The translations under genes and the position numbers were made by a program. Of a stretch of DNA of 64,000 nucleotides, positions 1 through 64,000 are shown piece by piece. The notes under the pieces were generated by a model. The model was not told the origin of the DNA. It was given only the letters and a program-made list of their open reading frames with translations, and made no database searches. Where the stretch lies: positions 36,988-100,987 of the forward strand of contig NZ_JAUNXR010000004.1 in assembly GCF_030539665.1 (NCBI RefSeq). The letters run 5' to 3'. Position 1 is the first letter of the stretch. Every line of letters begins with the position of its first letter. Source of the stretch: Methanobrevibacter sp. Its GTDB lineage: Archaea > Methanobacteriota > Methanobacteria > Methanobacteriales > Methanobacteriaceae.

Positions 1-204
1 TATTATTCCTGCCCCTCCTGCTATGAGGCCCACTCCAACATATTGCAATGCACCTGCATATATCAGAACTGACATTGCAAAGGCCCAGAGAACACCATAA
101 CCTGCATCACGAAGTAGAACACCAAAACCAATTCCCAAAAGTAGATATCCTGCCATTATTGGAATGGATGTTTTAAACGCTTCTTTAACTGCAGTTTTTC
201 TCAT
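1..204 (-). CDS. AzlC-family amino acid exporter subunit (5' part, runs off the left edge)
   Basis: Only the first 68 codons are inside the window; the ATG is at 202-204. The visible protein starts MRKTAVKEAFKTSIPIMAGY and continues with a glycine-rich membrane segment ending in IYAGALQYVGVGLIAGGAG, which resembles the N-terminal helices of AzlC, the large membrane subunit of branched-chain amino acid exporters (partner AzlD). The call rests on similarity seen by eye, and the rest of the gene and any azlD partner are outside. It faces away from the plus-strand genes and is preceded, on the same strand, by the TPR gene. Confidence 0.7.
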   Translation of the reverse strand, partial: MRKTAVKEAFKTSIPIMAGYLLLGIGFGVLLRDAGYGVLWAFAMSVLIYAGALQYVGVGLIAGGAGII

Positions 205-251
205 GATTCACCAAATAAAGGAAGTTTTTATATTGAAAAATATGAATTGAT

Positions 252-749
252 TTATTTTTTATTGCTTTCCATTATGGAATGAACGCTTTCGATGAAGCCA
301 ATTTCATCTTTCAAGTATTTGGAATCTTCCTCTGCAATTATCTGCTTGCATAATTCCATTGTTTCTTGATAGGCCTCTTCATTCTCTTGTTCAAGATATA
401 ATGTTAACTTGGCTATTATTGCCTCATCCTTCCTGTCAGTTCTGTTTTCTATCAATTCATCAAAAATAGCTATTGCATCATCATATTTTCCAATTTCGGT
501 GTAAACCTGACCCTTCTTAAGTTTTGCATCATTATTTTCAGGATCCAGGCTCAATATTTTGTCATAGCAAATCATTGATTCGTCATTGTGTCCTGTTTCA
601 AACAGTGCAACTCCCATCAAATCCCATGGCCTGATGTCGGTAGGTTCAATTTCAATGGCCTTTTCGGTTAATTTCAAGACCTTTTCAATGTCATCTTCTC
701 TAAAGTATGCGTGTTCTGCCTCTTCCATGATTTTGTCGATTTCGCTCAT
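252..749 (-). CDS. Tetratricopeptide repeat (TPR) protein
   Basis: A 165-residue acidic soluble protein. Degenerate 34-residue helical repeats cover about residues 16-120, with TPR hallmarks such as W-D-L-M-G-V-A-L-F-E-T-G-H and D-P-E-N-N-D-A at repeat ends. TPR proteins are scaffolds for protein-protein contacts, and no enzyme domain is visible, so the partner is unknown. A good ribosome binding site (AGGAGAG) sits just upstream of the ATG on the minus strand. It lies 47 bp upstream of the azlC start in the same orientation, so the two may be co-transcribed. Confidence 0.8.
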   Translation of the reverse strand: MSEIDKIMEEAEHAYFREDDIEKVLKLTEKAIEIEPTDIRPWDLMGVALFETGHNDESMICYDKILSLDPENNDAKLKKGQVYTEIGKYDDAIAIFDELIENRTDRKDEAIIAKLTLYLEQENEEAYQETMELCKQIIAEEDSKYLKDEIGFIESVHSIMESNKK

Positions 750-846
750 CTTGCTCTCTCCTTTATTTGAATATATGATTTATGATTAATATATATCGTT
801 AGTTTTATAATATTATGTATACATATTTTACATGAGATTTTAATAA

Positions 847-1233
847 ATGAATAACAAACAACTGTTGATAATCGCTGTAGCCATCATTTGTGGCTGTTGC
901 ATAATTGCAGGTGCTCTGGTTTATTCCAGTAGGATGGCTGATGCAAATGCCGCTGCAATTAACAATACTGCAAATTCAAGTGAAGAAATTAAGAATGTAA
1001 CTGAAGACGTCCAAACACAGTCTTCAGGCAGCCAATCATCATCCAACGGCAAATCCGGCGACGGCTCCTATAAGGAATGGTCTGACCAGGCAGGAGGATA
1101 CATTACAATAAATGGTTATGATGATTTGGGTAATGGGTACAAATCTTACAATTATAAGGGTTCCGATGGTGTGACCTATTATAATATCTATGATTCAAAT
1201 GGTCGTGAATGCACTGAGGAATACTACAACTAA
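847..1233 (+). CDS. Small membrane-anchored or secreted protein of unknown function
   Basis: 128 residues. A short polar start is followed by one hydrophobic segment (about residues 5-28) that serves as an uncleaved signal anchor or signal peptide, then an Asn/Ser/Gly-rich linker (about 35-75), then a C-terminal Tyr/Gly-rich region with Y-x-x-W and YNYKGSDGVTYYNIYDSNG. The composition suggests an extracellular domain on a flexible stalk. I do not recognise the family. The gene is divergent from the TPR gene across an AT-rich gap of about 100 bp. Confidence 0.65.
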   Translation: MNNKQLLIIAVAIICGCCIIAGALVYSSRMADANAAAINNTANSSEEIKNVTEDVQTQSSGSQSSSNGKSGDGSYKEWSDQAGGYITINGYDDLGNGYKSYNYKGSDGVTYYNIYDSNGRECTEEYYN

Positions 1234-1250
1234 ATAAAATAACCATCATG

Positions 1251-1300
1251 TTTATAAATAATCAAAACATATTATTTACTATCGTTAACTTATTAACGAT
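1251..1300 (+). promoter_or_regulatory. Putative L15e promoter with palindrome near the start site
   Basis: TTTATAAATA at 1251-1260 fits an archaeal TATA box. About 25 bp further is a perfect inverted repeat, ATCGTTAA-CTTA-TTAACGAT (1281-1300), followed by a T-run at 1308-1314. The palindrome could be an operator at the L15e transcription start, a 5'-leader hairpin, or the terminator of the preceding gene. If the TATA box is used, the L15e leader is about 85 nt long, which is long for an archaeon. Confidence 0.4.
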
Positions 1301-1367
1301 TAACAACTTTTTTTGGGATGAATTCCCTGGATGTGGCCATTAAGGCTGAACGAAAAGGTGTTTAAAT

Positions 1368-1928
1368 ATGTCAATGTATAAATATATTAGAGATGCATGG
1401 AAAAACCCAGATGAGTCCTACGTACGTGAACTCATGTGGCAAAGAGCTCCTAAATGGAGAAGAGAAAAAGCTGTTCAAAGAATTGACAGACCAACTAGAG
1501 TAGACAGAGCTAGAAGCTTAGGATACAGAGCTAAAAAAGGTTTTGTTTTAGTAAGAACTAGAGTAAGACGTGGTGGAAGAAGAAAATCACGTTTCAAACA
1601 TGGTCGTAGGCCTAAAAGAATGGGTGTAAACAAAATTACTCAAGCTAAATCTATTCAAAGAATAGCTGAAGAACGTGTAGCTAAAAAATATCCAAACTTA
1701 GAAGTTTTAAACTCCTACTGGGTATGGGCTGACGGTAAATATAAATATTATGAAGTAATTTTAGTTGATCCACAAAGTCCTTCCATTGTTAACGATAAAA
1801 AGATCAATTGGATCTGTTCCAACAAACACACTAACAGAGCTCTTAGAGGTTTGACTAGTGCTGGACACAAAGGACGTGGATACAAAAGCAAAGGAAAAGG
1901 TAGTGAACAAGCAAGAAGACAAGGTTAG
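1368..1928 (+). CDS. rpl15e: Large ribosomal subunit protein eL15 (L15e)
   Basis: A 186-residue, strongly basic protein of normal length for archaeal eL15, a component of the 50S subunit that contacts 23S rRNA. It opens [14 protein letters not shown] and has the family's [20 protein letters not shown] block near residues 62-82 and a glycine/lysine-rich tail ([14 protein letters not shown]). The start is set by the AAAGGTG upstream of ATG 1368. The next gene encodes an RNA-binding protein that commonly neighbours L15e in archaea. The codon choice is biased (AGA, GAA, TTA), as in highly expressed genes. Confidence 0.97.
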
Positions 1929-1981
1929 TCTTCTTTCCTACATTTTTTCTTTTTTTTAAATAAACTTTTTTTCTGATTAAA

Positions 1982-2401
1982 ATGATACACAACATTCGTT
2001 TTCGTGAGTTCGTCTATGAAGATGAGGATTTGGATGAACTTAAACAGGCAATACTTAATATCTTTCCCGATGCTGAAATAGAGGTTGAAGAAGCTGAAGG
2101 AATGACTGAAAATAAAATTCTGATTTTATCTGGCGTTATTGATAAAAAAAGACAGACCAAAGAATTTTTCAACAAGCTATTGGAACTTGATGATGAGATT
2201 TTGGACAAGCTTGTGGATGATCTTGACAGAAAGGTTGATGAGAATGGTAACCTTTTCTTAAGACTTTCAAAGGAAGATGCTGTTGATGAGAAGATGACCA
2301 TTGTGGATTCTGGAGATTCAATTCACTTAAAAATCAAAATCGCCGCATATCCTGCAAAGAAGGATGTGGCCATTAAAAAGTTAAAAGAAGCTATTGAATA
2401 A
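1982..2401 (+). CDS. RNA-binding protein of the archaeal exosome-linked family (COG1325 type)
   Basis: 139 residues, very acidic. The start MIHNIRFREFVYEDED and the C-terminal IHLKIKIAAYPAKKDVAIKKL match the archaeal RNA-binding family annotated as a predicted exosome subunit, which typically follows rpl15e. The gene begins 53 bp after the L15e stop, so the two are probably one transcript joining ribosome production with RNA processing. The exosome link comes from comparative genomics of the family, not from this sequence. Confidence 0.8.
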   Translation: MIHNIRFREFVYEDEDLDELKQAILNIFPDAEIEVEEAEGMTENKILILSGVIDKKRQTKEFFNKLLELDDEILDKLVDDLDRKVDENGNLFLRLSKEDAVDEKMTIVDSGDSIHLKIKIAAYPAKKDVAIKKLKEAIE

Positions 2402-3128
2402 TTTTATTCTATTTTTTCTATCTTTTTGTTTATTTTCAGATTTTTTCAAATAATCTTTACAATATTCTTGTTATATTTCTATTTTTTCTATCTTTATTCA
2501 TTTTAAACGATTTATCTATTTTTTTTGGTTTGACTAAATTAATTTCATTTTTTTTAGGAATGCTTAAAATTTATTTAATTTTTTCCACCAATAAAACGAA
2601 TTTGTTTAATAAGTTCAATGAAATTTAATAATTTCTGACTTTTATCAACTTTTTTTTAATAATTTTGAATAATCTTCAGAAAATGTCTATTTTAACTAAA
2701 TAAACCCAATTCAAACTTATTTTTGTTATTGGGGTAATATTTATATAGTTAATTAGATATATAAAGGTATAGATTGGTATTTTAAATTATGTTTATTATA
2801 TTGATCTGTTTTTTTATATATTTCCCAGCTCGAATATAAGTCACTGTCAAAAATTAGTGTGTTTACAAGTTGCAATTTTATGGGCTATGTTTCTTGATAA
2901 ATTCATGCGTTTTTTGTTTTAGCATAGCTAATCGAATCACAAATTTTTGATTTAAACAATATTCAAAAATAAAGATTGGAAATCTATTCTAATTTTGTCC
3001 AAAATTTTTTTATAAATTTCTAATCGCCCAAAATTTTTGAATGAACCAAATTTAGAAACTGTCTTTGACCTTAAACGGTTAGGAACAACCCGATATTTTA
3101 ATCAAAAGTTAAAATAGGAGGTTGGAAA
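2402..3128. other. AT-rich 727-bp intergenic region with the putative mgtA promoter
   Basis: No credible reading frame was found. The first third is T-rich and includes the likely end of the L15e transcript. TATAAA at 3011-3016 is the best promoter match before mgtA and would give a leader of about 90 nt. That leader contains CGGTT-aggaac-AACC(C)G, a short possible hairpin (about 3075-3091), and the AGGAGGT ribosome binding site at 3116-3122. I see no recognisable magnesium riboswitch. Confidence 0.35.
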
Positions 3129-5891
3129 ATGAAATTAATGAAAAAAGAGGTTCAAACAAAAAAATCAAGCGAAAATGTTACAAGAAGGATGAGAGAAGAT
3201 GAAAAAATTAATTATGCTGCAACTCACGACGTTGGTGAGGTTCTTTCCAATTTAAACTCGGATTTAAACGGATTAGATACATTTGGAGTAGATGATAGTA
3301 GAGACAAATACGGCGACAATAAAATTTCCTATGGTGAGGAACAGTCCCTGATTAGCAAGATCGCCGATGCATTCATTAATCCGTTTACTTTAGTACTATT
3401 ATTTTTAGCAGGAGTATCTGCATTAACAGACATGGTATTCCCATTTTTTGAACTGTTTGGAAATACCGTAGGTGATTTTGACTGTTTAACAGTAGTCATT
3501 ATTGTTGTCATGGTATGCATCTCAGGTGGATTGCGTTTTATTCAAGAACAGAGAAGCGGAAATGCCACAGAAAAGCTATTGTCAATGATAACAACAATCT
3601 GTGATGTAATACGTAATGGAAAACAGGAAGAAATTGATCTTGATGATGTGGTAGTCGGAGATATTGTCAAATTGTCTGTAGGGGACATCATACCTGCAGA
3701 CATGAGGATTTTGGAAGCTAAAGACTTATTTATCAGCCAATCATCTCTTACAGGGGAAAGCGAACCAATCGAAAAGGTAGCTACTGTTGACACCAAGCAC
3801 GATGCGATAACAGAATACAACAACATTGCTTTTATGGGGAGCAATGTAATTTCAGGATCAGCTTATGGTGTTGTTGTGGCTGTAGGTGACAATACCCTAT
3901 TCGGTAGCATGGCTGCTGAAGTAGGAAAGGAACATGTTGAAACAAGCTTTACAAAAGGAATAAACTCAGTGTCATGGGTTCTAATAAGATTCATGCTGAT
4001 CATGGTCCCTGTTGTATTCTTCATAAACGGATTCACTAAAGGAGACTGGCTCCAGGCATTCTTGTTTGCAATTTCCATTGCAGTGGGTTTGACTCCTGAA
4101 ATGCTTCCGATGATAGTTACAACCTGCCTTGCAAAAGGTGCAGTTGCAATGAGTAAAAAGAAAACTATCATTAAAAATTTAAACTCAATTCAAAACTTCG
4201 GAGCTATCGACGTTTTATGTACAGATAAAACAGGCACATTGACTCAGGACAAGGTAATTCTGGAATATCATTTGGATGTTATGGGAAATGATGATGACCG
4301 CGTACTAAGGCACGCTTATCTAAACAGCTATTTCCAAACAGGTTATAAAAATCTAATGGATAAGGCCATCATTGAAAAAACAGAAGAACAAGAAAATGAA
4401 AATCCAAAATTGCTAGATTTATCAGAAGCATATGTTAAAGTAGATGAAATTCCATTTGATTTTACACGTAGGAGATTGTCCACTGTAGTTAAGGACAAAA
4501 ACGGCAAAACACAAATGGTTACAAAAGGTGCTGTTGAAGAGATGCTAGATATCTGTTCATCAGTTGAATATAATGGTAAAGTTGAAAAATTAACCGAAGA
4601 TTTAAAAGAAAAAGTGTACAATCAAGTTAACAAACTCTCTGAAGAAGGATTCAGGGTAATTGCACTTGCACAAAAGAACAATCCGTCTCCTGTAGGGGAA
4701 TTTTCTGTTGATGATGAATGTGACATGATTCTAATGGGATATCTGGCTTTCTTAGATCCTCCTAAAGAATCAACAGAGGAAGCTATCAAAGCCTTAAAAG
4801 AATATGGCGTAGTTACCAAAATCCTAACAGGAGACAATGAAAAGGTTACAAGGACTATCTGTAAAAAAGTAGGTATGGAAGTCCGCAACATGGTTGTCGG
4901 AAGTGAGATTGATGCTTTGACTGATGAGGAATTGGCTGAAATAGCTCAGGAAACTGATGTATTTGCTAAATTAACTCCTGATCAAAAATCAAGGGTTGTA
5001 ACTGTTTTAAGAGAAGCAGGACATGTTGTCGGATACATGGGTGATGGAATAAATGATGCAACAGCAATGAAGGCATCAGACATTGGAATTTCTGTAGATA
5101 CTGCAGTGGATGTTGCAAAGGAATCCGCTGACGTTATCTTGCTTGAAAAGGACTTGATGGTTTTGGAAGAAGGAATCATCGAAGGACGTAAAACATATGC
5201 AAACATGATTAAGTACATCAAAATGACTGCGTCCTCAAACTTCGGAAACATGTTTTCCGTATTGGCCGCATCTGCACTGCTTCCATTTTTACCAATGTTA
5301 AGCATTCAAATCATTTTATTGAACTTAATCTACGACTTGTCATGTACTGCAATGCCATGGGACAATGTTGATAAAGAGTTCCTACAAATCCCTAGAAAAT
5401 GGAATGCATCATCAATTGGCAAATTCATGATTTGGATTGGCCCTACAAGTTCGATATTTGACTTTACAACCTACATTTTCATGTATTTTGTATTCTGTCC
5501 GATATTCGTATCAAACGGTATTCTCTTTACAGATCTCCCAGCACATTTCTCAGGTGCAGAACTGGCCAGGGTATCAGCATTATACATTGCAATGTTCCAG
5601 GCAGGATGGTTTGTTGAATCAATGTGGAGTCAAACATTTGTTATCCATATGTTACGTACACCAAAACTTCCATTTATACAAAGTAGAGCATCCTTGCCGG
5701 TTACAGTATTGACATTTACCGGAATTATTGCATTGACACTCATTCCATTCACTCCATTTGGAGTAGCTTTAGGAATGACTGCATTGCCAATGTCTTACTT
5801 CATTTACCTGATACCATGTATATTGCTGTACATGCTGCTAGCTACAAGCTTGAAGAAGGCATTCATACGCCATTACGGAGAACTATTATAG
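3129..5891 (+). CDS. mgtA: Magnesium-importing P-type ATPase (P3B type)
   Basis: 920 residues, the usual length for MgtA/MgtB. It imports Mg2+ across the cytoplasmic membrane using ATP. Visible landmarks are the actuator loop LTGESEP (near residue 208), the phosphorylation motif DKTGTLT with the aspartate at about residue 366, and the hinge [11 protein letters not shown] near 638, followed by six C-terminal membrane helices ending in [13 protein letters not shown]. The [16 protein letters not shown] segment in helix 4 is characteristic of the Mg2+ branch. A strong AGGAGGT precedes the ATG. It is followed 12 bp later by a small membrane protein that may be a subunit. Confidence 0.95.
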
Positions 5892-5903
5892 GGAGGTAAT
5901 AAA

Positions 5904-6071
5904 ATGGAATGGAATAGTATTTGGTTAAGCCTTTTTGGAACAACAGATTATTTAGGATTTAACATGGGATTCTGGGTCTCCTTAGTTGTTGTTGCATTGG
6001 TGGTCGTTATAATGAACGTAGTATTCTGGAACATGAAACCTTATAGTGAAACACAGTCAAAAGAAAATTAA
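5904..6071 (+). CDS. 55-residue single-pass membrane protein paired with MgtA
   Basis: A small frame that starts at ATG 5904 behind GGGAGGT and ends TAA at 6069-6071. The protein begins MEWNSIWLSLFGTTDYLGFN, has one strong hydrophobic helix (WVSLVVVALVVVIMNVVFW) and ends in a short polar tail. Its position 12 bp after mgtA, the good ribosome binding site and the terminator right after it argue that it is real and co-expressed. Small membrane proteins tune other cation pumps (KdpF, MgtR), and such a role here is inference. Confidence 0.75.
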   Translation: MEWNSIWLSLFGTTDYLGFNMGFWVSLVVVALVVVIMNVVFWNMKPYSETQSKEN

Positions 6072-6280
6072 AAATGGTTTTTATCAACCATTTTTCCTCC
6101 ATTTTTTTTATTTTTCCCTATTTTCATACCAATAAAAAATGTTTTGAGAGGAAGATAAATGATGTTGTCCTCCCTTTCGATATTTTGGGTTGTATTGGAT
6201 ATGATTATTCCATATTCTGATTTGTAGTTGCTTATGGCTTTTGATATCTGTTTTTTACTTTTTTTACTAATGAAAGACAT
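6068..6280 (-). pseudogene. Probable remnant of a DUF4143-type ATPase (C-terminal piece)
   Basis: A 70-codon frame. Its middle part, KSEYGIIISNTT followed by IIYLPLKTFF, resembles the last strand and helix of the archaeal DUF4143 AAA-type ATPases ('FGIVIS...VYIPLKIF'). The ATPase core is absent, so this looks like a deletion remnant. A Shine-Dalgarno-like GAGGT precedes the ATG, so a short product could still be made. The 3' end overlaps the terminator of the mgtA unit on the other strand. Confidence 0.4.
6070..6095 (+). terminator. Hairpin terminator after mgtA and the small protein
   Basis: AAAAATGGTT (6070-6079) pairs perfectly with AACCATTTTT (6086-6095) across a six-base loop, with further T-runs downstream. 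It directly follows the stop codon of the 55-residue gene. The symmetrical A and T runs would let it work for both strands. Confidence 0.7.
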
Positions 6281-6282
6281 TC

Positions 6283-6339
6283 TCGTTTACCTCACACTTT
6301 TTTTATTTGCTGTTTTTATAATGAAAGTGATGTAAACGA
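6283..6339. repeat. Imperfect inverted repeat upstream of the DUF4143 remnant
   Basis: TCGTTTACCTCACACTTT (6283-6300) is nearly the reverse complement of GAAAGTGATGTAAACGA (6323-6339), separated by 22 bp. The left arm includes the ribosome binding site of the remnant. It could be an operator, an RNA stem or the edge of a deleted element. The remaining sequence from 6340 to 6615 shows nothing I can name. Confidence 0.5.
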
Positions 6340-6615
6340 CAGTAGATATTAATGTTGTTTTACTCTACACTTTTTTCATATACTTTTGCAATATTTTTTT
6401 TAGTAAACCTCTTATTTTTGAAACAATATGATGGTTTACCCAATATTTTTTTATAAATATCATTTTAGAAAATATTATTAATGAATATTTTTCATAAAAT
6501 TGTTCTAGTTTTTGGCAAATTAATGTTTAGTTATATGCAAGAGTTAGATTTTTTCCAATAATATTCAAATAGCGAAAATATTGGAATTTTCACTAATATT
6601 TTTGAAAGAGCCATT

Positions 6616-6678
6616 GTTGTATCTCGCAACATTTATATATTTCTTTTTTCTAATATTTTAATTGTTGACAAATGCAAC
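6616..6678 (+). promoter_or_regulatory. MFS exporter promoter: TATA box between two operator-like sites
   Basis: GTTG-N7-CAACATTTAT occurs twice, at 6616-6636 and 6664-6684, each with a dyad core GTTG-N7-CAAC (6616-6630 and 6664-6678). The first lies immediately upstream of TTTATATAT (6632-6640); the second falls where transcription should start, about 25 bp after that TATA box. Sites on both sides of a TATA box are a typical arrangement for an archaeal repressor blocking TBP/TFB and the start site. A drug-responsive MarR- or TetR-like factor is plausible, but none is encoded next to it. Confidence 0.6.
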
Positions 6679-6765
6679 ATTTATGAAATAATGTATATGA
6701 AGAAATTTGTATTTGGAAGACTTAAATCAAAAAATAAAAGAAAATATTTAAGAATGGTTGGTATA

Positions 6766-7941
6766 ATGAGAGATAAATTGAGTATTATTATTTTTTTATT
6801 AGCTTTTGGTACATTTGGTATTTTAACTACTGAAATGGGTTTTGTAGGAATATTGCAATTAGTTGCAACAAAATTCAATGTATCTGTAGGTCAGGCTAGT
6901 CTTTTTGTAAGCTTATTTGCATTGGGAGTAGCTATTGCAGGAATTATAATGCCATTAATCTTTTCTAAATTTAATTATAAAAAATCTCTGCTTTTGGTTT
7001 TGTTAATTTTTGTTATTTCCAATATTTTATCAATATTTGTAACAGATTTTAATTTAGCTTTAATAATTAGGGTTATTCCTGCTTTTTTTCATCCGATATT
7101 TTGTTCATTTGCACTTACTTTGGCTGCTGATTTAGTTAATCCTGATGAATCATTAAAAGCAGTTTCAAGAGTAATAATGGGTGTTTCTGCAGGAATGGTT
7201 CTAGGAGTGCCTATTATTAACTTTTTAGCATTTAATGGATCTTATCAAATTGCAATGTTGTTTATGGCTATAATTAATGCAATATCATTTATAGGATTGC
7301 TTATTTTCATGCCATCTATAGAACCAAAAGAATCAATTTCTTATGGTGATCAGGTATCTGTAATTAAAAAACCAGTATTTTTATTATCTATTTTAGGAGT
7401 AGTATTTTTAACTGCAGGTCTTTATAGTGTTTATAGTTTTATTTCCGTTTATTTAAGCGATGTAAGTCATATTGTTGGATTTGTTTTAACATTTGCACTA
7501 TTTTTATATGGCCTTACAAGCATTATTGGAAATTATATTGGTGGTCATTTGCTATCTTTCAAACCAATTAAAACAGTTTTTGCATTTCCTTTTGTATTAT
7601 CTGCAATTTATCTATTGATTTTTGGATTTAATCAATTCGTTGTAGTTATGTTAATAATTATAGCAATTTGGGGAGTTATTGCAGGACTTGGGAATAATAT
7701 CCAACAGTATTGGATTGTATCATCAGCACCTGAAGCACCGGAATTTGCAAATGGAATATTTTTATCAAGCGGAAATGTAGGTATAACTATAGGGACTGGA
7801 TTAAGTAGTATGTTAATTGCAGGTATTGGAATTGATTATATATTATTTGGAGGTATTTTTTGGTTAATATTGGCACTTATAAGTGTGGTGATTAGAAATA
7901 TTTTCAATAAAAGGTTACATAATACAAATCAATCCTACTAA
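6766..7941 (+). CDS. Major facilitator superfamily exporter (drug/arabinose efflux type)
   Basis: About 391 residues from ATG 6766, with 12 predicted membrane helices. The start MRDKLSIIIFLLAFGTFGIL followed by TTEMGFVGILQLVATKFNVS is characteristic of the DHA1-like exporters (AraJ/YdhP group), which pump small organic molecules out using the proton gradient. I prefer ATG 6766 because the frame's earlier ATG at 6691 adds a 25-residue basic stretch not expected in the family; neither has a clear ribosome binding site. The gene stands alone, is strongly AT-rich and is probably repressor-controlled (sites at 6616-6678). Confidence 0.85.
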   Translation: MRDKLSIIIFLLAFGTFGILTTEMGFVGILQLVATKFNVSVGQASLFVSLFALGVAIAGIIMPLIFSKFNYKKSLLLVLLIFVISNILSIFVTDFNLALIIRVIPAFFHPIFCSFALTLAADLVNPDESLKAVSRVIMGVSAGMVLGVPIINFLAFNGSYQIAMLFMAIINAISFIGLLIFMPSIEPKESISYGDQVSVIKKPVFLLSILGVVFLTAGLYSVYSFISVYLSDVSHIVGFVLTFALFLYGLTSIIGNYIGGHLLSFKPIKTVFAFPFVLSAIYLLIFGFNQFVVVMLIIIAIWGVIAGLGNNIQQYWIVSSAPEAPEFANGIFLSSGNVGITIGTGLSSMLIAGIGIDYILFGGIFWLILALISVVIRNIFNKRLHNTNQSY

Positions 7942-7967
7942 ATTTTACCAATTTTAAATACAAGACC

Positions 7968-8336
7968 TTTAAATACTACATTGGATTAATAATAATTAAA
8001 AATTTTTAAGGAGATGAAATTATGAAAGGTGGAGTTTTCTACGGTAAAGGTATTAGAGAGTTAAAATAGGAAGAACCAGATTTATACACACTTGCAGAAT
8101 CAATCAGCAATGTTTGTTATAACGGTCAAGTTCTTGACTACAAAACACAAAAATTAATAGCCATTGGAATTGAAGCTTCCAAATCAGATGCAAGAGTTAT
8201 TAAACAACAAATGATCAGTACCATGCAAGAGTTAGGTGCTACAAAAGAAGAAATAATGGATGTTTTAAGATTAGTTCTCATCACATCTGGAATGCCTGCT
8301 TTCAATAAAGCATTTAAAATCTTTAATAGCATCTAA
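7968..8336 (+). repeat. Duplicated segment, copy A (broken copy)
   Basis: From TTTAAATACTACATTGG onward the sequence is almost identical to 12497-12866, including the leader, the AAGGAG ribosome binding site and the whole coding region. The two copies are direct repeats about 4.5 kb apart. They enclose the four-gene redox/transport operon at 8635-12425. Confidence 0.9.
8022..8336 (+). pseudogene. CMD-like protein gene interrupted by an amber codon
   Basis: Same product as the intact gene at 12552-12866 (104 residues), but codon 16 reads TAG where the other copy has GAG. After the stop the frame stays open and nearly identical to the end. No good restart codon or ribosome binding site follows the TAG, so the product is probably lost. 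The further amino acid changes (Ala to Val, Val to Leu, Val to Phe, Leu to Phe) suggest drift after the stop arose. A sequencing error at one base cannot be excluded. Confidence 0.8.
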
Positions 8337-8580
8337 ATATTATTACTTTTTTTTATTTGGGGGTGTTCGCTAGATGTGGGTTTTGAATTTTGGTGCGAAA
8401 ATTTTTTTGATTAATTTTTAGTTATTTTTCCATATTTCTTTTTTGTAATTTTGATTTTGTATTTTTTTTTGTTTTGTTATTTATATTTTTAGTGGTTTTT
8501 ATGTGGTTAAATTATATATTTATTGTATAAATGTTATATTGGGTATAAGTTGTGATGTAATGAATTTTTATTAATATTTT

Positions 8581-8614
8581 AAGTATCTATTTGATACTTG
8601 TCATTTTATATATA
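8581..8614 (+). promoter_or_regulatory. Operon promoter with a perfect palindromic operator next to the TATA box
   Basis: AAGTATC-TATTT-GATACTT (8581-8599) is a perfect 7-5-7 dyad, directly upstream of TTTATATATA (8605-8614) in the position of the TFB recognition element. The ATG of the first gene is at 8635, about 25 bp after the TATA centre, so the transcript is probably leaderless. The layout suggests control by a dimeric winged-helix regulator. The rest of 8337-8580 is AT-rich and holds nothing I can name. Confidence 0.6.
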
Positions 8615-8634
8615 TGATTTTATGAAATATTAAT

Positions 8635-9252
8635 ATGGATTTGCAAACATGTTTGAAATTATTGAGAGAAATAAAAGATGTGGCTTTTGCAACTGTTGAT
8701 GAAAATAATCATCCTCAGGTTAGAATAATTGATGTAATGAATGTTGAAGATGATAAAATCTATTTTTTAACTGCCCAAGGTAAAGATTTTTACAATCAGC
8801 TAATCAATACCAAAAAGGTTGCAATTGTTGGTCTTACTAAAGATTATGAGTCAATCCGTGTTAATGGTAATGTTCATCTTTTAGATAATCAAAAAGAAGA
8901 AATAGATAAGATTTTTGAATTAAATCCTTCAATGAATGATGTTTATCCAGGTAACTCAAGGTATATTCTTCAAGCATTTTGTGTTTATGAGGGAGAAGTG
9001 GAATACTTCAATTTGGTTAAAGAACCTATTTTTAGAGAAAGCTTTTCGTTAAACAATTACAAAATAGCTGAAAAAGGATTTTTAATAACTGATGAGTGTT
9101 TAAAGTGCGGATTATGTTATAAGAATTGCCCTCAAAAAGCAATCAAAGATAATCCATATAAAATCCAACAAGAACATTGTCTCCATTGTGGATTATGTTA
9201 TTTTAACTGTCCAAATGAAGCTATTATGAGGATAGAAAATGATAATAACTGA
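8635..9252 (+). CDS. FMN-binding split-barrel protein fused to a 2x[4Fe-4S] ferredoxin
   Basis: 205 residues. About residues 1-135 form a pyridoxamine-phosphate-oxidase-like flavin barrel (ATVDENNHPQVRIIDVMNVE, then KVAIVGLTKDYESIRVNGNV). Residues 150-200 hold two ferredoxin motifs, CLKCGLCYKNC and CLHCGLCYFNC, each followed by a distant Cys-Pro. This pairing passes electrons between iron-sulfur clusters and bound flavin, probably in a reductase for small molecules; the substrate is unknown. It is the first gene of a tight operon and overlaps the next gene by 14 bp. Confidence 0.85.
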   Translation: MDLQTCLKLLREIKDVAFATVDENNHPQVRIIDVMNVEDDKIYFLTAQGKDFYNQLINTKKVAIVGLTKDYESIRVNGNVHLLDNQKEEIDKIFELNPSMNDVYPGNSRYILQAFCVYEGEVEYFNLVKEPIFRESFSLNNYKIAEKGFLITDECLKCGLCYKNCPQKAIKDNPYKIQQEHCLHCGLCYFNCPNEAIMRIENDNN

Positions 9253-10768
9253 TGTATTTAATTTAATAAGCTCTCAAAGAGACTTTTTTATAAACTTAAC
9301 AATTCAACATTTACAGATTTCTTTAATTTCCATTGTATTGGCTATTATAATAGGATTGGGGTTAGGGATAGCTGTTGGAGAATATAAAAGGAATAAATGG
9401 ATTTTAGTAGTTGTTAATTTGATTTATACAATTCCTTCCATCGCATTGTTTGGTTTTCTAATTCCAGTTACAGGTATTGGTGATGTTAGCGCAATCATAG
9501 CTTTAACAGTTTATGCTTTGCTCCCGATGGTCAGAAATACATACACCGGAATTACAACAATTGATAAAAATATTTTGGAAGCTGCAGAAGGAATGGGTGC
9601 AACTAAATTTCAAATTTTATACAAAATCAAACTTCCTTTAGCAATGCCTCATATAATATCAGCTATTAGAAACATGGTTATAATGACTGTTGCTCTTACA
9701 GGTATTGCAGCATTTATTGGTGCTGGAGGACTTGGTGTTGCAATTTACAGAGGAATTACAACTAATAATATAGTTATGACAGTTGCAGGAAGTCTTTTGA
9801 TAGCTATCCTAGCAATAGTTTTAGATCTTATTTTAGGCCAAATCGAAAAGATATTTGATTATAACAGGAAAATTAAAGTCAATAAAAAGTATTTATTGGC
9901 TGCACTTATTGTGATTATTCTTTTAATTGGAGGCAGTCTTTATGCAAACTCTCAAAATGACACGATTCATGTTGCAACAAAGCCAATGACGGAACAGTAT
10001 ATTATGGGTTATATGCTTAAGGAAGTGATTGAGGCAAATTCAGACTTAAAAGTTGATCTTTCTACAGGAATTGGTGGTGGAACAAGCAATATTCATCCGG
10101 GAATGCTTAAGGGAGATTTTGATATCTATCCGGAGTATACAGGAACCGGTTGGATGGAAGTTCTTAAAAAGGATGGGATTTATAACGAAGAACAGTTTAA
10201 TACTCTTCAAAAAGATTATAATGAACAGTACAATATTACATGGGTTAATGATTACGGATTTGAAGACACCTACGGAATAGCTGTTACTGAAGAAGTGGCT
10301 GATAAGTATAATCTTAAAACATATTCTGATTTAGCTAGTGTATCTAATCAATTGACTTTTGGAGCAGAGTATGATTTCTTTGAAAGAGAGGATGGTTATG
10401 ATGCTCTTAAAAATGAGTATGGGATGAATTTTAAGTCAACTCAAGATATGGATATTGGTTTAAAATATGATGCTATTAAATCAGGGCAAGTAGATGTAAT
10501 CAATATATTCACAACAGATGGTAGATTAAGTGATTCAAATGTGGTTGTTTTAGAAGATGATAAGCAATTCTACCCATCATATGAGTGCTATAATATTGTA
10601 AGGATTGATGTGTTAAATGAACATCCGGAACTTAAAAATATTTTATTAAGTCTAAATAATACAATAACATCTGAAGATATGGCAAAAATGAATTATGAAG
10701 TAGAAGTAGAGAAAAAAGAGCCTCAAGATGTAGCTCACAAGTTTTTAGTAAGAAAAGGGATAATATGA
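9239..10768 (+). CDS. Osmoprotectant/EgtU-type ABC transporter: permease fused to binding protein
   Basis: 509 residues. Residues 1-205 are a permease with the EAA loop (EAAEGMGATKFQILYKIKLP); a further membrane helix near 218-238 anchors the C-terminal OpuAC-like substrate-binding domain (about 243-509), which starts IHVATKPMTEQYIMGYM and contains GGGTSNIHPGMLKGDFDIYP. This fusion is seen in OpuC-like importers of glycine betaine, choline or carnitine and in the ergothioneine importer EgtU; I cannot decide the substrate by eye. The start overlaps the upstream gene, and ATGA couples it to the ATPase. Confidence 0.88.
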   Translation: MIITDVFNLISSQRDFFINLTIQHLQISLISIVLAIIIGLGLGIAVGEYKRNKWILVVVNLIYTIPSIALFGFLIPVTGIGDVSAIIALTVYALLPMVRNTYTGITTIDKNILEAAEGMGATKFQILYKIKLPLAMPHIISAIRNMVIMTVALTGIAAFIGAGGLGVAIYRGITTNNIVMTVAGSLLIAILAIVLDLILGQIEKIFDYNRKIKVNKKYLLAALIVIILLIGGSLYANSQNDTIHVATKPMTEQYIMGYMLKEVIEANSDLKVDLSTGIGGGTSNIHPGMLKGDFDIYPEYTGTGWMEVLKKDGIYNEEQFNTLQKDYNEQYNITWVNDYGFEDTYGIAVTEEVADKYNLKTYSDLASVSNQLTFGAEYDFFEREDGYDALKNEYGMNFKSTQDMDIGLKYDAIKSGQVDVINIFTTDGRLSDSNVVVLEDDKQFYPSYECYNIVRIDVLNEHPELKNILLSLNNTITSEDMAKMNYEVEVEKKEPQDVAHKFLVRKGII

Positions 10769-11481
10769 GTAAAATAAAATTTGAAAATATTTCCAAAAAA
10801 TATGGGGATAAAACAGTTGTAGATGATTTTAACATGGAAATTAACGAAGGGGAGTTCATAACAATAATTGGAAGTTCGGGAAGTGGAAAAACTACTGTTC
10901 TTAAGATGATCAATGGTTTAATAAATCCTACAAGTGGAAACATCTATATTGATGGGGTGGACATTTCAAAATTAAACAAAGTTGATTTAAGACGTAAAAC
11001 AGGTTATGCAATTCAGGGAAATGTTCTTTTTCCTCATCTTAATGTTGAAGAGAATATAAACTTTGTTTTGAATTTGGATAAAAATAATTCATTAAATGTA
11101 GCTAAGGATTTAATCAAAACAATTAATTTGGATGAAGATCTACTTGAAAGAATGCCCTATGAATTGTCTGGAGGTCAGCAGCAAAGGGTGGGAATTGCAA
11201 GATCCCTTGCAGCAAATCCAGATATCCTTCTTATGGACGAACCATTTGGGGCTATTGATGAAATAACAAGAGAGCAGTTACAGGATGAGATAAAAAGGAT
11301 TCATAAAAATAAAAACTTAACAATAGTTTTCATCACTCACGACATTAGGGAAGCTTTATATTTAGCAGATAAAGTTATAGTGATGAACAATGGAAAAATA
11401 GAACAGTATGGCACTCCCGAAGAAATCATTAATAATCCAAAAACAGATTTTGTTAAAAAGTTAACGAGGAGAGTTTCATGA
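10765..11481 (+). CDS. ABC transporter ATP-binding subunit (OpuCA/EgtV type)
   Basis: 238 residues. Walker A GSSGSGKTT (near residue 38), signature LSGGQQQR (near 137), Walker B ILLMDEP (near 157) and the H-loop FITHD are all present. It lacks the C-terminal CBS domains found in OpuAA/ProV, as in shorter OpuCA and EgtV proteins. It energises the fused permease/binding protein encoded just before it, with a 4-bp stop/start overlap at each end, so translation is coupled. Confidence 0.92.
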   Translation: MSKIKFENISKKYGDKTVVDDFNMEINEGEFITIIGSSGSGKTTVLKMINGLINPTSGNIYIDGVDISKLNKVDLRRKTGYAIQGNVLFPHLNVEENINFVLNLDKNNSLNVAKDLIKTINLDEDLLERMPYELSGGQQQRVGIARSLAANPDILLMDEPFGAIDEITREQLQDEIKRIHKNKNLTIVFITHDIREALYLADKVIVMNNGKIEQYGTPEEIINNPKTDFVKKLTRRVS

Positions 11482-12425
11482 AGGCAGTTGTATTGGAAAA
11501 ACCATGTTTGGCTAATGATTTAAAAGTATCAGAAGTTCCAAAACCTAAAATAAAACCTGGAACTGTTTTAGTTAAAATAAAGGCATTTGGTATTAATAGA
11601 TCTGAAATTTTTACAAGGCAAGGATTTTCACCATCTGTTAAACTTCCAAGAATTATGGGTATTGAATGTGTAGGGGTTGTGGAAGATCCTGGAGATAGCA
11701 ATTTTTTAAAAGGAGATAAAGTAATATCTATGATGGGTGGTCTTGGTCGTCAATTTGATGGAAGTTATGCTGAGTATACATTAATTCCTAAAAATCAAGT
11801 TTATTCAATTCAAACAGATTTGGATTTTACAACTCTTGCAGCTATTCCTGAAATGTATTATACAGCATATGCATCATTATTTAATGCATTGCAACTTAAA
11901 TCTGGAGAAACTTTGTTAATCCGTGGAGGTACTAGTTCTGTTGGAATAGCAAGTATACAGCTTGCAAAAGCATTAGGAGTTTATACAATAGCTACCACAA
12001 GAAACAAGTCTAAAGTTGAGTTACTTAAACAATTAGGGGCTGATGAAGTAATAATTGATGAAGGAATTTTGAATTGTTCTAAGAAGGTTGATAAAATCCA
12101 AGAACTTATTGGTACAAAAACTCTTAAGGATTCTCTTAAAAATGTAAAACAAGGGAGGATTGTTTGCATGACTGGAATATTGGGTGGGGAATGGGAATTC
12201 AATTCGTTTCTTCCAATGGAAGATATTCCATCTGAAGTCTACTTAACTTCCTTTGATAGTGAAGTAATCAAACAACAAGTTATCGATAATTTATTGAAAT
12301 TCATAGGCGAACATTCAATTAAACCAATTATCTCAAAAGTTTTTAGATTAAATGAAATATCACATGCACATGAACTAATGGAAAGTAATAGTTCCAATGG
12401 AAAAATTGTTGTAGAAGTTGATTAG
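11478..12425 (+). CDS. Quinone oxidoreductase-like, zinc-free MDR dehydrogenase
   Basis: 315 residues. N-terminal GroES-like half (NRSEIFTRQGFSPSVKLPRI then GIECVGVV) and a nucleotide-binding half with GGTSSVGIASIQLAKALG and a basic TTRNKSK after the second strand, which favours NADPH. The Cys/His zinc ligands of alcohol dehydrogenases are absent, placing it with quinone or enone reductases. The 4-bp overlap with the ABC ATPase and the ferredoxin/flavin gene upstream suggest a shared task, perhaps processing of the imported compound or defence against electrophiles. Confidence 0.88.
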   Translation: MKAVVLEKPCLANDLKVSEVPKPKIKPGTVLVKIKAFGINRSEIFTRQGFSPSVKLPRIMGIECVGVVEDPGDSNFLKGDKVISMMGGLGRQFDGSYAEYTLIPKNQVYSIQTDLDFTTLAAIPEMYYTAYASLFNALQLKSGETLLIRGGTSSVGIASIQLAKALGVYTIATTRNKSKVELLKQLGADEVIIDEGILNCSKKVDKIQELIGTKTLKDSLKNVKQGRIVCMTGILGGEWEFNSFLPMEDIPSEVYLTSFDSEVIKQQVIDNLLKFIGEHSIKPIISKVFRLNEISHAHELMESNSSNGKIVVEVD

Positions 12426-12496
12426 TTCACTTCCAGATAATTTTTATTATTTAAATATAAATAATAATATAAAAGTTGGCATATTATAACAATACA

Positions 12497-12866
12497 TTTA
12501 AATACTACATTGGATTAATAATAATTAAAAATTTTTAAGGAGATGAATATTATGAAAGGTGGAGTTTTCTACGGTAAAGGTATTAGAGAGTTAAAAGAGG
12601 AAGAACCAGATTTATACACACTTGCAGAATCAATCAGCAATGTTTGTTATAACGGTCAAGTTCTTGATTATAAAACTCAAAAATTGATAGCTATTGGAAT
12701 TGAAGCTTCCAAATCAGATGCTAGAGCTATCAAACAGCAAATGATCAGTACCATGCAGGAATTAGGTGCTACAAAAGAAGAGATTATGGATGTTTTAAGA
12801 GTGGTTCTCATCACTTCTGGAATGCCTGCTTTCAACAAGGCTGTAAAAATATTAAATAGTATCTAA
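12497..12866 (+). repeat. Duplicated segment, copy B (intact copy)
   Basis: Direct repeat of 7968-8336, covering leader and coding region. Similarity stops shortly after the coding region in both copies, which marks the duplicated unit as one gene with its own promoter-proximal leader. Confidence 0.9.
12552..12866 (+). CDS. Carboxymuconolactone decarboxylase/AhpD-like small protein without the Cys pair
   Basis: 104 residues from ATG 12552. The helical core (TQKLIAIGIEAS... then ATKEEIMDVLRVVLITSGMPAF) fits the CMD family. The usual CxxC redox pair of AhpD is replaced by SKSD, so a peroxidase-type role is unlikely. ATG 12543 is also in frame but touches the AAGGAG ribosome binding site; in the duplicate copy that upstream ATG is out of frame, which confirms 12552. 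Function unknown; the context suggests a link to the neighbouring redox operon. Confidence 0.8.
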   Translation: MKGGVFYGKGIRELKEEEPDLYTLAESISNVCYNGQVLDYKTQKLIAIGIEASKSDARAIKQQMISTMQELGATKEEIMDVLRVVLITSGMPAFNKAVKILNSI

Positions 12867-13128
12867 ATACTATTTTCCTACTTTTTTTTAAATTATTGTT
12901 TTCTTATTTTTTATTGGCTGGTTTTTGGTGATATTGTACAGATTCACATTATAATATTTTTTTCTTCAACTTGTGGCCATATCAATCTTTTTAAATAAAT
13001 TTATAATATTTTAACACCAAAATAATAATGTTAGGAATTAATACGTATTAATTTTATAATTGTAAAAATGATTATTAAATTGTTTTTTTCCTAATGACTT
13101 TAAAATCGATTATTAAAGAGGTGAAAAA

Positions 13129-16100
13129 ATTCTTAATAACAGATTTAAAGTCTTTTTAGTGCTAATTTGTGCTTTAGTAATCTTATTGGGTTCTATTGCA
13201 GCCATTAGTGCAGAAGACTACTCTGTTAGTGGGAATTTTACAAATCTAAATAACGCAATTAGCCATTCGAGCGCTGGCGATGTTATTAATGTGGAAGATA
13301 ACATAACCTTGCAGAATAGTGAATCAAGTTCATATGGGAATGGAATCAAAATTGATCATTCTATTACAATTGAAGGAAATGGACATGTCATTGATGCAAA
13401 AAGTGCAAATAACAAGAGAGCTTCCGTTTTCTCAATTAGCAATAGGGCGAATGTTATTATAAAGGACTTAGTAATTATGAATGCATTTAGACAATCTATG
13501 GGTGGGGCCATAACCGTTGCAAGCGGCTGTACTTTGACCCTTGTTAACTGTACTTTCATAGCTAACGAAGGTGTTAATAATGGTGGTGCTATCTATTCGA
13601 CCGGTTCCTTAACAGTCAAAGGCTGTAATTTTGAGAACAACACCATAAAACAGGGGACTGCTTATGGTGGTGCCATTTGTGTTAGGGGTGCCAATCTAAA
13701 TGTATCATACACAAACTTTACTAATAACTACTGTAGTAACACCGCAGGAGGCAACGACAGTTCCAACGGAGGAGCTGTTAGTTACTATAACGGTAATTTC
13801 ATACAGTTAAGCAATTGTAATTTCATTAACAACACTGCTCATGGTACTAAGCTTTCAACAGCTGTTGGCGGTGCAGTCTATGTAATCGAAACCAGATTGG
13901 TCAACATTACTGACTGTAACTTTACAGGTAACTCAGTAAACTGTGAAAGAAGTGATTATTTAAGAGGTATTTCACGTGGAGGGGCAATCGCCGTATATGA
14001 TGACAAGAATCATAAGGACTATTTCCAATATGTGACCAATTGTAGATTCATCGGCAACCATGCCGAAGACGCTGCTGGTGCACTTAGAAGTACTGGTTTT
14101 TTAACAATCAATAATTCTTACTTTGCTCAAAATTATTTGACAACACCAGATCCTGATGCAAAATTGGGGCTTAACGGTACATTTGGTACAGCTATTGCAA
14201 ACGATAGGGGAGGAAACCTTTACATTGCAAATACAATCATTGAAAATCACGAAGCCAAAAACAACAATTCATATGGTACTGTTTTCTATCACGACAACGC
14301 AGACATCATTTTCGAAAATGTTACCATGAGAAACAATTATGCAAGTTATGGAGGAGCTATTTATAACTACAACGGTGATAAATCAACATTCAACATCACC
14401 GATTCAAGATTTATAAATAATACTGCACTTCACGGAGGAGCAATCTTTAATGCAGGTCAGGTATTGAAAATAAACAATACAGACTTCATTAACAACACCG
14501 CTCTTTTGGAAGGAGGAGTTATTTCATCTGATGAAGTTAACAAGACAAGTAGTACAGCAATTTTAGAGGTTAATAACACCAGGTTTATTAACAGTACAGC
14601 AAAAACCGAAGGTGGAGCTGTATATGCAAACCAGGGTTCTCCTATTTTCATCTTAAATTCTTACTTCACCAACTCCACTGCAAATGCAGGGGGTGCAATA
14701 TACTCCAAGAACAACAAAAACATTATTATTGACAACACCACTTTCGTCTATAATAATGCTAAAACTAACGGTGGGGCAATACTTGCTTCAAACGATTCAG
14801 TAATTAATTGTTCATTATCTACATTTAATGACAACAAAGCTAATGTTGGTGGTGGTATAAGTGCATCTTCAGATTCTGAGGTTAATTTGATTGAATGTGC
14901 TTTTAATAGGAATTCAGCTACCTTTGATGGGGGAGCTATTTCAGCTAATGAAAGTTCCATTATCAATGTCGTTAACTCAACTTTATTGGACAACAACGCA
15001 ACCCATTACGGAGGAGCTATCGCTGCATCCACTAAAGTATTGGTTAACATGTCCAATGCTGTATTTAAAAACAACACTGCCCTACGTGGAGGGGCGGTCT
15101 ATGAAAATGCAGATTCAAGTTTCATTGGCGTCAATTCCACTTTCATCTCAAACCATGCAACCGAGTATGGTGGAGCTATTGATGGATCTTTAAATGTAGG
15201 GATATACCTTTACAATTCCACATTTAACAAGAATACTGTCGATGATGACGGTGGAGCAATCTATGCCAATGTAGGATCTAAAATTCACATAGAAAACACC
15301 AACTTCACTAACAACAGCGCAAATGGTGCAGGTGCAAATAGTACTGGTGGAGCTATTTCAGGTTATAAAAATGTCTATATAGATATTTCCAATTCCAATT
15401 TTGAAAATAATAGTGCAGAATACGGTGGTGCGATTGGAGGGGATTACAACTCAGTAATCGACGTCACCAATTCCACTTTTATTAAAAACAATGCATCTGT
15501 TTTGGGAGGAGCTATTTCAGCTACTGAAAATGTTAGGTTTAACATTACTAACTCTACCTTCGATAGGAACGCCGCCAAAAAGGGTGGTGCAATAAGTGGA
15601 GACTACAACTCCCTCATTGACGTGCAGAAGTCCAAATTCACAAACAACTCCGCAACAACTGATGGCGGAGCCATTGCAGGACTTGAAAACGTAAGGGTTG
15701 TAGTTTCCGATTCAGTATTTGAAGAAAATACTGCTGTCAACGGTGGAGCGGTCAGCGGTGATAAGGATTCATTCATTAACATAACCGAATCTAGCTTTGA
15801 AAACAACAGAGTATCACAAAACGGTGGAGCAATTAACGGAGCTCAGGTTACCATTAGCGATTCTAATTTAACTAAAAACAAAGCTGGAGAAAACGGTGGG
15901 GCCATTTATAGTTCAGCTAATTCTTATATTGGCTACAACAATTTTAATAATAATTCCGCATTAAATAATGGGTCTGCAATTTATTCCAGCGGAGACAAAA
16001 CAATAGTTAAAAATACTATCAACGAAGAGGACGTTGAAGGGTTCTCTTCAATCTATCTTACAAATGACGAATATACTAGAAACGCTACTCTGACTCAAAA

Positions 16101-17706
16101 CACCATATATACCAATCTGATTCCGATTTACAATGATGGAAACCTGATTGTAAGTCCTACAAAGCTGGTGATTATCAACAATGAATCATACGTTGTGCCG
16201 ATCAACAGAACTCAAGCCCTTTGGGCACATTTATATGATGACAATGACAACACAATAGGATCCAGTTCAAACGTAATCATTACAGTATGGAATCCTGAGA
16301 AAAACTTCAATGCTAAGTTTGACAGATTTTCATTGGATTTCGATTCAGCTATTCCATTTAAGGTGGAAAAGGTTGGAATATTCCCAGTTAACGGATACTA
16401 TAACAATGCTGTGTTTGATAACCAAACAATATTGCCTGGTTTAATTTCTACAGGCAATATTCCTACTGATGTAGTTATTAACATACCTAATCACAAATAC
16501 AACCAAACTACCAGAGGTACAGTAAATCTGACCAATGAATACGGTTACAACATGTCTGGTAACGTGACTGTTGTTATTGACGGAACCATAACAATAATTG
16601 TTCCTATCTATGATGGGCTTGGATATATTGTAGTAAATGATACTTTGATGGTTGGAAATCACTCTGCTACTGTTAAGTTCGCAGGTGATGACGTATTCTT
16701 GCCTTCCAACAATGATACAACATTTAATGTAACTAAATTGGATACAAAAGCTACAATTACTGTTCCCAATATAGTTGAAGGGGACAATATAACCGGTACT
16801 ATTACCTTGGTCGATGAATATGACAAAAACATAACTGGAAATGTTACAGTTAATATTGCTAACTTCCCTCCTTTTGTTGTGGAAGTTATAAACGGTATAG
16901 CTAACTTTACTCTCAATGAAACATTGCCTCAGGGCATTGGTTACGATGCACATGTTCATTTCAATGAAACCGAAATCTACAACCCCTCTGTAAACGACAC
17001 AACATTTACAGTCGGCAAGATAAAAACTGACGTATCAATATTCATCCCAGATCACAAGGTGGATGAAAAGGTTACTGGTGTTGTTGACCTAATAGATGCA
17101 AATGGAAACAGGATTAACGGAACAGTTTCCGTATCTATCAATGGAACACAATACAGCGTAACAGTAACAAACGGAAAAGGAACACTTTTAGTAAGTGGCC
17201 TATATGCAGGAAATTACACAGCTAATGTGGAATATCCTGGAAACAGCAAATACTATTCATCTGCAAACAATACAGTATTTACTGTTTCAAAACACAAAAC
17301 CCCGATTAACCTAACAGTTAATCAAACTGATAAAGACATTATTATATTTGTAGAAATTCCTTCAGACATTAATGATAATGTAACAATCACTGTAGACGGA
17401 AAACCTTATGTTGTTCCTGTTCAAAACGGAACCGGAAAACTCGTTCTTCCAATGCTTCCTGAGGGAAACCATACGGTGGCTGTTGAGTATGTAGGAAATT
17501 ATAAATATTTAGAAAACAGTACAGACACTACTTTTACTGTTTCAAATGGAAATCAAGGGGATAATGGTACACATAGCAATGTTTCAGCAAAAGACAAAGC
17601 TATGGGAGAGAATGTTGAACGTGAAATGTTAAAAACAGGTAATCCAATGGTTCTATTGCTATTGGCTTTATTTGTTTTACCAATAAGAAGAATACTTAAA
17701 AAATAG
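13129..17706 (+). CDS. Large secreted adhesin-like protein: beta-helix plus Ig-like repeats
   Basis: About 1,525 residues. An N-terminal signal peptide (NNRFKVFLVLICALVILLGS then AAISAED), then around 1,000 residues of right-handed beta-helix built on repeating NGGAI/YGGAI turns and NN(T/S)A loops, then four Ig-like repeats of about 90 residues (each ending near TTFTV), and a C-terminal membrane helix with a basic tail (PIRRILKK). Methanobrevibacter encodes many such surface proteins, thought to bind host or partner cells. The start is odd: the ribosome binding site GAGGTG (13118-13123) points to ATT at 13129, while the first standard start (GTG 13159) would cut off the basic part of the signal peptide. 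Confidence 0.9.
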   Translation: MLNNRFKVFLVLICALVILLGSIAAISAEDYSVSGNFTNLNNAISHSSAGDVINVEDNITLQNSESSSYGNGIKIDHSITIEGNGHVIDAKSANNKRASVFSISNRANVIIKDLVIMNAFRQSMGGAITVASGCTLTLVNCTFIANEGVNNGGAIYSTGSLTVKGCNFENNTIKQGTAYGGAICVRGANLNVSYTNFTNNYCSNTAGGNDSSNGGAVSYYNGNFIQLSNCNFINNTAHGTKLSTAVGGAVYVIETRLVNITDCNFTGNSVNCERSDYLRGISRGGAIAVYDDKNHKDYFQYVTNCRFIGNHAEDAAGALRSTGFLTINNSYFAQNYLTTPDPDAKLGLNGTFGTAIANDRGGNLYIANTIIENHEAKNNNSYGTVFYHDNADIIFENVTMRNNYASYGGAIYNYNGDKSTFNITDSRFINNTALHGGAIFNAGQVLKINNTDFINNTALLEGGVISSDEVNKTSSTAILEVNNTRFINSTAKTEGGAVYANQGSPIFILNSYFTNSTANAGGAIYSKNNKNIIIDNTTFVYNNAKTNGGAILASNDSVINCSLSTFNDNKANVGGGISASSDSEVNLIECAFNRNSATFDGGAISANESSIINVVNSTLLDNNATHYGGAIAASTKVLVNMSNAVFKNNTALRGGAVYENADSSFIGVNSTFISNHATEYGGAIDGSLNVGIYLYNSTFNKNTVDDDGGAIYANVGSKIHIENTNFTNNSANGAGANSTGGAISGYKNVYIDISNSNFENNSAEYGGAIGGDYNSVIDVTNSTFIKNNASVLGGAISATENVRFNITNSTFDRNAAKKGGAISGDYNSLIDVQKSKFTNNSATTDGGAIAGLENVRVVVSDSVFEENTAVNGGAVSGDKDSFINITESSFENNRVSQNGGAINGAQVTISDSNLTKNKAGENGGAIYSSANSYIGYNNFNNNSALNNGSAIYSSGDKTIVKNTINEEDVEGFSSIYLTNDEYTRNATLTQNTIYTNLIPIYNDGNLIVSPTKLVIINNESYVVPINRTQALWAHLYDDNDNTIGSSSNVIITVWNPEKNFNAKFDRFSLDFDSAIPFKVEKVGIFPVNGYYNNAVFDNQTILPGLISTGNIPTDVVINIPNHKYNQTTRGTVNLTNEYGYNMSGNVTVVIDGTITIIVPIYDGLGYIVVNDTLMVGNHSATVKFAGDDVFLPSNNDTTFNVTKLDTKATITVPNIVEGDNITGTITLVDEYDKNITGNVTVNIANFPPFVVEVINGIANFTLNETLPQGIGYDAHVHFNETEIYNPSVNDTTFTVGKIKTDVSIFIPDHKVDEKVTGVVDLIDANGNRINGTVSVSINGTQYSVTVTNGKGTLLVSGLYAGNYTANVEYPGNSKYYSSANNTVFTVSKHKTPINLTVNQTDKDIIIFVEIPSDINDNVTITVDGKPYVVPVQNGTGKLVLPMLPEGNHTVAVEYVGNYKYLENSTDTTFTVSNGNQGDNGTHSNVSAKDKAMGENVEREMLKTGNPMVLLLLALFVLPIRRILKK

Positions 17707-17834
17707 TTTTTGGGAATTTCTTCTAACAAAAAAGTTTCAGGTTGTTGAACGTCACATAAAAAAGAAAAAACATGGGATATGTTTTATTGAAGGTTTTAAA
17801 TGGATTTTCAATGGATATATTCCATAACTCTTTT

Positions 17835-18755
17835 TTATACTATAATAGTATATACTATTTCTATTACAAAAAATAATATGAAAAGAGCCATCCCTACATT
17901 TAATAAACTTGTTTTCAATGGATTTTCAATGTTGTTCTTGAATTTTCCAAATATTCTGCTCCATTTTATTATATAGGCCAATCCAATAACAAGAACAATT
18001 GCCAATATTAGGAAGTAGGCAATGTTAACTCCAATTCCAAATATTGTGTTTCCAAGTGATTCAATCAATGACTGGACAGCTAATGTCACTACAGACCCGA
18101 ATGTGTTTGTTAGCATATGCAGGATGATGGGATAGATGATCTTTCCTGTTTTTATGTATATGCAGGCAAAGAAGCCTCCAAGGAAAAACGCATAGAAGAA
18201 TTGGTTTAAGTTCCCATGGAAAAGGCCGAACATTAGTGCAGATAAAATTATTGAGATTTTGGCACCATATTTTATGGTTCTATCTATCAAAAACTTTCTA
18301 AAAAATATTTCCTCAAAAATCGGAGCTATTAACGATATTAAGATAAGATTTACCATTATGCTGGAACTGTTTATAAGGTTTACAATCGGATTTATAACTT
18401 CAGTATGTTTGAATACTTCAATAATTCCGGTTATTGAAAGTCCGATAATGTTTCCGATATACATCAATGCGAAGGTAATGCAAAAACATATTGCAAATTT
18501 CCTTAAGCTTAGGCTGTGCCTTTCAATGTCGGTTTTTTCTATTTTCTTAAGCAATAGGTATAGGACTGGGAATGGCACTATATATTGGCAAACGAAGCTG
18601 ATGGTTGTTGTTATGTTAACGTTGGTCAGTATCTCCGGATTGAATTTGGAGACAATGACTGCTATAAATATTTGCGAAACGATTGCCAATATTCCCATTG
18701 TCAAATAACTAAATCCTATTCTTGAAAAATCTTTCTTTGCAATCTGCTTCATCAA
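17835..18755 (-). CDS. CPBP-family intramembrane glutamic protease (Abi/CAAX type)
   Basis: 306 residues with about eight membrane helices. The three family motifs are intact: EEIFFR (general base glutamates), FGLFHGN, and HMLTNTFG. These integral proteases cut substrates within or near the membrane; in other organisms they process prenylated proteins or give self-immunity to bacteriocins. The substrate here is unknown. It is divergent from the acyltransferase pair and shares the AT-rich promoter region between 18756 and 18806. Confidence 0.88.
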   Translation of the reverse strand: MMKQIAKKDFSRIGFSYLTMGILAIVSQIFIAVIVSKFNPEILTNVNITTTISFVCQYIVPFPVLYLLLKKIEKTDIERHSLSLRKFAICFCITFALMYIGNIIGLSITGIIEVFKHTEVINPIVNLINSSSIMVNLILISLIAPIFEEIFFRKFLIDRTIKYGAKISIILSALMFGLFHGNLNQFFYAFFLGGFFACIYIKTGKIIYPIILHMLTNTFGSVVTLAVQSLIESLGNTIFGIGVNIAYFLILAIVLVIGLAYIIKWSRIFGKFKNNIENPLKTSLLNVGMALFILFFVIEIVYTIIV

Positions 18756-18767
18756 TACACCACAATT

Positions 18768-18806
18768 CTATAATAAATATATATTAGTTGTAACAAACTT
18801 TTATAT
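18768..18806 (+). promoter_or_regulatory. Putative leaderless promoter of the first acyltransferase
   Basis: AAATATATATT (18775-18785) is centred about 26 bp before ATG 18807, so transcription probably begins at or next to the start codon. There is no Shine-Dalgarno sequence. The AT-rich stretch 18768-18786 could also serve the divergent protease gene. Confidence 0.5.
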
Positions 18807-19868
18807 ATGTTTTATAATAAGGATAGTAAAAGGATTTTATGGGTTGACTGGTTAAAGGTTTTTGCTATAATTGGAGTTTTAGGTCTCCATTCCTCAACTC
18901 AATTTTTCGATCCATCTATTCTTTATTCTTTCAATTGGTATGTGGGAGTATTTTTCGAATCCTTGTGCAGATATGGGATTATTCTATTTTTAATGGCATC
19001 CGGATTTTTGATTTTAAGAAAGCCCGAGCCGATTACAAATTTCCCAAGAAGATTTAAACGTGTTTTCATACCTTTTGTATTTTGGCTCTTTGTCTATGGA
19101 ATTATTAAGTTTTACATGATAAACCATTCATTCAATCCTGTAGGCATTGTCATTTACCTGCTTGAGGCTTTTTTAAATCCAACTAACGTTTCTATCCAGT
19201 TCTGGTTTGTATATATGATAATTGGGCTTTATCTTTTTGCACCGATTTTGTCAAAATGGCTTGAGAACTGTTCCGTTATGGAAATTGAATATTTCCTGGT
19301 TATTTGGGTTTTCGTATCAGTTTTCCAGTTTCTCAATGTTGACACAATCATTCTCGATTACCTTAGGTATTTCTCAGGAGCTATAGGCTACTTTATTTTG
19401 GGTTATTATTTGGCCTTTAAGGATTCAAGATATCTTCAAAGCAGAAAATTCGGTTTATTCCTGTTCCTTTTAGGTACAGCTATCTGTTTTGTAGGTACAA
19501 CAGTTGGAAGCATTGTCATTGGTGGACCTTGTTACCTCTTCTTTGGTGTTGGCGAGATAACTCCTAACGCTTGTTTGCAGGGTATTGGCTTGTTCATAAT
19601 GATTAAGAACACAGATTTCGGGAAATTGTCTGACAGGATTAACAGCTTTGCTGTTTTGATAAGTTTGGAATCTTATGGCGTTTACTTGTGTAATATTTTA
19701 ATCATTGAGTTTCTGGAAAAATTCGGAATCTTTTCAATTTCCGGAAATGCTCTTGTAGCTATACCTGGAGTATTTGTCATTAGTTTCATTATTGCAAATG
19801 TGCTGATTTATGTCATGAGCAAGTTGCCTTTCTTGAATAAATTCACCGGATTTAAATCAATTTTGTAA
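18807..19868 (+). CDS. Acyltransferase 3 family membrane protein (copy 1)
   Basis: 353 residues, about ten membrane helices. It begins MFYNKDSKRILWVDWLKVFA with the family's catalytic His region GLHSSTQFF and continues with LMASGFLILRKPEP and RFKRVFIPFVFW, the arginine-rich loop of the fold. These enzymes transfer acyl groups to cell-surface sugars or polymers. The neighbour at 19916 is a close paralogue: the first 11 residues and the stretch near residue 195 (YFILGYYLAFKDSRYLQSRK) are identical, showing a fairly recent tandem duplication. Confidence 0.88.
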   Translation: MFYNKDSKRILWVDWLKVFAIIGVLGLHSSTQFFDPSILYSFNWYVGVFFESLCRYGIILFLMASGFLILRKPEPITNFPRRFKRVFIPFVFWLFVYGIIKFYMINHSFNPVGIVIYLLEAFLNPTNVSIQFWFVYMIIGLYLFAPILSKWLENCSVMEIEYFLVIWVFVSVFQFLNVDTIILDYLRYFSGAIGYFILGYYLAFKDSRYLQSRKFGLFLFLLGTAICFVGTTVGSIVIGGPCYLFFGVGEITPNACLQGIGLFIMIKNTDFGKLSDRINSFAVLISLESYGVYLCNILIIEFLEKFGIFSISGNALVAIPGVFVISFIIANVLIYVMSKLPFLNKFTGFKSIL

Positions 19869-19882
19869 TAATTTACTAATAG

Positions 19883-19894
19883 TTTATATATTTT
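19883..19894 (+). promoter_or_regulatory. TATA box of the second acyltransferase
   Basis: TTTATATATTTT is centred about 27 bp before ATG 19916, predicting a leader of a few bases at most. The second copy therefore has its own promoter of the same type as the first. Confidence 0.5.
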
Positions 19895-19915
19895 AAAATC
19901 AAAAATAATAACTGT

Positions 19916-20989
19916 ATGTTTTATAATAAGGATAGCAAAAGGATTTTATGGGTGGATTGGATTAAGGCACTTGCCGTTTTTGCAGTTGCAATAATTCATG
20001 TATCTGGAAGATACCTTGAAGAAAACTTATTATTTACATCAAACTGGTTTATTGCTGTAGGTTTCGAATCATTAACAAGGTATGCTGTCGTATTCTTTAT
20101 TTTAGCTTCCGGATTTTTGATTTTAAGAAAGCCAGAACCAATAACTAATATTCCTAGGCGTTTTAAACGGATTTTTGTTCCTTTTGTTTTTTGGATGTTT
20201 ATTTATGCAATTTGCTATTATTTTTTAATTGATGGATATTCCGACGTTTTCGGATTCGTTAAATATTTCTTCTACGGTTTCATTGATCCGACCAGTGTCT
20301 GTCTGCTGTTCTGGTTTGTATATATGATTATTGGTCTTTATGTTTTTGCACCTATTCTATCAAAATGGATTGAAAACTCTTCTTTTAAAGAAATAGAATA
20401 TTTTTTAGCCGTTTGGATTGTTGTGATGATTTTGTATTTGGCAATGACACTTACAGGTTATGACACTATAATCTATGACTATCTAAGATATTTTGGTGGG
20501 GCTATAGGCTACTTTATTTTAGGTTATTATTTGGCCTTTAAGGATTCAAGATATCTTCAAAGCAGAAAATTCGGTTTGCTGCTGTTCATCATTGGAACTT
20601 TTATGTGTTTTGTGGGAACTGTTGGTGTGGCATACATTACAGGCGTTCAAACATTTGCATTCATGTCCGTTGGAGACATTACTCCAAATGCGTGCTTGCA
20701 AGCCGTTGGTTTATTTATCATTGTTAAGAATACTAGTTTCAATAAGTTAAGTGATAGGATAAATTCAATCATCGTATTGATAAGTCTTGAGTCATATGGA
20801 TTTTATTTGGCTCATTTGCTGGTGATTGGGGCTCTTAAGAAATTATCAATATTTTCTTTAGAGAACAATGCATTGGTCACAATTCCGCTTTTTTCAATAT
20901 GCGTTTTGGTTTCAGTCAATGTTTTGATTTATATTATGAGCAAGATTCCATTCTTAAATAAATTTACAGGATTTAAATCCATTTTATAA
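19916..20989 (+). CDS. Acyltransferase 3 family membrane protein (copy 2)
   Basis: 357 residues, a tandem paralogue of the preceding gene with the same start (MFYNKDSKRILWVDW) and the same C-terminus (NKFTGFKSIL). The catalytic His is kept in AIIHVSGRYL. Differences cluster in the extracellular loops, so the two may act on different acceptors. The spacing and the separate TATA box suggest independent transcription. It probably O-acylates a surface glycan; this is inference from the family. Confidence 0.88.
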   Translation: MFYNKDSKRILWVDWIKALAVFAVAIIHVSGRYLEENLLFTSNWFIAVGFESLTRYAVVFFILASGFLILRKPEPITNIPRRFKRIFVPFVFWMFIYAICYYFLIDGYSDVFGFVKYFFYGFIDPTSVCLLFWFVYMIIGLYVFAPILSKWIENSSFKEIEYFLAVWIVVMILYLAMTLTGYDTIIYDYLRYFGGAIGYFILGYYLAFKDSRYLQSRKFGLLLFIIGTFMCFVGTVGVAYITGVQTFAFMSVGDITPNACLQAVGLFIIVKNTSFNKLSDRINSIIVLISLESYGFYLAHLLVIGALKKLSIFSLENNALVTIPLFSICVLVSVNVLIYIMSKIPFLNKFTGFKSIL

Positions 20990-21049
20990 AAACTTTATAT
21001 ATTTTCAATACACAATATTAAATGTTAATTGAATTTTTAAAGTGATAAT

Positions 21050-21790
21050 GTGTATAAAAATAAGTTTACACCTGTAATTTTACCGATTATAATTATTATC
21101 GTATGGTATATAATAACTTCTGTTCTACATCTGGTAACTCCATATACATTGCCAAGTCCTGTTGATGTTTGCATCTCTGCATGGCACATCATTTTGACTG
21201 GAGAACTGTTTACAGATTCATTTGATACTTTATTTAAGGTATTTGCAGGTATGGCAATTGCTTCCATTGTTGCAATTCCTTTAGGAATATTGCTCGGTGC
21301 TTACAAAATACTTGAGGATATCTGTACTTTCGTCATCAGTATTTTAAGGCCGATTCCTCCAGTTGCATGGATTCCATTTTCCATCCTTTGGTTTGGAATA
21401 GGAACTGTTCCTGCTGTATTTATTATTTTTATGGGTTGTGTATTCCCTATTTTAGTTTATACAATTGATGGGGTAAAGAGAACTGACAAGGTTTTGATTG
21501 AAGCAGCAAGAACTTTAGGGGCTGATGACACAACTGTTCTAACTAAGGTCATTTTGCCTTCTGCTGTGCCGTATATTCTTTCAGGACTTAAGGTGGGGGT
21601 TGGAATAGCATTGATGTGTACAATCTCTGCTGAGATGATTGGATCAAGCAGCGGTTTGGGTTATATGATTTTGACAGCCACAAACCTTTTTGACACAGGT
21701 ACAACAGTTGTTGGAATGTTGACTATTGGTATTATCGGATTGGTATTGGATTATATATTTGGTAAGATCCAAAGCTACGTATTCTGGTAG
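21050..21790 (+). CDS. ABC transporter permease (sulfonate/nitrate/taurine type)
   Basis: 246 residues, six membrane helices, with the EAA loop EAARTLGADDTTVLTKVILP near residue 148. The frame starts GTG at 21050 behind AGTGAT and a TATA box at about 20994-21003. It pairs with the ATPase encoded 11 bp later. No substrate-binding protein is adjacent, so the substrate cannot be read from context; sulfonates, thiamine precursors and related anions are all possible in this family. Confidence 0.85.
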   Translation: MYKNKFTPVILPIIIIIVWYIITSVLHLVTPYTLPSPVDVCISAWHIILTGELFTDSFDTLFKVFAGMAIASIVAIPLGILLGAYKILEDICTFVISILRPIPPVAWIPFSILWFGIGTVPAVFIIFMGCVFPILVYTIDGVKRTDKVLIEAARTLGADDTTVLTKVILPSAVPYILSGLKVGVGIALMCTISAEMIGSSSGLGYMILTATNLFDTGTTVVGMLTIGIIGLVLDYIFGKIQSYVFW

Positions 21791-21801
21791 GAGGATTTAG
21801 A

Positions 21802-22548
21802 ATGTCAATTGAAGTTAAAAATATTAACAAATCATTCAAGACTAATAAAAAGGATTTGGATGTTTTAGAAAATGTTAATTTGGATATTGAAGATGGAAAA
21901 TTCGTTTGTCTATTGGGTCCTTCCGGTTGTGGGAAAACTACTCTTTTGCGTCTTATAGCTGGTTTGGATACTCCCACTTCAGGTGAAATCATTGCTGATG
22001 GCGAAGTCGTCAAGAAACCGTCAGGCGATAGGGCAGTCATTTTCCAGCAATATTCTCTCTTTCCATGGCTAACAGTCCTTGACAATGTAATGTTCGGCCT
22101 TAATCTCAATAACAAATCCAAGGAGGAGAATCTGAAAAGTGCAGAAACCTATCTTGAAAGGGTTGGGCTAATAGAGTTTAAGGATGCATATCCTCATGAG
22201 CTTTCCGGAGGAATGAAGCAAAGGGTGGCTATTATACGCTCTCTCTTAAACCATACTCCAATATTGCTTATGGATGAGCCTTTCTCTGCTTTGGACATGC
22301 AGAACAGACACAAGTTGCAAGAGCAGTTGATAGGAGTCTGGAAAAGGTTTGAAAATACCATCGTTTTTGTAACTCATGATGTTGATGAGGCCGTTTATCT
22401 TGCTGATGACATAGTTATTATGGGTAGGGACCCTGGAAGAATCAAGGAAATCTTCCATGTGGATCTTGAGAGGCCAAGAAAAAGGGAATCTCAGGAATTT
22501 ATTCAAGTCCAAGAGGAAGTAATTTCAAAATTGGATGCATGGGACTAA
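21802..22548 (+). CDS. ABC transporter ATP-binding protein (SsuB/TauB type)
   Basis: 248 residues. Walker A GPSGCGKTT, Q-loop FQQYSLFPW, signature ELSGGMKQR, Walker B ILLMDEP and H-loop FVTHD are all in place, and VIMGRDPGRI near the end is typical of the nitrate/sulfonate/taurine group. The ATG lies after a strong GGAGGA. It forms a two-gene unit with the upstream permease; the binding protein must be encoded elsewhere. Confidence 0.9.
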   Translation: MSIEVKNINKSFKTNKKDLDVLENVNLDIEDGKFVCLLGPSGCGKTTLLRLIAGLDTPTSGEIIADGEVVKKPSGDRAVIFQQYSLFPWLTVLDNVMFGLNLNNKSKEENLKSAETYLERVGLIEFKDAYPHELSGGMKQRVAIIRSLLNHTPILLMDEPFSALDMQNRHKLQEQLIGVWKRFENTIVFVTHDVDEAVYLADDIVIMGRDPGRIKEIFHVDLERPRKRESQEFIQVQEEVISKLDAWD

Positions 22549-22643
22549 TTATTGTCCTTCACTTTTTTTTATTTTTCTTTGCATAATTGCTTTTATTTCA
22601 CACAAAAAGCTTTTAAAGTTGTTCATTTAAACTAATATTTGCT

Positions 22644-23216
22644 ATGACAACTACTTTAGACTATTTCAACTTTGTAGATAAAAATTTGTCATTGGGACTT
22701 AAAAATGAGCTTCTCTTTTCAAAAATGAGAAGAAACAAATATATTGAGTTTTCAAAGGAGGAAATTCCCTGCTTTGACAAGTTGAACTTCAATAAGGATA
22801 ATGTTCTGATTCCCCTTCTTGACTATGATGACGTTTTGTATCTGATGAAGGACGTTTTGGCCGAGTTTGGAGTTTTGGTTTTTGAAGCTCAGGGAGTGGC
22901 TAGTGACGAGTTTAATGGATGTAGTTATTACTTCAATAATCTTCCTTTCATTCTTTTGAATGGCAAGAATAGCTATGGAAAAAGGATTGCAAGTTTGATT
23001 AAGGCTATTGACTACTTGAAAATTAAAAAAACAAAACTGTTTAAAACAAGGGATTGCTTAGATCTGGATGAGTATTTTGTTGAGAAGTTTTTCAAATACA
23101 ATGGCTATCCTTATACCAATGTCATGCTGGATGCCTATGTAAAAAAAGAAATGTCTCATGAGGATATCATAAGAAATTTAAGAATGCCTTTAAGTGAGAT
23201 TAGAAAGTTTATCTAA
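22644..23216 (+). CDS. Degenerate ImmA/IrrE-like protein lacking the zinc motif
   Basis: 190 residues, no signal or membrane segment. About residues 73-125 (EFGVLVFEAQ... DEFNGCSYYFNN then LPFILLNGKNSYGKRIASLI) follow the IrrE/ImmA pattern 'GI.VF...EF.GF......P.I.IN...S..R..FTL.HELAH'. Where active members have HExxH, this protein has KAIDY, so it cannot be a zinc protease of this kind. The tail (MLDAYVKKEMSHEDIIRNL) resembles the C-terminal helix pair that follows the protease fold in XRE-ImmA proteins. Probably a sensor or binding protein; the call is from pattern memory and not certain. Confidence 0.5.
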   Translation: MTTTLDYFNFVDKNLSLGLKNELLFSKMRRNKYIEFSKEEIPCFDKLNFNKDNVLIPLLDYDDVLYLMKDVLAEFGVLVFEAQGVASDEFNGCSYYFNNLPFILLNGKNSYGKRIASLIKAIDYLKIKKTKLFKTRDCLDLDEYFVEKFFKYNGYPYTNVMLDAYVKKEMSHEDIIRNLRMPLSEIRKFI

Positions 23217-23223
23217 TCTCTTT

Positions 23224-23961
23224 TTATATTTTTGGAATTAGGGTTCCGTAATTGCCGTTTTCAATTGCTGAATGAGTATATTTTTCAGCCAATCCTATTG
23301 CATTTTCCAAGGTTTCTCCTTTTGCAAGGTAGCTTACGATTGCTGCGGAGAAATTGCATCCGCTTCCGTGAAGGTTGCCTGTCTCTATAAGTTCCTGCCT
23401 ACTGACGGTAATCTTTGAGTCAATGTTTATCACATTGTTTCCTTGAAGATGGCCTCCAGTAATCATGTTGTTACAAAACTTTCCTAATTTTAATGAAGCG
23501 TCTTTTGCAGTATTTACGTCATTAATTTCAACATCAGTTAATTTAATTGCTTCATCTACATTTGGTGTTGTAAAAATAGCTACTTTTAACAGTTTTTTAA
23601 AGGCTTCCACAAGCTCATTCCTATATAGCGCACCGCCGGAAGTTGCAACCATTACGGGATCAACAACACATTTCAGGTCATGCTCCCTAATTTTGCCGAT
23701 TACAACGTCAACAACCTCCTTGGAATAGAGCATTCCTGTTTTTATGTAGGTTATATCATAGCTGTCAAGAACGGCATCAATCTGTTCCCCTATAAAATCC
23801 GCTTCAATGGGCTTTATGGAATAAACTTTATTTGGGTTTTGTGCAGTAAGGGCAGTTACAATTCCGGTTCCATAGACTCCCAATGCCTGGAACGTTTTCA
23901 AATCTGCGTAAACTCCTGCACCTGCTGACGGATCAACGCCGGCAATGCTCATAACTATCAT
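23224..23961 (-). CDS. thiD: Hydroxymethylpyrimidine/phosphomethylpyrimidine kinase
   Basis: 245 residues. It phosphorylates HMP and HMP-phosphate for thiamine biosynthesis. Recognised from MSIAGVDPSAGAGVYADLKTF at the N-terminus, the central DPVMVATSGGALY, and the anion-hole GSGCNFSAAIVSYL near the C-terminus, where the catalytic position of the ribokinase family is GxGC. It is the last gene of the proS-cofC-thiD unit, 3 bp after cofC. The usual C-terminal ThiN domain of longer archaeal ThiD proteins is absent. Confidence 0.93.
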   Translation of the reverse strand: MIVMSIAGVDPSAGAGVYADLKTFQALGVYGTGIVTALTAQNPNKVYSIKPIEADFIGEQIDAVLDSYDITYIKTGMLYSKEVVDVVIGKIREHDLKCVVDPVMVATSGGALYRNELVEAFKKLLKVAIFTTPNVDEAIKLTDVEINDVNTAKDASLKLGKFCNNMITGGHLQGNNVINIDSKITVSRQELIETGNLHGSGCNFSAAIVSYLAKGETLENAIGLAEKYTHSAIENGNYGTLIPKI

Positions 23962-23964
23962 AAG

Positions 23965-24636
23965 CTATCCTCTGGTGACCCTTAGCCTTTCGGATCCATG
24001 AATCGATTCCACGTTTATTTTCAGTTTCTTCAGATATTTTCTGGTGTGGGTATTTTCACCATGGACCATGATTTCTCCCAAATCTTCAGTGGTGTTAACA
24101 TCCAAAGCCATAAAGAATGAATCGTGAACTTGAGGATTAAGTTTTTTACGATCAGCTGCATTAACATGTTCCTTATAGCTGAAATCTCCAAATCTGGTTC
24201 TTATTGCTGATGGTTCCAAAATGATTGCATTGGTTCCGCCACCTTTTGACGGAACAATGATGAAATCTAAGGATTTGCTTGATTCAATTAGCATTTGGAT
24301 GTTGGTCTTGCCAATCAACGGAACGTCTGAAGGCATGATGATTACCTTTTTAGCGTTGCCTTTGCAGTAGTCCATTGCCTGTTTCAAGGCCTTGTTCAGG
24401 TTTGAGTTTTCATTTTCCTTCAAGACATCCAGGTTGATGCTTTTAGCATAATTGAGAACTTCCTCGTCGGCACTGATTATGATGATTTTGTCAACGTGCC
24501 TTTTCAAGGAGTCTGTAACGTCTTTCAGCATTACCTTTAAAAGTTCTTCACGTTCCTTTTCACTTAGAAAGGGAGAAAGACGGGTTTTGGCATTTTTAAA
24601 TTTGCTAACTGGTATAATCCCATAAATTTCATCCAT
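23965..24636 (-). CDS. cofC: 2-phospho-L-lactate guanylyltransferase
   Basis: 223 residues. It makes the activated lactyl-2-diphospho-guanosine (or the phosphoenolpyruvate equivalent) for coenzyme F420, the hydride carrier of methanogenesis. The nucleotidyltransferase start IPVSKFKNAKTRLSPFLS and the metal-binding PSDVPLIG near residue 103 identify the family, as does PSKGGGTNAI. It sits between proS (9-bp gap) and thiD (3-bp gap), so the three genes are likely one transcript. Confidence 0.93.
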   Translation of the reverse strand: MDEIYGIIPVSKFKNAKTRLSPFLSEKEREELLKVMLKDVTDSLKRHVDKIIIISADEEVLNYAKSINLDVLKENENSNLNKALKQAMDYCKGNAKKVIIMPSDVPLIGKTNIQMLIESSKSLDFIIVPSKGGGTNAIILEPSAIRTRFGDFSYKEHVNAADRKKLNPQVHDSFFMALDVNTTEDLGEIMVHGENTHTRKYLKKLKINVESIHGSERLRVTRG

Positions 24637-24645
24637 GATATCACT

Positions 24646-26058
24646 CTAATATGTTTTAGCTATAAGTGCAATGTATTTTGCATCCTCTTCAGGATTGTTG
24701 ATGCATTTAAGGCCGGATTCGCCGTCAAGCTCTTCGTAGATTCCTAAAATGTCATAGCCGGTCTCTTCCTCAATCTGCTTACCGCACTCGTCATCTCCAC
24801 ACCAGTTAAATGAGACAACATTTCCTGCCTCTATCAGTTCTGGGATTTCTTCCAGTTCGGATGCGAAGATCACATGTTCCTCAAGGAAGTTCCATGAGCT
24901 TGTGTTCAAGTCCTTATCATATTCGTTGATGAGGTTAACAACATTGTCAACAAGCAGCTCATCCAAAGCAAGCTCCACTTTCTCCAGATTGTCTCTGCGC
25001 ATTGCAATGGTAATGTTGTTCTCCAAATCCCTTGGTCCAAGTTCAAGCTTGATCGGTGTTCCCTTAAGCTCCCAGTCATAGAACTTTTTACCAGGTCTAA
25101 TGTCCCTGTCATCAATATTGACACGGAGTCCTGCAGCCTCCAGCTTTTCCTTGATTTCCATACATTTGTCCATAACCTCTTCCTTGCCCTTTTTAAATAA
25201 AATAGGGATTATTGTAACTTGTGTAGGTGAAACCATTGCCGGAAGGCGCAAACCCTTTTCGTCACCATGATTGGCTATCATTGCAGCTACAACACGGTCT
25301 GACAATCCTGCACAGGTCTGGTATACATATTTATGTTCTCCGTCCTTGTCTTCAAAGGTTATGTCAAAGGTTTTTGCAAAGGTCTGGCCTAAATTGTGTA
25401 TTGTACCTATCTGCAGGGTTTTTCCATCAGGCATTATTGTATCGAAAGCCATTGTGTAGTCAGCTCCAGGGAACTTGTCCCAGGATGGTCTTTCGCTGAT
25501 GAGATATGGAATTCCTAAATCATTGAAGAATTCTTTGTAAAGTTCAATGTAGTCATCCACCTGTTCCTTTGCCTCTTCTTTGGTTGCATGGGCAGTATGG
25601 GCTTCTTTGAATGTAGTGATTTCACGAACCCTGATCAATGGCCTTGTATGTTTTGTTTCATATCTGAAGGTATTCACTATCTGGTAGTATTTTATTGGCA
25701 AGTCAATGTGTGACCTGATCCATAATGAGTACATTGGATAGATTGCGGTTTCACTTGTAGGCCTTAAAGCCAACTGTTCATTCAAATCCTTCTGACCGCC
25801 CTTTGTAACCCAGTAAACCTCGTCTTCAAATCCCTTGACATGAATTCCTTCCTTGGCCAATTCAGCTTCCGGAATGAGCATTGGGAATAAAACCTCTTCA
25901 TTGTCCTTATCCAACAATTCTTTCAATAATTCTAATGTGTATTTTCTAATTTGAAATCCATAAGGCATCCAGATTGCCATTCCTTTTACAGGATATCTGG
26001 AATCAGTAATGTTTGCCTCTTCTAAAATATTATGGAACCATTCGCTAAAATTCTCCAC
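24646..26058 (-). CDS. proS: Prolyl-tRNA synthetase, archaeal/eukaryotic type
   Basis: 470 residues, class II. Motif 2 is seen as [20 protein letters not shown] and the proline pocket as [16 protein letters not shown]; the anticodon-binding domain follows from about residue 280, and a C-terminal cysteine-containing domain ([17 protein letters not shown]) ends in a conserved tyrosine (AKTY). No editing insertion is present, as in archaeal-type ProS. It leads the operon with cofC and thiD. Confidence 0.97.
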
Positions 26059-26170
26059 TATATCACCATATTAATTTATTGTCTTTACTTACTTTTAATA
26101 TTTAGTTTTAATTCATAATTTTGAATTGTTTGATTTCCTCAAGTTAAAAAGAAAGAAGTTTATATTAAGC

Positions 26171-26180
26171 ATTATATAAT
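26171..26180 (+). promoter_or_regulatory. TATA box of egsA
   Basis: TTATATAAT is centred about 26 bp before position 26202. Transcription starting there would exclude ATG 26198 and leave a leader of around 8 nt before ATG 26210, which decides the start of egsA. Confidence 0.5.
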
Positions 26181-26209
26181 TATTATATTAATTACTAATG
26201 GGGAAAATT

Positions 26210-27253
26210 ATGGATTCTAGAGTAATACAAATGCCTCGTGAAGTTCATATTGGGCCGGGTGTGGTTCATGACACAGGCAATATTTGTGATGGTTTAAAGC
26301 TTGATAAGAAGATTCTTATTGTAACGGGCCAAAAAACTTATGATATTGGAGCCAGATTCGCTATCGACAGTCTGCAGCAAAATGATTATGATGTGGAGGT
26401 AGCTAAGGTTACAGAGGCTTCATTTGAGTCTGTTGGCCAGGTGGAAGATCTGATTGATGAAAACACTACTGTTATAGGTGTTGGTGGAGGGACCGTTATT
26501 GACGTTGCAAAATTGTCCTCCAGCAATAAGGGCGTTTACTTTATTTCAATGCCGACAACTGCTTCACATGACGGTATTGTTTCTCCGTTAGCTTCAATCA
26601 AGGGTGCAAACAATTCGACTTCACTGAAGGCACATGCTCCAATAGCAGTTATAGGGGACAGTGAAATAATCTCAAAGTCTCCCTTCCGCCTATTGGCTGC
26701 AGGATGTGCGGACCTTATTTCCAATTTCACAGCAATCAAGGACTGGCAGTTGGCGAAACGTTTGAAAAACGTTCCATATAGTGAATCTGCAGCTTCTCTT
26801 TCAATAATGTCTGCAAAGATGATTACAAACAATATAGAATCTATCAAACCGAACCTTGAAGAAAGCGCTCGTGTAGTTCTCAAAACCCTTTTCAGCAGCA
26901 GTACCGCAATCAGCATTGCCGGTTCAAGCAGGCCTGCAAGCGGTTCCGAACATAAATTTTCCCATGCATTAGATTTGATTTTAGACAAGCCCGCCCTTCA
27001 TGGAGAGCAGTGTGGTATAGGAACCATATTGATGATGAAGGTCTATGGTGGGGATTGGAAATTCATTAGAAATAACTTAAAGGCAATCGGCGCTCCAACA
27101 AACGCTAAGGAATTGGGAGTTTGTGAAGACGACATAATAGAAGCATTGACTAAAGCTCATACAATACGTCCTGAAAGATATACTATTCTTGGTGAGAAAG
27201 GTATTTCTGAAGACGCAGCTCATGAATTGGCTATAAGTACAGGTGTGATTTAA
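26210..27253 (+). CDS. egsA: sn-Glycerol-1-phosphate dehydrogenase
   Basis: 347 residues from ATG 26210. It reduces dihydroxyacetone phosphate to glycerol-1-phosphate, the chiral backbone of archaeal lipids. The nucleotide-binding GVGGGTVIDVAKLSS (near residue 93), the MPTTASHDGIVSP loop and the zinc-binding His residues (SEHKFSHALD, ALHGEQCGIG) are present. The frame extends four codons upstream to ATG 26198, but the TATA position and the family's usual MDxRxIQxPRE start favour 26210. The UPF0179 gene begins at the base after the stop codon. Confidence 0.96.
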   Translation: MDSRVIQMPREVHIGPGVVHDTGNICDGLKLDKKILIVTGQKTYDIGARFAIDSLQQNDYDVEVAKVTEASFESVGQVEDLIDENTTVIGVGGGTVIDVAKLSSSNKGVYFISMPTTASHDGIVSPLASIKGANNSTSLKAHAPIAVIGDSEIISKSPFRLLAAGCADLISNFTAIKDWQLAKRLKNVPYSESAASLSIMSAKMITNNIESIKPNLEESARVVLKTLFSSSTAISIAGSSRPASGSEHKFSHALDLILDKPALHGEQCGIGTILMMKVYGGDWKFIRNNLKAIGAPTNAKELGVCEDDIIEALTKAHTIRPERYTILGEKGISEDAAHELAISTGVI

Positions 27254-27691
27254 ATGATAACTTTAATTGGTAAGGATTTGGCTAAAAAAGGCACTAGCTT
27301 TATTTTCTATGGTCCTGCAGAAGAATGTGAATCTTGCAGATTTAAATCATCTTGTGTGGACACATTGGAAAGGAACAGAATGTATGAAATTCTTGATGTA
27401 AGGGATAATGAGCAGAAATGCCCTATTCATGAGGGGAATACTGTGGTTCCGGTGGAGGTTGAAAAGGCTCCAATAGAACTTCTTACAAATTCCAGAAATA
27501 TATTTGAAGGTTCAACATTCCAGTACATTCCAATTGATTGCGATGAGGATTGCGAATATAGGGAATATTGTGTCCCGGAAGGACTTGTTGAAAATGACAA
27601 ATGCATAATTGTTGAAAGTGAAGGAAAGCATAAGGGTGAATGTAAGAAAGGTTATAGATTGAATAAAATAACCTTGGCTTTTGTTGTATGA
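27254..27691 (+). CDS. UPF0179 family protein, cysteine-rich
   Basis: 145 residues. The start MITLIGKDLAKKGTSFIFYG and two cysteine groups (CESCRFKSSC near residue 25, then CDEDCEYREYC near 97, plus CKKGYR) define this archaea-specific family, whose cysteines probably hold an iron-sulfur cluster or zinc. The function is unknown. Its ATG directly abuts the egsA stop codon, so the two are co-expressed, and rpiA follows closely. Confidence 0.88.
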   Translation: MITLIGKDLAKKGTSFIFYGPAEECESCRFKSSCVDTLERNRMYEILDVRDNEQKCPIHEGNTVVPVEVEKAPIELLTNSRNIFEGSTFQYIPIDCDEDCEYREYCVPEGLVENDKCIIVESEGKHKGECKKGYRLNKITLAFVV

Positions 27692-27721
27692 TAATTATTG
27701 ATATTTAAAGAGGTATATAAT

Positions 27722-28387
27722 ATGAATCTTAAAAAGGATGCAGGATATAAGGCAGCTGAATATGTAAAAGACGGTGATGTTTTAGGGCTTGGAACAGGCT
27801 CCACAACTCATTATTTCATTGAGGCTGTCGGAAAAAGGATAGCTGAAGAGGGAATTGAAGTGATGGGAATTCCAACATCATTCCAATCACTGTTGCTTGC
27901 AAAACAATGGAACATACCAATAACCTCTCTTGAAGAGAATGACATTGATCTGGCAGTTGACGGTGCAGATGAAGTGGATGAACAGTTCAATCTCATTAAG
28001 GGAGGGGGAGCTGCACACACAAAGGAAAAGATTGTGGATTATGCTGCTGACAAGTTTTTCGTTATTGTTGACGAATCAAAATATGTTGAAAAAATTGGAG
28101 CGTTTCCTGTTCCTGTGGAAGTGCTTCCGGAAGCCTCACGTACTGTAATGCAAACCCTGGAAGACATGGGTGCAACACCTGAAATAAGGATGGCTGAACG
28201 TAAGGACGGTCCTGTAATAACCGACAACGGAAACTTTGTGATCGATGCCAAATTTGAAAAAATAGAAAGCCCTACACATTTGGAAATTGATTTAAACACC
28301 ATTCCAGGTGTTGTTGAAAACGGTATTTTTGCAAACATGGTTGATAAGGTCATTATCGGAACCAAAGACGGCATAAAAGAGTTGTAG
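27722..28387 (+). CDS. rpiA: Ribose-5-phosphate isomerase A
   Basis: 221 residues from ATG 27722, chosen because AGAGGT lies 7 bp upstream. It interconverts ribulose-5-phosphate and ribose-5-phosphate for nucleotide synthesis. Diagnostic segments are [16 protein letters not shown] (phosphate loop), [11 protein letters not shown] with the catalytic acids, and [14 protein letters not shown]. It lies in the run egsA-UPF0179-rpiA-small membrane protein. Confidence 0.96.
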
Positions 28388-28397
28388 GTGGTTTGAC

Positions 28398-28619
28398 ATG
28401 CCTTTTCCAGGTCAAATGCCTTTTGATTTAAGGTCATTGTTCATAAAGGTAAGCTTCCTTATAGGGGCTTTAATAATAATCTATGCAGTTCTTTGGATAT
28501 TGGCAGTACTTAAGATAATACCTGCAATAATCTATGCGCTTTTCCCACAGGTAGTGCTTTTATGCATAGGTATTTTCATAATCTATGTGGCATATACAAA
28601 GAAAAAAGAGTATTACTAA
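28398..28619 (+). CDS. 73-residue membrane protein of unknown function
   Basis: Two strong hydrophobic helices (about residues 13-38 and 45-65) follow a short Pro-rich start (MPFPGQMPFDLRSLF); the tail is KKKEYY. The ATG is 10 bp after rpiA with GGTGG in between, so it belongs to the same transcript. I do not recognise the family. The first helix contains IIIYAVLWILAVLKIIPAII. Confidence 0.6.
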   Translation: MPFPGQMPFDLRSLFIKVSFLIGALIIIYAVLWILAVLKIIPAIIYALFPQVVLLCIGIFIIYVAYTKKKEYY

Positions 28620-28663
28620 CTCTTTTCTTATTTTTTTATATCATAAGATTCAAATATAATTTC

Positions 28664-29083
28664 ATGAAAATGAAATCAGCTAGTTTTAGGATAAATTCAT
28701 CAAGACAGTTTGAAATAATTGACATCACTTCCAGAATCAACGATGAAATTGTCGATTCGGGAATTGGCGACGGAATCATTAACATTTTCTCAAGACATTC
28801 AACATCAGCAATTGTTGTAAACGAAAATGAAAATGGGTTGCTTAATGATCTTGAATTCTGTTTGGATAATCTGATTTCAGACAAGTATGGCTATGAGCAT
28901 GACAGGATAGACAACAATGCTCGCGCCCACCTGAAGTCATTCCTATTGTCTTCAAGCGAAACCGTTCCTGTAAGGAATTCAAGATTGGATTTGGGAACAT
29001 GGCAATCAGTATTCTTCATTGAATTGGATGGTCCCAGAAGCGGCAGAACCGTTTCGCTGTCAATAATTGGGCAAACGGAATGA
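28664..29083 (+). CDS. YjbQ/UPF0047 family protein
   Basis: 139 residues. The family pattern is clear: ITSRINDEI, IFSRHSTSAIVVNENENGLL, the histidine-rich DRIDNNARAHLKSFLLSSSE, and GTWQSVFFIELDGPRSGR at the end. Members form trimers with a His-lined pocket and have been linked to thiamine-phosphate synthase activity in vitro; the true role is unsettled. Two in-frame ATGs (28664, 28670) are possible; no ribosome binding site separates them. Confidence 0.9.
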   Translation: MKMKSASFRINSSRQFEIIDITSRINDEIVDSGIGDGIINIFSRHSTSAIVVNENENGLLNDLEFCLDNLISDKYGYEHDRIDNNARAHLKSFLLSSSETVPVRNSRLDLGTWQSVFFIELDGPRSGRTVSLSIIGQTE

Positions 29084-29236
29084 ATGAGGTTCCTTGCTCA
29101 TTTCAAACTTTTTTATTTTACTTATATATGAGTGCAATTTTTAAAGGTTAAAACAATTTTATTATTTGGAATAAATTCTTCTAAGTGCTTATAATCTTAT
29201 TATTGATTATAATATTGCTTTATTTTGAAAATTAAG

Positions 29237-29244
29237 TTTATATA
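29237..29244 (+). promoter_or_regulatory. TATA box of the Rpn-like gene
   Basis: TTTATATA is centred about 28 bp before ATG 29269, predicting an almost leaderless transcript; no Shine-Dalgarno sequence is seen. Confidence 0.45.
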
Positions 29245-29268
29245 GTAGTTTAATCAATATATTGGATT

Positions 29269-30213
29269 ATGAAATTTGTAAAAAAGTTGTGGCGAATTAT
29301 GAAGGAGGACGACTTTCATAACCCTCATTTTTATGATATAGCTCAAAAGGATTTCTGCGTTATGGACATAAATTCAATACTTGAAATCATGGGCGAAGAA
29401 GATTGCATAGATAAATTCTTCGATACGGAACTTACCTCAAAGCTAAGGGGAGGACTGAGAGCAGACAAAATAGCACTCAACCTCAAAACTGACATGACAT
29501 ACAGCATCGAGTTCGAAAGCGAGGGGCCATCAAGAAGGGCGCTGCACAAGCACGCCCACTACATAGTAGCCATAGGGGAATTAATCGACAAACCCATAAA
29601 AGCAATATCGATAACCACAGCAGAGACAGAAAAACAAGTGAAAAAGGTAGACTACGGACCGGCAGGAACATTATACATAAAAGTGCTCCCATATTGTTCC
29701 ATTGATGGAGAGGAGCAACTAAAGATAATAAAAAATAAGCTGAATAATAATGAAAACTTAAATAATAATGACCTCATATTCTTAACCATAGGATTAAAAA
29801 CAAGATTCCAAAGAGACATGAAAGAAATATTCAAGGAATTCCTTGAAATAATCAAAGAGATATACAATAATCCATCAGTCCAAAAAATTGATTTAGAAAG
29901 GAACATAGGCAAAAGTCTTGACGAAAATCTAGAAGAAATACTGATGTGGTTCATGTTCGAAGGAGAAAAGCTATTCGGCCAAAAAGAATTCGAAAAAATA
30001 CTGGAGGGATTCCCAATGGAACTAACAATATCAAAACGCGTAAACCAGCTATTCGAAGAAGAAGGAAAAAAACAACGAAAAAAAGAGACAAAAGAAGAAG
30101 GAAAAGAAGAAGTTGCTAAAAATATGTTGATTAAAGGTTTTGACTTTGATGTGATTGTCAAATACACTGGCTTGAGCGAATCCAGACTTTCTGAATTGAA
30201 GAAAACTATCTGA
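29269..30213 (+). CDS. Rpn-like PD-(D/E)XK nuclease family protein
   Basis: 314 residues. The N-terminal part (to about residue 125) has an alternating core with FDTELTSKLRGGLRADKIAL and TYSIEFESEGPSRRA, in the place of the D...ExE/Q nuclease motif of Rpn/PDDEXK transposase-associated proteins. The C-terminus has a charged coiled segment (EEEGKKQRKKETKEEGKEE) followed by AKNMLIKGFDFDVIVKYTGL, the helix-turn-helix tail common in Rpn-type proteins. Rpn proteins promote recA-independent recombination or act as toxins. The family call is moderate because the core is divergent. Confidence 0.6.
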   Translation: MKFVKKLWRIMKEDDFHNPHFYDIAQKDFCVMDINSILEIMGEEDCIDKFFDTELTSKLRGGLRADKIALNLKTDMTYSIEFESEGPSRRALHKHAHYIVAIGELIDKPIKAISITTAETEKQVKKVDYGPAGTLYIKVLPYCSIDGEEQLKIIKNKLNNNENLNNNDLIFLTIGLKTRFQRDMKEIFKEFLEIIKEIYNNPSVQKIDLERNIGKSLDENLEEILMWFMFEGEKLFGQKEFEKILEGFPMELTISKRVNQLFEEEGKKQRKKETKEEGKEEVAKNMLIKGFDFDVIVKYTGLSESRLSELKKTI

Positions 30214-30269
30214 TGATGGTTTTCAAGCACTTTTTTTTTTTTAAAATAAAAATAGGTAAAAATAGAATC

Positions 30270-31922
30270 CTATACGAATTCTATTTCAAATCCGATTACT
30301 GGATAATCTAAGGTAAAGTTTGTAATTACTTCTGGAGAGATTTCTCCGAAGAATCCTTGAACATCACTGTTTTTTGATCTTCCGTAAACGTCAGCTACCC
30401 TTCCTGGAATGAAACTTGGATTGTCGCTGTCTGACAGTTCCATGCTGTATCCAAGGTTTTCCAATACTGCGGTAACCACTGATTTGATTTCTGTGAAGTT
30501 TGCAGTTGAATGGCAGATAAGTCCGGCCAATTTCTTTGAAGTCCTTGTCTTGTTTTCAGTTGAATCGTCAAGATAGAGAACATCTCCGATTTCAAAAATC
30601 TTTTGAGGTAGGTCCTCATGCTTGTTGTCTTCCAAAAATTCCATCAAACTGTTGATTAGACTAGTTCTAATCATGGTTCTGTCGATGGTTATTGGTCTTG
30701 CTACCTGTACATGGTCCTCTTCTTCCTGAAGCATCTTTTCGTAGTGTGCCTCTTCGCTTGTAAGCATGAGGCTCATGACTTCCTGGAATCCAAGCCCAAC
30801 CATCACTTCCCTCATGAGCTTTTCTGAAGTGAACCATTTGTTCGGATATGCCACTGTTGAAACGGCTGGCAATTCAGCGTTAATTTTCTTGATTCTGTAT
30901 TGTATAGCTATATTTTCAACTATGTCTACTTCATGAAGGATATCTACTCTATATGATGGAATATATACTTTTAAAGTATTGTCATCAATTATTTCAGAGT
31001 CGAATCTTGCCTTTGAGAGCAATTCCTTGATTTCCTCAGCATCAAGGTCTGTTCCACCAATAAGTTCATTTGCCAAATCCACATGAACTTCCCCAACCTG
31101 AGGGGTCAAATCAGGTGTTGTGACGGTTCTGTCATCGTATACTATGTCCATGCTTTTTATCTTTCCTCCAACCTCTGCAAATGAGCTGCAGATGATGTTT
31201 AGGGTTTGGTTTACTGCCCTTTCATCGGTTCCAGTCACGTCAACAATAATGTTTTTAACATCTTCGTTGATTTTGGTTAATTCTCCGTTGATTATTGGTG
31301 GCATTGAAAGTACATTGTTGTCCTTATCAAGAATCAATGGGTATTTGTCAAAATCTTCAATCAAATGAGCATAGGCCACTCCCTTTTCATGCTGGGTAAG
31401 TATTTCTTCTGGAGTCATCGGTTCATCTTTTTCAAGAGCTATAAATGCATTTTCGTCCTTTTCGGTTGCGATGTAGTTGTATGGAGCTTCTACAACATCT
31501 GCATTATGAATACCGATAGCTACCTTTTTCCTGTCACGTCCAATTACCCAGTGGAGGTTTTCCTGGAAATCCATAACATATTTGAGTTTGTCTCCTGTGA
31601 AATCAACACCTTCGATTTTTGCAAAAGCGATGTATGGTCTGATTTTGGTAATTTCATCGTCAACCTTCACTGATTCTCCAGATTCTTCGACTGGGTATTC
31701 TGGAAGTCCTGTTTCCTGACCGATGAATCCCTTGAATGATCTGGCCACTCCCTCTACTGAAAGGTTGTCCGGACGGTTAGGGAAGAATTCTACTTTAATT
31801 TCCTCATCATCAAAGTCCTCAATGTCACTTGCCATCATAGGTAAGGTATCTATTAACTCATCTTGCTCCATATCTATTCCTAAATCTTTTAAATCCTGAT
31901 ATTTGAATGTAATAACTGGCAT
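30270..31922 (-). CDS. pheT: Phenylalanyl-tRNA synthetase beta subunit, archaeal type
   Basis: 550 residues, the short archaeal/eukaryotic form. It opens MPVITFKYQDLKDLGIDMEQ; HFPNRPDNL-like FFPNRPDNLSVEGVARSFKG lies near residue 48, the B5 domain around 270-350, and the C-terminal synthetase-like domain with EVMSLMLTSEE and FEIGDVLYLD. It forms the alpha2-beta2 enzyme with PheS, which is not in this window. The small membrane protein gene lies 12 bp upstream in the same orientation. Confidence 0.95.
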   Translation of the reverse strand: MPVITFKYQDLKDLGIDMEQDELIDTLPMMASDIEDFDDEEIKVEFFPNRPDNLSVEGVARSFKGFIGQETGLPEYPVEESGESVKVDDEITKIRPYIAFAKIEGVDFTGDKLKYVMDFQENLHWVIGRDRKKVAIGIHNADVVEAPYNYIATEKDENAFIALEKDEPMTPEEILTQHEKGVAYAHLIEDFDKYPLILDKDNNVLSMPPIINGELTKINEDVKNIIVDVTGTDERAVNQTLNIICSSFAEVGGKIKSMDIVYDDRTVTTPDLTPQVGEVHVDLANELIGGTDLDAEEIKELLSKARFDSEIIDDNTLKVYIPSYRVDILHEVDIVENIAIQYRIKKINAELPAVSTVAYPNKWFTSEKLMREVMVGLGFQEVMSLMLTSEEAHYEKMLQEEEDHVQVARPITIDRTMIRTSLINSLMEFLEDNKHEDLPQKIFEIGDVLYLDDSTENKTRTSKKLAGLICHSTANFTEIKSVVTAVLENLGYSMELSDSDNPSFIPGRVADVYGRSKNSDVQGFFGEISPEVITNFTLDYPVIGFEIEFV

Positions 31923-31934
31923 TAACAGCTCCTC

Positions 31935-32297
31935 CTAAATTCCATATATTGCCATGAAAAATATTGATTCTATTACAAAATGCAATGCCCTATGTTCCAC
32001 CTCATTCAATTTTGAATGCCTAAAGAATATTGTGTGTGAAATATCAATAATAAGGTGAATGAGAGCAGCTAGAATTCCTATCTCTAAGCTTAAAAATACA
32101 GCTGATAGCACTAAAAAGTGGAATAATGCTTCTATTAATTCATGTATTAACCATGTTCCTACGTTAGAATCAACAGAACTGTGAATAATTCCTCCCAAAA
32201 CAATGTAGAAATTCTTGAATAATTTCCAAACAATTTGCGTATGAATCGTATCACTTATAGCTAGTACAAGCGCAATATAAAACCATAATAATTCCAT
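31935..32297 (-). CDS. Four-helix membrane protein with conserved-looking histidines
   Basis: 120 residues, about four membrane helices. Histidines fall within or next to the helices: [40 protein letters not shown] and [11 protein letters not shown]. Such a set could bind a metal or heme, but I know no matching family and the function is open. It is probably co-transcribed with pheT, 12 bp downstream. Confidence 0.65.
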
Positions 32298-32382
32298 TAT
32301 TTGTACAGTCCTTTAATTTATTGAATCAATAATACTTTAAATTATGATTATTATTTATAATATATTTAACTATGAATCTGAT

Positions 32383-32700
32383 TTCGCCTTCGGTTTAAAA
32401 ATAGAATAAAGGAGAGGGAGACGAAAAGTCCCCAACCTTCATTTCCCCCAATTTAATCAAATAAGGAGAGATTAAAATATCAGCTTGTCTGATTGTTTTC
32501 CCGATTCAACTAATTAGGGGATGATTTATATAGAGGAGGACAGTATTCCTATCATTCTTTTGGAAAGAATGGGAGGATATGAGTCCCCACGTGGCATATT
32601 AAACTTGTTTAAGGGGGAAAATCCCCAAAAAGTCAGTTGAATATGTCAACCAGTTATTAATGGATTGTATTATATAAAGGTAGGGAATTGTACCTTTTTT
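32383..32700 (+). ncRNA. Structured intergenic region; candidate non-coding RNA of about 320 nt
   Basis: The 509-bp gap 32298-32806 has no gene but many stems. GGG(A)GAC-GAAAA-GTCCCC lies at 32416-32433. A long hairpin spans 32544-32579, with CATTCTTT/AAAGAATG closing a TGG loop. TTAAAC-TT-GTTTAA is at 32599-32612 and GGGGA-AAA-TCCCC at 32614-32626. A hairpin terminator ends at 32701. A TATA-like TTTATAATATATTT at 32351-32364 would start a plus-strand RNA near 32383; a second TATA-like site is at 32526-32532. G/C-rich stems in such AT-rich DNA point to an RNA. I could not match RNase P, SRP or any other known RNA. Confidence 0.4.
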
Positions 32701-32701
32701 T
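32676..32701 (+). terminator. Hairpin terminator closing the structured region
   Basis: AAAGGTA (32676-32682) pairs perfectly with TACCTTT (32691-32697) over an eight-base loop and runs into a T-tract to 32701. There is no plus-strand protein gene upstream for it to end, which supports a non-coding transcript. Confidence 0.6.
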
Positions 32702-32806
32702 GGAAATGGGTTGTTGTCTTTAGGTGCAAATTTCCCCAGTATGAAATATTTCCTTTATTGTGTTTTTATAAAGTAAAGAAAATTTATAATTAGAATTCCT
32801 AAGGTG

Positions 32807-34588
32807 TTAGTGATTATATTTTACAAATCCTCCAGGATTAGTTTTCAATCTTGGTGAATCATTCTCGCCCAATATGAGATCTATTCTTCGCCTAAATTCA
32901 CCATATCTTTTATCATATGATCCATTTTCATACCATGTTCGAATTTCTTCTTTACTGTATTTGAATTCGTTTTCTTCCAATACTTTATCCAGATCTCTTG
33001 TTTCTCTTACAAGTTCAACAACTTTATTCTGTGTTATTTGAAGCTTATTTTTTTCTAGAAATTCCTCAATTGTTTTTCGAAAACTTTCAAATGGGGCTTT
33101 GCCACTTGAATCGGGATTGCACCAATTTTTAATTTCATCGCTTGTATAATAAAATTCATGTTTGTTCAAAACATCTTCAAGTGAGATATTTTCTTTTTCC
33201 ATTATCTCAATTATTTCTTCCTGGATTTTTATTTTATGCAATCTGCTTATCTCGGGATCTTTTCCATTTGACTTTTCATTCCATATTTCGATATCATTTA
33301 AATCAAAATAACCATCTGATATTATATGTTTGATTTTTACTCCATTTTCTATTCCTTCATTCAATTTTTTAATATATCTTGCTTTCAATAGGGTAAACAT
33401 GTCTTCATAAAATTTTCGATGTTCATCAGCATTGTTTTTGCCTTTTTTATACCATATTTCCACTTCTTTTTTGTTTGTTATAACATCAGGCATTAAAAAA
33501 ATATTTTTTAAAACATGATTCTCTTTTAAGTAGTTGATTATTTTTTCTTTATTTTGATCAATTAGATATGGGGACAATCTTTTATAAAATGTCAAAATTC
33601 CTTTTGTCGGCCTATATTTTGTATAATCATCCCATGAAGAGTTATATTTAAATCCCATATTGTAATCATTTTTTAATTCAATCAAATTATGCATAACATC
33701 ATTTTTTTCTAATATTTCTTCAATTTTTAAACCTTTTTCCAAATATTTGATGATGTTCTTCCTACTTTCATCCATTAAAAAGAAGGTAGTTTCTTTATAG
33801 TAATAAGCATCTTGGTAATATCTTTTCTCTCCCCATTCTTTATATTTTGAATCAAATTCATCAAAATCCCATTTTACGTCATCTTGTTCAATTGCTTCTC
33901 TGATGCTTAAACCGTTTCTTAAATGTTTCAGGAAATTTTTGGAAGTAGAATATTTATTTTCGAAAGAAGATGGATCTTTATTTTTTGAAGTTTTATTTAA
34001 ATGCCTTTTGCTCTTGAAATTTTTGTTATTTAAAACTATCTTTTCTTTTATAATGTTTGCATCATTTAAATATGGCTGTGATAAATTATAAAATTCTAAG
34101 TGTCTTTTGGTCCCGTTATGGCCTAATTTATACCATTTTTTGACTTCATACAATGTGGTCAAAACGTCTTTTTCGTTGACTGCATCGCCCAAGGTTAATC
34201 CATTTTTTAGGTGATTTATTATATTTTCTTTGTTTGGTGTTTCCAATGCTGATGATATTTCTGCATTAAACCTTCTGTATTTGCTGTTTCCTTTTTCTCC
34301 TTCCACATACCATTTTTTTAGAATGTCATGGTCTATGGGGATATCTTCTTGATTAAGGGCATTTTCTAGGGTTAATCCTCGTTTTATGTAGTTTATTAAC
34401 CTTTTTTGGATTGTCGGTTCAATTGTTTTTCCAATCTCTTCATATTTTTCCAAATATTCTTCATCGCCGTTCAGCCCTTTTTTATACTCGGCAATCATCT
34501 TGTCCAGTTCATTATCATCATACTGTGTTTTTTTCAATTCTTCTGAAAATCGATTAACCAAAGATATACCACCATCATGTTTATACAC
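32807..34588 (-). CDS. Eight-repeat helical protein of unknown function
   Basis: 593 residues, charged, no signal or membrane segment. It is built from about eight repeats of 60-80 residues. Each has a helix with a glycine-leucine turn (IINYLKxGLTLExAL), a short acidic spacer with D-V or D-I, then a helix ending K-x-W-Y-x-x-G, and a third helix rich in F/Y/R. Examples are LINYIKRGLTLENALNQEDI and IINHLKNGLTLGDAVNEKDV. The pattern resembles chains of small helix-turn-helix units ('Y-K-K-W-Y-K-x-G'), so DNA or protein binding is possible. No enzyme motif is visible. It is a lone gene, divergent from valS. Confidence 0.75.
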   Translation of the reverse strand: MYKHDGGISLVNRFSEELKKTQYDDNELDKMIAEYKKGLNGDEEYLEKYEEIGKTIEPTIQKRLINYIKRGLTLENALNQEDIPIDHDILKKWYVEGEKGNSKYRRFNAEISSALETPNKENIINHLKNGLTLGDAVNEKDVLTTLYEVKKWYKLGHNGTKRHLEFYNLSQPYLNDANIIKEKIVLNNKNFKSKRHLNKTSKNKDPSSFENKYSTSKNFLKHLRNGLSIREAIEQDDVKWDFDEFDSKYKEWGEKRYYQDAYYYKETTFFLMDESRKNIIKYLEKGLKIEEILEKNDVMHNLIELKNDYNMGFKYNSSWDDYTKYRPTKGILTFYKRLSPYLIDQNKEKIINYLKENHVLKNIFLMPDVITNKKEVEIWYKKGKNNADEHRKFYEDMFTLLKARYIKKLNEGIENGVKIKHIISDGYFDLNDIEIWNEKSNGKDPEISRLHKIKIQEEIIEIMEKENISLEDVLNKHEFYYTSDEIKNWCNPDSSGKAPFESFRKTIEEFLEKNKLQITQNKVVELVRETRDLDKVLEENEFKYSKEEIRTWYENGSYDKRYGEFRRRIDLILGENDSPRLKTNPGGFVKYNH

Positions 34589-34728
34589 ATAATATATACA
34601 TCATTATTAATAAATCTATTACATTTTTCCATTTTTCATTTGGACAATCAACATTGATTTGCAATATTTCTCCCGTTTTCTTAGGCAGTCATAAAATGCA
34701 AACTTTTAAATTTTTTATCTGCTAAATC

Positions 34729-34740
34729 TATATAATATAT
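34729..34740 (+). promoter_or_regulatory. TATA box of valS
   Basis: TATATAATATAT lies about 30 bp before ATG 34766; transcription would start near 34760, while GAGGTCC (34752-34758) precedes the start codon, so the exact start is uncertain. Confidence 0.45.
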
Positions 34741-34765
34741 GAAAAATTTATGAGGTCCATTTATT

Positions 34766-37459
34766 ATGTCAGGAAAAGAAATCCCAAAGGATTATGATTT
34801 TAAAAATGAGAAGAAATGGGAAAAGAAATGGGAAGATGAGGATATTTACAAATTCATCGGTGACGGAACAAGGCCTAGATACATTATCGACACTCCGCCA
34901 CCATATCCAACAGGCTCAATCCACTTGGGTCATGTTTTGAATTGGGTTTACATTGACATGAACGCAAGATACAGAAGAATGAAAGGCAATGATGTGCTTT
35001 TCACCCAGGGATGGGACTGCCACGGCCTTCCAACAGAGGTAAAGGTTGAGGAAACCCACGGAATCAAGAAGAATGACGTTTCAAGGGCGAAGTTCAGGGA
35101 ATTCTGTGTTGAGCTAACCACTGAAAACATTGCAAAGATGAAGGATCAGATGCAGGCTTTAGGGTTTTCACAGGACTGGAGCCGCGAGTTCATCACCATG
35201 ACTCCGGAATACATGTTCAAGACCCAGTACTCATTTTTGAAGATGTATGATGAGGGACTTATCTATCAGGGAATTCACCCTGTAAACTGGTGTCCTCGCT
35301 GTGAAACAGCTATTGCCTTTGCTGAGGTTGAGTATTCAGACAACCAGACCAACCTCAACTACGTCAATTTCCCTCCTGCAACTGAGGATTCATATGACGA
35401 CATAGCATCCTCCAAGGAGTCAGGTAAGGTTGCTGACCCTTCAGACGAGGGTGTTTTGATTGCAACCACAAGGCCTGAACTGATGTCTGCATGTGTGGCT
35501 GTTGTTGTTCATCCTGATGATGAAAGGTACTCCTCACTTATCGGCAAGTACGTTGAAGTGCCTTTGTCCTGTCAGAAAGTTAAAATCATTCCTGATGAGG
35601 AAGTGGACCCTGAATACGGTACCGGTGCTGTAATGGTCTGTACCTTTGGGGACAAGACTGACGTTGCATGGGTAAACAAGCACAACCTTGAAATCATTGA
35701 TGCAATCGACGAGACCGGTCACTTGACTGATGCTGCAGGAAGATATGCCGGAATGGATTTGCAAACCTGCAAACAACAGACAATTGACGATTTGAAGGAT
35801 GAGGGATATCTCTTAAAGCAGGAAGTTGTTGACCAGAATGTAGGTCAGTGCTGGAGATGCAAGACCCCTATCGAGATTCTCGTTAAAAAGCAATGGTTTG
35901 TAGCGGTCCGCGAGCTTATTGACAAGACCAAGGAAGCCGCTGAGGAAATGAACTGGGTTCCGGAACACATGAAAAGCAGAATGATCAACTGGGCTGATTC
36001 TATGGAATGGGACTGGTGTATCTCAAGGCAAAGAATCTTTGCAACCCCAATTCCTGTATGGTACTGTAAGGACTGTGGTAAGGTAATGTTGCCTGACGTT
36101 GACCAGTTGCCGATTGATCCTACCGTGGACAAGCCGAAAAGGGCATGTGAGTGCGGCTGCACTGAATTCATTGGGGAAGAGGATGTTTTGGATACCTGGA
36201 TGGACAGTTCAATTTCTCCTTTATCCATTGCAGGATGGCCTAACGAAGGATATATGGACAATTTCCCGGCAAACATCCGTCCGCAGGGCCACGACATCAT
36301 CAGGACCTGGGCGTTCTACACAACCCTCAGATGCCTTGCATTGGAAGGTGAAAAGCCGTTTGATGACATCGTAATCAACGGTATGGTGTTCGGTGAGGAC
36401 GGATACAAGATGAGTAAGTCCAGGGGAAACGTTATCGCTCCGGATGACGTAATAGCCGAATACGGTGCAGATCCGTTGAGGACCTGGGCTGCAAACAGCG
36501 TTCCTGGTTCAGACGTTGCATTTGACTGGAAGGACATCAAGCACGGATTCAAGTTCCTTCGCAAATTCTGGAACGCTTTCAGGTTCATCAGCATGCAGAT
36601 ATTCGATGGCGAAATCGTTGAGCCTACTCTATATGAGCCTATTGATTTATGGATTTTATCAAAGCTAAACATGTTAAATGAAAATGTCGATGAGGCATAT
36701 GCTACCTACAACTTTGCAGACACCATCAGCTCAATCGAAAAGTTCATCTGGCATGACTTCTGTGACGAGTACATCGAAGCCGTAAAGTACAGGCTCTACG
36801 GTGATGACGTCTCCGACGAAAGCAGAAACGCAGCAAAATACACCCTGAAGAAGGTTGTTGAGGATTCACTCAAGTTCCTCGCACCGATAGTTCCTTTCTT
36901 TGCAGAGGAAGTCTACCAATACTTCTCAGACGACTCAATACACAAGACATCCTGGCCTGAAGTTGGAATAATCGACCTTGAGGCAGTGGAAAACGGTGAC
37001 AGGGCAATCGAGCTTATCGATGAAGTCAGAAGATTCAAGTCAACCTCAAAGATACCTCTAAACGCTCCATTGGCAGAGGTAAACATCTTCACGGACGACC
37101 TTGGGGACGTCTTCGAAGAGTTTGCAGAAACAATCAGGGGAACATTGAAAATCGAAAGCCTTGCAATCAAGTCCGGAAAGCCTGAAGTACATGAGAAGAT
37201 TGTTGAAATCACTCCTGACATGGCAAAGATCGGACCTAAGTTCAAAGGGGATGCAGGCAAAATCGTAGGCTACTTGAACAGCACTCCTATTGAGGAACTG
37301 GAATCAGCATTGGTTGAAAACGGCGAAATAGCTGTTGGCGACCTTGTGGTTGAAGAGGACATGCTCAACATCAAGAAGGACATTGTAGGGGCATCAGGTA
37401 AGAAGGTCGACATCCTCCAGGCTGAAGATTTGGGAATTATATTGGAAGTAATCAGATAG
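34766..37459 (+). CDS. valS: Valyl-tRNA synthetase
   Basis: 897 residues, class I. The HIGH motif appears as [13 protein letters not shown] near residue 52, KMSKS as [16 protein letters not shown] near 547, and a zinc-ribbon-like [11 protein letters not shown]...CECGC precedes it. The editing domain (about 190-340, [18 protein letters not shown]) and the [17 protein letters not shown] segment are complete. Codon use is richer in GGC, AAC and CTC than in the defence and transport blocks, as expected for a core gene. Confidence 0.97.
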
Positions 37460-37565
37460 GATTGCTTCTTCTTCTTTTTTTTTATTTCAATATTCAAACC
37501 TCCTATAGTTAAATTTAAATCATAGGAAAGACAAGTTTTTAAGAAAATGTTTTGTAGGAGATATT

Positions 37566-38345
37566 ATGACAAATTCAAGATTGGAAGATTTAATGGCAAT
37601 TGATCCGGGAGAGATGAGTGAAGATGTTCAAAAGGAATTTTTCAATGAGCTTAAGGCTTCAAGACTGTTTCTTCCTGTTAATTTCATTTCAAACCCTATC
37701 AATCCGGAGGAGCTTGAGGAATGGGAAACCCTGGAGCTTTCAGAACCCCTGAGGTTCGAACCTGTTCTTTTGAAAATCAACGAGAAGTTTGTTCTCCCTC
37801 TATTTACCAATGAGGAGGCCCTGGAACAGATGGGTAGGGTCAACGTAATAAATTATGCTGCAACTGATATTGCAGAGTTGCTTTTGAATTTGGAAAACGT
37901 TTCAGAGGTTCTCATCAACCCAAACACAGATTCCTCCATTGGAATGGCTAGGGAATCATTTGTCATGCAGTGTCTTGCAGATGAAATCAGCGGCATGATT
38001 GATATTGCAAGCGATCTAAATGAGTTTGCAGTGCCTCTTGAACAGAATACAAAGTTCTACCTCAGAAGCGAAACCCCATTCATGGCCGATGAGGCAGAGG
38101 AGGATGTCTTTACCGCCAGCGAACCGTTCTTTGTAAGTTCCCTTGACGTTTTCCATCCCGAATATGAATATCTCAATGTTCTTGTGGTTCCTAAGGGAAT
38201 GATGTTTCTCTACCTTGGAAACATTGTGGACAACCTGGAGGAGAACCATGACGTTGTCCTGGCTCCTGTAATAAGGTTCCATCTTGAGGAAAGTGAAAAC
38301 GACACATTCATCTGGAAAGCCATCGAACAGGAATTGGGTGGATGA
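37566..38345 (+). CDS. SseB-like protein, paralogue 1 of 4 (soluble)
   Basis: 259 residues. About residues 20-140 follow the SseB N-terminal domain: EFFNELKASRLFLPVNF, KFVLPLFTNEEAL, and VLINPNTDSSIGMARESF. The C-terminal part repeats in all four paralogues: KFYLRSETPFM, then DVFTASEPFF, then LNVLVVPKGMMFLYLGN and LAPVIRFHLEE. That order (R, then an S/T-rich strand, then a PKG strand) recalls the ADP-ribosyltransferase fold, but without the catalytic glutamates. No membrane helix. First gene of the cluster, with GTAGGAG before the ATG. Confidence 0.65.
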   Translation: MTNSRLEDLMAIDPGEMSEDVQKEFFNELKASRLFLPVNFISNPINPEELEEWETLELSEPLRFEPVLLKINEKFVLPLFTNEEALEQMGRVNVINYAATDIAELLLNLENVSEVLINPNTDSSIGMARESFVMQCLADEISGMIDIASDLNEFAVPLEQNTKFYLRSETPFMADEAEEDVFTASEPFFVSSLDVFHPEYEYLNVLVVPKGMMFLYLGNIVDNLEENHDVVLAPVIRFHLEESENDTFIWKAIEQELGG

Positions 38346-38346
38346 T

Positions 38347-39204
38347 ATGGACGGCGAGGGCAATTCAAGGCTAAAGGAACTTATGGAAAGGTCCCCCAAC
38401 AGCATGGATGAGAAGGGCCAAAAGGAGTTTTTGGCCGAGCTTCAAAAGGCCGTCTTTTTCCTTCCGGTTGACATCGACTACGAGGTTCTTGACTTTACTG
38501 CAGAGGACCTTGGAAGGGAGCCCAACCCTGAAGAACCCATCAGCTTTGCCCCAATCGTTGCAACAAGCACAGATGGGAAATCCATCCTTCCCCTCTTCAC
38601 CGACATGGAGGAGGCAGACAGGTTTGACTACTCAAATTTCATAAGCGTAGGCTGCGATGAGATTGCGGCCCTTCTAATCCAGACCGACGATGACATGGAC
38701 GTTGTCATAAACCCAACCCATGAGAATGCCGTGGGAATGAGCAGGGAATCCTTCCTGGACTTTGTAAGCGCAAACAAGATAAGGGAAATCGAAGGGATGA
38801 TTCTGGTAAATTCCAGACCGTTGAAGGAGGAGTCCAGGTTCTATCTGAGGGAGCATACTCCGTTGATGAGGAAGCTTTCCGAGGATGGGGTTTTCACATC
38901 AAAACTTCCCTTCAATGCCAGCTTTAGGGACAACTTCACCGAGGACTCTCCCTATCTCAACATTCTTATAGTTCCCAAGGGCGTCCGTTACCTCTATGTG
39001 GGGGAGAACGGAACCTATGGGGATTCAATATTTCCTCCGGTCATAAGGTTCCGCCTTGTTGAGGAGGATGGAAACGTTTTCACATGGAAATGCATATCCC
39101 AGGACCTAAACGTCCCTTCAGGAAGGAATTGGAAATGGATATGGGTTGTCATGGCTGTATTTATAGTTATTGCCCTCATCATAATATTTATATATTGTGT
39201 ATAA
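38347..39204 (+). CDS. SseB-like protein, paralogue 2 of 4 (C-terminal anchor)
   Basis: 285 residues from ATG 38347, one base after the upstream stop codon; the frame is open further back, but the paralogues' start (NSRLKELMERSP) fixes this one. SseB-like core (SILPLFTDMEEADRF, VVINPTHENAVGMSRESF) and the shared second half (RFYLREHTPLMR, GVFTSKLPFNASFRDNF, LIVPKGVRYLYVGENG). Unlike paralogue 1 it ends in a membrane helix (WIWVVMAVFIVIALIIIFIY), so the bulk faces the cytoplasm if inserted as a tail anchor. Confidence 0.65.
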   Translation: MDGEGNSRLKELMERSPNSMDEKGQKEFLAELQKAVFFLPVDIDYEVLDFTAEDLGREPNPEEPISFAPIVATSTDGKSILPLFTDMEEADRFDYSNFISVGCDEIAALLIQTDDDMDVVINPTHENAVGMSRESFLDFVSANKIREIEGMILVNSRPLKEESRFYLREHTPLMRKLSEDGVFTSKLPFNASFRDNFTEDSPYLNILIVPKGVRYLYVGENGTYGDSIFPPVIRFRLVEEDGNVFTWKCISQDLNVPSGRNWKWIWVVMAVFIVIALIIIFIYCV

Positions 39205-39226
39205 CATAATACTAATTAGTGTTAAT

Positions 39227-40012
39227 ATGAACGAGAAAATAAAAGAGATGATGATGCAGAACCCGCAGGACAAAAGCGAAGAGTACCAAAAGCTATTTTT
39301 TGACGAATTCAGAAAATCAACACTTCTCCTGCCCCTTTCAGATGAGGAGAATGTGGTTGGACTAACCGAAATGAACGACAACAGCACAATCGTTCCCTTT
39401 TTTACAGATGAGAAGGAAATGGAAAGGTTTATAGACTTTAAAAAGTACAATGTAGCTGCAATTAGGCCTGAAGATGCACTGCCAATGATTTCAGAGATTG
39501 ATGATGTAAAAGAAATAGTCATAGATCCCGGAAGTCCACATTCCGTTTCAATTCCAATCGAAACCTTCATGGAAATCCCCAGAATGGAATTCATCCATGA
39601 GCTTGAAGAGATAATAGAAAATGAAGGAATGACATTGCCCGAAGATACAAGATTCTATCTGAGAGAAAAGGGACCGATGATGAAGGAGGAATCCGAAAAC
39701 GGAATATTCACGTCACCGGTTCCATTTCAGGCAGGATTCAGAGACAATTTTTCCCCAGAAAAGGACTGCCTCAACATACTGACCATCCCAAAGGGAACCA
39801 AATTCATCACCCTGGGCAGCGAAGCGAAATCAGGAGATACGATATTCGCTCCTCCCCTGCGCTTCAAGCTAGTTGAGGAAAAGGGGAATGTATACACATG
39901 GAAATACATATCTTCTGATATGGATGAAAAGGGCAGGAACTATAAATTTATTTATCTGATAATCGCCATAGTAATTATAGCAATCGCTATAGCTTTTATC
40001 AAATTAATTTAG
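39227..40012 (+). CDS. SseB-like protein, paralogue 3 of 4 (C-terminal anchor)
   Basis: 261 residues from ATG 39227 (MNEKIKEMMMQNPQDKSEEY); the open frame continues upstream, but this start matches the paralogues. It has the same two-part plan, with IVPFFTDEKEMERF, IDPGSPHSVSIPIETF, RFYLREKGPMMK, GIFTSPVPFQAGFRDNF and LTIPKGTKFITLGS. A tail helix (FIYLIIAIVIIAIAIAFI) ends the protein. It lies 22 bp after paralogue 2. Confidence 0.65.
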   Translation: MNEKIKEMMMQNPQDKSEEYQKLFFDEFRKSTLLLPLSDEENVVGLTEMNDNSTIVPFFTDEKEMERFIDFKKYNVAAIRPEDALPMISEIDDVKEIVIDPGSPHSVSIPIETFMEIPRMEFIHELEEIIENEGMTLPEDTRFYLREKGPMMKEESENGIFTSPVPFQAGFRDNFSPEKDCLNILTIPKGTKFITLGSEAKSGDTIFAPPLRFKLVEEKGNVYTWKYISSDMDEKGRNYKFIYLIIAIVIIAIAIAFIKLI

Positions 40013-40022
40013 GTTGGATATC

Positions 40023-40733
40023 GTGAACCAGAGACTGAAAGAGATAATGGAAAACCCCATAGAAGAATTGACAGAAGGGGAAAAGGAAGAGCTCTTCAAC
40101 ATAATACGGGAAACAGAACTGATTCTCCCAGTTGAAATATACTTTGACGATGAAGTGGTTGAGGAAATAGAGCCCGTAATGATAAGGACATATTCAGGAA
40201 AGATAATAACTCCCCTCTTTACAGATGAGGAGGAACTGGAAGACAAGACAATTCTAACAATGCAGCTGCCCACAGCAGAAATAGTAAAGCTCATGGAAGA
40301 CTTTGAGGTTGAAGGAGTGGTAATAAACCCATTCAACAAAAACATGCTGGCAATAAGCGTAAACACACTTTCACAACTGTTCCTGCCGGAATTTGAAGAG
40401 GTGGTAAGCGAACTGAGAGGGCTACTCTATCAGAACTCAACAACCCTGGGATCAGACACCGAGCTTTACATAAGAACAAGAGAACCAATAGGAGAAGAGT
40501 TCATACCTGAAATACCAATAAACGCAAGCTCAAACCCAGAATTCAGAAAAGAATATCCCTACCTAAACATATTGAGATTGTCAAAAGGAGACAGGATAAT
40601 GTATGTGGGGAACCTGGTAGATGAAACCAAGCATCCCGACGTCGTCATCGCTCCTGAAACGGAATTCAAATTGATAGAGAAAAACGGCAATGAATACATT
40701 TGGAAATGTATGAATCAACCCTTCTACAAGTAG
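40023..40733 (+). CDS. SseB-like protein, paralogue 4 of 4 (soluble)
   Basis: 236 residues from GTG 40023, set by AGGTTGG just upstream and by agreement with the paralogues (NQRLKEIMENPIEELTEGEK). SseB-like half with IITPLFTDEEELED and VVINPFNKNMLAIS; second half with ELYIRTREPIGEEF, INASSNPEFRKEYP, LRLSKGDRIMYVGN and IAPETEFKLIEKNG. The FTS-like strand of the other copies is altered and there is no membrane anchor. It ends 9 bp before the next gene. Confidence 0.6.
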   Translation: MNQRLKEIMENPIEELTEGEKEELFNIIRETELILPVEIYFDDEVVEEIEPVMIRTYSGKIITPLFTDEEELEDKTILTMQLPTAEIVKLMEDFEVEGVVINPFNKNMLAISVNTLSQLFLPEFEEVVSELRGLLYQNSTTLGSDTELYIRTREPIGEEFIPEIPINASSNPEFRKEYPYLNILRLSKGDRIMYVGNLVDETKHPDVVIAPETEFKLIEKNGNEYIWKCMNQPFYK

Positions 40734-40742
40734 GTGATTGAG

Positions 40743-41288
40743 ATGAACAACAGAAATGCAATAATAATTGCGGCAATCATAATCGTGGTGGCAATAGCTG
40801 CATCAATGATTATTCTAAATTATGATACTGCAAAGGAGACAAACATCGAGATAGTGTCGAACACAAGTCTTTACGACGGCGATACAATATCATTGAAGCT
40901 GACAGATGAGGATGGAAAGCCAGTGGCCGGAGAGAACATTACGCTGAAATTCAAGGACTCCAAAGGATGGACAAACGAGGTTGAAGTCAGGACAAACGAT
41001 CAGGGAACTGCAGACTACACGGTAAGCAGCATGGAGCCTGGAAACTACACTTTGGAATGTGTCTATTCCGGCAGCGATGATCACAAGAATTCAAACGCTA
41101 CCTTGACAGTAACCATTCTTGAAGAAGTTTCCCAGACAGTTTCAACCACCAGCAGCCAAACCCATGATTCCGGAGCGTTTTACAGTCCACAGGCCGGAAG
41201 GGTGGTTCATACTGGTGATGTTGAATATGCTCCTGATGGAAATTACTGGATTCACAAAGGAAACAATGAATGGGAAAAATTAGAATAA
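40743..41288 (+). CDS. Membrane-anchored protein with one Ig-like domain
   Basis: 181 residues from ATG 40743, behind AGGTGA. N-terminal anchor helix (AIIIAAIIIVVAIAASMIIL), one Ig-like beta-sandwich (about 40-130: ISLKLTDEDGKPVAGENITL, then NDQGTADYTVSSMEPGNYTL and CVYSGSDDHKNSNATLTVTI) as in methanogen surface proteins, then a Ser/Thr linker and an aromatic tail (YAPDGNYWIHKGNNEWEKL). Last gene of the SseB-like cluster, possibly its outer-face partner. The four-fold terminator array follows. Confidence 0.7.
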   Translation: MNNRNAIIIAAIIIVVAIAASMIILNYDTAKETNIEIVSNTSLYDGDTISLKLTDEDGKPVAGENITLKFKDSKGWTNEVEVRTNDQGTADYTVSSMEPGNYTLECVYSGSDDHKNSNATLTVTILEEVSQTVSTTSSQTHDSGAFYSPQAGRVVHTGDVEYAPDGNYWIHKGNNEWEKLE

Positions 41289-41303
41289 TAAAAATATGAA
41301 TTC

Positions 41304-41510
41304 AGAGGTTTCGGTTAACCTCTCTTTTTTTTTAAAGTTATAATGTTAAGATGTAGTAATTCAGAGGTTTCGGTTAACCTCTCTTTTTTTTTAAAGTTAT
41401 AATGTTAAGATGTAGTAATTCAGAGGTTTCAGTTAAACCTCTATTTTTTTTAAAGTTATAATATTAAGAAATAGTAATTCAGAGGTTTCAGTTAAACCTC
41501 TCTTTTTTTT
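41304..41510 (+). terminator. Four tandem terminator hairpins in a 59-bp repeat array
   Basis: Stems AGAGGTT...AACCTCT begin at 41304, 41363, 41422 and 41481, exactly 59 bp apart, each followed by a run of 7-9 T. Units 1 and 2 have loop TCGGTT; units 3 and 4 carry CAGTT plus an extra A that lengthens the stem to AGAGGTTT/AAACCTCT, so the stem is kept. The spacer TTAAAGTTATAATGTTAAG is also repeated. The array ends the SseB-like cluster; the last T-run abuts the stop codon of the convergent gene. Confidence 0.85.
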
Positions 41511-42234
41511 AAACAACCTTTTTGATGAAGGTCAGGTTGTTGCTGCGAACTCCGACAATCTTTCCATGTTTCAGGAATTCAAAGCTGTACTTGTACTGAT
41601 GGTCTTCAATGTAGTATCCTTCATGGCCATTGATTGTAACCTTTTTGCCCGCATGGCCGTCAAAGACACTTTCCTTGAAGACACCACCGCCAGGCGGAGT
41701 GCAGACGTCAATTGAAATCTCATCTCCTTTGCTGTTTTCCAGCACCTTCCAATAGTAGTCCACGGTTTGGGCATTGGCTCCATTGCCTACAGTATAATTT
41801 TCTATCTGGTCGCTGTATGTCTGTTGGAAATCGTTAGGAACAGTGAACTTCACTCCACCCACATCAACGGTCTTGTCACCAAAGACATAGTATGCAGAGA
41901 ATGCCACGACAGCTATTATCAGAACTATAAGGAAGACCTGTCTTCTGGTGAGGGACTGCAGCTTTCTTTCAAACTTGGTCGGTTCCCTTTTAGCTATCAT
42001 GTTCTCAAGCCTGGAAATCCTATTGGATTTCTTCTTGTTTAGATGGACAATTTTCTGAGGATTGTCAAGAGTTGAAACTCTTTTTGATTTAGGTCTTCTT
42101 TTAGGTGTTCTTTTTGGAGTTGTCTTTTTCCCGCTAACTCCATTGCTTTTATGCTTATTTAGGATATATCCGCAGTTGCTGCAGATTTTTGATCCTTCCT
42201 TATTTTTGCTTCCACACCTTGGACACTTAATCAA
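41509..42234 (-). CDS. Zinc-ribbon membrane protein
   Basis: 241 residues. N-terminal zinc ribbon CPRCGSKNKEGSKICSNCG, a basic Ser/Lys/Pro-rich linker (to about residue 95), one membrane helix (VFLIVLIIAVVAFSAYYVFG), and an extracellular domain of about 120 residues (VGGVKFTVPNDFQQTYSDQI, VTINGHEGYYIEDHQYKYSF). This cytoplasmic ribbon plus external domain layout is common in Methanobrevibacter proteins of unknown role. It faces the SseB-like cluster tail to tail. Confidence 0.7.
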   Translation of the reverse strand: MIKCPRCGSKNKEGSKICSNCGYILNKHKSNGVSGKKTTPKRTPKRRPKSKRVSTLDNPQKIVHLNKKKSNRISRLENMIAKREPTKFERKLQSLTRRQVFLIVLIIAVVAFSAYYVFGDKTVDVGGVKFTVPNDFQQTYSDQIENYTVGNGANAQTVDYYWKVLENSKGDEISIDVCTPPGGGVFKESVFDGHAGKKVTINGHEGYYIEDHQYKYSFEFLKHGKIVGVRSNNLTFIKKVV

Positions 42235-42289
42235 ATTTAATCCTCCCTACTAAATATTGTGTCAATCATATAATATTAAATTTACTTTT

Positions 42290-42769
42290 TTAGATGAATT
42301 CCCTTTCTGCCTTTTGGCTTCTGGCATCCCTGTCCTCAAACCAGCCTGTCTTCAAATCCTTGACTGTAGGAGTGTATAGGTGGGGAACATAGGGCTTGAT
42401 GTCCACAAGAGGGGTGTTGTCAAGGATATCAAGGTTTTCAATGTAAATGATATTGTCCTCTATCCTGTTTAGCTTGACGATTGATGATCCAAGATGGTTT
42501 GGCCTGATTGGCGAGAATGTGGAAAATACGCCCATGGGCTCATCTGCAAGAAAGGGCTTTACATCAAGCTTTTCAAGTTCTGCCTCATGGAAAATAAAAA
42601 TAAGCTGAAGATGGGAGAACTGCTCAAGATTCCTGATTCCAGGAAGATACTCTCTTTTGAGATGTATCTCACCCTTTACGCCTTCTCCACCAACGGTCTG
42701 AACAGGCATTCCCTCTATCTCCTTAAATGGAGTTCTGATTGTTCCTATGGATATGATTTCATGTTTCAT
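42290..42769 (-). CDS. trmO: TrmO-type tRNA (t6A37) N6-methyltransferase
   Basis: 159 residues. It uses S-adenosylmethionine to methylate t6A at tRNA position 37. The family motifs are ISIGTIRTPFKEIEGMPVQT, FSHLQLIFIFHEAE, GVFSTFSPIRPNHLGSSIVK and LDILDNTPLVDIKPYVP. The usual RPN-P-I-G reads RPN-H-L-G here. The protein is the short archaeal form without the C-terminal substrate-binding extension. Confidence 0.85.
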   Translation of the reverse strand: MKHEIISIGTIRTPFKEIEGMPVQTVGGEGVKGEIHLKREYLPGIRNLEQFSHLQLIFIFHEAELEKLDVKPFLADEPMGVFSTFSPIRPNHLGSSIVKLNRIEDNIIYIENLDILDNTPLVDIKPYVPHLYTPTVKDLKTGWFEDRDARSQKAEREFI

Positions 42770-42788
42770 GTTTATATTATGTCTCCAA

Positions 42789-43214
42789 TCACTTAATTAC
42801 ATAATCCTTCAAATCCAGTTTCATGCCATCCTCATAGCAGACCTTGATGAAAATGTCCCTGTTTGCCTGATAGACGAAGTTGGTGAAGTTCATGTCGGGA
42901 AACAGGTAGCCGTCAATGCCGTTGACAGTGGTGTTGTTGACATGGCGAATCTTGCTTCCGTTTATGAATTCGAATGCGCTTCCCTTAAGGAGAATGTAGG
43001 TAACAATATTGTTCTTGTCGTTGGTGAAACCGAGGATGTAGCAGTCCTCCTCGGGATTGTAGTCCACAACCTCATGGCTGAAATGGTTTGAAAGCATGGC
43101 ATCGCTGATGTTTTCAACGAAAGGAGCATAGTCCTTTTCGCTGGCGCTGACAGTTGAAACGGTAAATACAGCTATCAGGATTGCCAACAGCAAAAGCAAA
43201 TATTTTGTTTTCAT
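42789..43214 (-). CDS. Small secreted protein of unknown function
   Basis: 141 residues from ATG 43214. A clear signal peptide (MKTKYLLLLLAILIAVF then TVSTVSASE) is followed by about 115 residues with VDYNPEEDCYILGFTNDKNN and DGYLFPDMNFTNFVYQANRD. The open frame extends upstream, but only this start gives a normal signal peptide. It lies 19 bp before trmO on the same strand. Family not recognised. Confidence 0.7.
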   Translation of the reverse strand: MKTKYLLLLLAILIAVFTVSTVSASEKDYAPFVENISDAMLSNHFSHEVVDYNPEEDCYILGFTNDKNNIVTYILLKGSAFEFINGSKIRHVNNTTVNGIDGYLFPDMNFTNFVYQANRDIFIKVCYEDGMKLDLKDYVIK

Positions 43215-43254
43215 GTAGTTAATTATGTAGCTGATTAAATTTAATTTTATTGAT

Positions 43255-43346
43255 ACTATTAAGTCTATTTTAAAGGTTTGCAAACGCAGTTTCCCTACTA
43301 TTAAGTTTATTTGAAACTATTTCAATACTATTGGGTCTATTTTAAA
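43255..43346. repeat. Three short direct repeats in the 43215-43659 gap
   Basis: ACTATTAAGTCTATTTTAAA and two variants begin at 43255, 43297 and 43327 (42- and 30-bp steps). They lie upstream of the small secreted protein gene on the minus strand and may be binding sites or simple decay of a tandem array. The rest of the gap is AT-rich; a 22-codon frame at 43496 is too short to call. Confidence 0.5.
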
Positions 43347-43659
43347 AATATTTTTCTTACTATATTGTTTGTATAATTGTTTATTTTTAATTTATCCAAG
43401 CGTCTGATTAGTTTTATGGAAATTACTTACATTTAGGAATATTTGCCTCATTTAAAACCAGCTATTGTAAATATTATTTTTAAAATATGTTTCCATGAAT
43501 ATCAAAGAAATCTCTGGCACAGGATATATGGAAATGGGGAAGTTTGCAATTGAAATAGGATAGTTCCTGCATTTGATGAGGTTAATTTTGCTTTTTATTA
43601 TTAGAAAAAGAAAATTAAAAACTTGAAATTTTAAAATTAGAAAAAGAAATATAATATAA

Positions 43660-44598
43660 TTATTTATTATATTCTTTTATGCGGTTAGAAAATGCATTAT
43701 AAAATTTATTTGCAGTCTTTGTTTGCCAATTGATAGCTTCATTCCAGTTATATTCTTTTTTAATATCTATATTTTTCACAATTGAAATATGGGAAGCTTT
43801 GGAATTATCTAATCTATTCCATTCTAGGTTAACATCTAATTCATTTTCAATTTCTTCTTTTTGTTCTTCTAAATAATCAAAAAGATCTTTACTATCATCA
43901 ATCCATAGTTGAACTCTTACTTCGGATTTTTGGGTGTTTACAGTTAATGAGATATGTGCTAAACTTGACCCGATTGCAAAATCATACCAATGTTGAGCTC
44001 TAGGTTTTCTAGGATTGATTGCAAAGTCGTTATCTTCAATATATCTGGCCAATTCTGTCCAATATTCTAATTGTAATAATCCAGTATCAGATAAATTTTC
44101 TTTATTGATTTCTCTTTTAACGGCTTTTGACCAGTTGTTAGGGCTAGATATTATCTGAATTTTAGGAGCCAAATTTGAATCATCAATTTTCCATAATTCT
44201 ATTTTACATAAAAATATGTTGATATTTTCGTTTGTATTTTCATTTAGCCAGTCAATTGCTTGTCTATGTTCGTCGCGAACATTTTTTACTATCCAAATGA
44301 TGGTTTTAGCGTCCTGTCCTGCTCCATATGTTATGATTTTTCCCAGATGGTCATGATCAGTACTTTCAAGTTGATTTTCAATGATGATTCTATTGTCAGT
44401 ATTTGCTTCTTTTGCTAATATGTCTGCATTAAAAGATCCTATTTGGGCTTCTGTGGTAATCAATTCAATATCAAGACCTATTTCATCACCTAGCATGTTT
44501 AGATTTTCTTCTTCTGCTAGCCAATTGGTAAAATCGTAAGCTTCGTTTTTCCAAACTTTTCTTAAGTCCCTTTCTTTCTCTAATTTTCCTAATTTCAT
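43660..44598 (-). CDS. DUF4268 protein with PD-(D/E)XK-like N-terminal domain
   Basis: 312 residues from ATG 44598. The N-terminal half matches the DUF4268 pattern: FTNWLAEEENLNMLGDEIGL, then SFNADILAKEANTDNRIIIE, then NQLESTDHDHLGKIITYGAG and FLCKIELWKIDDS. D(A/I)...E-N-Q is a plausible D-ExQ nuclease centre. The C-terminal half (QHWYDFAIGSSLAHISL and VQLWIDDSKDLFDYLE) is the DUF4268 domain itself. These genes often sit in restriction-modification islands; here it is divergent from the recombinase of the Type III locus, but its role is unproven. Confidence 0.8.
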   Translation of the reverse strand: MKLGKLEKERDLRKVWKNEAYDFTNWLAEEENLNMLGDEIGLDIELITTEAQIGSFNADILAKEANTDNRIIIENQLESTDHDHLGKIITYGAGQDAKTIIWIVKNVRDEHRQAIDWLNENTNENINIFLCKIELWKIDDSNLAPKIQIISSPNNWSKAVKREINKENLSDTGLLQLEYWTELARYIEDNDFAINPRKPRAQHWYDFAIGSSLAHISLTVNTQKSEVRVQLWIDDSKDLFDYLEEQKEEIENELDVNLEWNRLDNSKASHISIVKNIDIKKEYNWNEAINWQTKTANKFYNAFSNRIKEYNK

Positions 44599-44922
44599 TT
44601 TAATCAACTATTGATTTGAACTCTTAATATTCTATTTCTTTAAATAAATATTAAATTTTTTTATTAATTCAAATTTTTTACTACAGTTATTATATAAATA
44701 AAATAGTTTAATTTCATTATTATGCATCTTTAGATAATATTAATATTTTATTTGGATAAAAAATTCAGTGTTCAAATAATTTTTAATTGTTTTTCATTTT
44801 TTATTTCATTTTAAAACATATTTAATAGTTTTATTGTAAATTTAAAATTTTTTGTCATGTTAATTAATAAAATCTAATTATTCCTATATATTTAAATTGA
44901 TTATTTTTTAAATAAACACTTC
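44599..44922. promoter_or_regulatory. Divergent promoter region of the DUF4268 and recombinase genes
   Basis: A 324-bp, extremely AT-rich gap. TATATATTT at 44885-44893 lies about 34 bp before the recombinase ATG (44923) and is its best TATA box. AT-rich TATA-like stretches near 44691-44700 could serve the DUF4268 gene. No extra copy of the 13-bp inverted repeat of the mod switch is seen here. Confidence 0.4.
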
Positions 44923-45909
44923 ATGAAAACTAAAATAATTGCTGATATTCAAAGTCAAATGAAAGATTATTTAAATCAAGGACAGTTTTTAAAACTTACA
45001 AGGGTTTTGTTAAATAGTTTTAAGGATATTTCCATATTTGCTCATGATTGTCAATTCAGTGAAAAGGATAATAAAACTTTATTAAAACTGTTTTTGTCTG
45101 CAAAACATGTTGAAGGATGTAGTGATAAAACAATCGTTTATTATAAATCTACAATTGAAAAGATGTTTAGTAAAATCAATAAGAGGGTTGAAAATATAAC
45201 TACTGATGATTTAAGACAGTATTTGACTATTCATAAACAAGAAAGAAATTCTTCTAAAATTACTATGGATAATATAAGAAGAATTTTTTCAAGCTTCTTT
45301 TCATGGTTAGAAGATGAAGATTATATTTTAAAAAATCCTGTAAGAAGAATTCGTAAAGTAAAAACTGGAAGAGTTGTTAAAGAAGTTTTAAGTGATGAGG
45401 ATTTGGAGATTTTAAGAGACAATTGTAACGAAATAAGAGATTTGGCAATTATTGAGTTATTAATTTCAACTGGAATTCGTGTTGGAGAGTTAGTGAGATT
45501 AAATATTGATGATATTGATTTTTATGAGAGAGAATGTGTGGTGTTTGGAAAGGGCGAAAGTGAACGAGAAGTATATTTTGATGCAAGAACGAAAATTCAT
45601 TTAATGCAATATTTGGAAAGTAGAAATGATGATAATGCTGCTTTGTTTGTTTCTTTAAGAAATCCTCATTCAAGATTAACGATTAATGGTGTTGAAAAAG
45701 CTTTAAGAAAATTAGGTTTGAAATCTGGAATTGAAAAGGTTCATCCTCATAAATTCAGAAGAACGATGGCTACATTGGCAATTGATAAAGGAATGCCAAT
45801 AGAACAAGTACAAAAATTATTAGGTCATATTCAGATTGACACGACAATGAAATATGCTATGGTTACACAGAATAATGTAAAATTCGCTCATAGAAAGTTT
45901 ATTGGTTGA
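44923..45909 (+). CDS. Tyrosine recombinase (XerC/D-like integrase), likely invertase of the mod switch
   Basis: 328 residues. N-terminal SAM-like core-binding domain (about 55-150) and a C-terminal catalytic domain with the tyrosine recombinase residues in order: Arg186 in STGIRVGELVRL, His276-x-x-Arg279 in HPHKFRRTMATLA, LGH near residue 299, and the nucleophile Tyr311 in TTMKYAMV. The stop codon is 47 bp from the left inverted repeat of the split mod gene and 2 bp from the end of its minus-strand frame. Position and family make it the obvious candidate for flipping that segment; this is inference. Confidence 0.92.
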   Translation: MKTKIIADIQSQMKDYLNQGQFLKLTRVLLNSFKDISIFAHDCQFSEKDNKTLLKLFLSAKHVEGCSDKTIVYYKSTIEKMFSKINKRVENITTDDLRQYLTIHKQERNSSKITMDNIRRIFSSFFSWLEDEDYILKNPVRRIRKVKTGRVVKEVLSDEDLEILRDNCNEIRDLAIIELLISTGIRVGELVRLNIDDIDFYERECVVFGKGESEREVYFDARTKIHLMQYLESRNDDNAALFVSLRNPHSRLTINGVEKALRKLGLKSGIEKVHPHKFRRTMATLAIDKGMPIEQVQKLLGHIQIDTTMKYAMVTQNNVKFAHRKFIG

Positions 45910-45911
45910 TA

Positions 45912-47135
45912 TTATTGGATTTTAGAAATGGTTTGTTTGATTTGGTTATATTGCATTAAATTATTATTTGAATTCCCATCATCATTGAATGGAATTGCAC
46001 CATATAAATGCATAATTACATGAGACAAATCACGTATTGTTTTAAATTCAGATTGTTCATATTGCTCTTTTTGATAATCACCAATAGATTGATATAAAAA
46101 TGGTCTAGAATCCTGATCAACAAGCCTTTTTCTAGTAATCATACAAGCAGGTTTACCCAAATCAGACATAATCCATTTCCTACCAAGTTTCTCAGCAACA
46201 GCACCAGTAGTTCCAGAACCACAAAAGAAATCAGCAACAATAGAATCCTCATTAGTTGATGCTTCTATGATTCTTTTTAACAATGCTTCGGGTTTTTGAG
46301 TACCATAATTAACACGTTCTCGTGAGGTTCTCCCAACCATATCAATTGACCATACATCTTTCATATTAACTAAAGTATACCACCCTAATTCATCTTGATA
46401 TTCATCAACATTTTTAAAATTATATGGTTTGAATCCTCTATTATATGATTTTTCTTTTAATACATTAAATATATAATTTGAAGAGTTTTTATAAAATAAA
46501 ATTGTATCATGTTTTCTTGCAAAATATTTATCACTAGTTCCTCCTGATTTATAACTCCATATGATTTCATTGACCAAATTATTTTTTCCAAATATTTCAT
46601 CCATTATTAATTTAATGTAATGCCCCACATGCCAATCAATATGTACATAAATAGAACCATTTTCACTTAAGAGTTCTTTCATTAAAATTAATCTAGGAAC
46701 CATCATTTCAAGATAACTTGCAGTTCCATTTTTCCAAGTATCTTTATAAGCAAACTGTTCTATCACAGCAGGTCTTTGTTCTATCTTTTTATCTGGAAGT
46801 TCTATTTTAGTCCTATAATCTGCTTTGGAATCAAAAGGAGGATCTATATAAATTAAATCAATTTTACCTCTCATAGACTGAGTATTTTCATCACCTGCAA
46901 TTAATGCTTGCATTGCTAACAAATTATCTCCATATATTAATTTATTAAAACTTTTTTCATTTGAATTTTTGATTTCATCTTTGAAAAAACCAAATTCGTC
47001 TTTTGATGGAAAAACTAATTCATTTGTTTGTAATGTTAATTTTTTTTCATCAGAAATTCCTTCCAAAATCTTTTGAGCCTCTTTTCTACCTCTTTTAATA
47101 ATCTTTGGTAATTCTTCAATTAATGAATTTGACAA
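45912..47135 (-). CDS. mod: Type III R-M methyltransferase Mod, N-terminal part, inverted (OFF orientation)
   Basis: 407 codons from TTG 47135, behind AGGTG. Beta-type order of motifs: catalytic DPPF at residues 98-101 (DLIYIDPPFDSKADY), a central target-recognition region (about 190-280), and the AdoMet-binding FFCGSGTTG at 303-311. Residues 1-393 are genuine Mod. At codons 390-393 (N-N-N-L) the frame enters the 13-bp repeat, and the last 14 residues (MQYNQIKQTISKIQ) come from non-coding flank. The true C-terminal part lies on the other strand at 47172-47846. This truncated protein lacks about 224 residues and is probably inactive. Confidence 0.93.
   Translation of the reverse strand: MSNSLIEELPKIIKRGRKEAQKILEGISDEKKLTLQTNELVFPSKDEFGFFKDEIKNSNEKSFNKLIYGDNLLAMQALIAGDENTQSMRGKIDLIYIDPPFDSKADYRTKIELPDKKIEQRPAVIEQFAYKDTWKNGTASYLEMMVPRLILMKELLSENGSIYVHIDWHVGHYIKLIMDEIFGKNNLVNEIIWSYKSGGTSDKYFARKHDTILFYKNSSNYIFNVLKEKSYNRGFKPYNFKNVDEYQDELGWYTLVNMKDVWSIDMVGRTSRERVNYGTQKPEALLKRIIEASTNEDSIVADFFCGSGTTGAVAEKLGRKWIMSDLGKPACMITRKRLVDQDSRPFLYQSIGDYQKEQYEQSEFKTIRDLSHVIMHLYGAIPFNDDGNSNNNLMQYNQIKQTISKIQ
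45957..45969 (-). repeat. Left inverted repeat of the mod switch
   Basis: TAAATTATTATTT on the plus strand, the reverse complement of the right repeat. On the minus strand it encodes N-N-N-L of Mod. The bases on either side differ from those at the right repeat, so the identity is exactly 13 bp. Confidence 0.9.
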
Positions 47136-47158
47136 AAAAACACCTACTAAAATCTGTT

Positions 47159-47171
47159 AAATAATAATTTA
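47159..47171 (+). repeat. Right inverted repeat of the mod switch
   Basis: AAATAATAATTTA on the plus strand. Codons AAT AAT AAT TTA start at 47160 in the frame of the downstream mod fragment, the same frame as at the left repeat, so recombination anywhere inside it keeps the reading frame. Confidence 0.9.
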
Positions 47172-47846
47172 GGTTATATTAAAGATACAAAAACCTTAGT
47201 ATATGTTGATTCACCATCTAAATTAACTGGATATAACACATTAGTTAAAGCTCAAAAGTTAAGAAATGAATTTAAAGGAGGTTGGAATAAAGTAGTTGTT
47301 CTTGGTTGGAATTTCGTTCAAGATATTGGTCAAAAAATTGCTGATTTAAATGATGATAACTTAAATGTTTTAGTAATTCCCCCTGATTTATTAGATCAAC
47401 TTAAAAGTAAAACCAAAGCTAAAACATTAATTAAAGAGGGTAAGTTAAGGTTTTCTTCATTGCAATATTTAAGAATTAAAAAACCAATTATTGAAAGTTA
47501 TAATGAGGATAATGAAAAATTAACCGTTGAGTTAGAAAATTATGTTTTGCTTTCTCCTGATGCTCTACCACTTGATGAGAAAAATCAAAAGATTCTTCAA
47601 GATGTTGTTGCAGATGATCCATTAGCTTTAATTGAATATTGGAGTATTGATCCTGATTATGATGGTGAAGTTTTCAGAAGCAAGTGGCAAGATTATAGAC
47701 AAAATACTGCTAATGACAATGATGAATTCAGAGTAATAGAAAAAGCCGTTTTAAATGTTCCTAAAATTAATAATCCTAGAAAAATTTGTGTAAAAGCGGT
47801 TGATGTATTTGGATTTGAAAGTGTTGTAGTAACTGAAATAAAATGA
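47160..47846 (+). CDS. mod: Type III Mod, C-terminal part (separated from its start by inversion)
   Basis: The frame is open from the right repeat to TAA/TGA at 47844-47846: 4 shared codons plus 224 codons of unique sequence (GYIKDTKTLVYVDSPSKLTG ... VFGFESVVVTEIK). It is the region that follows the AdoMet motif in Type III Mod subunits, including the strand-helix part VVVLGWNFVQDIGQKIADLN. No ribosome binding site or standard start lies at its beginning, so in this orientation it is silent. The first possible start inside it (TTG 47460) is unconvincing. Joined to residues 1-393 it gives a 617-residue Mod, a normal length. res begins 9 bp after the stop. Confidence 0.9.
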   Translation, partial: NNNLGYIKDTKTLVYVDSPSKLTGYNTLVKAQKLRNEFKGGWNKVVVLGWNFVQDIGQKIADLNDDNLNVLVIPPDLLDQLKSKTKAKTLIKEGKLRFSSLQYLRIKKPIIESYNEDNEKLTVELENYVLLSPDALPLDEKNQKILQDVVADDPLALIEYWSIDPDYDGEVFRSKWQDYRQNTANDNDEFRVIEKAVLNVPKINNPRKICVKAVDVFGFESVVVTEIK

Positions 47847-47855
47847 GGTGTTTTT

Positions 47856-50759
47856 ATGGCAAAATCAAAAGGTTTCGGTTCAAATCCATTATTAATGGCT
47901 AAATTTTTAACTGAGGAAGTGAATAAAGCTTGGGAAGATGGTAGTTTCTATGAAAATGTAACTCCAGTTACTCAGGATTTATTAAGATTTTGGTTTAGTG
48001 ATGTTTTCTGTGATACAAGAGACATTAATTTTCATGATGGGCAAAAACAGGCAATTTTAAATATTATATATCTTCATGAAATTTTAAAAGTAAAAAATGT
48101 AAAAGATTTATATTTATCAACAGATCCAGAATTACTTCAAAAAATGGATATTGGACATATAGAGAAAGATAAGTTTCAACACCCCATGTATGGAGTAAAA
48201 ATGGCTACAGGAACCGGAAAAACATGGGTTTTAAATGCAATTCTTATTTGGCAATATTTAAATGCTAGAGAATATGATTCTGAACTTTTTTCTAAAAATT
48301 TCTTATTAATAGCTCCGGGTGTAATTGTTTATAATAGATTATTGGATGCTTTTTTAGGTAAAGAAAATGAAGAAGGATCAAGAGTATTTGAAACTTCTGA
48401 TTTTTTTAAATTTAAAGAAGTTTTTATTCCAGAAGCTTATGAAAGTATATTTTTTGGATTTTTACAAACAGCTGTTGCTAAAAAAGAGGAAATAGGTTCA
48501 AAGGTAACTGGTGATGGTTTAATTGCAATTACAAATTGGCATTTGTTAATTGATAAAGAGGAGGATTTAGAATATGATTCTCCATTAGATGATCCACATA
48601 AAGTTTTTAAAAAATTACTTCCAGTTTTCCCTAGAAATAGTGAAGGAAATTTATTAGATGTTCTTGACAATAATTTTTTAAAAGGAAAAGCATTAGATTA
48701 TTTAGCAAGTTTGGAAGATATTGTTGTTTTCAATGATGAGGCACATCATATTCATGAATTTAAGAGTAAGGATGGGATTAAGGATGCAGAATGGCAAAAA
48801 AGTTTAGATATAATTGCCGAAGAAAAAAAAGATAAATTTATTCGAATAGATTTTTCTGCAACATTATATTCTAATTCAACAGGGAAAAACAAGCAAAAAC
48901 ATTATTTTCCTCATGTTGTTGTTGATTTTACTTTAAAAGAAGCTATTCGTCAAGGGCTAGTTAAATTAATTGCTATTGATAAAAGAAAAGAAGTTTCTTC
49001 AATTTCTCTAGATTTTAAAGCTGAAAGAGAAGGAAATAAAGTAATAGGTTTATCAAAAGGTCAAAAATTAATGCTAAGAGCAGGTCTTTCTAAATTAAAA
49101 ATCTTAGAAAAGCAATTTGATAATTTTGAAGAAACTTTTGATGGTTTGGATGATAAAGATCCGAAGATGTTGGTTGTTTGTGAAGATACAAGTGTAACTC
49201 CTTTTGTTAAAAATTTTTTATTAGGGGAAGGATTGGCAGAAGAAGATATTCTTGAAATACATTCCAAGAGAGGTGAAATTTCAGAAAATGAATGGGGTAA
49301 TATCAGACAAAAATTATTTAACTTGGATAAATATAAACATCCAAAAGTTGTTATATCTGTTTTAATGCTTAGGGAAGGTTTCGATGTTAATAATATTTGT
49401 GTTATAGTCCCTTTGAGATCAACAGAATCTTCCATATTATTGGAACAAACAATTGGTCGTGGATTAAGATTAATGTGGAGAGAACCTGAATTTCATGATA
49501 TAAAGCTGGAAAATAGAATCAGATTACTTAATGAAAAGAAGGAACCAAATAATTACTTTGATTTATTAAGCATAGTTGAACATCCTAAATTCATTGATTT
49601 TTATAATACTTTTATTGAAGAGGGTATTGTTACAGAAATAAATGATGAAATAAATGCTGGAAAAGTATTGGGGGATATGATTAATGTTCCTTTAAGAGAT
49701 GATTATGAAAACTTTGATTTTTATTGGCCTGCTATTATCAGTGAACGAGAAGAATTTTTGACAAGAAAAGAATTATCTTTTGATAAAATGGATTCATTCC
49801 AAACTCCTCTTAAAGATTTGCAGTTAATTAGAGGAGAGAAAGGAGAAATATTCGAATCTCAAGAATTAACAGTTCATACAAGATTTGGTAGGTATAGAAT
49901 TATAAGTGATTTGTTTGATGCTAATAGTTATAATGAGTTCTTAGCACGTTTGATAAATCATATAACTAAAATGTTACAACCTATTAAAAGAACTCAAAAG
50001 GAATTTCCAATTATTCAAATAAATCATGATGAACTTGCAAGAGTTATAGATGATTATATTAGAATTAAATTATTTGATGAACCTTTTAATCCAATGGTTG
50101 ATGAAAATTGGAGAATTTTATTTATGGGGAATGAAAGTATTGTGAACCATATTGTTTTACAAATTACTAAAGTTCTTTATAATATGCAACATGATGTGAA
50201 TGTCAAAGAAGCAGAGATAAAGAAATATTATTTCTCAAATGTTCCTAAATTAAGAATGCGTGAAAATTATTCTCTTGATGTTTCCAAATCAATTTATGAA
50301 AAACTACCATATCCTTCAAATAAAGGAGGTTTTGAGAAAAGATTTATAGAATCTGTTGATAGGGATAGTAATGTTGATTCATTTATTAAAATCAATGAAT
50401 ATTATCATAATTTTGCTAATATAATGTATATTCGTGAAGACGGTCTTTTAGCAAGATATTTCCCAGATTTTTTAGTTAAAATTAATGAAAAGATTTATGT
50501 TGTGGAAACAAAGTCGGATAAAGATATGAGTACTATTAATGTACAATCTAAAAGAGTATCTACTCTTAATTTCTTAGATAACTTAAATCAGATTTCACAG
50601 GATAAAGATTTAGAAACAAAATGGGAATATGTATTGTTAGGTGAAAATACTTTTGATAGTATGTATAATAATGGTGCTTCTATTGAAGAAATATTGAATT
50701 TTGCTATTGTCACATCTGATTTAGCAAGAGGATTTGCAACATTAGACAGTTTCAAATAA
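47856..50759 (+). CDS. res: Type III restriction enzyme Res (helicase-nuclease subunit)
   Basis: 967 residues, the usual Res length. Walker A TGTGKT near residue 120, DEAH box (FNDEAHH) near 295, helicase motif VI QTIGRGLRLMWRE near 530, and a C-terminal PD-(D/E)XK nuclease (FPDFLVKINEKIYVVETKS) near residues 870-885. Res acts only in complex with Mod, translocating on DNA and cutting when two inverted sites meet. The GAGGTG ribosome binding site overlaps the mod stop codon, so it is designed to be co-translated with mod; with mod inverted its expression and activity are in doubt. Confidence 0.95.
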   Translation: MAKSKGFGSNPLLMAKFLTEEVNKAWEDGSFYENVTPVTQDLLRFWFSDVFCDTRDINFHDGQKQAILNIIYLHEILKVKNVKDLYLSTDPELLQKMDIGHIEKDKFQHPMYGVKMATGTGKTWVLNAILIWQYLNAREYDSELFSKNFLLIAPGVIVYNRLLDAFLGKENEEGSRVFETSDFFKFKEVFIPEAYESIFFGFLQTAVAKKEEIGSKVTGDGLIAITNWHLLIDKEEDLEYDSPLDDPHKVFKKLLPVFPRNSEGNLLDVLDNNFLKGKALDYLASLEDIVVFNDEAHHIHEFKSKDGIKDAEWQKSLDIIAEEKKDKFIRIDFSATLYSNSTGKNKQKHYFPHVVVDFTLKEAIRQGLVKLIAIDKRKEVSSISLDFKAEREGNKVIGLSKGQKLMLRAGLSKLKILEKQFDNFEETFDGLDDKDPKMLVVCEDTSVTPFVKNFLLGEGLAEEDILEIHSKRGEISENEWGNIRQKLFNLDKYKHPKVVISVLMLREGFDVNNICVIVPLRSTESSILLEQTIGRGLRLMWREPEFHDIKLENRIRLLNEKKEPNNYFDLLSIVEHPKFIDFYNTFIEEGIVTEINDEINAGKVLGDMINVPLRDDYENFDFYWPAIISEREEFLTRKELSFDKMDSFQTPLKDLQLIRGEKGEIFESQELTVHTRFGRYRIISDLFDANSYNEFLARLINHITKMLQPIKRTQKEFPIIQINHDELARVIDDYIRIKLFDEPFNPMVDENWRILFMGNESIVNHIVLQITKVLYNMQHDVNVKEAEIKKYYFSNVPKLRMRENYSLDVSKSIYEKLPYPSNKGGFEKRFIESVDRDSNVDSFIKINEYYHNFANIMYIREDGLLARYFPDFLVKINEKIYVVETKSDKDMSTINVQSKRVSTLNFLDNLNQISQDKDLETKWEYVLLGENTFDSMYNNGASIEEILNFAIVTSDLARGFATLDSFK

Positions 50760-50970
50760 TCGAAATTAAATTCTTTAAAATTTATTTTCTTTTCTTTTTT
50801 TTTAGTAATTTTTTATTATTTGAAAATTGTTCTCATCTAGAAATATTTACTTCATTTAAAACTATTATTTTTATCTAAAACTAACAATAAACTTTTTATA
50901 TATTATTTAACAATATTTAAATTAGCTAATTTAAAAATTAATCTATATAAATAAAAATCAAGTGATTTTC

Positions 50971-51315
50971 ATGGTTGAAAAGTTAACAAATCCTTTGGAA
51001 AACTATCATAATTTTAATCAATTAAATGCAGATGACTTTATCAGACAATGGGGGAGATATGTTAAAGAAGGAATTAATCAGTTATATGATTATGTAGAAA
51101 GCAGATTAAGCGATTTTAATGCTTCTTCAGTTGTTTATGTTCCTTATTTTGATGATGCTTTCATTCCTCGTTTCATTATCAAAATTCCTAAAAACGTAAA
51201 TTACAAGATTCAAAATCAAATGTGGGATCAGCTGTATGATGAGATGAGGGAATTTGCAGTTGACAATAACATTCTTCCAGTCTTTAGAAGATTGCTTTTT
51301 TACTTTACGAATTGA
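50971..51315 (+). CDS. Small paralogous protein A of unknown function
   Basis: 114 residues from ATG 50971 (MVEKLTNPLENYHNFNQLNA). Soluble, with aromatic-rich helices (DDFIRQWGRYVKEGINQLYD) and a central PYFDDAFIPRFIIKIP. It is a clear paralogue of the next gene: NPLxNYxxFNQxNxDxxxxQW, then VxYxPYxDxAxxPxFxIxIP, then MxxFAxxNNILP. The family is not recognised. The pair follows the R-M operon, so an accessory or toxin-antitoxin-like role is possible but unsupported. Confidence 0.65.
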   Translation: MVEKLTNPLENYHNFNQLNADDFIRQWGRYVKEGINQLYDYVESRLSDFNASSVVYVPYFDDAFIPRFIIKIPKNVNYKIQNQMWDQLYDEMREFAVDNNILPVFRRLLFYFTN

Positions 51316-51334
51316 TTTTAAAGGTGATATCGTA

Positions 51335-51667
51335 TTGGAAAATCCGTTGAAAAACTATACAAAATTCAACCAGTTCAATGTAGACAATTTGCTGGATCAG
51401 TGGAAAACTTATATCGAAGAGGGCGTCGCATTGCTAAAAAAGTTTTTAGAGTCAATCATTCATGAATTTGGAGGTTTATATGTTGAATATGAACCGTATT
51501 GGGATGGGGCTTATCTTCCATGGTTTAGAATAAGGATTCCTGATATTGACTATAGGGTTAGAAAAACCATAAGAAGTGATGTCTCCAGAAGAATGAAGAA
51601 TTTTGCAATTGAAAATAACATTTTGCCTGCATATTACAAGGCGAATTTTTGTCTAAGACATTTTTAA
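51335..51667 (+). CDS. Small paralogous protein B of unknown function
   Basis: 110 residues from TTG 51335. GGTGA lies 7 bp upstream and the resulting start (MENPLKNYTKFNQFN) aligns with the paralogue at 50971; the longer open frame upstream overlaps the previous gene and lacks a ribosome binding site. Core segments are VDNLLDQWKTYIEEGVALLK and YEPYWDGAYLPWFRIRIP. It lies 19 bp after its paralogue and probably shares its transcript. Function unknown. Confidence 0.65.
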   Translation: MENPLKNYTKFNQFNVDNLLDQWKTYIEEGVALLKKFLESIIHEFGGLYVEYEPYWDGAYLPWFRIRIPDIDYRVRKTIRSDVSRRMKNFAIENNILPAYYKANFCLRHF

Positions 51668-51759
51668 CAATTTCACTTTTTTAGGAATTCAGTTTTTGAT
51701 TTCCAACTTATTTCTTTTTTAGTTAATTTTATTAAAATTCAAAATCAAAAGTATTCATA

Positions 51760-53073
51760 ATGATTCTTAAAGCAAAAAACATCAATAATATTGGGGGGTC
51801 TGTGAAGGCTCCTCCTTCCAAAAGCTATTCTCATAGGGCTGTTATTCTTGCTTCCTTGGCTGAGGGTACTTCCACTATCAATGACATTCTTCTTTCTGAG
51901 GATGTTCTCTCTTCCATCAGGGCCTGCAAGGATTTAGGAGCAGAAATAACTCAAAACGAAAACTCCCTAAAAATCAAGGGAACTGAAGCCCTTCACAACA
52001 GTGAAACCCAACCAATCAACCTGGAAAATTCAGGAACTACCTTGAGGCTGATGACTTCCGTTGCAGCTCTAGCGGACAATGAAACAACTTTAACCGGCGA
52101 CTCCTCCCTCCAGACAAGGCCTATGCAGCCTCTTCTGGACGCATTGAAGCCTTTAGGGGTTAAGACAGAGTCCACTGACGGAAAGGCGCCGATCACAATA
52201 AAGCCTGGATACAAGGGTGGCATTACCAGCATTCTCGGCAACATCAGCTCCCAGTACATTTCTTCAATCATCATTTCAGCTCCTCTTTCAAGAAATGGTG
52301 TCAATCTAACTGTTTTTCCTGAGTTCAAGTCAAAGCCTTATGTTGACATGACATTGGACATCATGGAGAAGTTTGGAATCAGAATCAATGAAAAGTCATT
52401 TACAAAGCATGAGGACTGTGACAAATCCCTAAAAGACTGTGAGTTCGTCTACTATGAGATTCCAAAACAGAAATACAAGCCTACAGAGTACACTGTTGAG
52501 GGGGACTATTCCTCCGCTTCCTATCTTTTGGCTGCCGCTGCAATAGCTGGAGGTAATGTTGAGGTGAAGAACCTTTTCAGGGATTCCAAGCAGGGGGACA
52601 AGGTGATTCTGGACATTCTGGAGATGATGGGTGCGGAAATCACAAGAAATGACGATTCAGTAATCATAAATTCAGATGGAAATCTAAAAGGAATCGACAT
52701 CAACCTTTCAAACACTCCGGATCTGTTAATCACAGTAGCAATCCTGGCCGCTTTGGCAGAAGGAACAACCAACATTACAGGCGTAAAGCATGCAAGGGTC
52801 AAGGAGACTGACAGGATAGACACCACCTGCAGGGAGCTTGAAAAGCTCGGCTGCGAACTAACAGAATACGAGGACGGAATGTCCATAACAGGAGGAATCC
52901 ACGGGGGCACCGTTGACTCCCACGGAGATCACAGGCTTGCAATGGCATTTTCACTGATCAACCTCAAGCATGAGGTCAGCGTTACAAACGGGGAGGTTTT
53001 TGATGTTTCCTTCCCTAACTTCATAGAGGCAATGGAGTCAATAGGCTTGAATCTAGAACTGGTGGAGGAATAG
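51760..53073 (+). CDS. aroA: 3-Phosphoshikimate 1-carboxyvinyltransferase (EPSP synthase)
   Basis: 437 residues. It joins phosphoenolpyruvate to shikimate-3-phosphate in aromatic amino acid synthesis. Signatures: APPSKSYSHRAVILASLAEG near residue 18, LENSGTTLRLMTSVAAL, SLQTRPMQPLLDAL, the active-site KETDRIDTTCRELEKLGCEL and GDHRLAMAFSL. All catalytic residues seem intact. It abuts nth (3-bp gap). Codon use here is less AT-biased than in the preceding R-M block, marking the return to core genome. Confidence 0.97.
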   Translation: MILKAKNINNIGGSVKAPPSKSYSHRAVILASLAEGTSTINDILLSEDVLSSIRACKDLGAEITQNENSLKIKGTEALHNSETQPINLENSGTTLRLMTSVAALADNETTLTGDSSLQTRPMQPLLDALKPLGVKTESTDGKAPITIKPGYKGGITSILGNISSQYISSIIISAPLSRNGVNLTVFPEFKSKPYVDMTLDIMEKFGIRINEKSFTKHEDCDKSLKDCEFVYYEIPKQKYKPTEYTVEGDYSSASYLLAAAAIAGGNVEVKNLFRDSKQGDKVILDILEMMGAEITRNDDSVIINSDGNLKGIDINLSNTPDLLITVAILAALAEGTTNITGVKHARVKETDRIDTTCRELEKLGCELTEYEDGMSITGGIHGGTVDSHGDHRLAMAFSLINLKHEVSVTNGEVFDVSFPNFIEAMESIGLNLELVEE

Positions 53074-53076
53074 ACG

Positions 53077-53706
53077 ATGAAGACAACAGAAGAGATAAAG
53101 GGAATAATAGACGGACTGGATGAGATCTACGACTTGAGGTTTTTCGAGGACAAGGACCCATATAGGGTTCTAATAAGAACCATCCTCTCCCAGAGAACAC
53201 GTGATGAAAACACGGACAAGGCAACTGCAGAGCTTTTCTCAGTCTACAAGAACATCTATGAAATTGCAGATGCTCCTGTAGAGGAGATAGAAAAGCTTGT
53301 AAAGTCCGCAGGATTCTACAGGGTAAAGGCCGGAAGGATCAAGGAGGTTTCAAACATCCTCATTGACCAGTTCGGCGGAAAGGTTCCGGACAACATGAAG
53401 GAGCTTCTCACATTGCCTGGTGTGGGCAGAAAGACAGCCAATTGCGTTCTTGTCTATGCTTTTGAGGAGCCTGCAATCCCTGTTGACACACATGTTCACA
53501 GAATCTCCAATCTCATGGGTATGGTAAATACAAAAACCCCTGAGGAGACCGAGGAGGAGCTTGTAAAGATTGTTCCCCGTGAGGATTGGCTTGTCCTCAA
53601 CGACTATATGGTTCAGTTTGGCCAGACCATCTGCAAGCCGAACCACATGCAGTGCGAAATCTGCCCTGTGGCAGACTACTGTGACCATCACAACGGTTGT
53701 GATTAA
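53077..53706 (+). CDS. nth: Endonuclease III (DNA glycosylase/AP lyase)
   Basis: 209 residues. It removes oxidised pyrimidines from DNA and nicks the abasic site. The helix-hairpin-helix with catalytic lysine [16 protein letters not shown], the catalytic aspartate in [12 protein letters not shown], and the [4Fe-4S] ligands C-x6-C-x2-C-x5-C in [17 protein letters not shown] are complete. It starts 3 bp after aroA, with GGAGGA near the aroA stop as ribosome binding site. Confidence 0.96.
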
Positions 53707-53707
53707 G

Positions 53708-53716
53708 TTTATATAA
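53708..53716 (+). promoter_or_regulatory. TATA box of the ppx-ppk operon
   Basis: TTTATATAA overlaps the region right after the nth stop codon. It predicts transcription from near 53738, just before the GAGGTGA ribosome binding site (53738-53744) and ATG 53750. Confidence 0.5.
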
Positions 53717-53749
53717 CTTCACTTCAATATTCTTATTGAGGTGAAAAAC

Positions 53750-54652
53750 ATGCTTTATGGGATTGTAGATATAGGCTCCAATACTGTAAGACTGAACATT
53801 TATGATATTATTGATGATAACGCTCGTTTTCTTTTATCAAAAAAGTATGCTCTAGGACTGGTTTCCTACATAAGGAAAGGGAAGCTTACCGATAAGGGCA
53901 TTTCAAAACTGGCCAATGTCCTGGAGGACATCAAGGCAGACCTGAACTATTTGCATGTGGAAAATTTCAACATGTTCGCAACAGCTTCCCTGAGAAACAT
54001 CAGCAATTCAGGGAAGGTTCTGAATTTTATAAGGGACGACTTGGATCTTAAAATAGAGGTTCTCGATGAAAAGACCGAAGGGAAGTACAGCTTCCTGGGT
54101 TCAATCTCCATAATGGACAAGGCCACAGGGGTTCTTATTGACGTTGGTGGGGGAAGTTCCGAGGTTGTCCTTTACAAGCACAGGAAAATCAAGGACGCTT
54201 ACAGCCTCCCGATAGGCTCCCTAAGCCTTTTCAACGACTATGTGGGCATGCTGGTCCCTACGGAATCAGAATCCAAGGCCATTGTTGACAGGGTCAGATA
54301 CGAAATCGAAAGGCAGAAGATTCCAAAAAAGGACTACAGGTTCATGTGTGCCGTTGGAGGTTCAGTAAGGGCAATCCTTAAGCTTTCAAGGGATTTGAAG
54401 CTGGTTGAAAGAAAGGAGAGGATAATCTCTCCAAAGGTATTTGAACTTTTAAGGGAAGAGCTGCCGGGCAACGACAAGGAAACCTACAGCAAGCTTCTCG
54501 CATCAAAGCCTGCAAGAATCCACACGATGATTCCGGGACTTCTGATAATACAGGAGCTCTGCAGCCATTTCAACGTAGAGGAGATGCAGGTCAGCAAGTT
54601 CGGAGTCAGGGAAGGATACCTTAACCACAAGCTAGGTAGAAAGGATGACTAG
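53750..54652 (+). CDS. ppx: Ppx/GppA-type exopolyphosphatase
   Basis: 300 residues from ATG 53750; GTG 53741 lies inside the ribosome binding site and is rejected. The actin-like ATPase fold is clear: YGIVDIGSNTVRLNIYD at the start, then the phosphate loop VLIDVGGGSSEVVLYKHR and SLPIGSLSLFNDYV. It hydrolyses polyphosphate or pppGpp; the short length fits the Ppx2-like form. Its last 8 bp overlap ppk, so breakdown and synthesis of polyphosphate are encoded together. Confidence 0.92.
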   Translation: MLYGIVDIGSNTVRLNIYDIIDDNARFLLSKKYALGLVSYIRKGKLTDKGISKLANVLEDIKADLNYLHVENFNMFATASLRNISNSGKVLNFIRDDLDLKIEVLDEKTEGKYSFLGSISIMDKATGVLIDVGGGSSEVVLYKHRKIKDAYSLPIGSLSLFNDYVGMLVPTESESKAIVDRVRYEIERQKIPKKDYRFMCAVGGSVRAILKLSRDLKLVERKERIISPKVFELLREELPGNDKETYSKLLASKPARIHTMIPGLLIIQELCSHFNVEEMQVSKFGVREGYLNHKLGRKDD

Positions 54653-56771
54653 GGATTACAGCTACACTCAAAACAGGGAACTCTCATGGCTTAAGTTCAA
54701 CAAAAGGGTTCTTCAGGAGGCATGTGACGATACAGTCCCTCTTCTGGAGCGTCTCAAATTCATTTCAATATTTACAAGCAATCTTGATGAGTTCTATATG
54801 GTTCGCTGCGGAACACTCCATGATCTGTCACTTATTGATTCGGACTACAGGGACAACAAGTCCGGCCTTACCGCCTCACAGCAGCTTGACAGGATTTTCA
54901 AAAGGACAAAGGAGCTTTGCAGGTTCAAGGACAGGGTATATATGGATGTCTCCAAACAGCTGGAGTTCTTTGACATCAGGGAGGTTTCATTTGAAGGGAT
55001 GAACCAGTCACAGAGGGATTTCATCGACGAATACTATGACAATTTCGTTTTCCCGATTCTCTCCCCTCAGATAATCGACTTCAACCATCCATTCCCACAC
55101 TTCAGGAACAACGCCCTGTACATAGTTCTAAAGCTTAAGGGGGATGATGATGAAACCGAGTTCGGCTTCATTCCGGTTCCGGAGTCATTGGACAGTCTTG
55201 TTTTCCTTCCGGGGGAGGGCTTCAACTTCATCCTGATGGAAAACATCATTCTTCATTACGCAGACCAGATTTTCACAAACTATAGCGTGAAGTTCAAGAC
55301 AGTGATGTCAGTTACAAGAAACGCAGACATCAGCTTTCTCCATGAGCAGATTGACTCTGACGACGACTATCGTGAACTGGTTAAGAAAATCCTCAAGAAA
55401 CGCTCAAGGCTGGCTCCAATACGCCTCCAGTTCTACAGAAATAAAAACAAGAAGCTTGTTGATTTTCTAACCGAAAAGCTCAACATCCGGAAGAATCAGA
55501 TTCAGGTTTCCAACAGTCCGCTGAACATGGAATTCGTCTTCCCGTTGATTGACCATATCAAGTCAAAAAACGTCAACCTTTATCAGAAGCTTTCATACAG
55601 GCCATTCGTGACAAATTATCCTCCAAACCTTTTGAAAAACAGGAGCATGATTGAGCAGGTGCTTGAAAGGGACTATCTTTTCTTCTACCCCTACGAGTCA
55701 ATGGATTTGTTCCTCAAGCTTCTTAAGGAAGCCGCAAACGACGATAGGGTTGTCTCAATCAAGATTACAATATATCGTCTTGCCAAGGTATCCAAGATAG
55801 TCCAGTACCTCCTTGATGCCCTGGACAATGGAATTGAGGTTACAGCATTGATCGAGCTTAGGGCACGCTTCGACGAGCAGAACAACCTGAACTATGCTGA
55901 AGTTCTTGAAGAGGCAGGGTGCAATGTAATCTACGGCTCTGAAGAGTACAAGGTCCATTCCAAGATATGCCTGATTACAAGAAGGGCGAAGAACGGCTTT
56001 GAATACATTACACAATTGGGAACAGGAAACTACAATGAAAAGACATCAAAGCTCTATACTGACCTGAGCTACATCACATCCAGAAACGACATAGGGGAGG
56101 ATGCAGTTCTCTTCTTCCAGAACATGTCCCTTGACAATCTGGACGGCGACTACAAGAAGCTGATAGTCTCCCCAACATCATTCAAGTCAAACATTGCAGA
56201 CAAGATCTGTGAACAGGTGGCCTTGGCCAGAAGCGGAAAGCCTGCGCTGATAATAATGAAGATGAATTCCCTTACTGACAGGGACCTCATTGACATGCTT
56301 CAAAGGGCATCGATTGTAGGAGTTACCATAAAGCTCATAATCAGGGGAATCTGCTGCATAATCCCGGGAATCCCAAATGTTACCGACAATATAAGAATCA
56401 TCAGCATCGTCGGAAGGTTCCTGGAGCATTCCAGAATCTACTGCTTCGGCGTTGGTGATAGCTGCGAAATATATCTTTCAAGCGCCGACCTCATGACTCG
56501 GAACACGGAAAAGAGGGTTGAGATAGGTTTTCCAATAGAGGATAGGCATATAAGGCACAGGATTCTTGACATGATAAACATAATGCTTTCGGACAACGTG
56601 AAGGCCAGGGAAATCGACATTAACGGTGACATGGTACGGATACCTGTAATCGACGAAAGGGTGGACAGCCAGGAATTCTTCATCAACAACCTGTTCTATG
56701 ACGAGCTTCCAATGGAAGAGATGAATTCCCACGAGTCAATCATTTCAAGGCTAAAGCATATTTTTGATTAG
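54645..56771 (+). CDS. ppk1: Polyphosphate kinase 1
   Basis: 708 residues, full length. It reversibly makes polyphosphate from ATP. The N-terminal RELSWLKFNKRVLQEACDD, FTSNLDEFYMVRCG and, later, the two phospholipase D-like domains carrying the autophosphorylated histidines (EEYKVHSKICLITRRAKNGF with TQLGTGNYNEKTSKLYTDLS, and SRIYCFGVGDSCEIYLSSAD) are present. Its ATG overlaps the ppx stop region, implying coupled translation. Confidence 0.96.
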   Translation: MTRDYSYTQNRELSWLKFNKRVLQEACDDTVPLLERLKFISIFTSNLDEFYMVRCGTLHDLSLIDSDYRDNKSGLTASQQLDRIFKRTKELCRFKDRVYMDVSKQLEFFDIREVSFEGMNQSQRDFIDEYYDNFVFPILSPQIIDFNHPFPHFRNNALYIVLKLKGDDDETEFGFIPVPESLDSLVFLPGEGFNFILMENIILHYADQIFTNYSVKFKTVMSVTRNADISFLHEQIDSDDDYRELVKKILKKRSRLAPIRLQFYRNKNKKLVDFLTEKLNIRKNQIQVSNSPLNMEFVFPLIDHIKSKNVNLYQKLSYRPFVTNYPPNLLKNRSMIEQVLERDYLFFYPYESMDLFLKLLKEAANDDRVVSIKITIYRLAKVSKIVQYLLDALDNGIEVTALIELRARFDEQNNLNYAEVLEEAGCNVIYGSEEYKVHSKICLITRRAKNGFEYITQLGTGNYNEKTSKLYTDLSYITSRNDIGEDAVLFFQNMSLDNLDGDYKKLIVSPTSFKSNIADKICEQVALARSGKPALIIMKMNSLTDRDLIDMLQRASIVGVTIKLIIRGICCIIPGIPNVTDNIRIISIVGRFLEHSRIYCFGVGDSCEIYLSSADLMTRNTEKRVEIGFPIEDRHIRHRILDMINIMLSDNVKAREIDINGDMVRIPVIDERVDSQEFFINNLFYDELPMEEMNSHESIISRLKHIFD

Positions 56772-56798
56772 TTTCATAAACTATAAACAGGTGATAAT

Positions 56799-57746
56799 GT
56801 GGTAGATATTCCAGAATTGAAAAGAGGTATTTTAAACGACATGACCGAGGCTATAGGAAACACCCCTCTTGTAAGGCTGAACAATCTTACAAGGGACATG
56901 GATGCCGAGGTTGTTGTGAAGGTAGAGTCATTCAACCCAACAGGAAGCATAAAGGATCGTGTTGGAGTTTCATTGATCGAGGACGCTGAAGAAAAAGGAC
57001 TGATAGATAAGGACACTGTAATCATAGAGCCCACAAGCGGAAATACAGGAATTGCACTTGGATTTGTAGCTGCATCAAAGGGATACAGGCTAATCCTTAC
57101 AATGCCTGAGACAATGTCCATCGAGAGAAGAAAACTTCTGGGGGTTTTCGGAGCCGAGATAGTCCTTACTCCAGGAAGCGAGGGAATGGCCGGTGCAATC
57201 GCAAAGGCCGAAGAGCTAAATGAGGAGATTGAAAATTCAATAATTCTTCAGCAGTTCGACAATCCTGCAAACCCAGCAATCCACAGGAAAACAACAGCAC
57301 AGGAAATCCTCAGGGACACCGATGGGGAAGTTGACATTGTTGTAAGTGCAGTGGGAACCGGAGGAACCCTTGAAGGGATTGCTGAAGTGCTGAAGGAGTA
57401 TAATCCTGAAATCCAGATAGTGGCAGTTGAACCTGAGTCATCACAGACTTTGGGAAAAGGGGAAAAGGGACCTCACAGGATACAGGGAATCGGTGCAGGA
57501 TTTGTCCCGTCAGTGCTGAACACAGAACTCATCGACGAAATCATTCCGGTCAGGGATGAGGATGCCGGTGACATGCTTTTGAAACTGGCCAAAAACGAGG
57601 GGATATTTGCAGGGATTTCATCAGGTGCTGCAACATGGGCTGCCCTGGAATTGGCCAAAAGACCGGAAAACAATGGAAAGAGGATAATAGCCATTTTGCC
57701 GGATACTGGTGACAGATATCTTTCCGTTGATTGGATATTTGGATAA
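56799..57746 (+). CDS. cysK: Cysteine synthase (O-acetylserine sulfhydrylase)
   Basis: 315 residues from GTG 56799, behind AGGTGA. Pyridoxal-phosphate enzyme: the Schiff-base lysine is in [15 protein letters not shown], the phosphate-binding loop in [14 protein letters not shown] and [13 protein letters not shown], and the late [16 protein letters not shown]. It makes cysteine from O-acetylserine and sulfide. The downstream neighbour cysE supplies O-acetylserine, and cysS uses the product. Many methanogens make cysteine on tRNA instead, so this direct route is informative. Confidence 0.96.
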
Positions 57747-57811
57747 TATAACAATGTTTATTAATATGGTTGTCTAAAAAATATAATATTAATCACCTAT
57801 GAGGTTTCCAA

Positions 57812-58516
57812 ATGTTTAAAACTTTAAAAGAAGAGATTAAAGCAATCAAGTTAAAAGACCCTGCGGCGAGAAGCACGATAGAAATCTTCTTATGTTATCC
57901 TGGATTCTATGCTTTAATTTTTCATAGGGTAAGTCATTACCTTTGGAATCATGGCTTTAAGCTATGGGCTCGTATCAATTCCAATTGGGGGCGTTTCCTG
58001 ACAGGTATTGAAATTCATCCAGGGGCTACAATAGGAAAACGTGTTTTCATTGACCATGGAATGGGTATTGTAATAGGGGAAACCGCTGAAGTGGGTGATG
58101 ATGTCTTGATTTATCAGGGCGTAATTCTCGGAGGAACCACAACCAATAAGGGGAAAAGACATCCTACCATAGGAAAGGGGGTCATTATTGGTGCCGGCGC
58201 CAAGGTGATGGGAAACATAACGGTCGGTGACTATTCCAAGATAGGTACTGGTGCCGTTGTTCTTAAGGATGTTCCTCCTAACTGTACTTGCGTTGGAGTT
58301 CCTGGAAGAATTGTAAAAAGGGAAGGGGAGCCAATCAAAGAGGTTGATCTTGAGCACGGTAATCTTCCGGACCCTGTATCAGATGTTATTAAACAGCTAT
58401 TCGAACTTCACTATGAAACCGATAAGCAAATTAAGGTATTATATGAGCAGCATGATCTATGCCTTGTAGATTATGTTGATGGAATTGAGGAGGAATTAGA
58501 TGAAACCACCTTGTGA
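57812..58516 (+). CDS. cysE: Serine O-acetyltransferase
   Basis: 234 residues. Left-handed beta-helix acetyltransferase: [20 protein letters not shown], then the hexapeptide-repeat region with the active-site histidine in [20 protein letters not shown] and [20 protein letters not shown]. It activates serine for CysK. The C-terminal 17 bp overlap the next gene. Compared with enteric CysE the N-terminal helical domain is short, as in SRPB-type acetyltransferases of bacteria and archaea. Confidence 0.96.
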
Positions 58517-58877
58517 GATTGTAGTATGGTATGTCATACCAGCAATAAGATCAGAGCTGGCCAAGGATTTACTTGCATTGGGAATGAAGCAAAAGGAAGT
58601 TTCCCAGCTTATGGACATCACACAGCCTGCCGTTTCACAGTACATAACTGACAAGAGAGGAAACGGCGTAAAGCTTAGTGGCCATGTAAAGGATTTGATT
58701 GCAGAATTCGCACAGCAATTGGCTGATGGAACCGCTAAAAAAACCGACATCATTGGCAGAACATGCTCCATCTGTAAGCAGATAGAAACTCAGGATGTTC
58801 TGGAGCAATTGGGAATAGACCATGGCGAGCTTGGTGAGGATTGTCAGGCCTGCATGGGTTCCGAAGTTCAAAATTAA
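58500..58877 (+). CDS. HTH regulator with C-terminal cysteine cluster
   Basis: 125 residues. Helix-turn-helix near 28-60 ([20 protein letters not shown] followed by [11 protein letters not shown]), then a C-terminal region with four cysteines, CSICKQIE and CQACMGSE, suited to bind an Fe-S cluster or zinc. It matches the archaeal predicted regulators annotated as COG2522. Its ATG lies inside the cysE coding region (17-bp overlap), so it is co-translated with cysteine synthesis genes. A role as sensor of cysteine, sulfide or cluster status is an inference. Confidence 0.8.
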
Positions 58878-58911
58878 TTTTTTATTATTATATTTTTTTG
58901 AGGTTATTTTT

Positions 58912-60255
58912 ATGGAAGTTTATTCTACATTAATAAGAGATAAACAGGATTTGGAAACTATTAATGATAATCGTATTAACATGTTTGTTTGTGGCCCTAC
59001 AGTTTATGATGATGCTCATATAGGCCATGGGAGAACTTACATTTCATTCGATACCATTAAAAGATATCTTGAACATCTTGGCTATGCCGTGTTCTATCTT
59101 CAAAACATTACTGATGTTGATGACAAGATTATAAACAGGGCGAAAGAGACAAATCAGTCTGCAAGTGATATAGCTAAGAAGTTTGAAAAAAGATACATTG
59201 AAGACATGCATAAATTAAATGTATTTGGTGTTAATTTATTTGCAAGAGCTACTGATCATATGCCTGAAATAATTGACCAAATCGAAAGATTAATTGACAT
59301 GGGATATGCATATGAAACTGAAGACGGAGTGTACTTTGAAATAGCAAAATTCCCTGAATTCGGAAAGCTGGCAAACAGAAAACCTGAAGAGCTTGAAAGC
59401 CATAGGGAAATAGCTAAGACAACAAAGAAAAACCACAACGACTTTGCTCTCTGGAAGAAAAGGGAACCTGCAGAGGACGAACCTACCTGGCAATCACCAT
59501 GGGGACCTGGAAGGCCTGGATGGCATATTGAGGATACTGCAATTACCGAATACTACTTCGGACCACAATATGACGTTCATGGAGGAGGCCTTGACCTCAT
59601 ATTCCCACACCACGAAGCGGAAATCACACAGATGGAAGCCGTTTCCGGAAAGGCTCCAATGGTAAAGTTCTGGCTTCACACAGGATTCCTCAATGTATCA
59701 GGTGAGAAAATGTCAAAATCCCTCAACAACTTCATAACAATAAGGGATCTCCTTGAGGAATACGATGCCGAAACATTCAGATTCTTCGTTCTTTCTACAC
59801 ATTACAGAAGCCCTATAGACTTCTCAAAGGATAACTTGCATCAGGCAGGAGCAACATTAAACAGAATAAGAAACTATTATGCAAGAATTAGCGAAAAGGC
59901 GGAAGGGGAAGCGGAAGAGTCAGAATTCCTTAAAGAATTTTCAGACAAGTTCTACAACGCAATGAACGATGATTTCCACACTCCAAAGGCAATAGCAAGC
60001 ATTTTCAATTTAATAAATGCCACAGACTTTGATGAAATAACAGCTGAAGACGCGGCAGCCATCAAAAAATTCCTGGACACAGTAAGTGACATATTCGGAA
60101 TAAGCTTTGAAGTGGTTGAGGAAAACGGTCCTTCAGACGAATTGCTGGACTTGATTGCAGACGTACGTCTCCAGTTGAGAAATGAAAAACAGTATGAATT
60201 GTCCGACAAGATCAGAGACAATCTGAACGAATTGGGTTATGAAATAAACGATTAG
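58912..60255 (+). CDS. cysS: Cysteinyl-tRNA synthetase
   Basis: 447 residues from ATG 58912, chosen because GAGGTT lies 6 bp upstream; the frame is open further upstream, overlapping the regulator gene. Class I enzyme: VCGPTVYDDAHIGHGRTYIS (HIGH) with its zinc cysteine, GWHIEDTAI, HHEAEITQMEA and GEKMSKSLNNFITIRDLLEE (KMSKS). It completes a cysteine group: cysK, cysE, regulator, cysS. Many methanogens lack CysS and use SepRS/SepCysS, so its presence here fits the cysK/cysE route. Confidence 0.96.
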   Translation: MEVYSTLIRDKQDLETINDNRINMFVCGPTVYDDAHIGHGRTYISFDTIKRYLEHLGYAVFYLQNITDVDDKIINRAKETNQSASDIAKKFEKRYIEDMHKLNVFGVNLFARATDHMPEIIDQIERLIDMGYAYETEDGVYFEIAKFPEFGKLANRKPEELESHREIAKTTKKNHNDFALWKKREPAEDEPTWQSPWGPGRPGWHIEDTAITEYYFGPQYDVHGGGLDLIFPHHEAEITQMEAVSGKAPMVKFWLHTGFLNVSGEKMSKSLNNFITIRDLLEEYDAETFRFFVLSTHYRSPIDFSKDNLHQAGATLNRIRNYYARISEKAEGEAEESEFLKEFSDKFYNAMNDDFHTPKAIASIFNLINATDFDEITAEDAAAIKKFLDTVSDIFGISFEVVEENGPSDELLDLIADVRLQLRNEKQYELSDKIRDNLNELGYEIND

Positions 60256-60301
60256 GTTTATTTCACTAATTTATTTTCTTTTTTTTAAAAAATTATTAAT
60301 T

Positions 60302-60325
60302 GAAATGATTATAATAAATCATTTC
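60302..60325. repeat. Hairpin at the end of the first flavodoxin-like gene (copy 1)
   Basis: GAAATGATT-ATAATA-AATCATTTC overlaps the stop codon of the minus-strand gene at 60309. The same hairpin closes the paralogue at 60863-60888, so it was duplicated with the gene. On the minus strand it is preceded by TTTTTTAT and followed by A-rich sequence; as a terminator it would be weak. Confidence 0.6.
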
Positions 60326-60842
60326 CTATTTTTTCTATCTGCTGGATTGCGCCGGCTAGCTGGTCGTAGCTTCCCTTTTCGGTTGTTCCACGTGCAACTA
60401 CAGTATCGACAACCTCCATTTTCAAATAGCCGTAGATGGCACATTTCAAATAGTCAATATAGACATCAAAGTCATCGCCTGGATTTGCCTGGGTGAATAT
60501 CTGCACGACCTTTGTTCCCTCAAGGGTCTTGTCTGGATTCTGTGATATCTGATAAAACCTGTCAATAAGGTTCTTTGCTTGTGCTGACATATCCCCGAAA
60601 TAAATCGGTGATGAGAATACGAAAAGGTCTGCCTCCCTGATTTTGTCAATGACATAGTTTACGTCGTCCTTTTGGATGCAGTCTCCTGTCTGGCACTTTT
60701 GGCATGCCTGGCAGAAATTCATCCTGATGTCATTGAGATATACTATTTCCTTTTCCCCTTCAAGCTTTTCTGCAAGTTCGTTTACTAGTATGTCGCAGTT
60801 TCCCCCTTTTCTTGGGCTTCCCACAATAGCTAATGTTTTCAT
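60309..60842 (-). CDS. Flavodoxin-fold iron-sulfur flavoprotein-like oxidoreductase (copy 1)
   Basis: 177 residues from ATG 60842. FMN-binding start IVGSPRKGGNCDILVNELA, then the compact cysteine cluster CQACQKCQTGDC (about 46-57), and SSPIYFGDMSAQAKNLIDRF for flavin and dimer contacts. This matches NADPH-dependent FMN reductase/iron-sulfur flavoprotein families that carry electrons or detoxify oxygen and peroxide in methanogens. There is no ribosome binding site before the ATG, so it depends on the promoter or translation of the upstream paralogue, 28 bp away. Confidence 0.88.
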   Translation of the reverse strand: MKTLAIVGSPRKGGNCDILVNELAEKLEGEKEIVYLNDIRMNFCQACQKCQTGDCIQKDDVNYVIDKIREADLFVFSSPIYFGDMSAQAKNLIDRFYQISQNPDKTLEGTKVVQIFTQANPGDDFDVYIDYLKCAIYGYLKMEVVDTVVARGTTEKGSYDQLAGAIQQIEKIGNDLL

Positions 60843-60862
60843 ATTATCAAAAAAAGTTTTGT

Positions 60863-60888
60863 GGAAATGATTATAATAAATCATTTCC
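60863..60888. repeat. Hairpin at the end of the second flavodoxin-like gene (copy 2)
   Basis: GGAAATGATT-ATAATA-AATCATTTCC, 10-bp arms, overlaps the stop codon of the paralogue at 60871. It is nearly identical to 60302-60325, including the bases beyond (CTATTTT), giving a direct repeat about 560 bp long with the two genes. Confidence 0.6.
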
Positions 60889-61404
60889 TATTTTCTCTAT
60901 CTGTTCGATTGCACTTGCTAATTGGTCGTTTTCTCCTTTTCCCATAGCTCCACGTGCAACCACCGTGTCGATAACATCCATTCCAACATATCCGAAAGGC
61001 ATTGTTTTCATTGAGTCGATGTATGCGTCAAATGCTTCTGTCGGATTTGCCTGGGTGAATATCTGTACAACCTTGGTTCCTTCCAAGCTTTTGTTAGGGT
61101 TCTGTGATACCTGATAGAATCTGTCTACCAATGTTTTTGCCTGTGCGGTCATCTGGCCGTAGTATATTGGGGATGAGAAAATGAAGAGGTCGGCTTCCAT
61201 CATTTCGTCCACAATCTTGTTTATGTCATCATCCTGAACGCAGTCGCCGGTCTGGCACTTTTGGCATGCTTCACAGTAGTTCATGTCAATTTCATTGAGG
61301 TAGTAAATCTTTTTTTCTCCCTCGAGCTTTTCTGCAAGTTCGTTTACTAGTATGTCGCAGTTTCCCCCTTTTCTAGGGCTTCCTACAATTGCTACGGTTT
61401 TCAT
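60871..61404 (-). CDS. Flavodoxin-fold iron-sulfur flavoprotein-like oxidoreductase (copy 2)
   Basis: 177 residues, the first gene of the pair on the minus strand, with AGGAG before the ATG. Same plan as copy 1: VGSPRKGGNCDILVNELAEK, then CEACQKCQTGDC, then SSPIYYGQMTAQAKTLVDRF. The nucleotide sequence is nearly identical to copy 1 over the first 75 bp and diverges in the middle. Probably controlled by the palindrome at 61427-61446. Confidence 0.9.
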   Translation of the reverse strand: MKTVAIVGSPRKGGNCDILVNELAEKLEGEKKIYYLNEIDMNYCEACQKCQTGDCVQDDDINKIVDEMMEADLFIFSSPIYYGQMTAQAKTLVDRFYQVSQNPNKSLEGTKVVQIFTQANPTEAFDAYIDSMKTMPFGYVGMDVIDTVVARGAMGKGENDQLASAIEQIEKIGNDLL

Positions 61405-61426
61405 AATTTAATCTCCTGTTTTTATT

Positions 61427-61462
61427 GATAGTCTATATGAACTATCCTATATTATAATATGG
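61427..61462 (-). promoter_or_regulatory. Promoter and palindromic operator of the flavoprotein pair
   Basis: GATAGT-CTATATGA-ACTATC (61427-61446) is a perfect 6-8-6 dyad. On the minus strand a TATA-like TATTATAATATAG (61449-61461) lies just upstream, so the palindrome covers the expected start site, the classic place for a repressor. The gap to the adhesin gene (61463-61714) also holds a plus-strand TATA-like CTTTATATG near 61514-61522. Confidence 0.55.
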
Positions 61463-61714
61463 AAATCTTATTTTTTTAATTTTTCTCACGAGTTTTTTTT
61501 ACACTTATAACAATCTTTATATGTTTGATAACAAATAGTATATATGTTAATTGCATTTTGGAGTGTAATTAATAATTTTAATAAAAAAATGCTATAAAAT
61601 GAAACATAAGTTATCTGATCTTACAAATTTTCTATCAAAGCAACAAATTTCTTAATCTAACATTCTAACAAATGATTTTATGGTTTACTTATTAAAAAAT
61701 TGAGGATAAATATA

Positions 61715-62698
61715 ATGAAGCTTTATAAACTAATGCTTATTGGTTTATTGGTTGTATTATGTTTTTCAACAACAGCATGTGCTGATCCTGACGTATCTGT
61801 AAACGAAACCGACTGGGGCAATCCAAGTGTTAACATAACACCGAACTCCACAGTCGTTGAAAACGTTACTCCGGTGATGCCGGAGAAGTCAGCACATGAA
61901 TTGCAAAAGAGCATTGACGATACTCCAGACGGAGGAGTGCTGTACTTGAACAGCACATTGTATAGATTGGATTCTCCAATTATCATCAACAAGACAATAA
62001 CCATTATTGGAAGTTCTGAAAATGATAATGGGTTTTCAATAGTAGATGGACAAAACAAGACCAACCTGTTTGAGTTATTCAACGGGGCCACAGTCACATT
62101 CAAAAACATCAACTTCACAGATGCGAAAGGCAATGCCGGCGGGGCGGCTATTTCCGACAAGAAGAATGCAAAGATATATGTTGAGGACTGTAACTTCAAT
62201 CATTGCGTTTCAAACGGAAACGGTGGAGCAATCTCCTCCAAAAAATACGTTTCAGCCAAGAATTCAACATTCCTTTCATGTGAAGCATCCAATGGAGGTG
62301 CACTGTATGTGGACAACCAATTTGCAAGTGGTGATGTGGATGGATGTTACTTCGAAAAGAATTATGCCTGGCCGTTAGGTGGAGCAATATTGGGTTACAA
62401 TCTCGCGATCCGCAATTCAGTATTCTACAACAATACTGGAGTAATCGAAGCTGGTGCAATTGATGCAATGTCTATCAAGGAACTTGTCAACTGTACATTC
62501 ATAGAGAACAATTGTCTTTACGGGACTGTAGCTGCGGTAACTCTCCGTAGTATTTCAGACCCGAAAAACATAAACAATTGTTATTTTGACGGAAACTATG
62601 GTGGAAACATCATGTATATCTTTACCCAAAACGAGGGACACGATCTGGTGATGGAAAATTTCACATTCGTCAACAACAGGGATATCAAACCATTTTAA
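61715..62698 (+). CDS. Second adhesin-like protein, N-terminal part up to a frameshift
   Basis: 327 residues from ATG 61715 (GAGGAT 7 bp upstream). Signal peptide MKLYKLMLIGLLVVLCFS then TTACADPD, followed by beta-helix repeats (SGGAI-like turns: NAGGAAISDKKNAKIYVEDC, GNGGAISSKKYVSAKNSTF, PLGGAILGYNLAIRNSVF). The frame stops at TAA 62696-62698 in the middle of a beta-helix turn, while the same protein pattern continues in the next frame from 62701. One missing base near 62690-62698 explains this. Confidence 0.85.
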   Translation: MKLYKLMLIGLLVVLCFSTTACADPDVSVNETDWGNPSVNITPNSTVVENVTPVMPEKSAHELQKSIDDTPDGGVLYLNSTLYRLDSPIIINKTITIIGSSENDNGFSIVDGQNKTNLFELFNGATVTFKNINFTDAKGNAGGAAISDKKNAKIYVEDCNFNHCVSNGNGGAISSKKYVSAKNSTFLSCEASNGGALYVDNQFASGDVDGCYFEKNYAWPLGGAILGYNLAIRNSVFYNNTGVIEAGAIDAMSIKELVNCTFIENNCLYGTVAAVTLRSISDPKNINNCYFDGNYGGNIMYIFTQNEGHDLVMENFTFVNNRDIKPF

Positions 62699-62700
62699 AA

Positions 62701-64000
62701 ATCTATGAAAAATACGGTTCCTTCACATTTGTCAATTTCACTTTCGAAAACAACACATGTGAAAGGGGAACAAATATTGTTGACGGTTCAGCCATTAACT
62801 TTGAATCAAGTGGAAACAATCCAAAATTGACCATAATCAATTCCACATTCGACAACACCCATTGTCCTGGCGTAGGATCAGCTATCGTTATTACTGATGT
62901 GTCAGCAAACATTACAAATTCAGTATTCTACAACAATACTGGAGGAAAAGGCACAGTCACAATAAAATCCAACAAGCCAGCCATTGCTAACGGAAACTGG
63001 TGGGGTAGCAACGATGTGGAGCCTATTGAAAACGTGACAATTTCAGACTGGTTGATTTTAACCTGTGATGATGAAGGAGACAGGTTCATCCTTAAATTCA
63101 AAAAGACAGACGGAACCGATGTTGAGGACTTTGAAGACATATTGCCGAATGTAAAATATGAGTTCACAACTGATATGGGTTATTTCGAAAACCCTGAAGG
63201 TGTCATCAACAACACTGCAACAGTTTATTTGTATGCTGATAGGGGTGGAGAATATCATATTCTAGGTAAGGTAAACAACCAGTCCTTTGCATATGTAGTA
63301 GAGGCTCCCTATGTTGAATTGGATGTCACATCTCCTGTAAAGTTGGGAGAGGATGTTGTTTTTACCACAAAAACACATTACAACTCAATTCCTGTTGAAG
63401 GCAAAATTGCATTTTACGATAACGAAGACAATCTTCTAGGAGAGGCAGACACTGACGGCAACGGAGTTGCTAGCTTTACATTGTCAAACTGTCCTGTTGG
63501 AGATTACTCACACTATTATGCTAAATTCGAAGGTAACGACGATTACATTCCGGCATACAGTAACAAGATCAATTTTGCAGTGGAAAAGGCAGATTCCAAC
63601 GTTGAAATCAGTTTGGAGGATGTTGTCTACAGTATGAATATCAAAGGTAACGTAACACTTACAGGCAACGGCAATCCTATCAGCGGAACCGTAAATGTTA
63701 CAATCAACAGCAAGACCTATGTTATTGATGTTGTTGACGGAAAGGGTTCTGTGGACATAGCCAATGAATTGCCTGTAGGCCAATATGACGTTTCCGCATC
63801 ATTTGATGGTGACGAGATGTATAATCCATCCAAAGTCAACAAGACATTTGATGTCATGAAGGCAGATTCAGCTGTTTCAGTAAGCTGTGACAACATAACT
63901 TACGGAGAGAACCTTAACATTGAAGTTTTAGCTACCGGTGAAGGTAAAGGTCTTAACGGTACTGCAACTGTTACCATTGGTGGCGAGGACTATGATGTTG
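62701..64000 (+). pseudogene. Second adhesin-like protein, continuation in the shifted frame (runs off the right edge)
   Basis: The frame starting at 62701 is open to the window end (433 codons) and continues the same protein: beta-helix turns (SFTFVNFTFENNTCERGT, ITNSVFYNNTGGKGTVTI), the NGNWWGSND motif typical of methanogen adhesins, then Ig-like repeats (PVEGKIAFYDNEDNLLGEAD, SGTVNVTINSKTYVIDVVDG, NGTATVTIGGEDYDV). It has no start of its own. Frame 1 ends 5'-CCATTTTAA; one extra base there rejoins the two parts. Real mutation or assembly error cannot be told apart here. Confidence 0.8.

What the first reader, a model, noticed from the sequence alone, without database searches (positions are those of the whole stretch)
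45912..47856. Invertible mod gene: a recombinase-controlled ON/OFF switch for a Type III restriction-modification system
Seen directly: codons 1-393 of a Type III Mod (DPPF at 98-101, FFCGSGTTG at 303-311) lie on the minus strand, while the remaining 224 codons lie on the plus strand just before res. Both breaks fall in an exact 13-bp inverted repeat (45957-45969, 47159-47171) that encodes N-N-N-L in both copies, in the same codon phase (1167 nt = 389 codons from the start). Flipping the segment gives one unbroken 617-codon mod ending 9 bp before res, with matching AGGTGTTTTT leaders for both genes. A tyrosine recombinase ends 47 bp from the left repeat. Known Type III mod phase variation uses simple-repeat slippage, while inversion is known for Type I hsdS and for BREX pglX; a whole-5'-half inversion switching a Type III mod in an archaeon would be new to me.
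Basis: partly seen in the sequence, partly recalled or inferred. Interest (0 to 1): 0.97.

Follow-up and report, generated by a model that had tools for sequence, protein, structure and literature searches.

The report
Invertible methylase gene switch in archaeon
In an archaeon of the Methanobrevibacter group, the gene for a DNA-marking defence enzyme lies in two pieces, one of them reversed between two matching recombination sites, and the recombinase next door likely flips that piece to turn the defence system on and off, a trick otherwise documented for a different class of such enzymes.

Summary
Codons 1-393 of a Type III mod lie on the minus strand and codons 394-617 on the plus strand, 9 bp before res. 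Flipping 45957-47171 restores 617 codons, joined as in relatives. The switch reading is well supported, though only the OFF state was seen for this genome. The recombinase is not the genome's XerA, which lies beside dnaG. Its closest relatives in the genus (11 of 11 intact copies at 74-78%) sit among Type I hsdS genes; 19 of 19 more distant ones have hsd genes nearby. A matrix from the repeat cores of 11 of those 19 loci ranks the two mod sites 1st and 3rd of 127,974 window positions. The genome has no hsdS match, so an hsdS-type invertase appears re-aimed at a Type III mod. Two metagenomic proteins end at the same NNNL point with another recognition region, hinting at specificity shuffling in a sister lineage. 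No inversion was observed; no reads were available. New variant of a known kind.

The parts
44923..45909 (+). Tyrosine recombinase, 328 aa, the likely invertase
   Evidence: Phage_integrase and SAM-like domains; sister to the hsdS-linked clade
45957..45970 (-). Left recombination site, CAAATAATAATTTA
   Evidence: 3rd of 127,974 positions by a matrix made without window sequence
45912..47135 (-). mod N part: codons 1-393 plus 14 codons of read-through into the flank; catalytic motifs and recognition region
   Evidence: N6_N4_Mtase; MTase_III best PADLOC match
45957..47171 (.). Invertible segment as inferred from the repeats
   Evidence: Flipping it restores the 617-codon mod
47158..47171 (+). 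Right recombination site, TAAATAATAATTTA, codes N-N-N-L in mod
   Evidence: 1st of 127,974 positions
47172..47846 (+). mod C part, codons 394-617 and stop
   Evidence: Contiguous with the N part in 21 homologous loci
47856..50759 (+). res, 967 aa
   Evidence: ResIII; GTGKT, DEAH and PD...ETK motifs

Best explanation
The 5' two thirds of a Type III mod gene lie reversed between two inverted 14-bp sites, next to a tyrosine recombinase whose relatives sit among Type I hsd genes, and this recombinase likely flips the segment back and forth to switch the mod-res system between OFF (as sequenced) and ON. Inferred mechanism: strand exchange within the shared AAATAATAATTTA core at 45957-45970 and 47158-47171 inverts 1.2 kb. 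In ON the order would be recombinase - site - mod (617 codons) - res, all on the plus strand and possibly one transcript. In OFF the N part points at the recombinase with only its own short leader between start codon and site, and the C part has no good start. Type III Res depends on Mod for specificity (passage of PMC12456177), so OFF should be a safe state. The enzyme-site pair is probably derived from Type I hsdS shufflons of the same genus, re-aimed because the mod codons N-N-N-L spell a core. Shown: anatomy, native join, site match, recombinase kinship, no hsdS match in the genome. Not shown: inversion itself, dependence on the recombinase, expression, methylation.
For: Flip restores 617 codons and the native join of 21 homologues. 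11 of 11 intact recombinases at 74-78% identity in 67 genus genomes lie among hsdS genes, 19 of 19 IMG/VR relatives have hsd genes nearby. Cores from 11 of those 19 loci rank the mod sites 1st and 3rd; 0 of 100 simulated 64-kb sequences had such an inverted pair within 3 kb. A separate XerA lies beside dnaG. No hsdS match in the genome. Both mod parts open, no stops. Recombinase motifs present (catalytic roles recalled). No long simple-repeat array in mod.
Against: No ON copy of this species in the protein database (best 77% and 76%), though its OFF copy is not listed there either. No reads. The left site is one base off the core. The site pattern is not rarer than its control genome-wide (46 against 37). 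Cores were chosen by eye after the window repeat was known, and 8 of 19 loci showed none. In the hsdS arrays the sites flank the recombinase; here both lie downstream of it. Intact orthologues have no recombinase beside them.
Confidence: 0.83

Rival explanations
1. A single fixed inversion: the recombinase, or a rare accident at the repeat, inverted the segment once and the system is now dead.
For: Only the OFF orientation is seen; intact orthologues have no recombinase nearby; left site imperfect.
Against: Both mod parts, res and recombinase are open; breakpoints lie in the family's site; N parts of another lineage end at the same point.
Confidence: 0.1
2. Specificity shuffling rather than ON/OFF: other N parts with different recognition regions take turns on the C part.
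For: P0121 and P0143 against P0028.
Against: The window's genome (95% complete) has a single N part.
Confidence: 0.04
3. The recombinase is a housekeeping XerA or a mobile-element integrase that happens to lie beside a broken mod.
For: It passes the NCBIfam XerA_Arch cut-off, 259.5 bits against 220.
Against: A better XerA (360.5 bits) lies beside dnaG in the same genome; the window's type is patchy in the genus and sits with hsdS.
Confidence: 0.02
4. An assembly artefact.
For: The genome is an assembly of 13 contigs.
Against: A 13-bp repeat is much shorter than usual assembly words and reads, so it would not mislead an assembler by itself (general knowledge).
Confidence: 0.01

Closest known systems
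Type I hsdS inversion by PsrA in Streptococcus pneumoniae Spn556II (PMC4948785, passages read)
   Same: Tyrosine recombinase encoded in the R-M locus; short inverted repeat (15 bp there) inside the gene; inversion alters the methyltransferase.
   Different: There the hsdS specificity subunit is swapped; here the methyltransferase gene of a Type III system is broken or restored. Inversion is proven there, not here. I did not compare the PsrA sequence.
hsdS arrays with clade A recombinase in other genomes of the same genus (L093-L097, L181, L192-L196)
   Same: Recombinase 74-78% identical; inverted cores of the same kind.
   Different: Type I, several hsdS pieces, sites on both sides of the recombinase; no mod.
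Type III mod phasevarions by simple-repeat slippage (passages of PMC7394358 and PMC13076061)
   Same: ON/OFF of a Type III mod (inferred here).
   Different: Slippage of repeats against inversion; no long repeat array here.
BREX pglX inversion and the surveys of Milman et al. 2023 and Chanin et al. 2024 (recalled; not read)
   Same: Recombinase-driven inversion inside coding genes, among them methyltransferases.
   Different: Other gene families as far as I recall; these surveys could hold related cases that I could not check.
Archaeal virus phiCh1 phase variation (title in a reference list only)
   Same: A switch in an archaeal system.
   Different: Viral protein variants for cell-surface adhesion according to the title, not a methyltransferase.

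Membership tests
Type III restriction-modification system | Mod is a beta-class amino-methyltransferase | tested here: met
   N6_N4_Mtase 8e-47; MTase_III best in PADLOC, 4.2e-69; DPPF before FxGSGTTG (class meaning recalled)
Type III restriction-modification system | Mod fold like EcoP15I Mod | tested here: met
   Model of relative P0003 (mean pLDDT 73): best solved match 4zcf_A, E 6e-18, 612 columns, but TM only 0.34, so domains are not well superposed
Type III restriction-modification system | Res with helicase and PD-ExK parts next to mod | tested here: met
   ResIII 4.5e-11; RE_endonuc 20.7 bits, under its 23.4 cut-off; GTGKT, DEAH, PD...ETK; no PDB sequence match for Res
Type III restriction-modification system | Mod-Res complex, methylation and restriction of an asymmetric site | not testable with these tools
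   Needs biochemistry or a methylome
Type I hsdS shufflon | Tyrosine recombinase of the hsdS-linked kind with paired inverted cores | tested here: met
Type I hsdS shufflon | hsdS genes as the target | tested here: not met
   No PF01420 match in the genome; it works like one but is not one
Invertible (phase-variable) element | Both orientations observed | tested here: inconclusive
   Only OFF seen for this species; no reads; P0028 against P0121/P0143 is indirect and from another lineage
Slippage phasevarion | Simple-repeat array in mod | tested here: not met
   Only T8, A7 (leader) and C5 runs and weak rows
Archaeal XerA (dimer resolution) | The genome's conserved XerA | tested here: not met
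   Another gene beside dnaG scores 360.5 against 259.5 bits; dif sites were not sought

The most novel reading that the evidence does not exclude
A Type I hsdS invertase has crossed systems: in Methanobrevibacter it now inverts Type III mod genes at an N-N-N-L codon site, giving an ON/OFF phasevarion in this species and, in a sister lineage, a Type III specificity shufflon in which several N parts with different recognition domains share one C part. It would be the first inversion-driven Type III system and the first such epigenetic switch in an archaeon, as far as my searches reach.
Probability: 0.4. Interest if true: 0.92.

Novelty: new variant of a known kind. Interest (0 to 1): 0.8.

Why it matters
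The passages I read describe Type III mod switching as repeat slippage and inversion as a Type I matter (PMC7394358, PMC13076061). One inversion survey tested six archaeal data sets and found none (PMC5903667, passages). Here one recombinase clade with one recognisable core is found with Type I arrays in 11 genomes of a genus and with a Type III mod in another. The core TAAAYNANNATTTA helps to look for further targets of the family (paired copies near the recombinase; alone it is not specific). The switch is testable by junction PCR. If both states occur, it would be a heritable, reversible methylation switch in a methanogen.

Tried and rejected
Judging the repeat by its length: rejected, since exact inverted pairs of 13 bp or more occur by chance here. 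Housekeeping XerA: rejected. A second split mod, G095 (N part on C281, C part on C87): not this inversion. Both contig ends share an inverted end of insertion-element look, several codons past the junction. Search for an ON copy: none (best 77% and 76%). IMG/VR scan with P0121: 9 loci, the best (L214, 65%) with an uninterrupted junction. Plasmid and phage collections: plasmid matches all under 60%; phage-collection matches to the recombinase at most 69%, in unannotated faecal records that I did not open. The bacterial promoter scan was hardly above shuffles (27 against 23.5, sd 4.5) and does not cover archaeal promoters. Site pattern alone over the genome: not specific. Paper searches were too broad, and 47 found nothing. 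Clade B recombinases (63-71%) lie by hsdS of another type, by adhesin-like genes or by neither. They were left out of the site argument: their longest repeats differ, and in 8 hsdS-linked clade B loci no inverted pair with the same core was found, though single high-scoring copies occur in L098, L104 and L105. In clade A loci the mid-hsdS cores score only 11-14 bits and are not always the top hit. P0124 (396 aa) stops before the junction and is not counted.
Full report
Anatomy. The window lies on contig C4 of an unnamed 1.62-Mb genome, 95% complete. Genus and family mates coincide with named Methanobrevibacter records: the mod of G087:C11 has the place of the L002 record, and the contig lengths of G100:C98 and G095:C281 equal those of M. 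cuticularis and M. filiformis. In order along the window: recombinase 44923-45909 (+), left site 45957-45970, mod N part 47135-45912 (-), right site 47158-47171, mod C part to 47846 (+), res 47856-50759 (+). Flipping 45957-47171 gives an unbroken 617-codon mod with the leader AGGTGTTTTT, as in res. In the present orientation the C part is preceded by an in-frame stop, and the N part runs 14 codons into the flank.

Is the join native? Sixty loci related to the N part were fetched from a collection with one genome per species. In 21 of them the N and C parts are directly contiguous, with res downstream in 20 (the other contig ends), at distances up to about 2 kb. The split falls between residues that are neighbours in relatives, in a stretch that reads x-N-[L/I]-G-Y in the loci I could read. 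A model of the 617-residue relative P0003 (mean pLDDT 73) puts the junction at the end of a loop (383-391) and the start of strand 392-395, after the catalytic part. Its best solved match is EcoP15I Mod, E 6e-18 over 612 columns, with TM only 0.34. None of these 21 mods has a recombinase match in the stretch held, but several contigs begin at or inside mod. The complete chromosome of G029, with an intact mod, has no match to the recombinase at all.

The recombinase. It has Phage_integrase and SAM-like domains and passes NCBIfam's XerA_Arch cut-off with 259.5 bits. Its genome has a second, 34% identical gene, which scores 360.5 bits in that family and lies beside dnaG; that one is the XerA. Of 67 genomes of the genus, 39 have some match to the window's enzyme, XerA-like ones included; 11 other genomes have an intact copy at 74-78%. 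All 11 lie among hsdS genes, 10 of 11 with hsdM too; the eleventh contig has only 3.2 kb (Pfam check of examples from five of the loci). In a tree the window's enzyme is sister to these 11 (support 94/87) on a longish branch. Relatives from IMG/VR (57-64% for 18, 50% for one): 19 of 19 have an hsdM, hsdS or hsdR match at 1e-5 or better nearby, the hsdS matches being weak. The window's genome has no hsdS match. So this is an hsdS-type enzyme with no hsdS to act on.

The site. In clade A arrays an inverted core recurs in mid-hsdS, AA[T/C]AAAAATTTA, coding N-K-N-L. Protein conservation could explain the amino acids but not the spelling: AAAAATTTA is kept in 24 of 27 copies against 5.1 expected from codon usage of hsdM and hsdR of those loci, and the first codon is the same within each of 11 loci (permutation p 1e-4). 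Copies within a locus are not independent; one per locus gives 11 of 11, p 1e-8. The count is conditional on the residues N-K-N-L. Among the 19 IMG/VR loci, 11 (at 37-49% GC) show an inverted core TAAAYNANNATTTA, which lies in (or shares 13 of 14 bases with) the longest repeat listed for that locus; 8 show none. The middle bases differ between loci and agree within a locus, as expected of a strand-exchange overlap. A matrix from these 11 cores alone puts the mod's right site first (18.2 bits) and the left site third (13.1 bits, tied with the fourth) of 127,974 window positions. Of 100 simulated 64-kb sequences, 4 had any site as good as the right one, and 0 had in addition an inverted partner as good as the left one within 3 kb. 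Bias to declare: I picked the cores by eye, knowing the window's repeat. Over the whole genome the consensus is not rarer than its reversed control by much (46 against 37). Mod homologues without a recombinase score 4.2 or less at the junction in 8 of 9 rows, 8.0 in the ninth, L036. In 8 of 11 clade A loci, and in the decayed locus L099, a site overlaps the recombinase stop codon. The window's left site, 47 bp after the stop and in the same orientation, may descend from it.

A second lineage. Three protein searches (best 120 of 7,999 listed each) showed no near-identical ON or OFF form of this species. They showed P0028, joined through SGSNNNLGYIKD, and P0121 and P0143, which run to SGSNNNL and then end in I and ANP. 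Of 109 relatives whose junction the pattern could read, only P0028 has NNNL or NKNL there. From CGSGTTG to NNNL, P0121 and P0143 equal P0028 in 88 of 89 and 62 of 63 aligned positions; the stretch with the recognition region matches in 75 of 134. This looks like alternative N parts around one C part. It is a lead.

Mechanism. The most likely course is recombinase-driven inversion between the two sites, giving ON (recombinase - mod - res in one direction) and OFF. It resembles PsrA in pneumococcus, which inverts hsdS segments at a 15-bp repeat (PMC4948785, passages). Promoters, rates and methylation are untested.

Literature. Ten searches of the held library showed no inversion of a Type III mod in the listings or in the passages that I read of ten papers. 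Milman et al. 2023 and Chanin et al. 2024, the surveys most likely to hold a precedent, were not read. A 2026 review describes Type III switching as slipped-strand mispairing and specificity change by recombination as a matter of hsdS (PMC13076061, passages).

Verdict. Shown: anatomy, native join, recombinase kinship, site match, no hsdS match in the genome. Inferred: reversibility, dependence on the recombinase, ON/OFF of defence. New variant of a known kind: inversion switching of R-M systems is known; the Type III target, the reuse of the enzyme across classes and the archaeal host are the new parts.

Noticed in passing
L093-L097, L181, L192-L196: Type I hsdS arrays with their own recombinase in 11 Methanobrevibacter-group genomes, with three kinds of core: mid-hsdS, hsdS 3' end (TAAATCACAATTTA) and at the recombinase stop.
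   Followed up: partly
L093-L097, L181, L192-L196, starting 40-46 bp after the recombinase stop: A conserved palindrome ATAACAnTGTTAT in 10 of 11 loci (not L096), absent in the window; operator or accessory site unknown.
   Followed up: no
L105, L106, L109, L113, L199, L201, L203, L205: Clade B or decayed relatives of the recombinase lie within a few kb of large adhesin-like genes; they may act on surface proteins.
   Followed up: no
window 43660-44607; L094 9125-10081: A DUF4268 gene (PADLOC candidate PDC-S11) lies next to the recombinase in both loci, 64% alike.
   Followed up: no
L261 end, L262 start (G095): The mod of the M. filiformis genome looks interrupted by an insertion element shortly after the junction; both contig ends share an inverted end.
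   Followed up: partly
window 45939-45952 against 47166-47180: The flank of the left site reads GATTTGGTTATATT, much like the mod codons after the right site (AATTTAGGTTATATT); perhaps a remnant of another C part.
   Followed up: no
window 47134-47140: A run of seven T in the mod leader just before the TTG start, a possible slippage tract.
   Followed up: no
window 45599-45612 and 45948-45961: A 14-bp exact inverted repeat between the recombinase gene and the flank of the left site; at chance level for this composition.
   Followed up: partly
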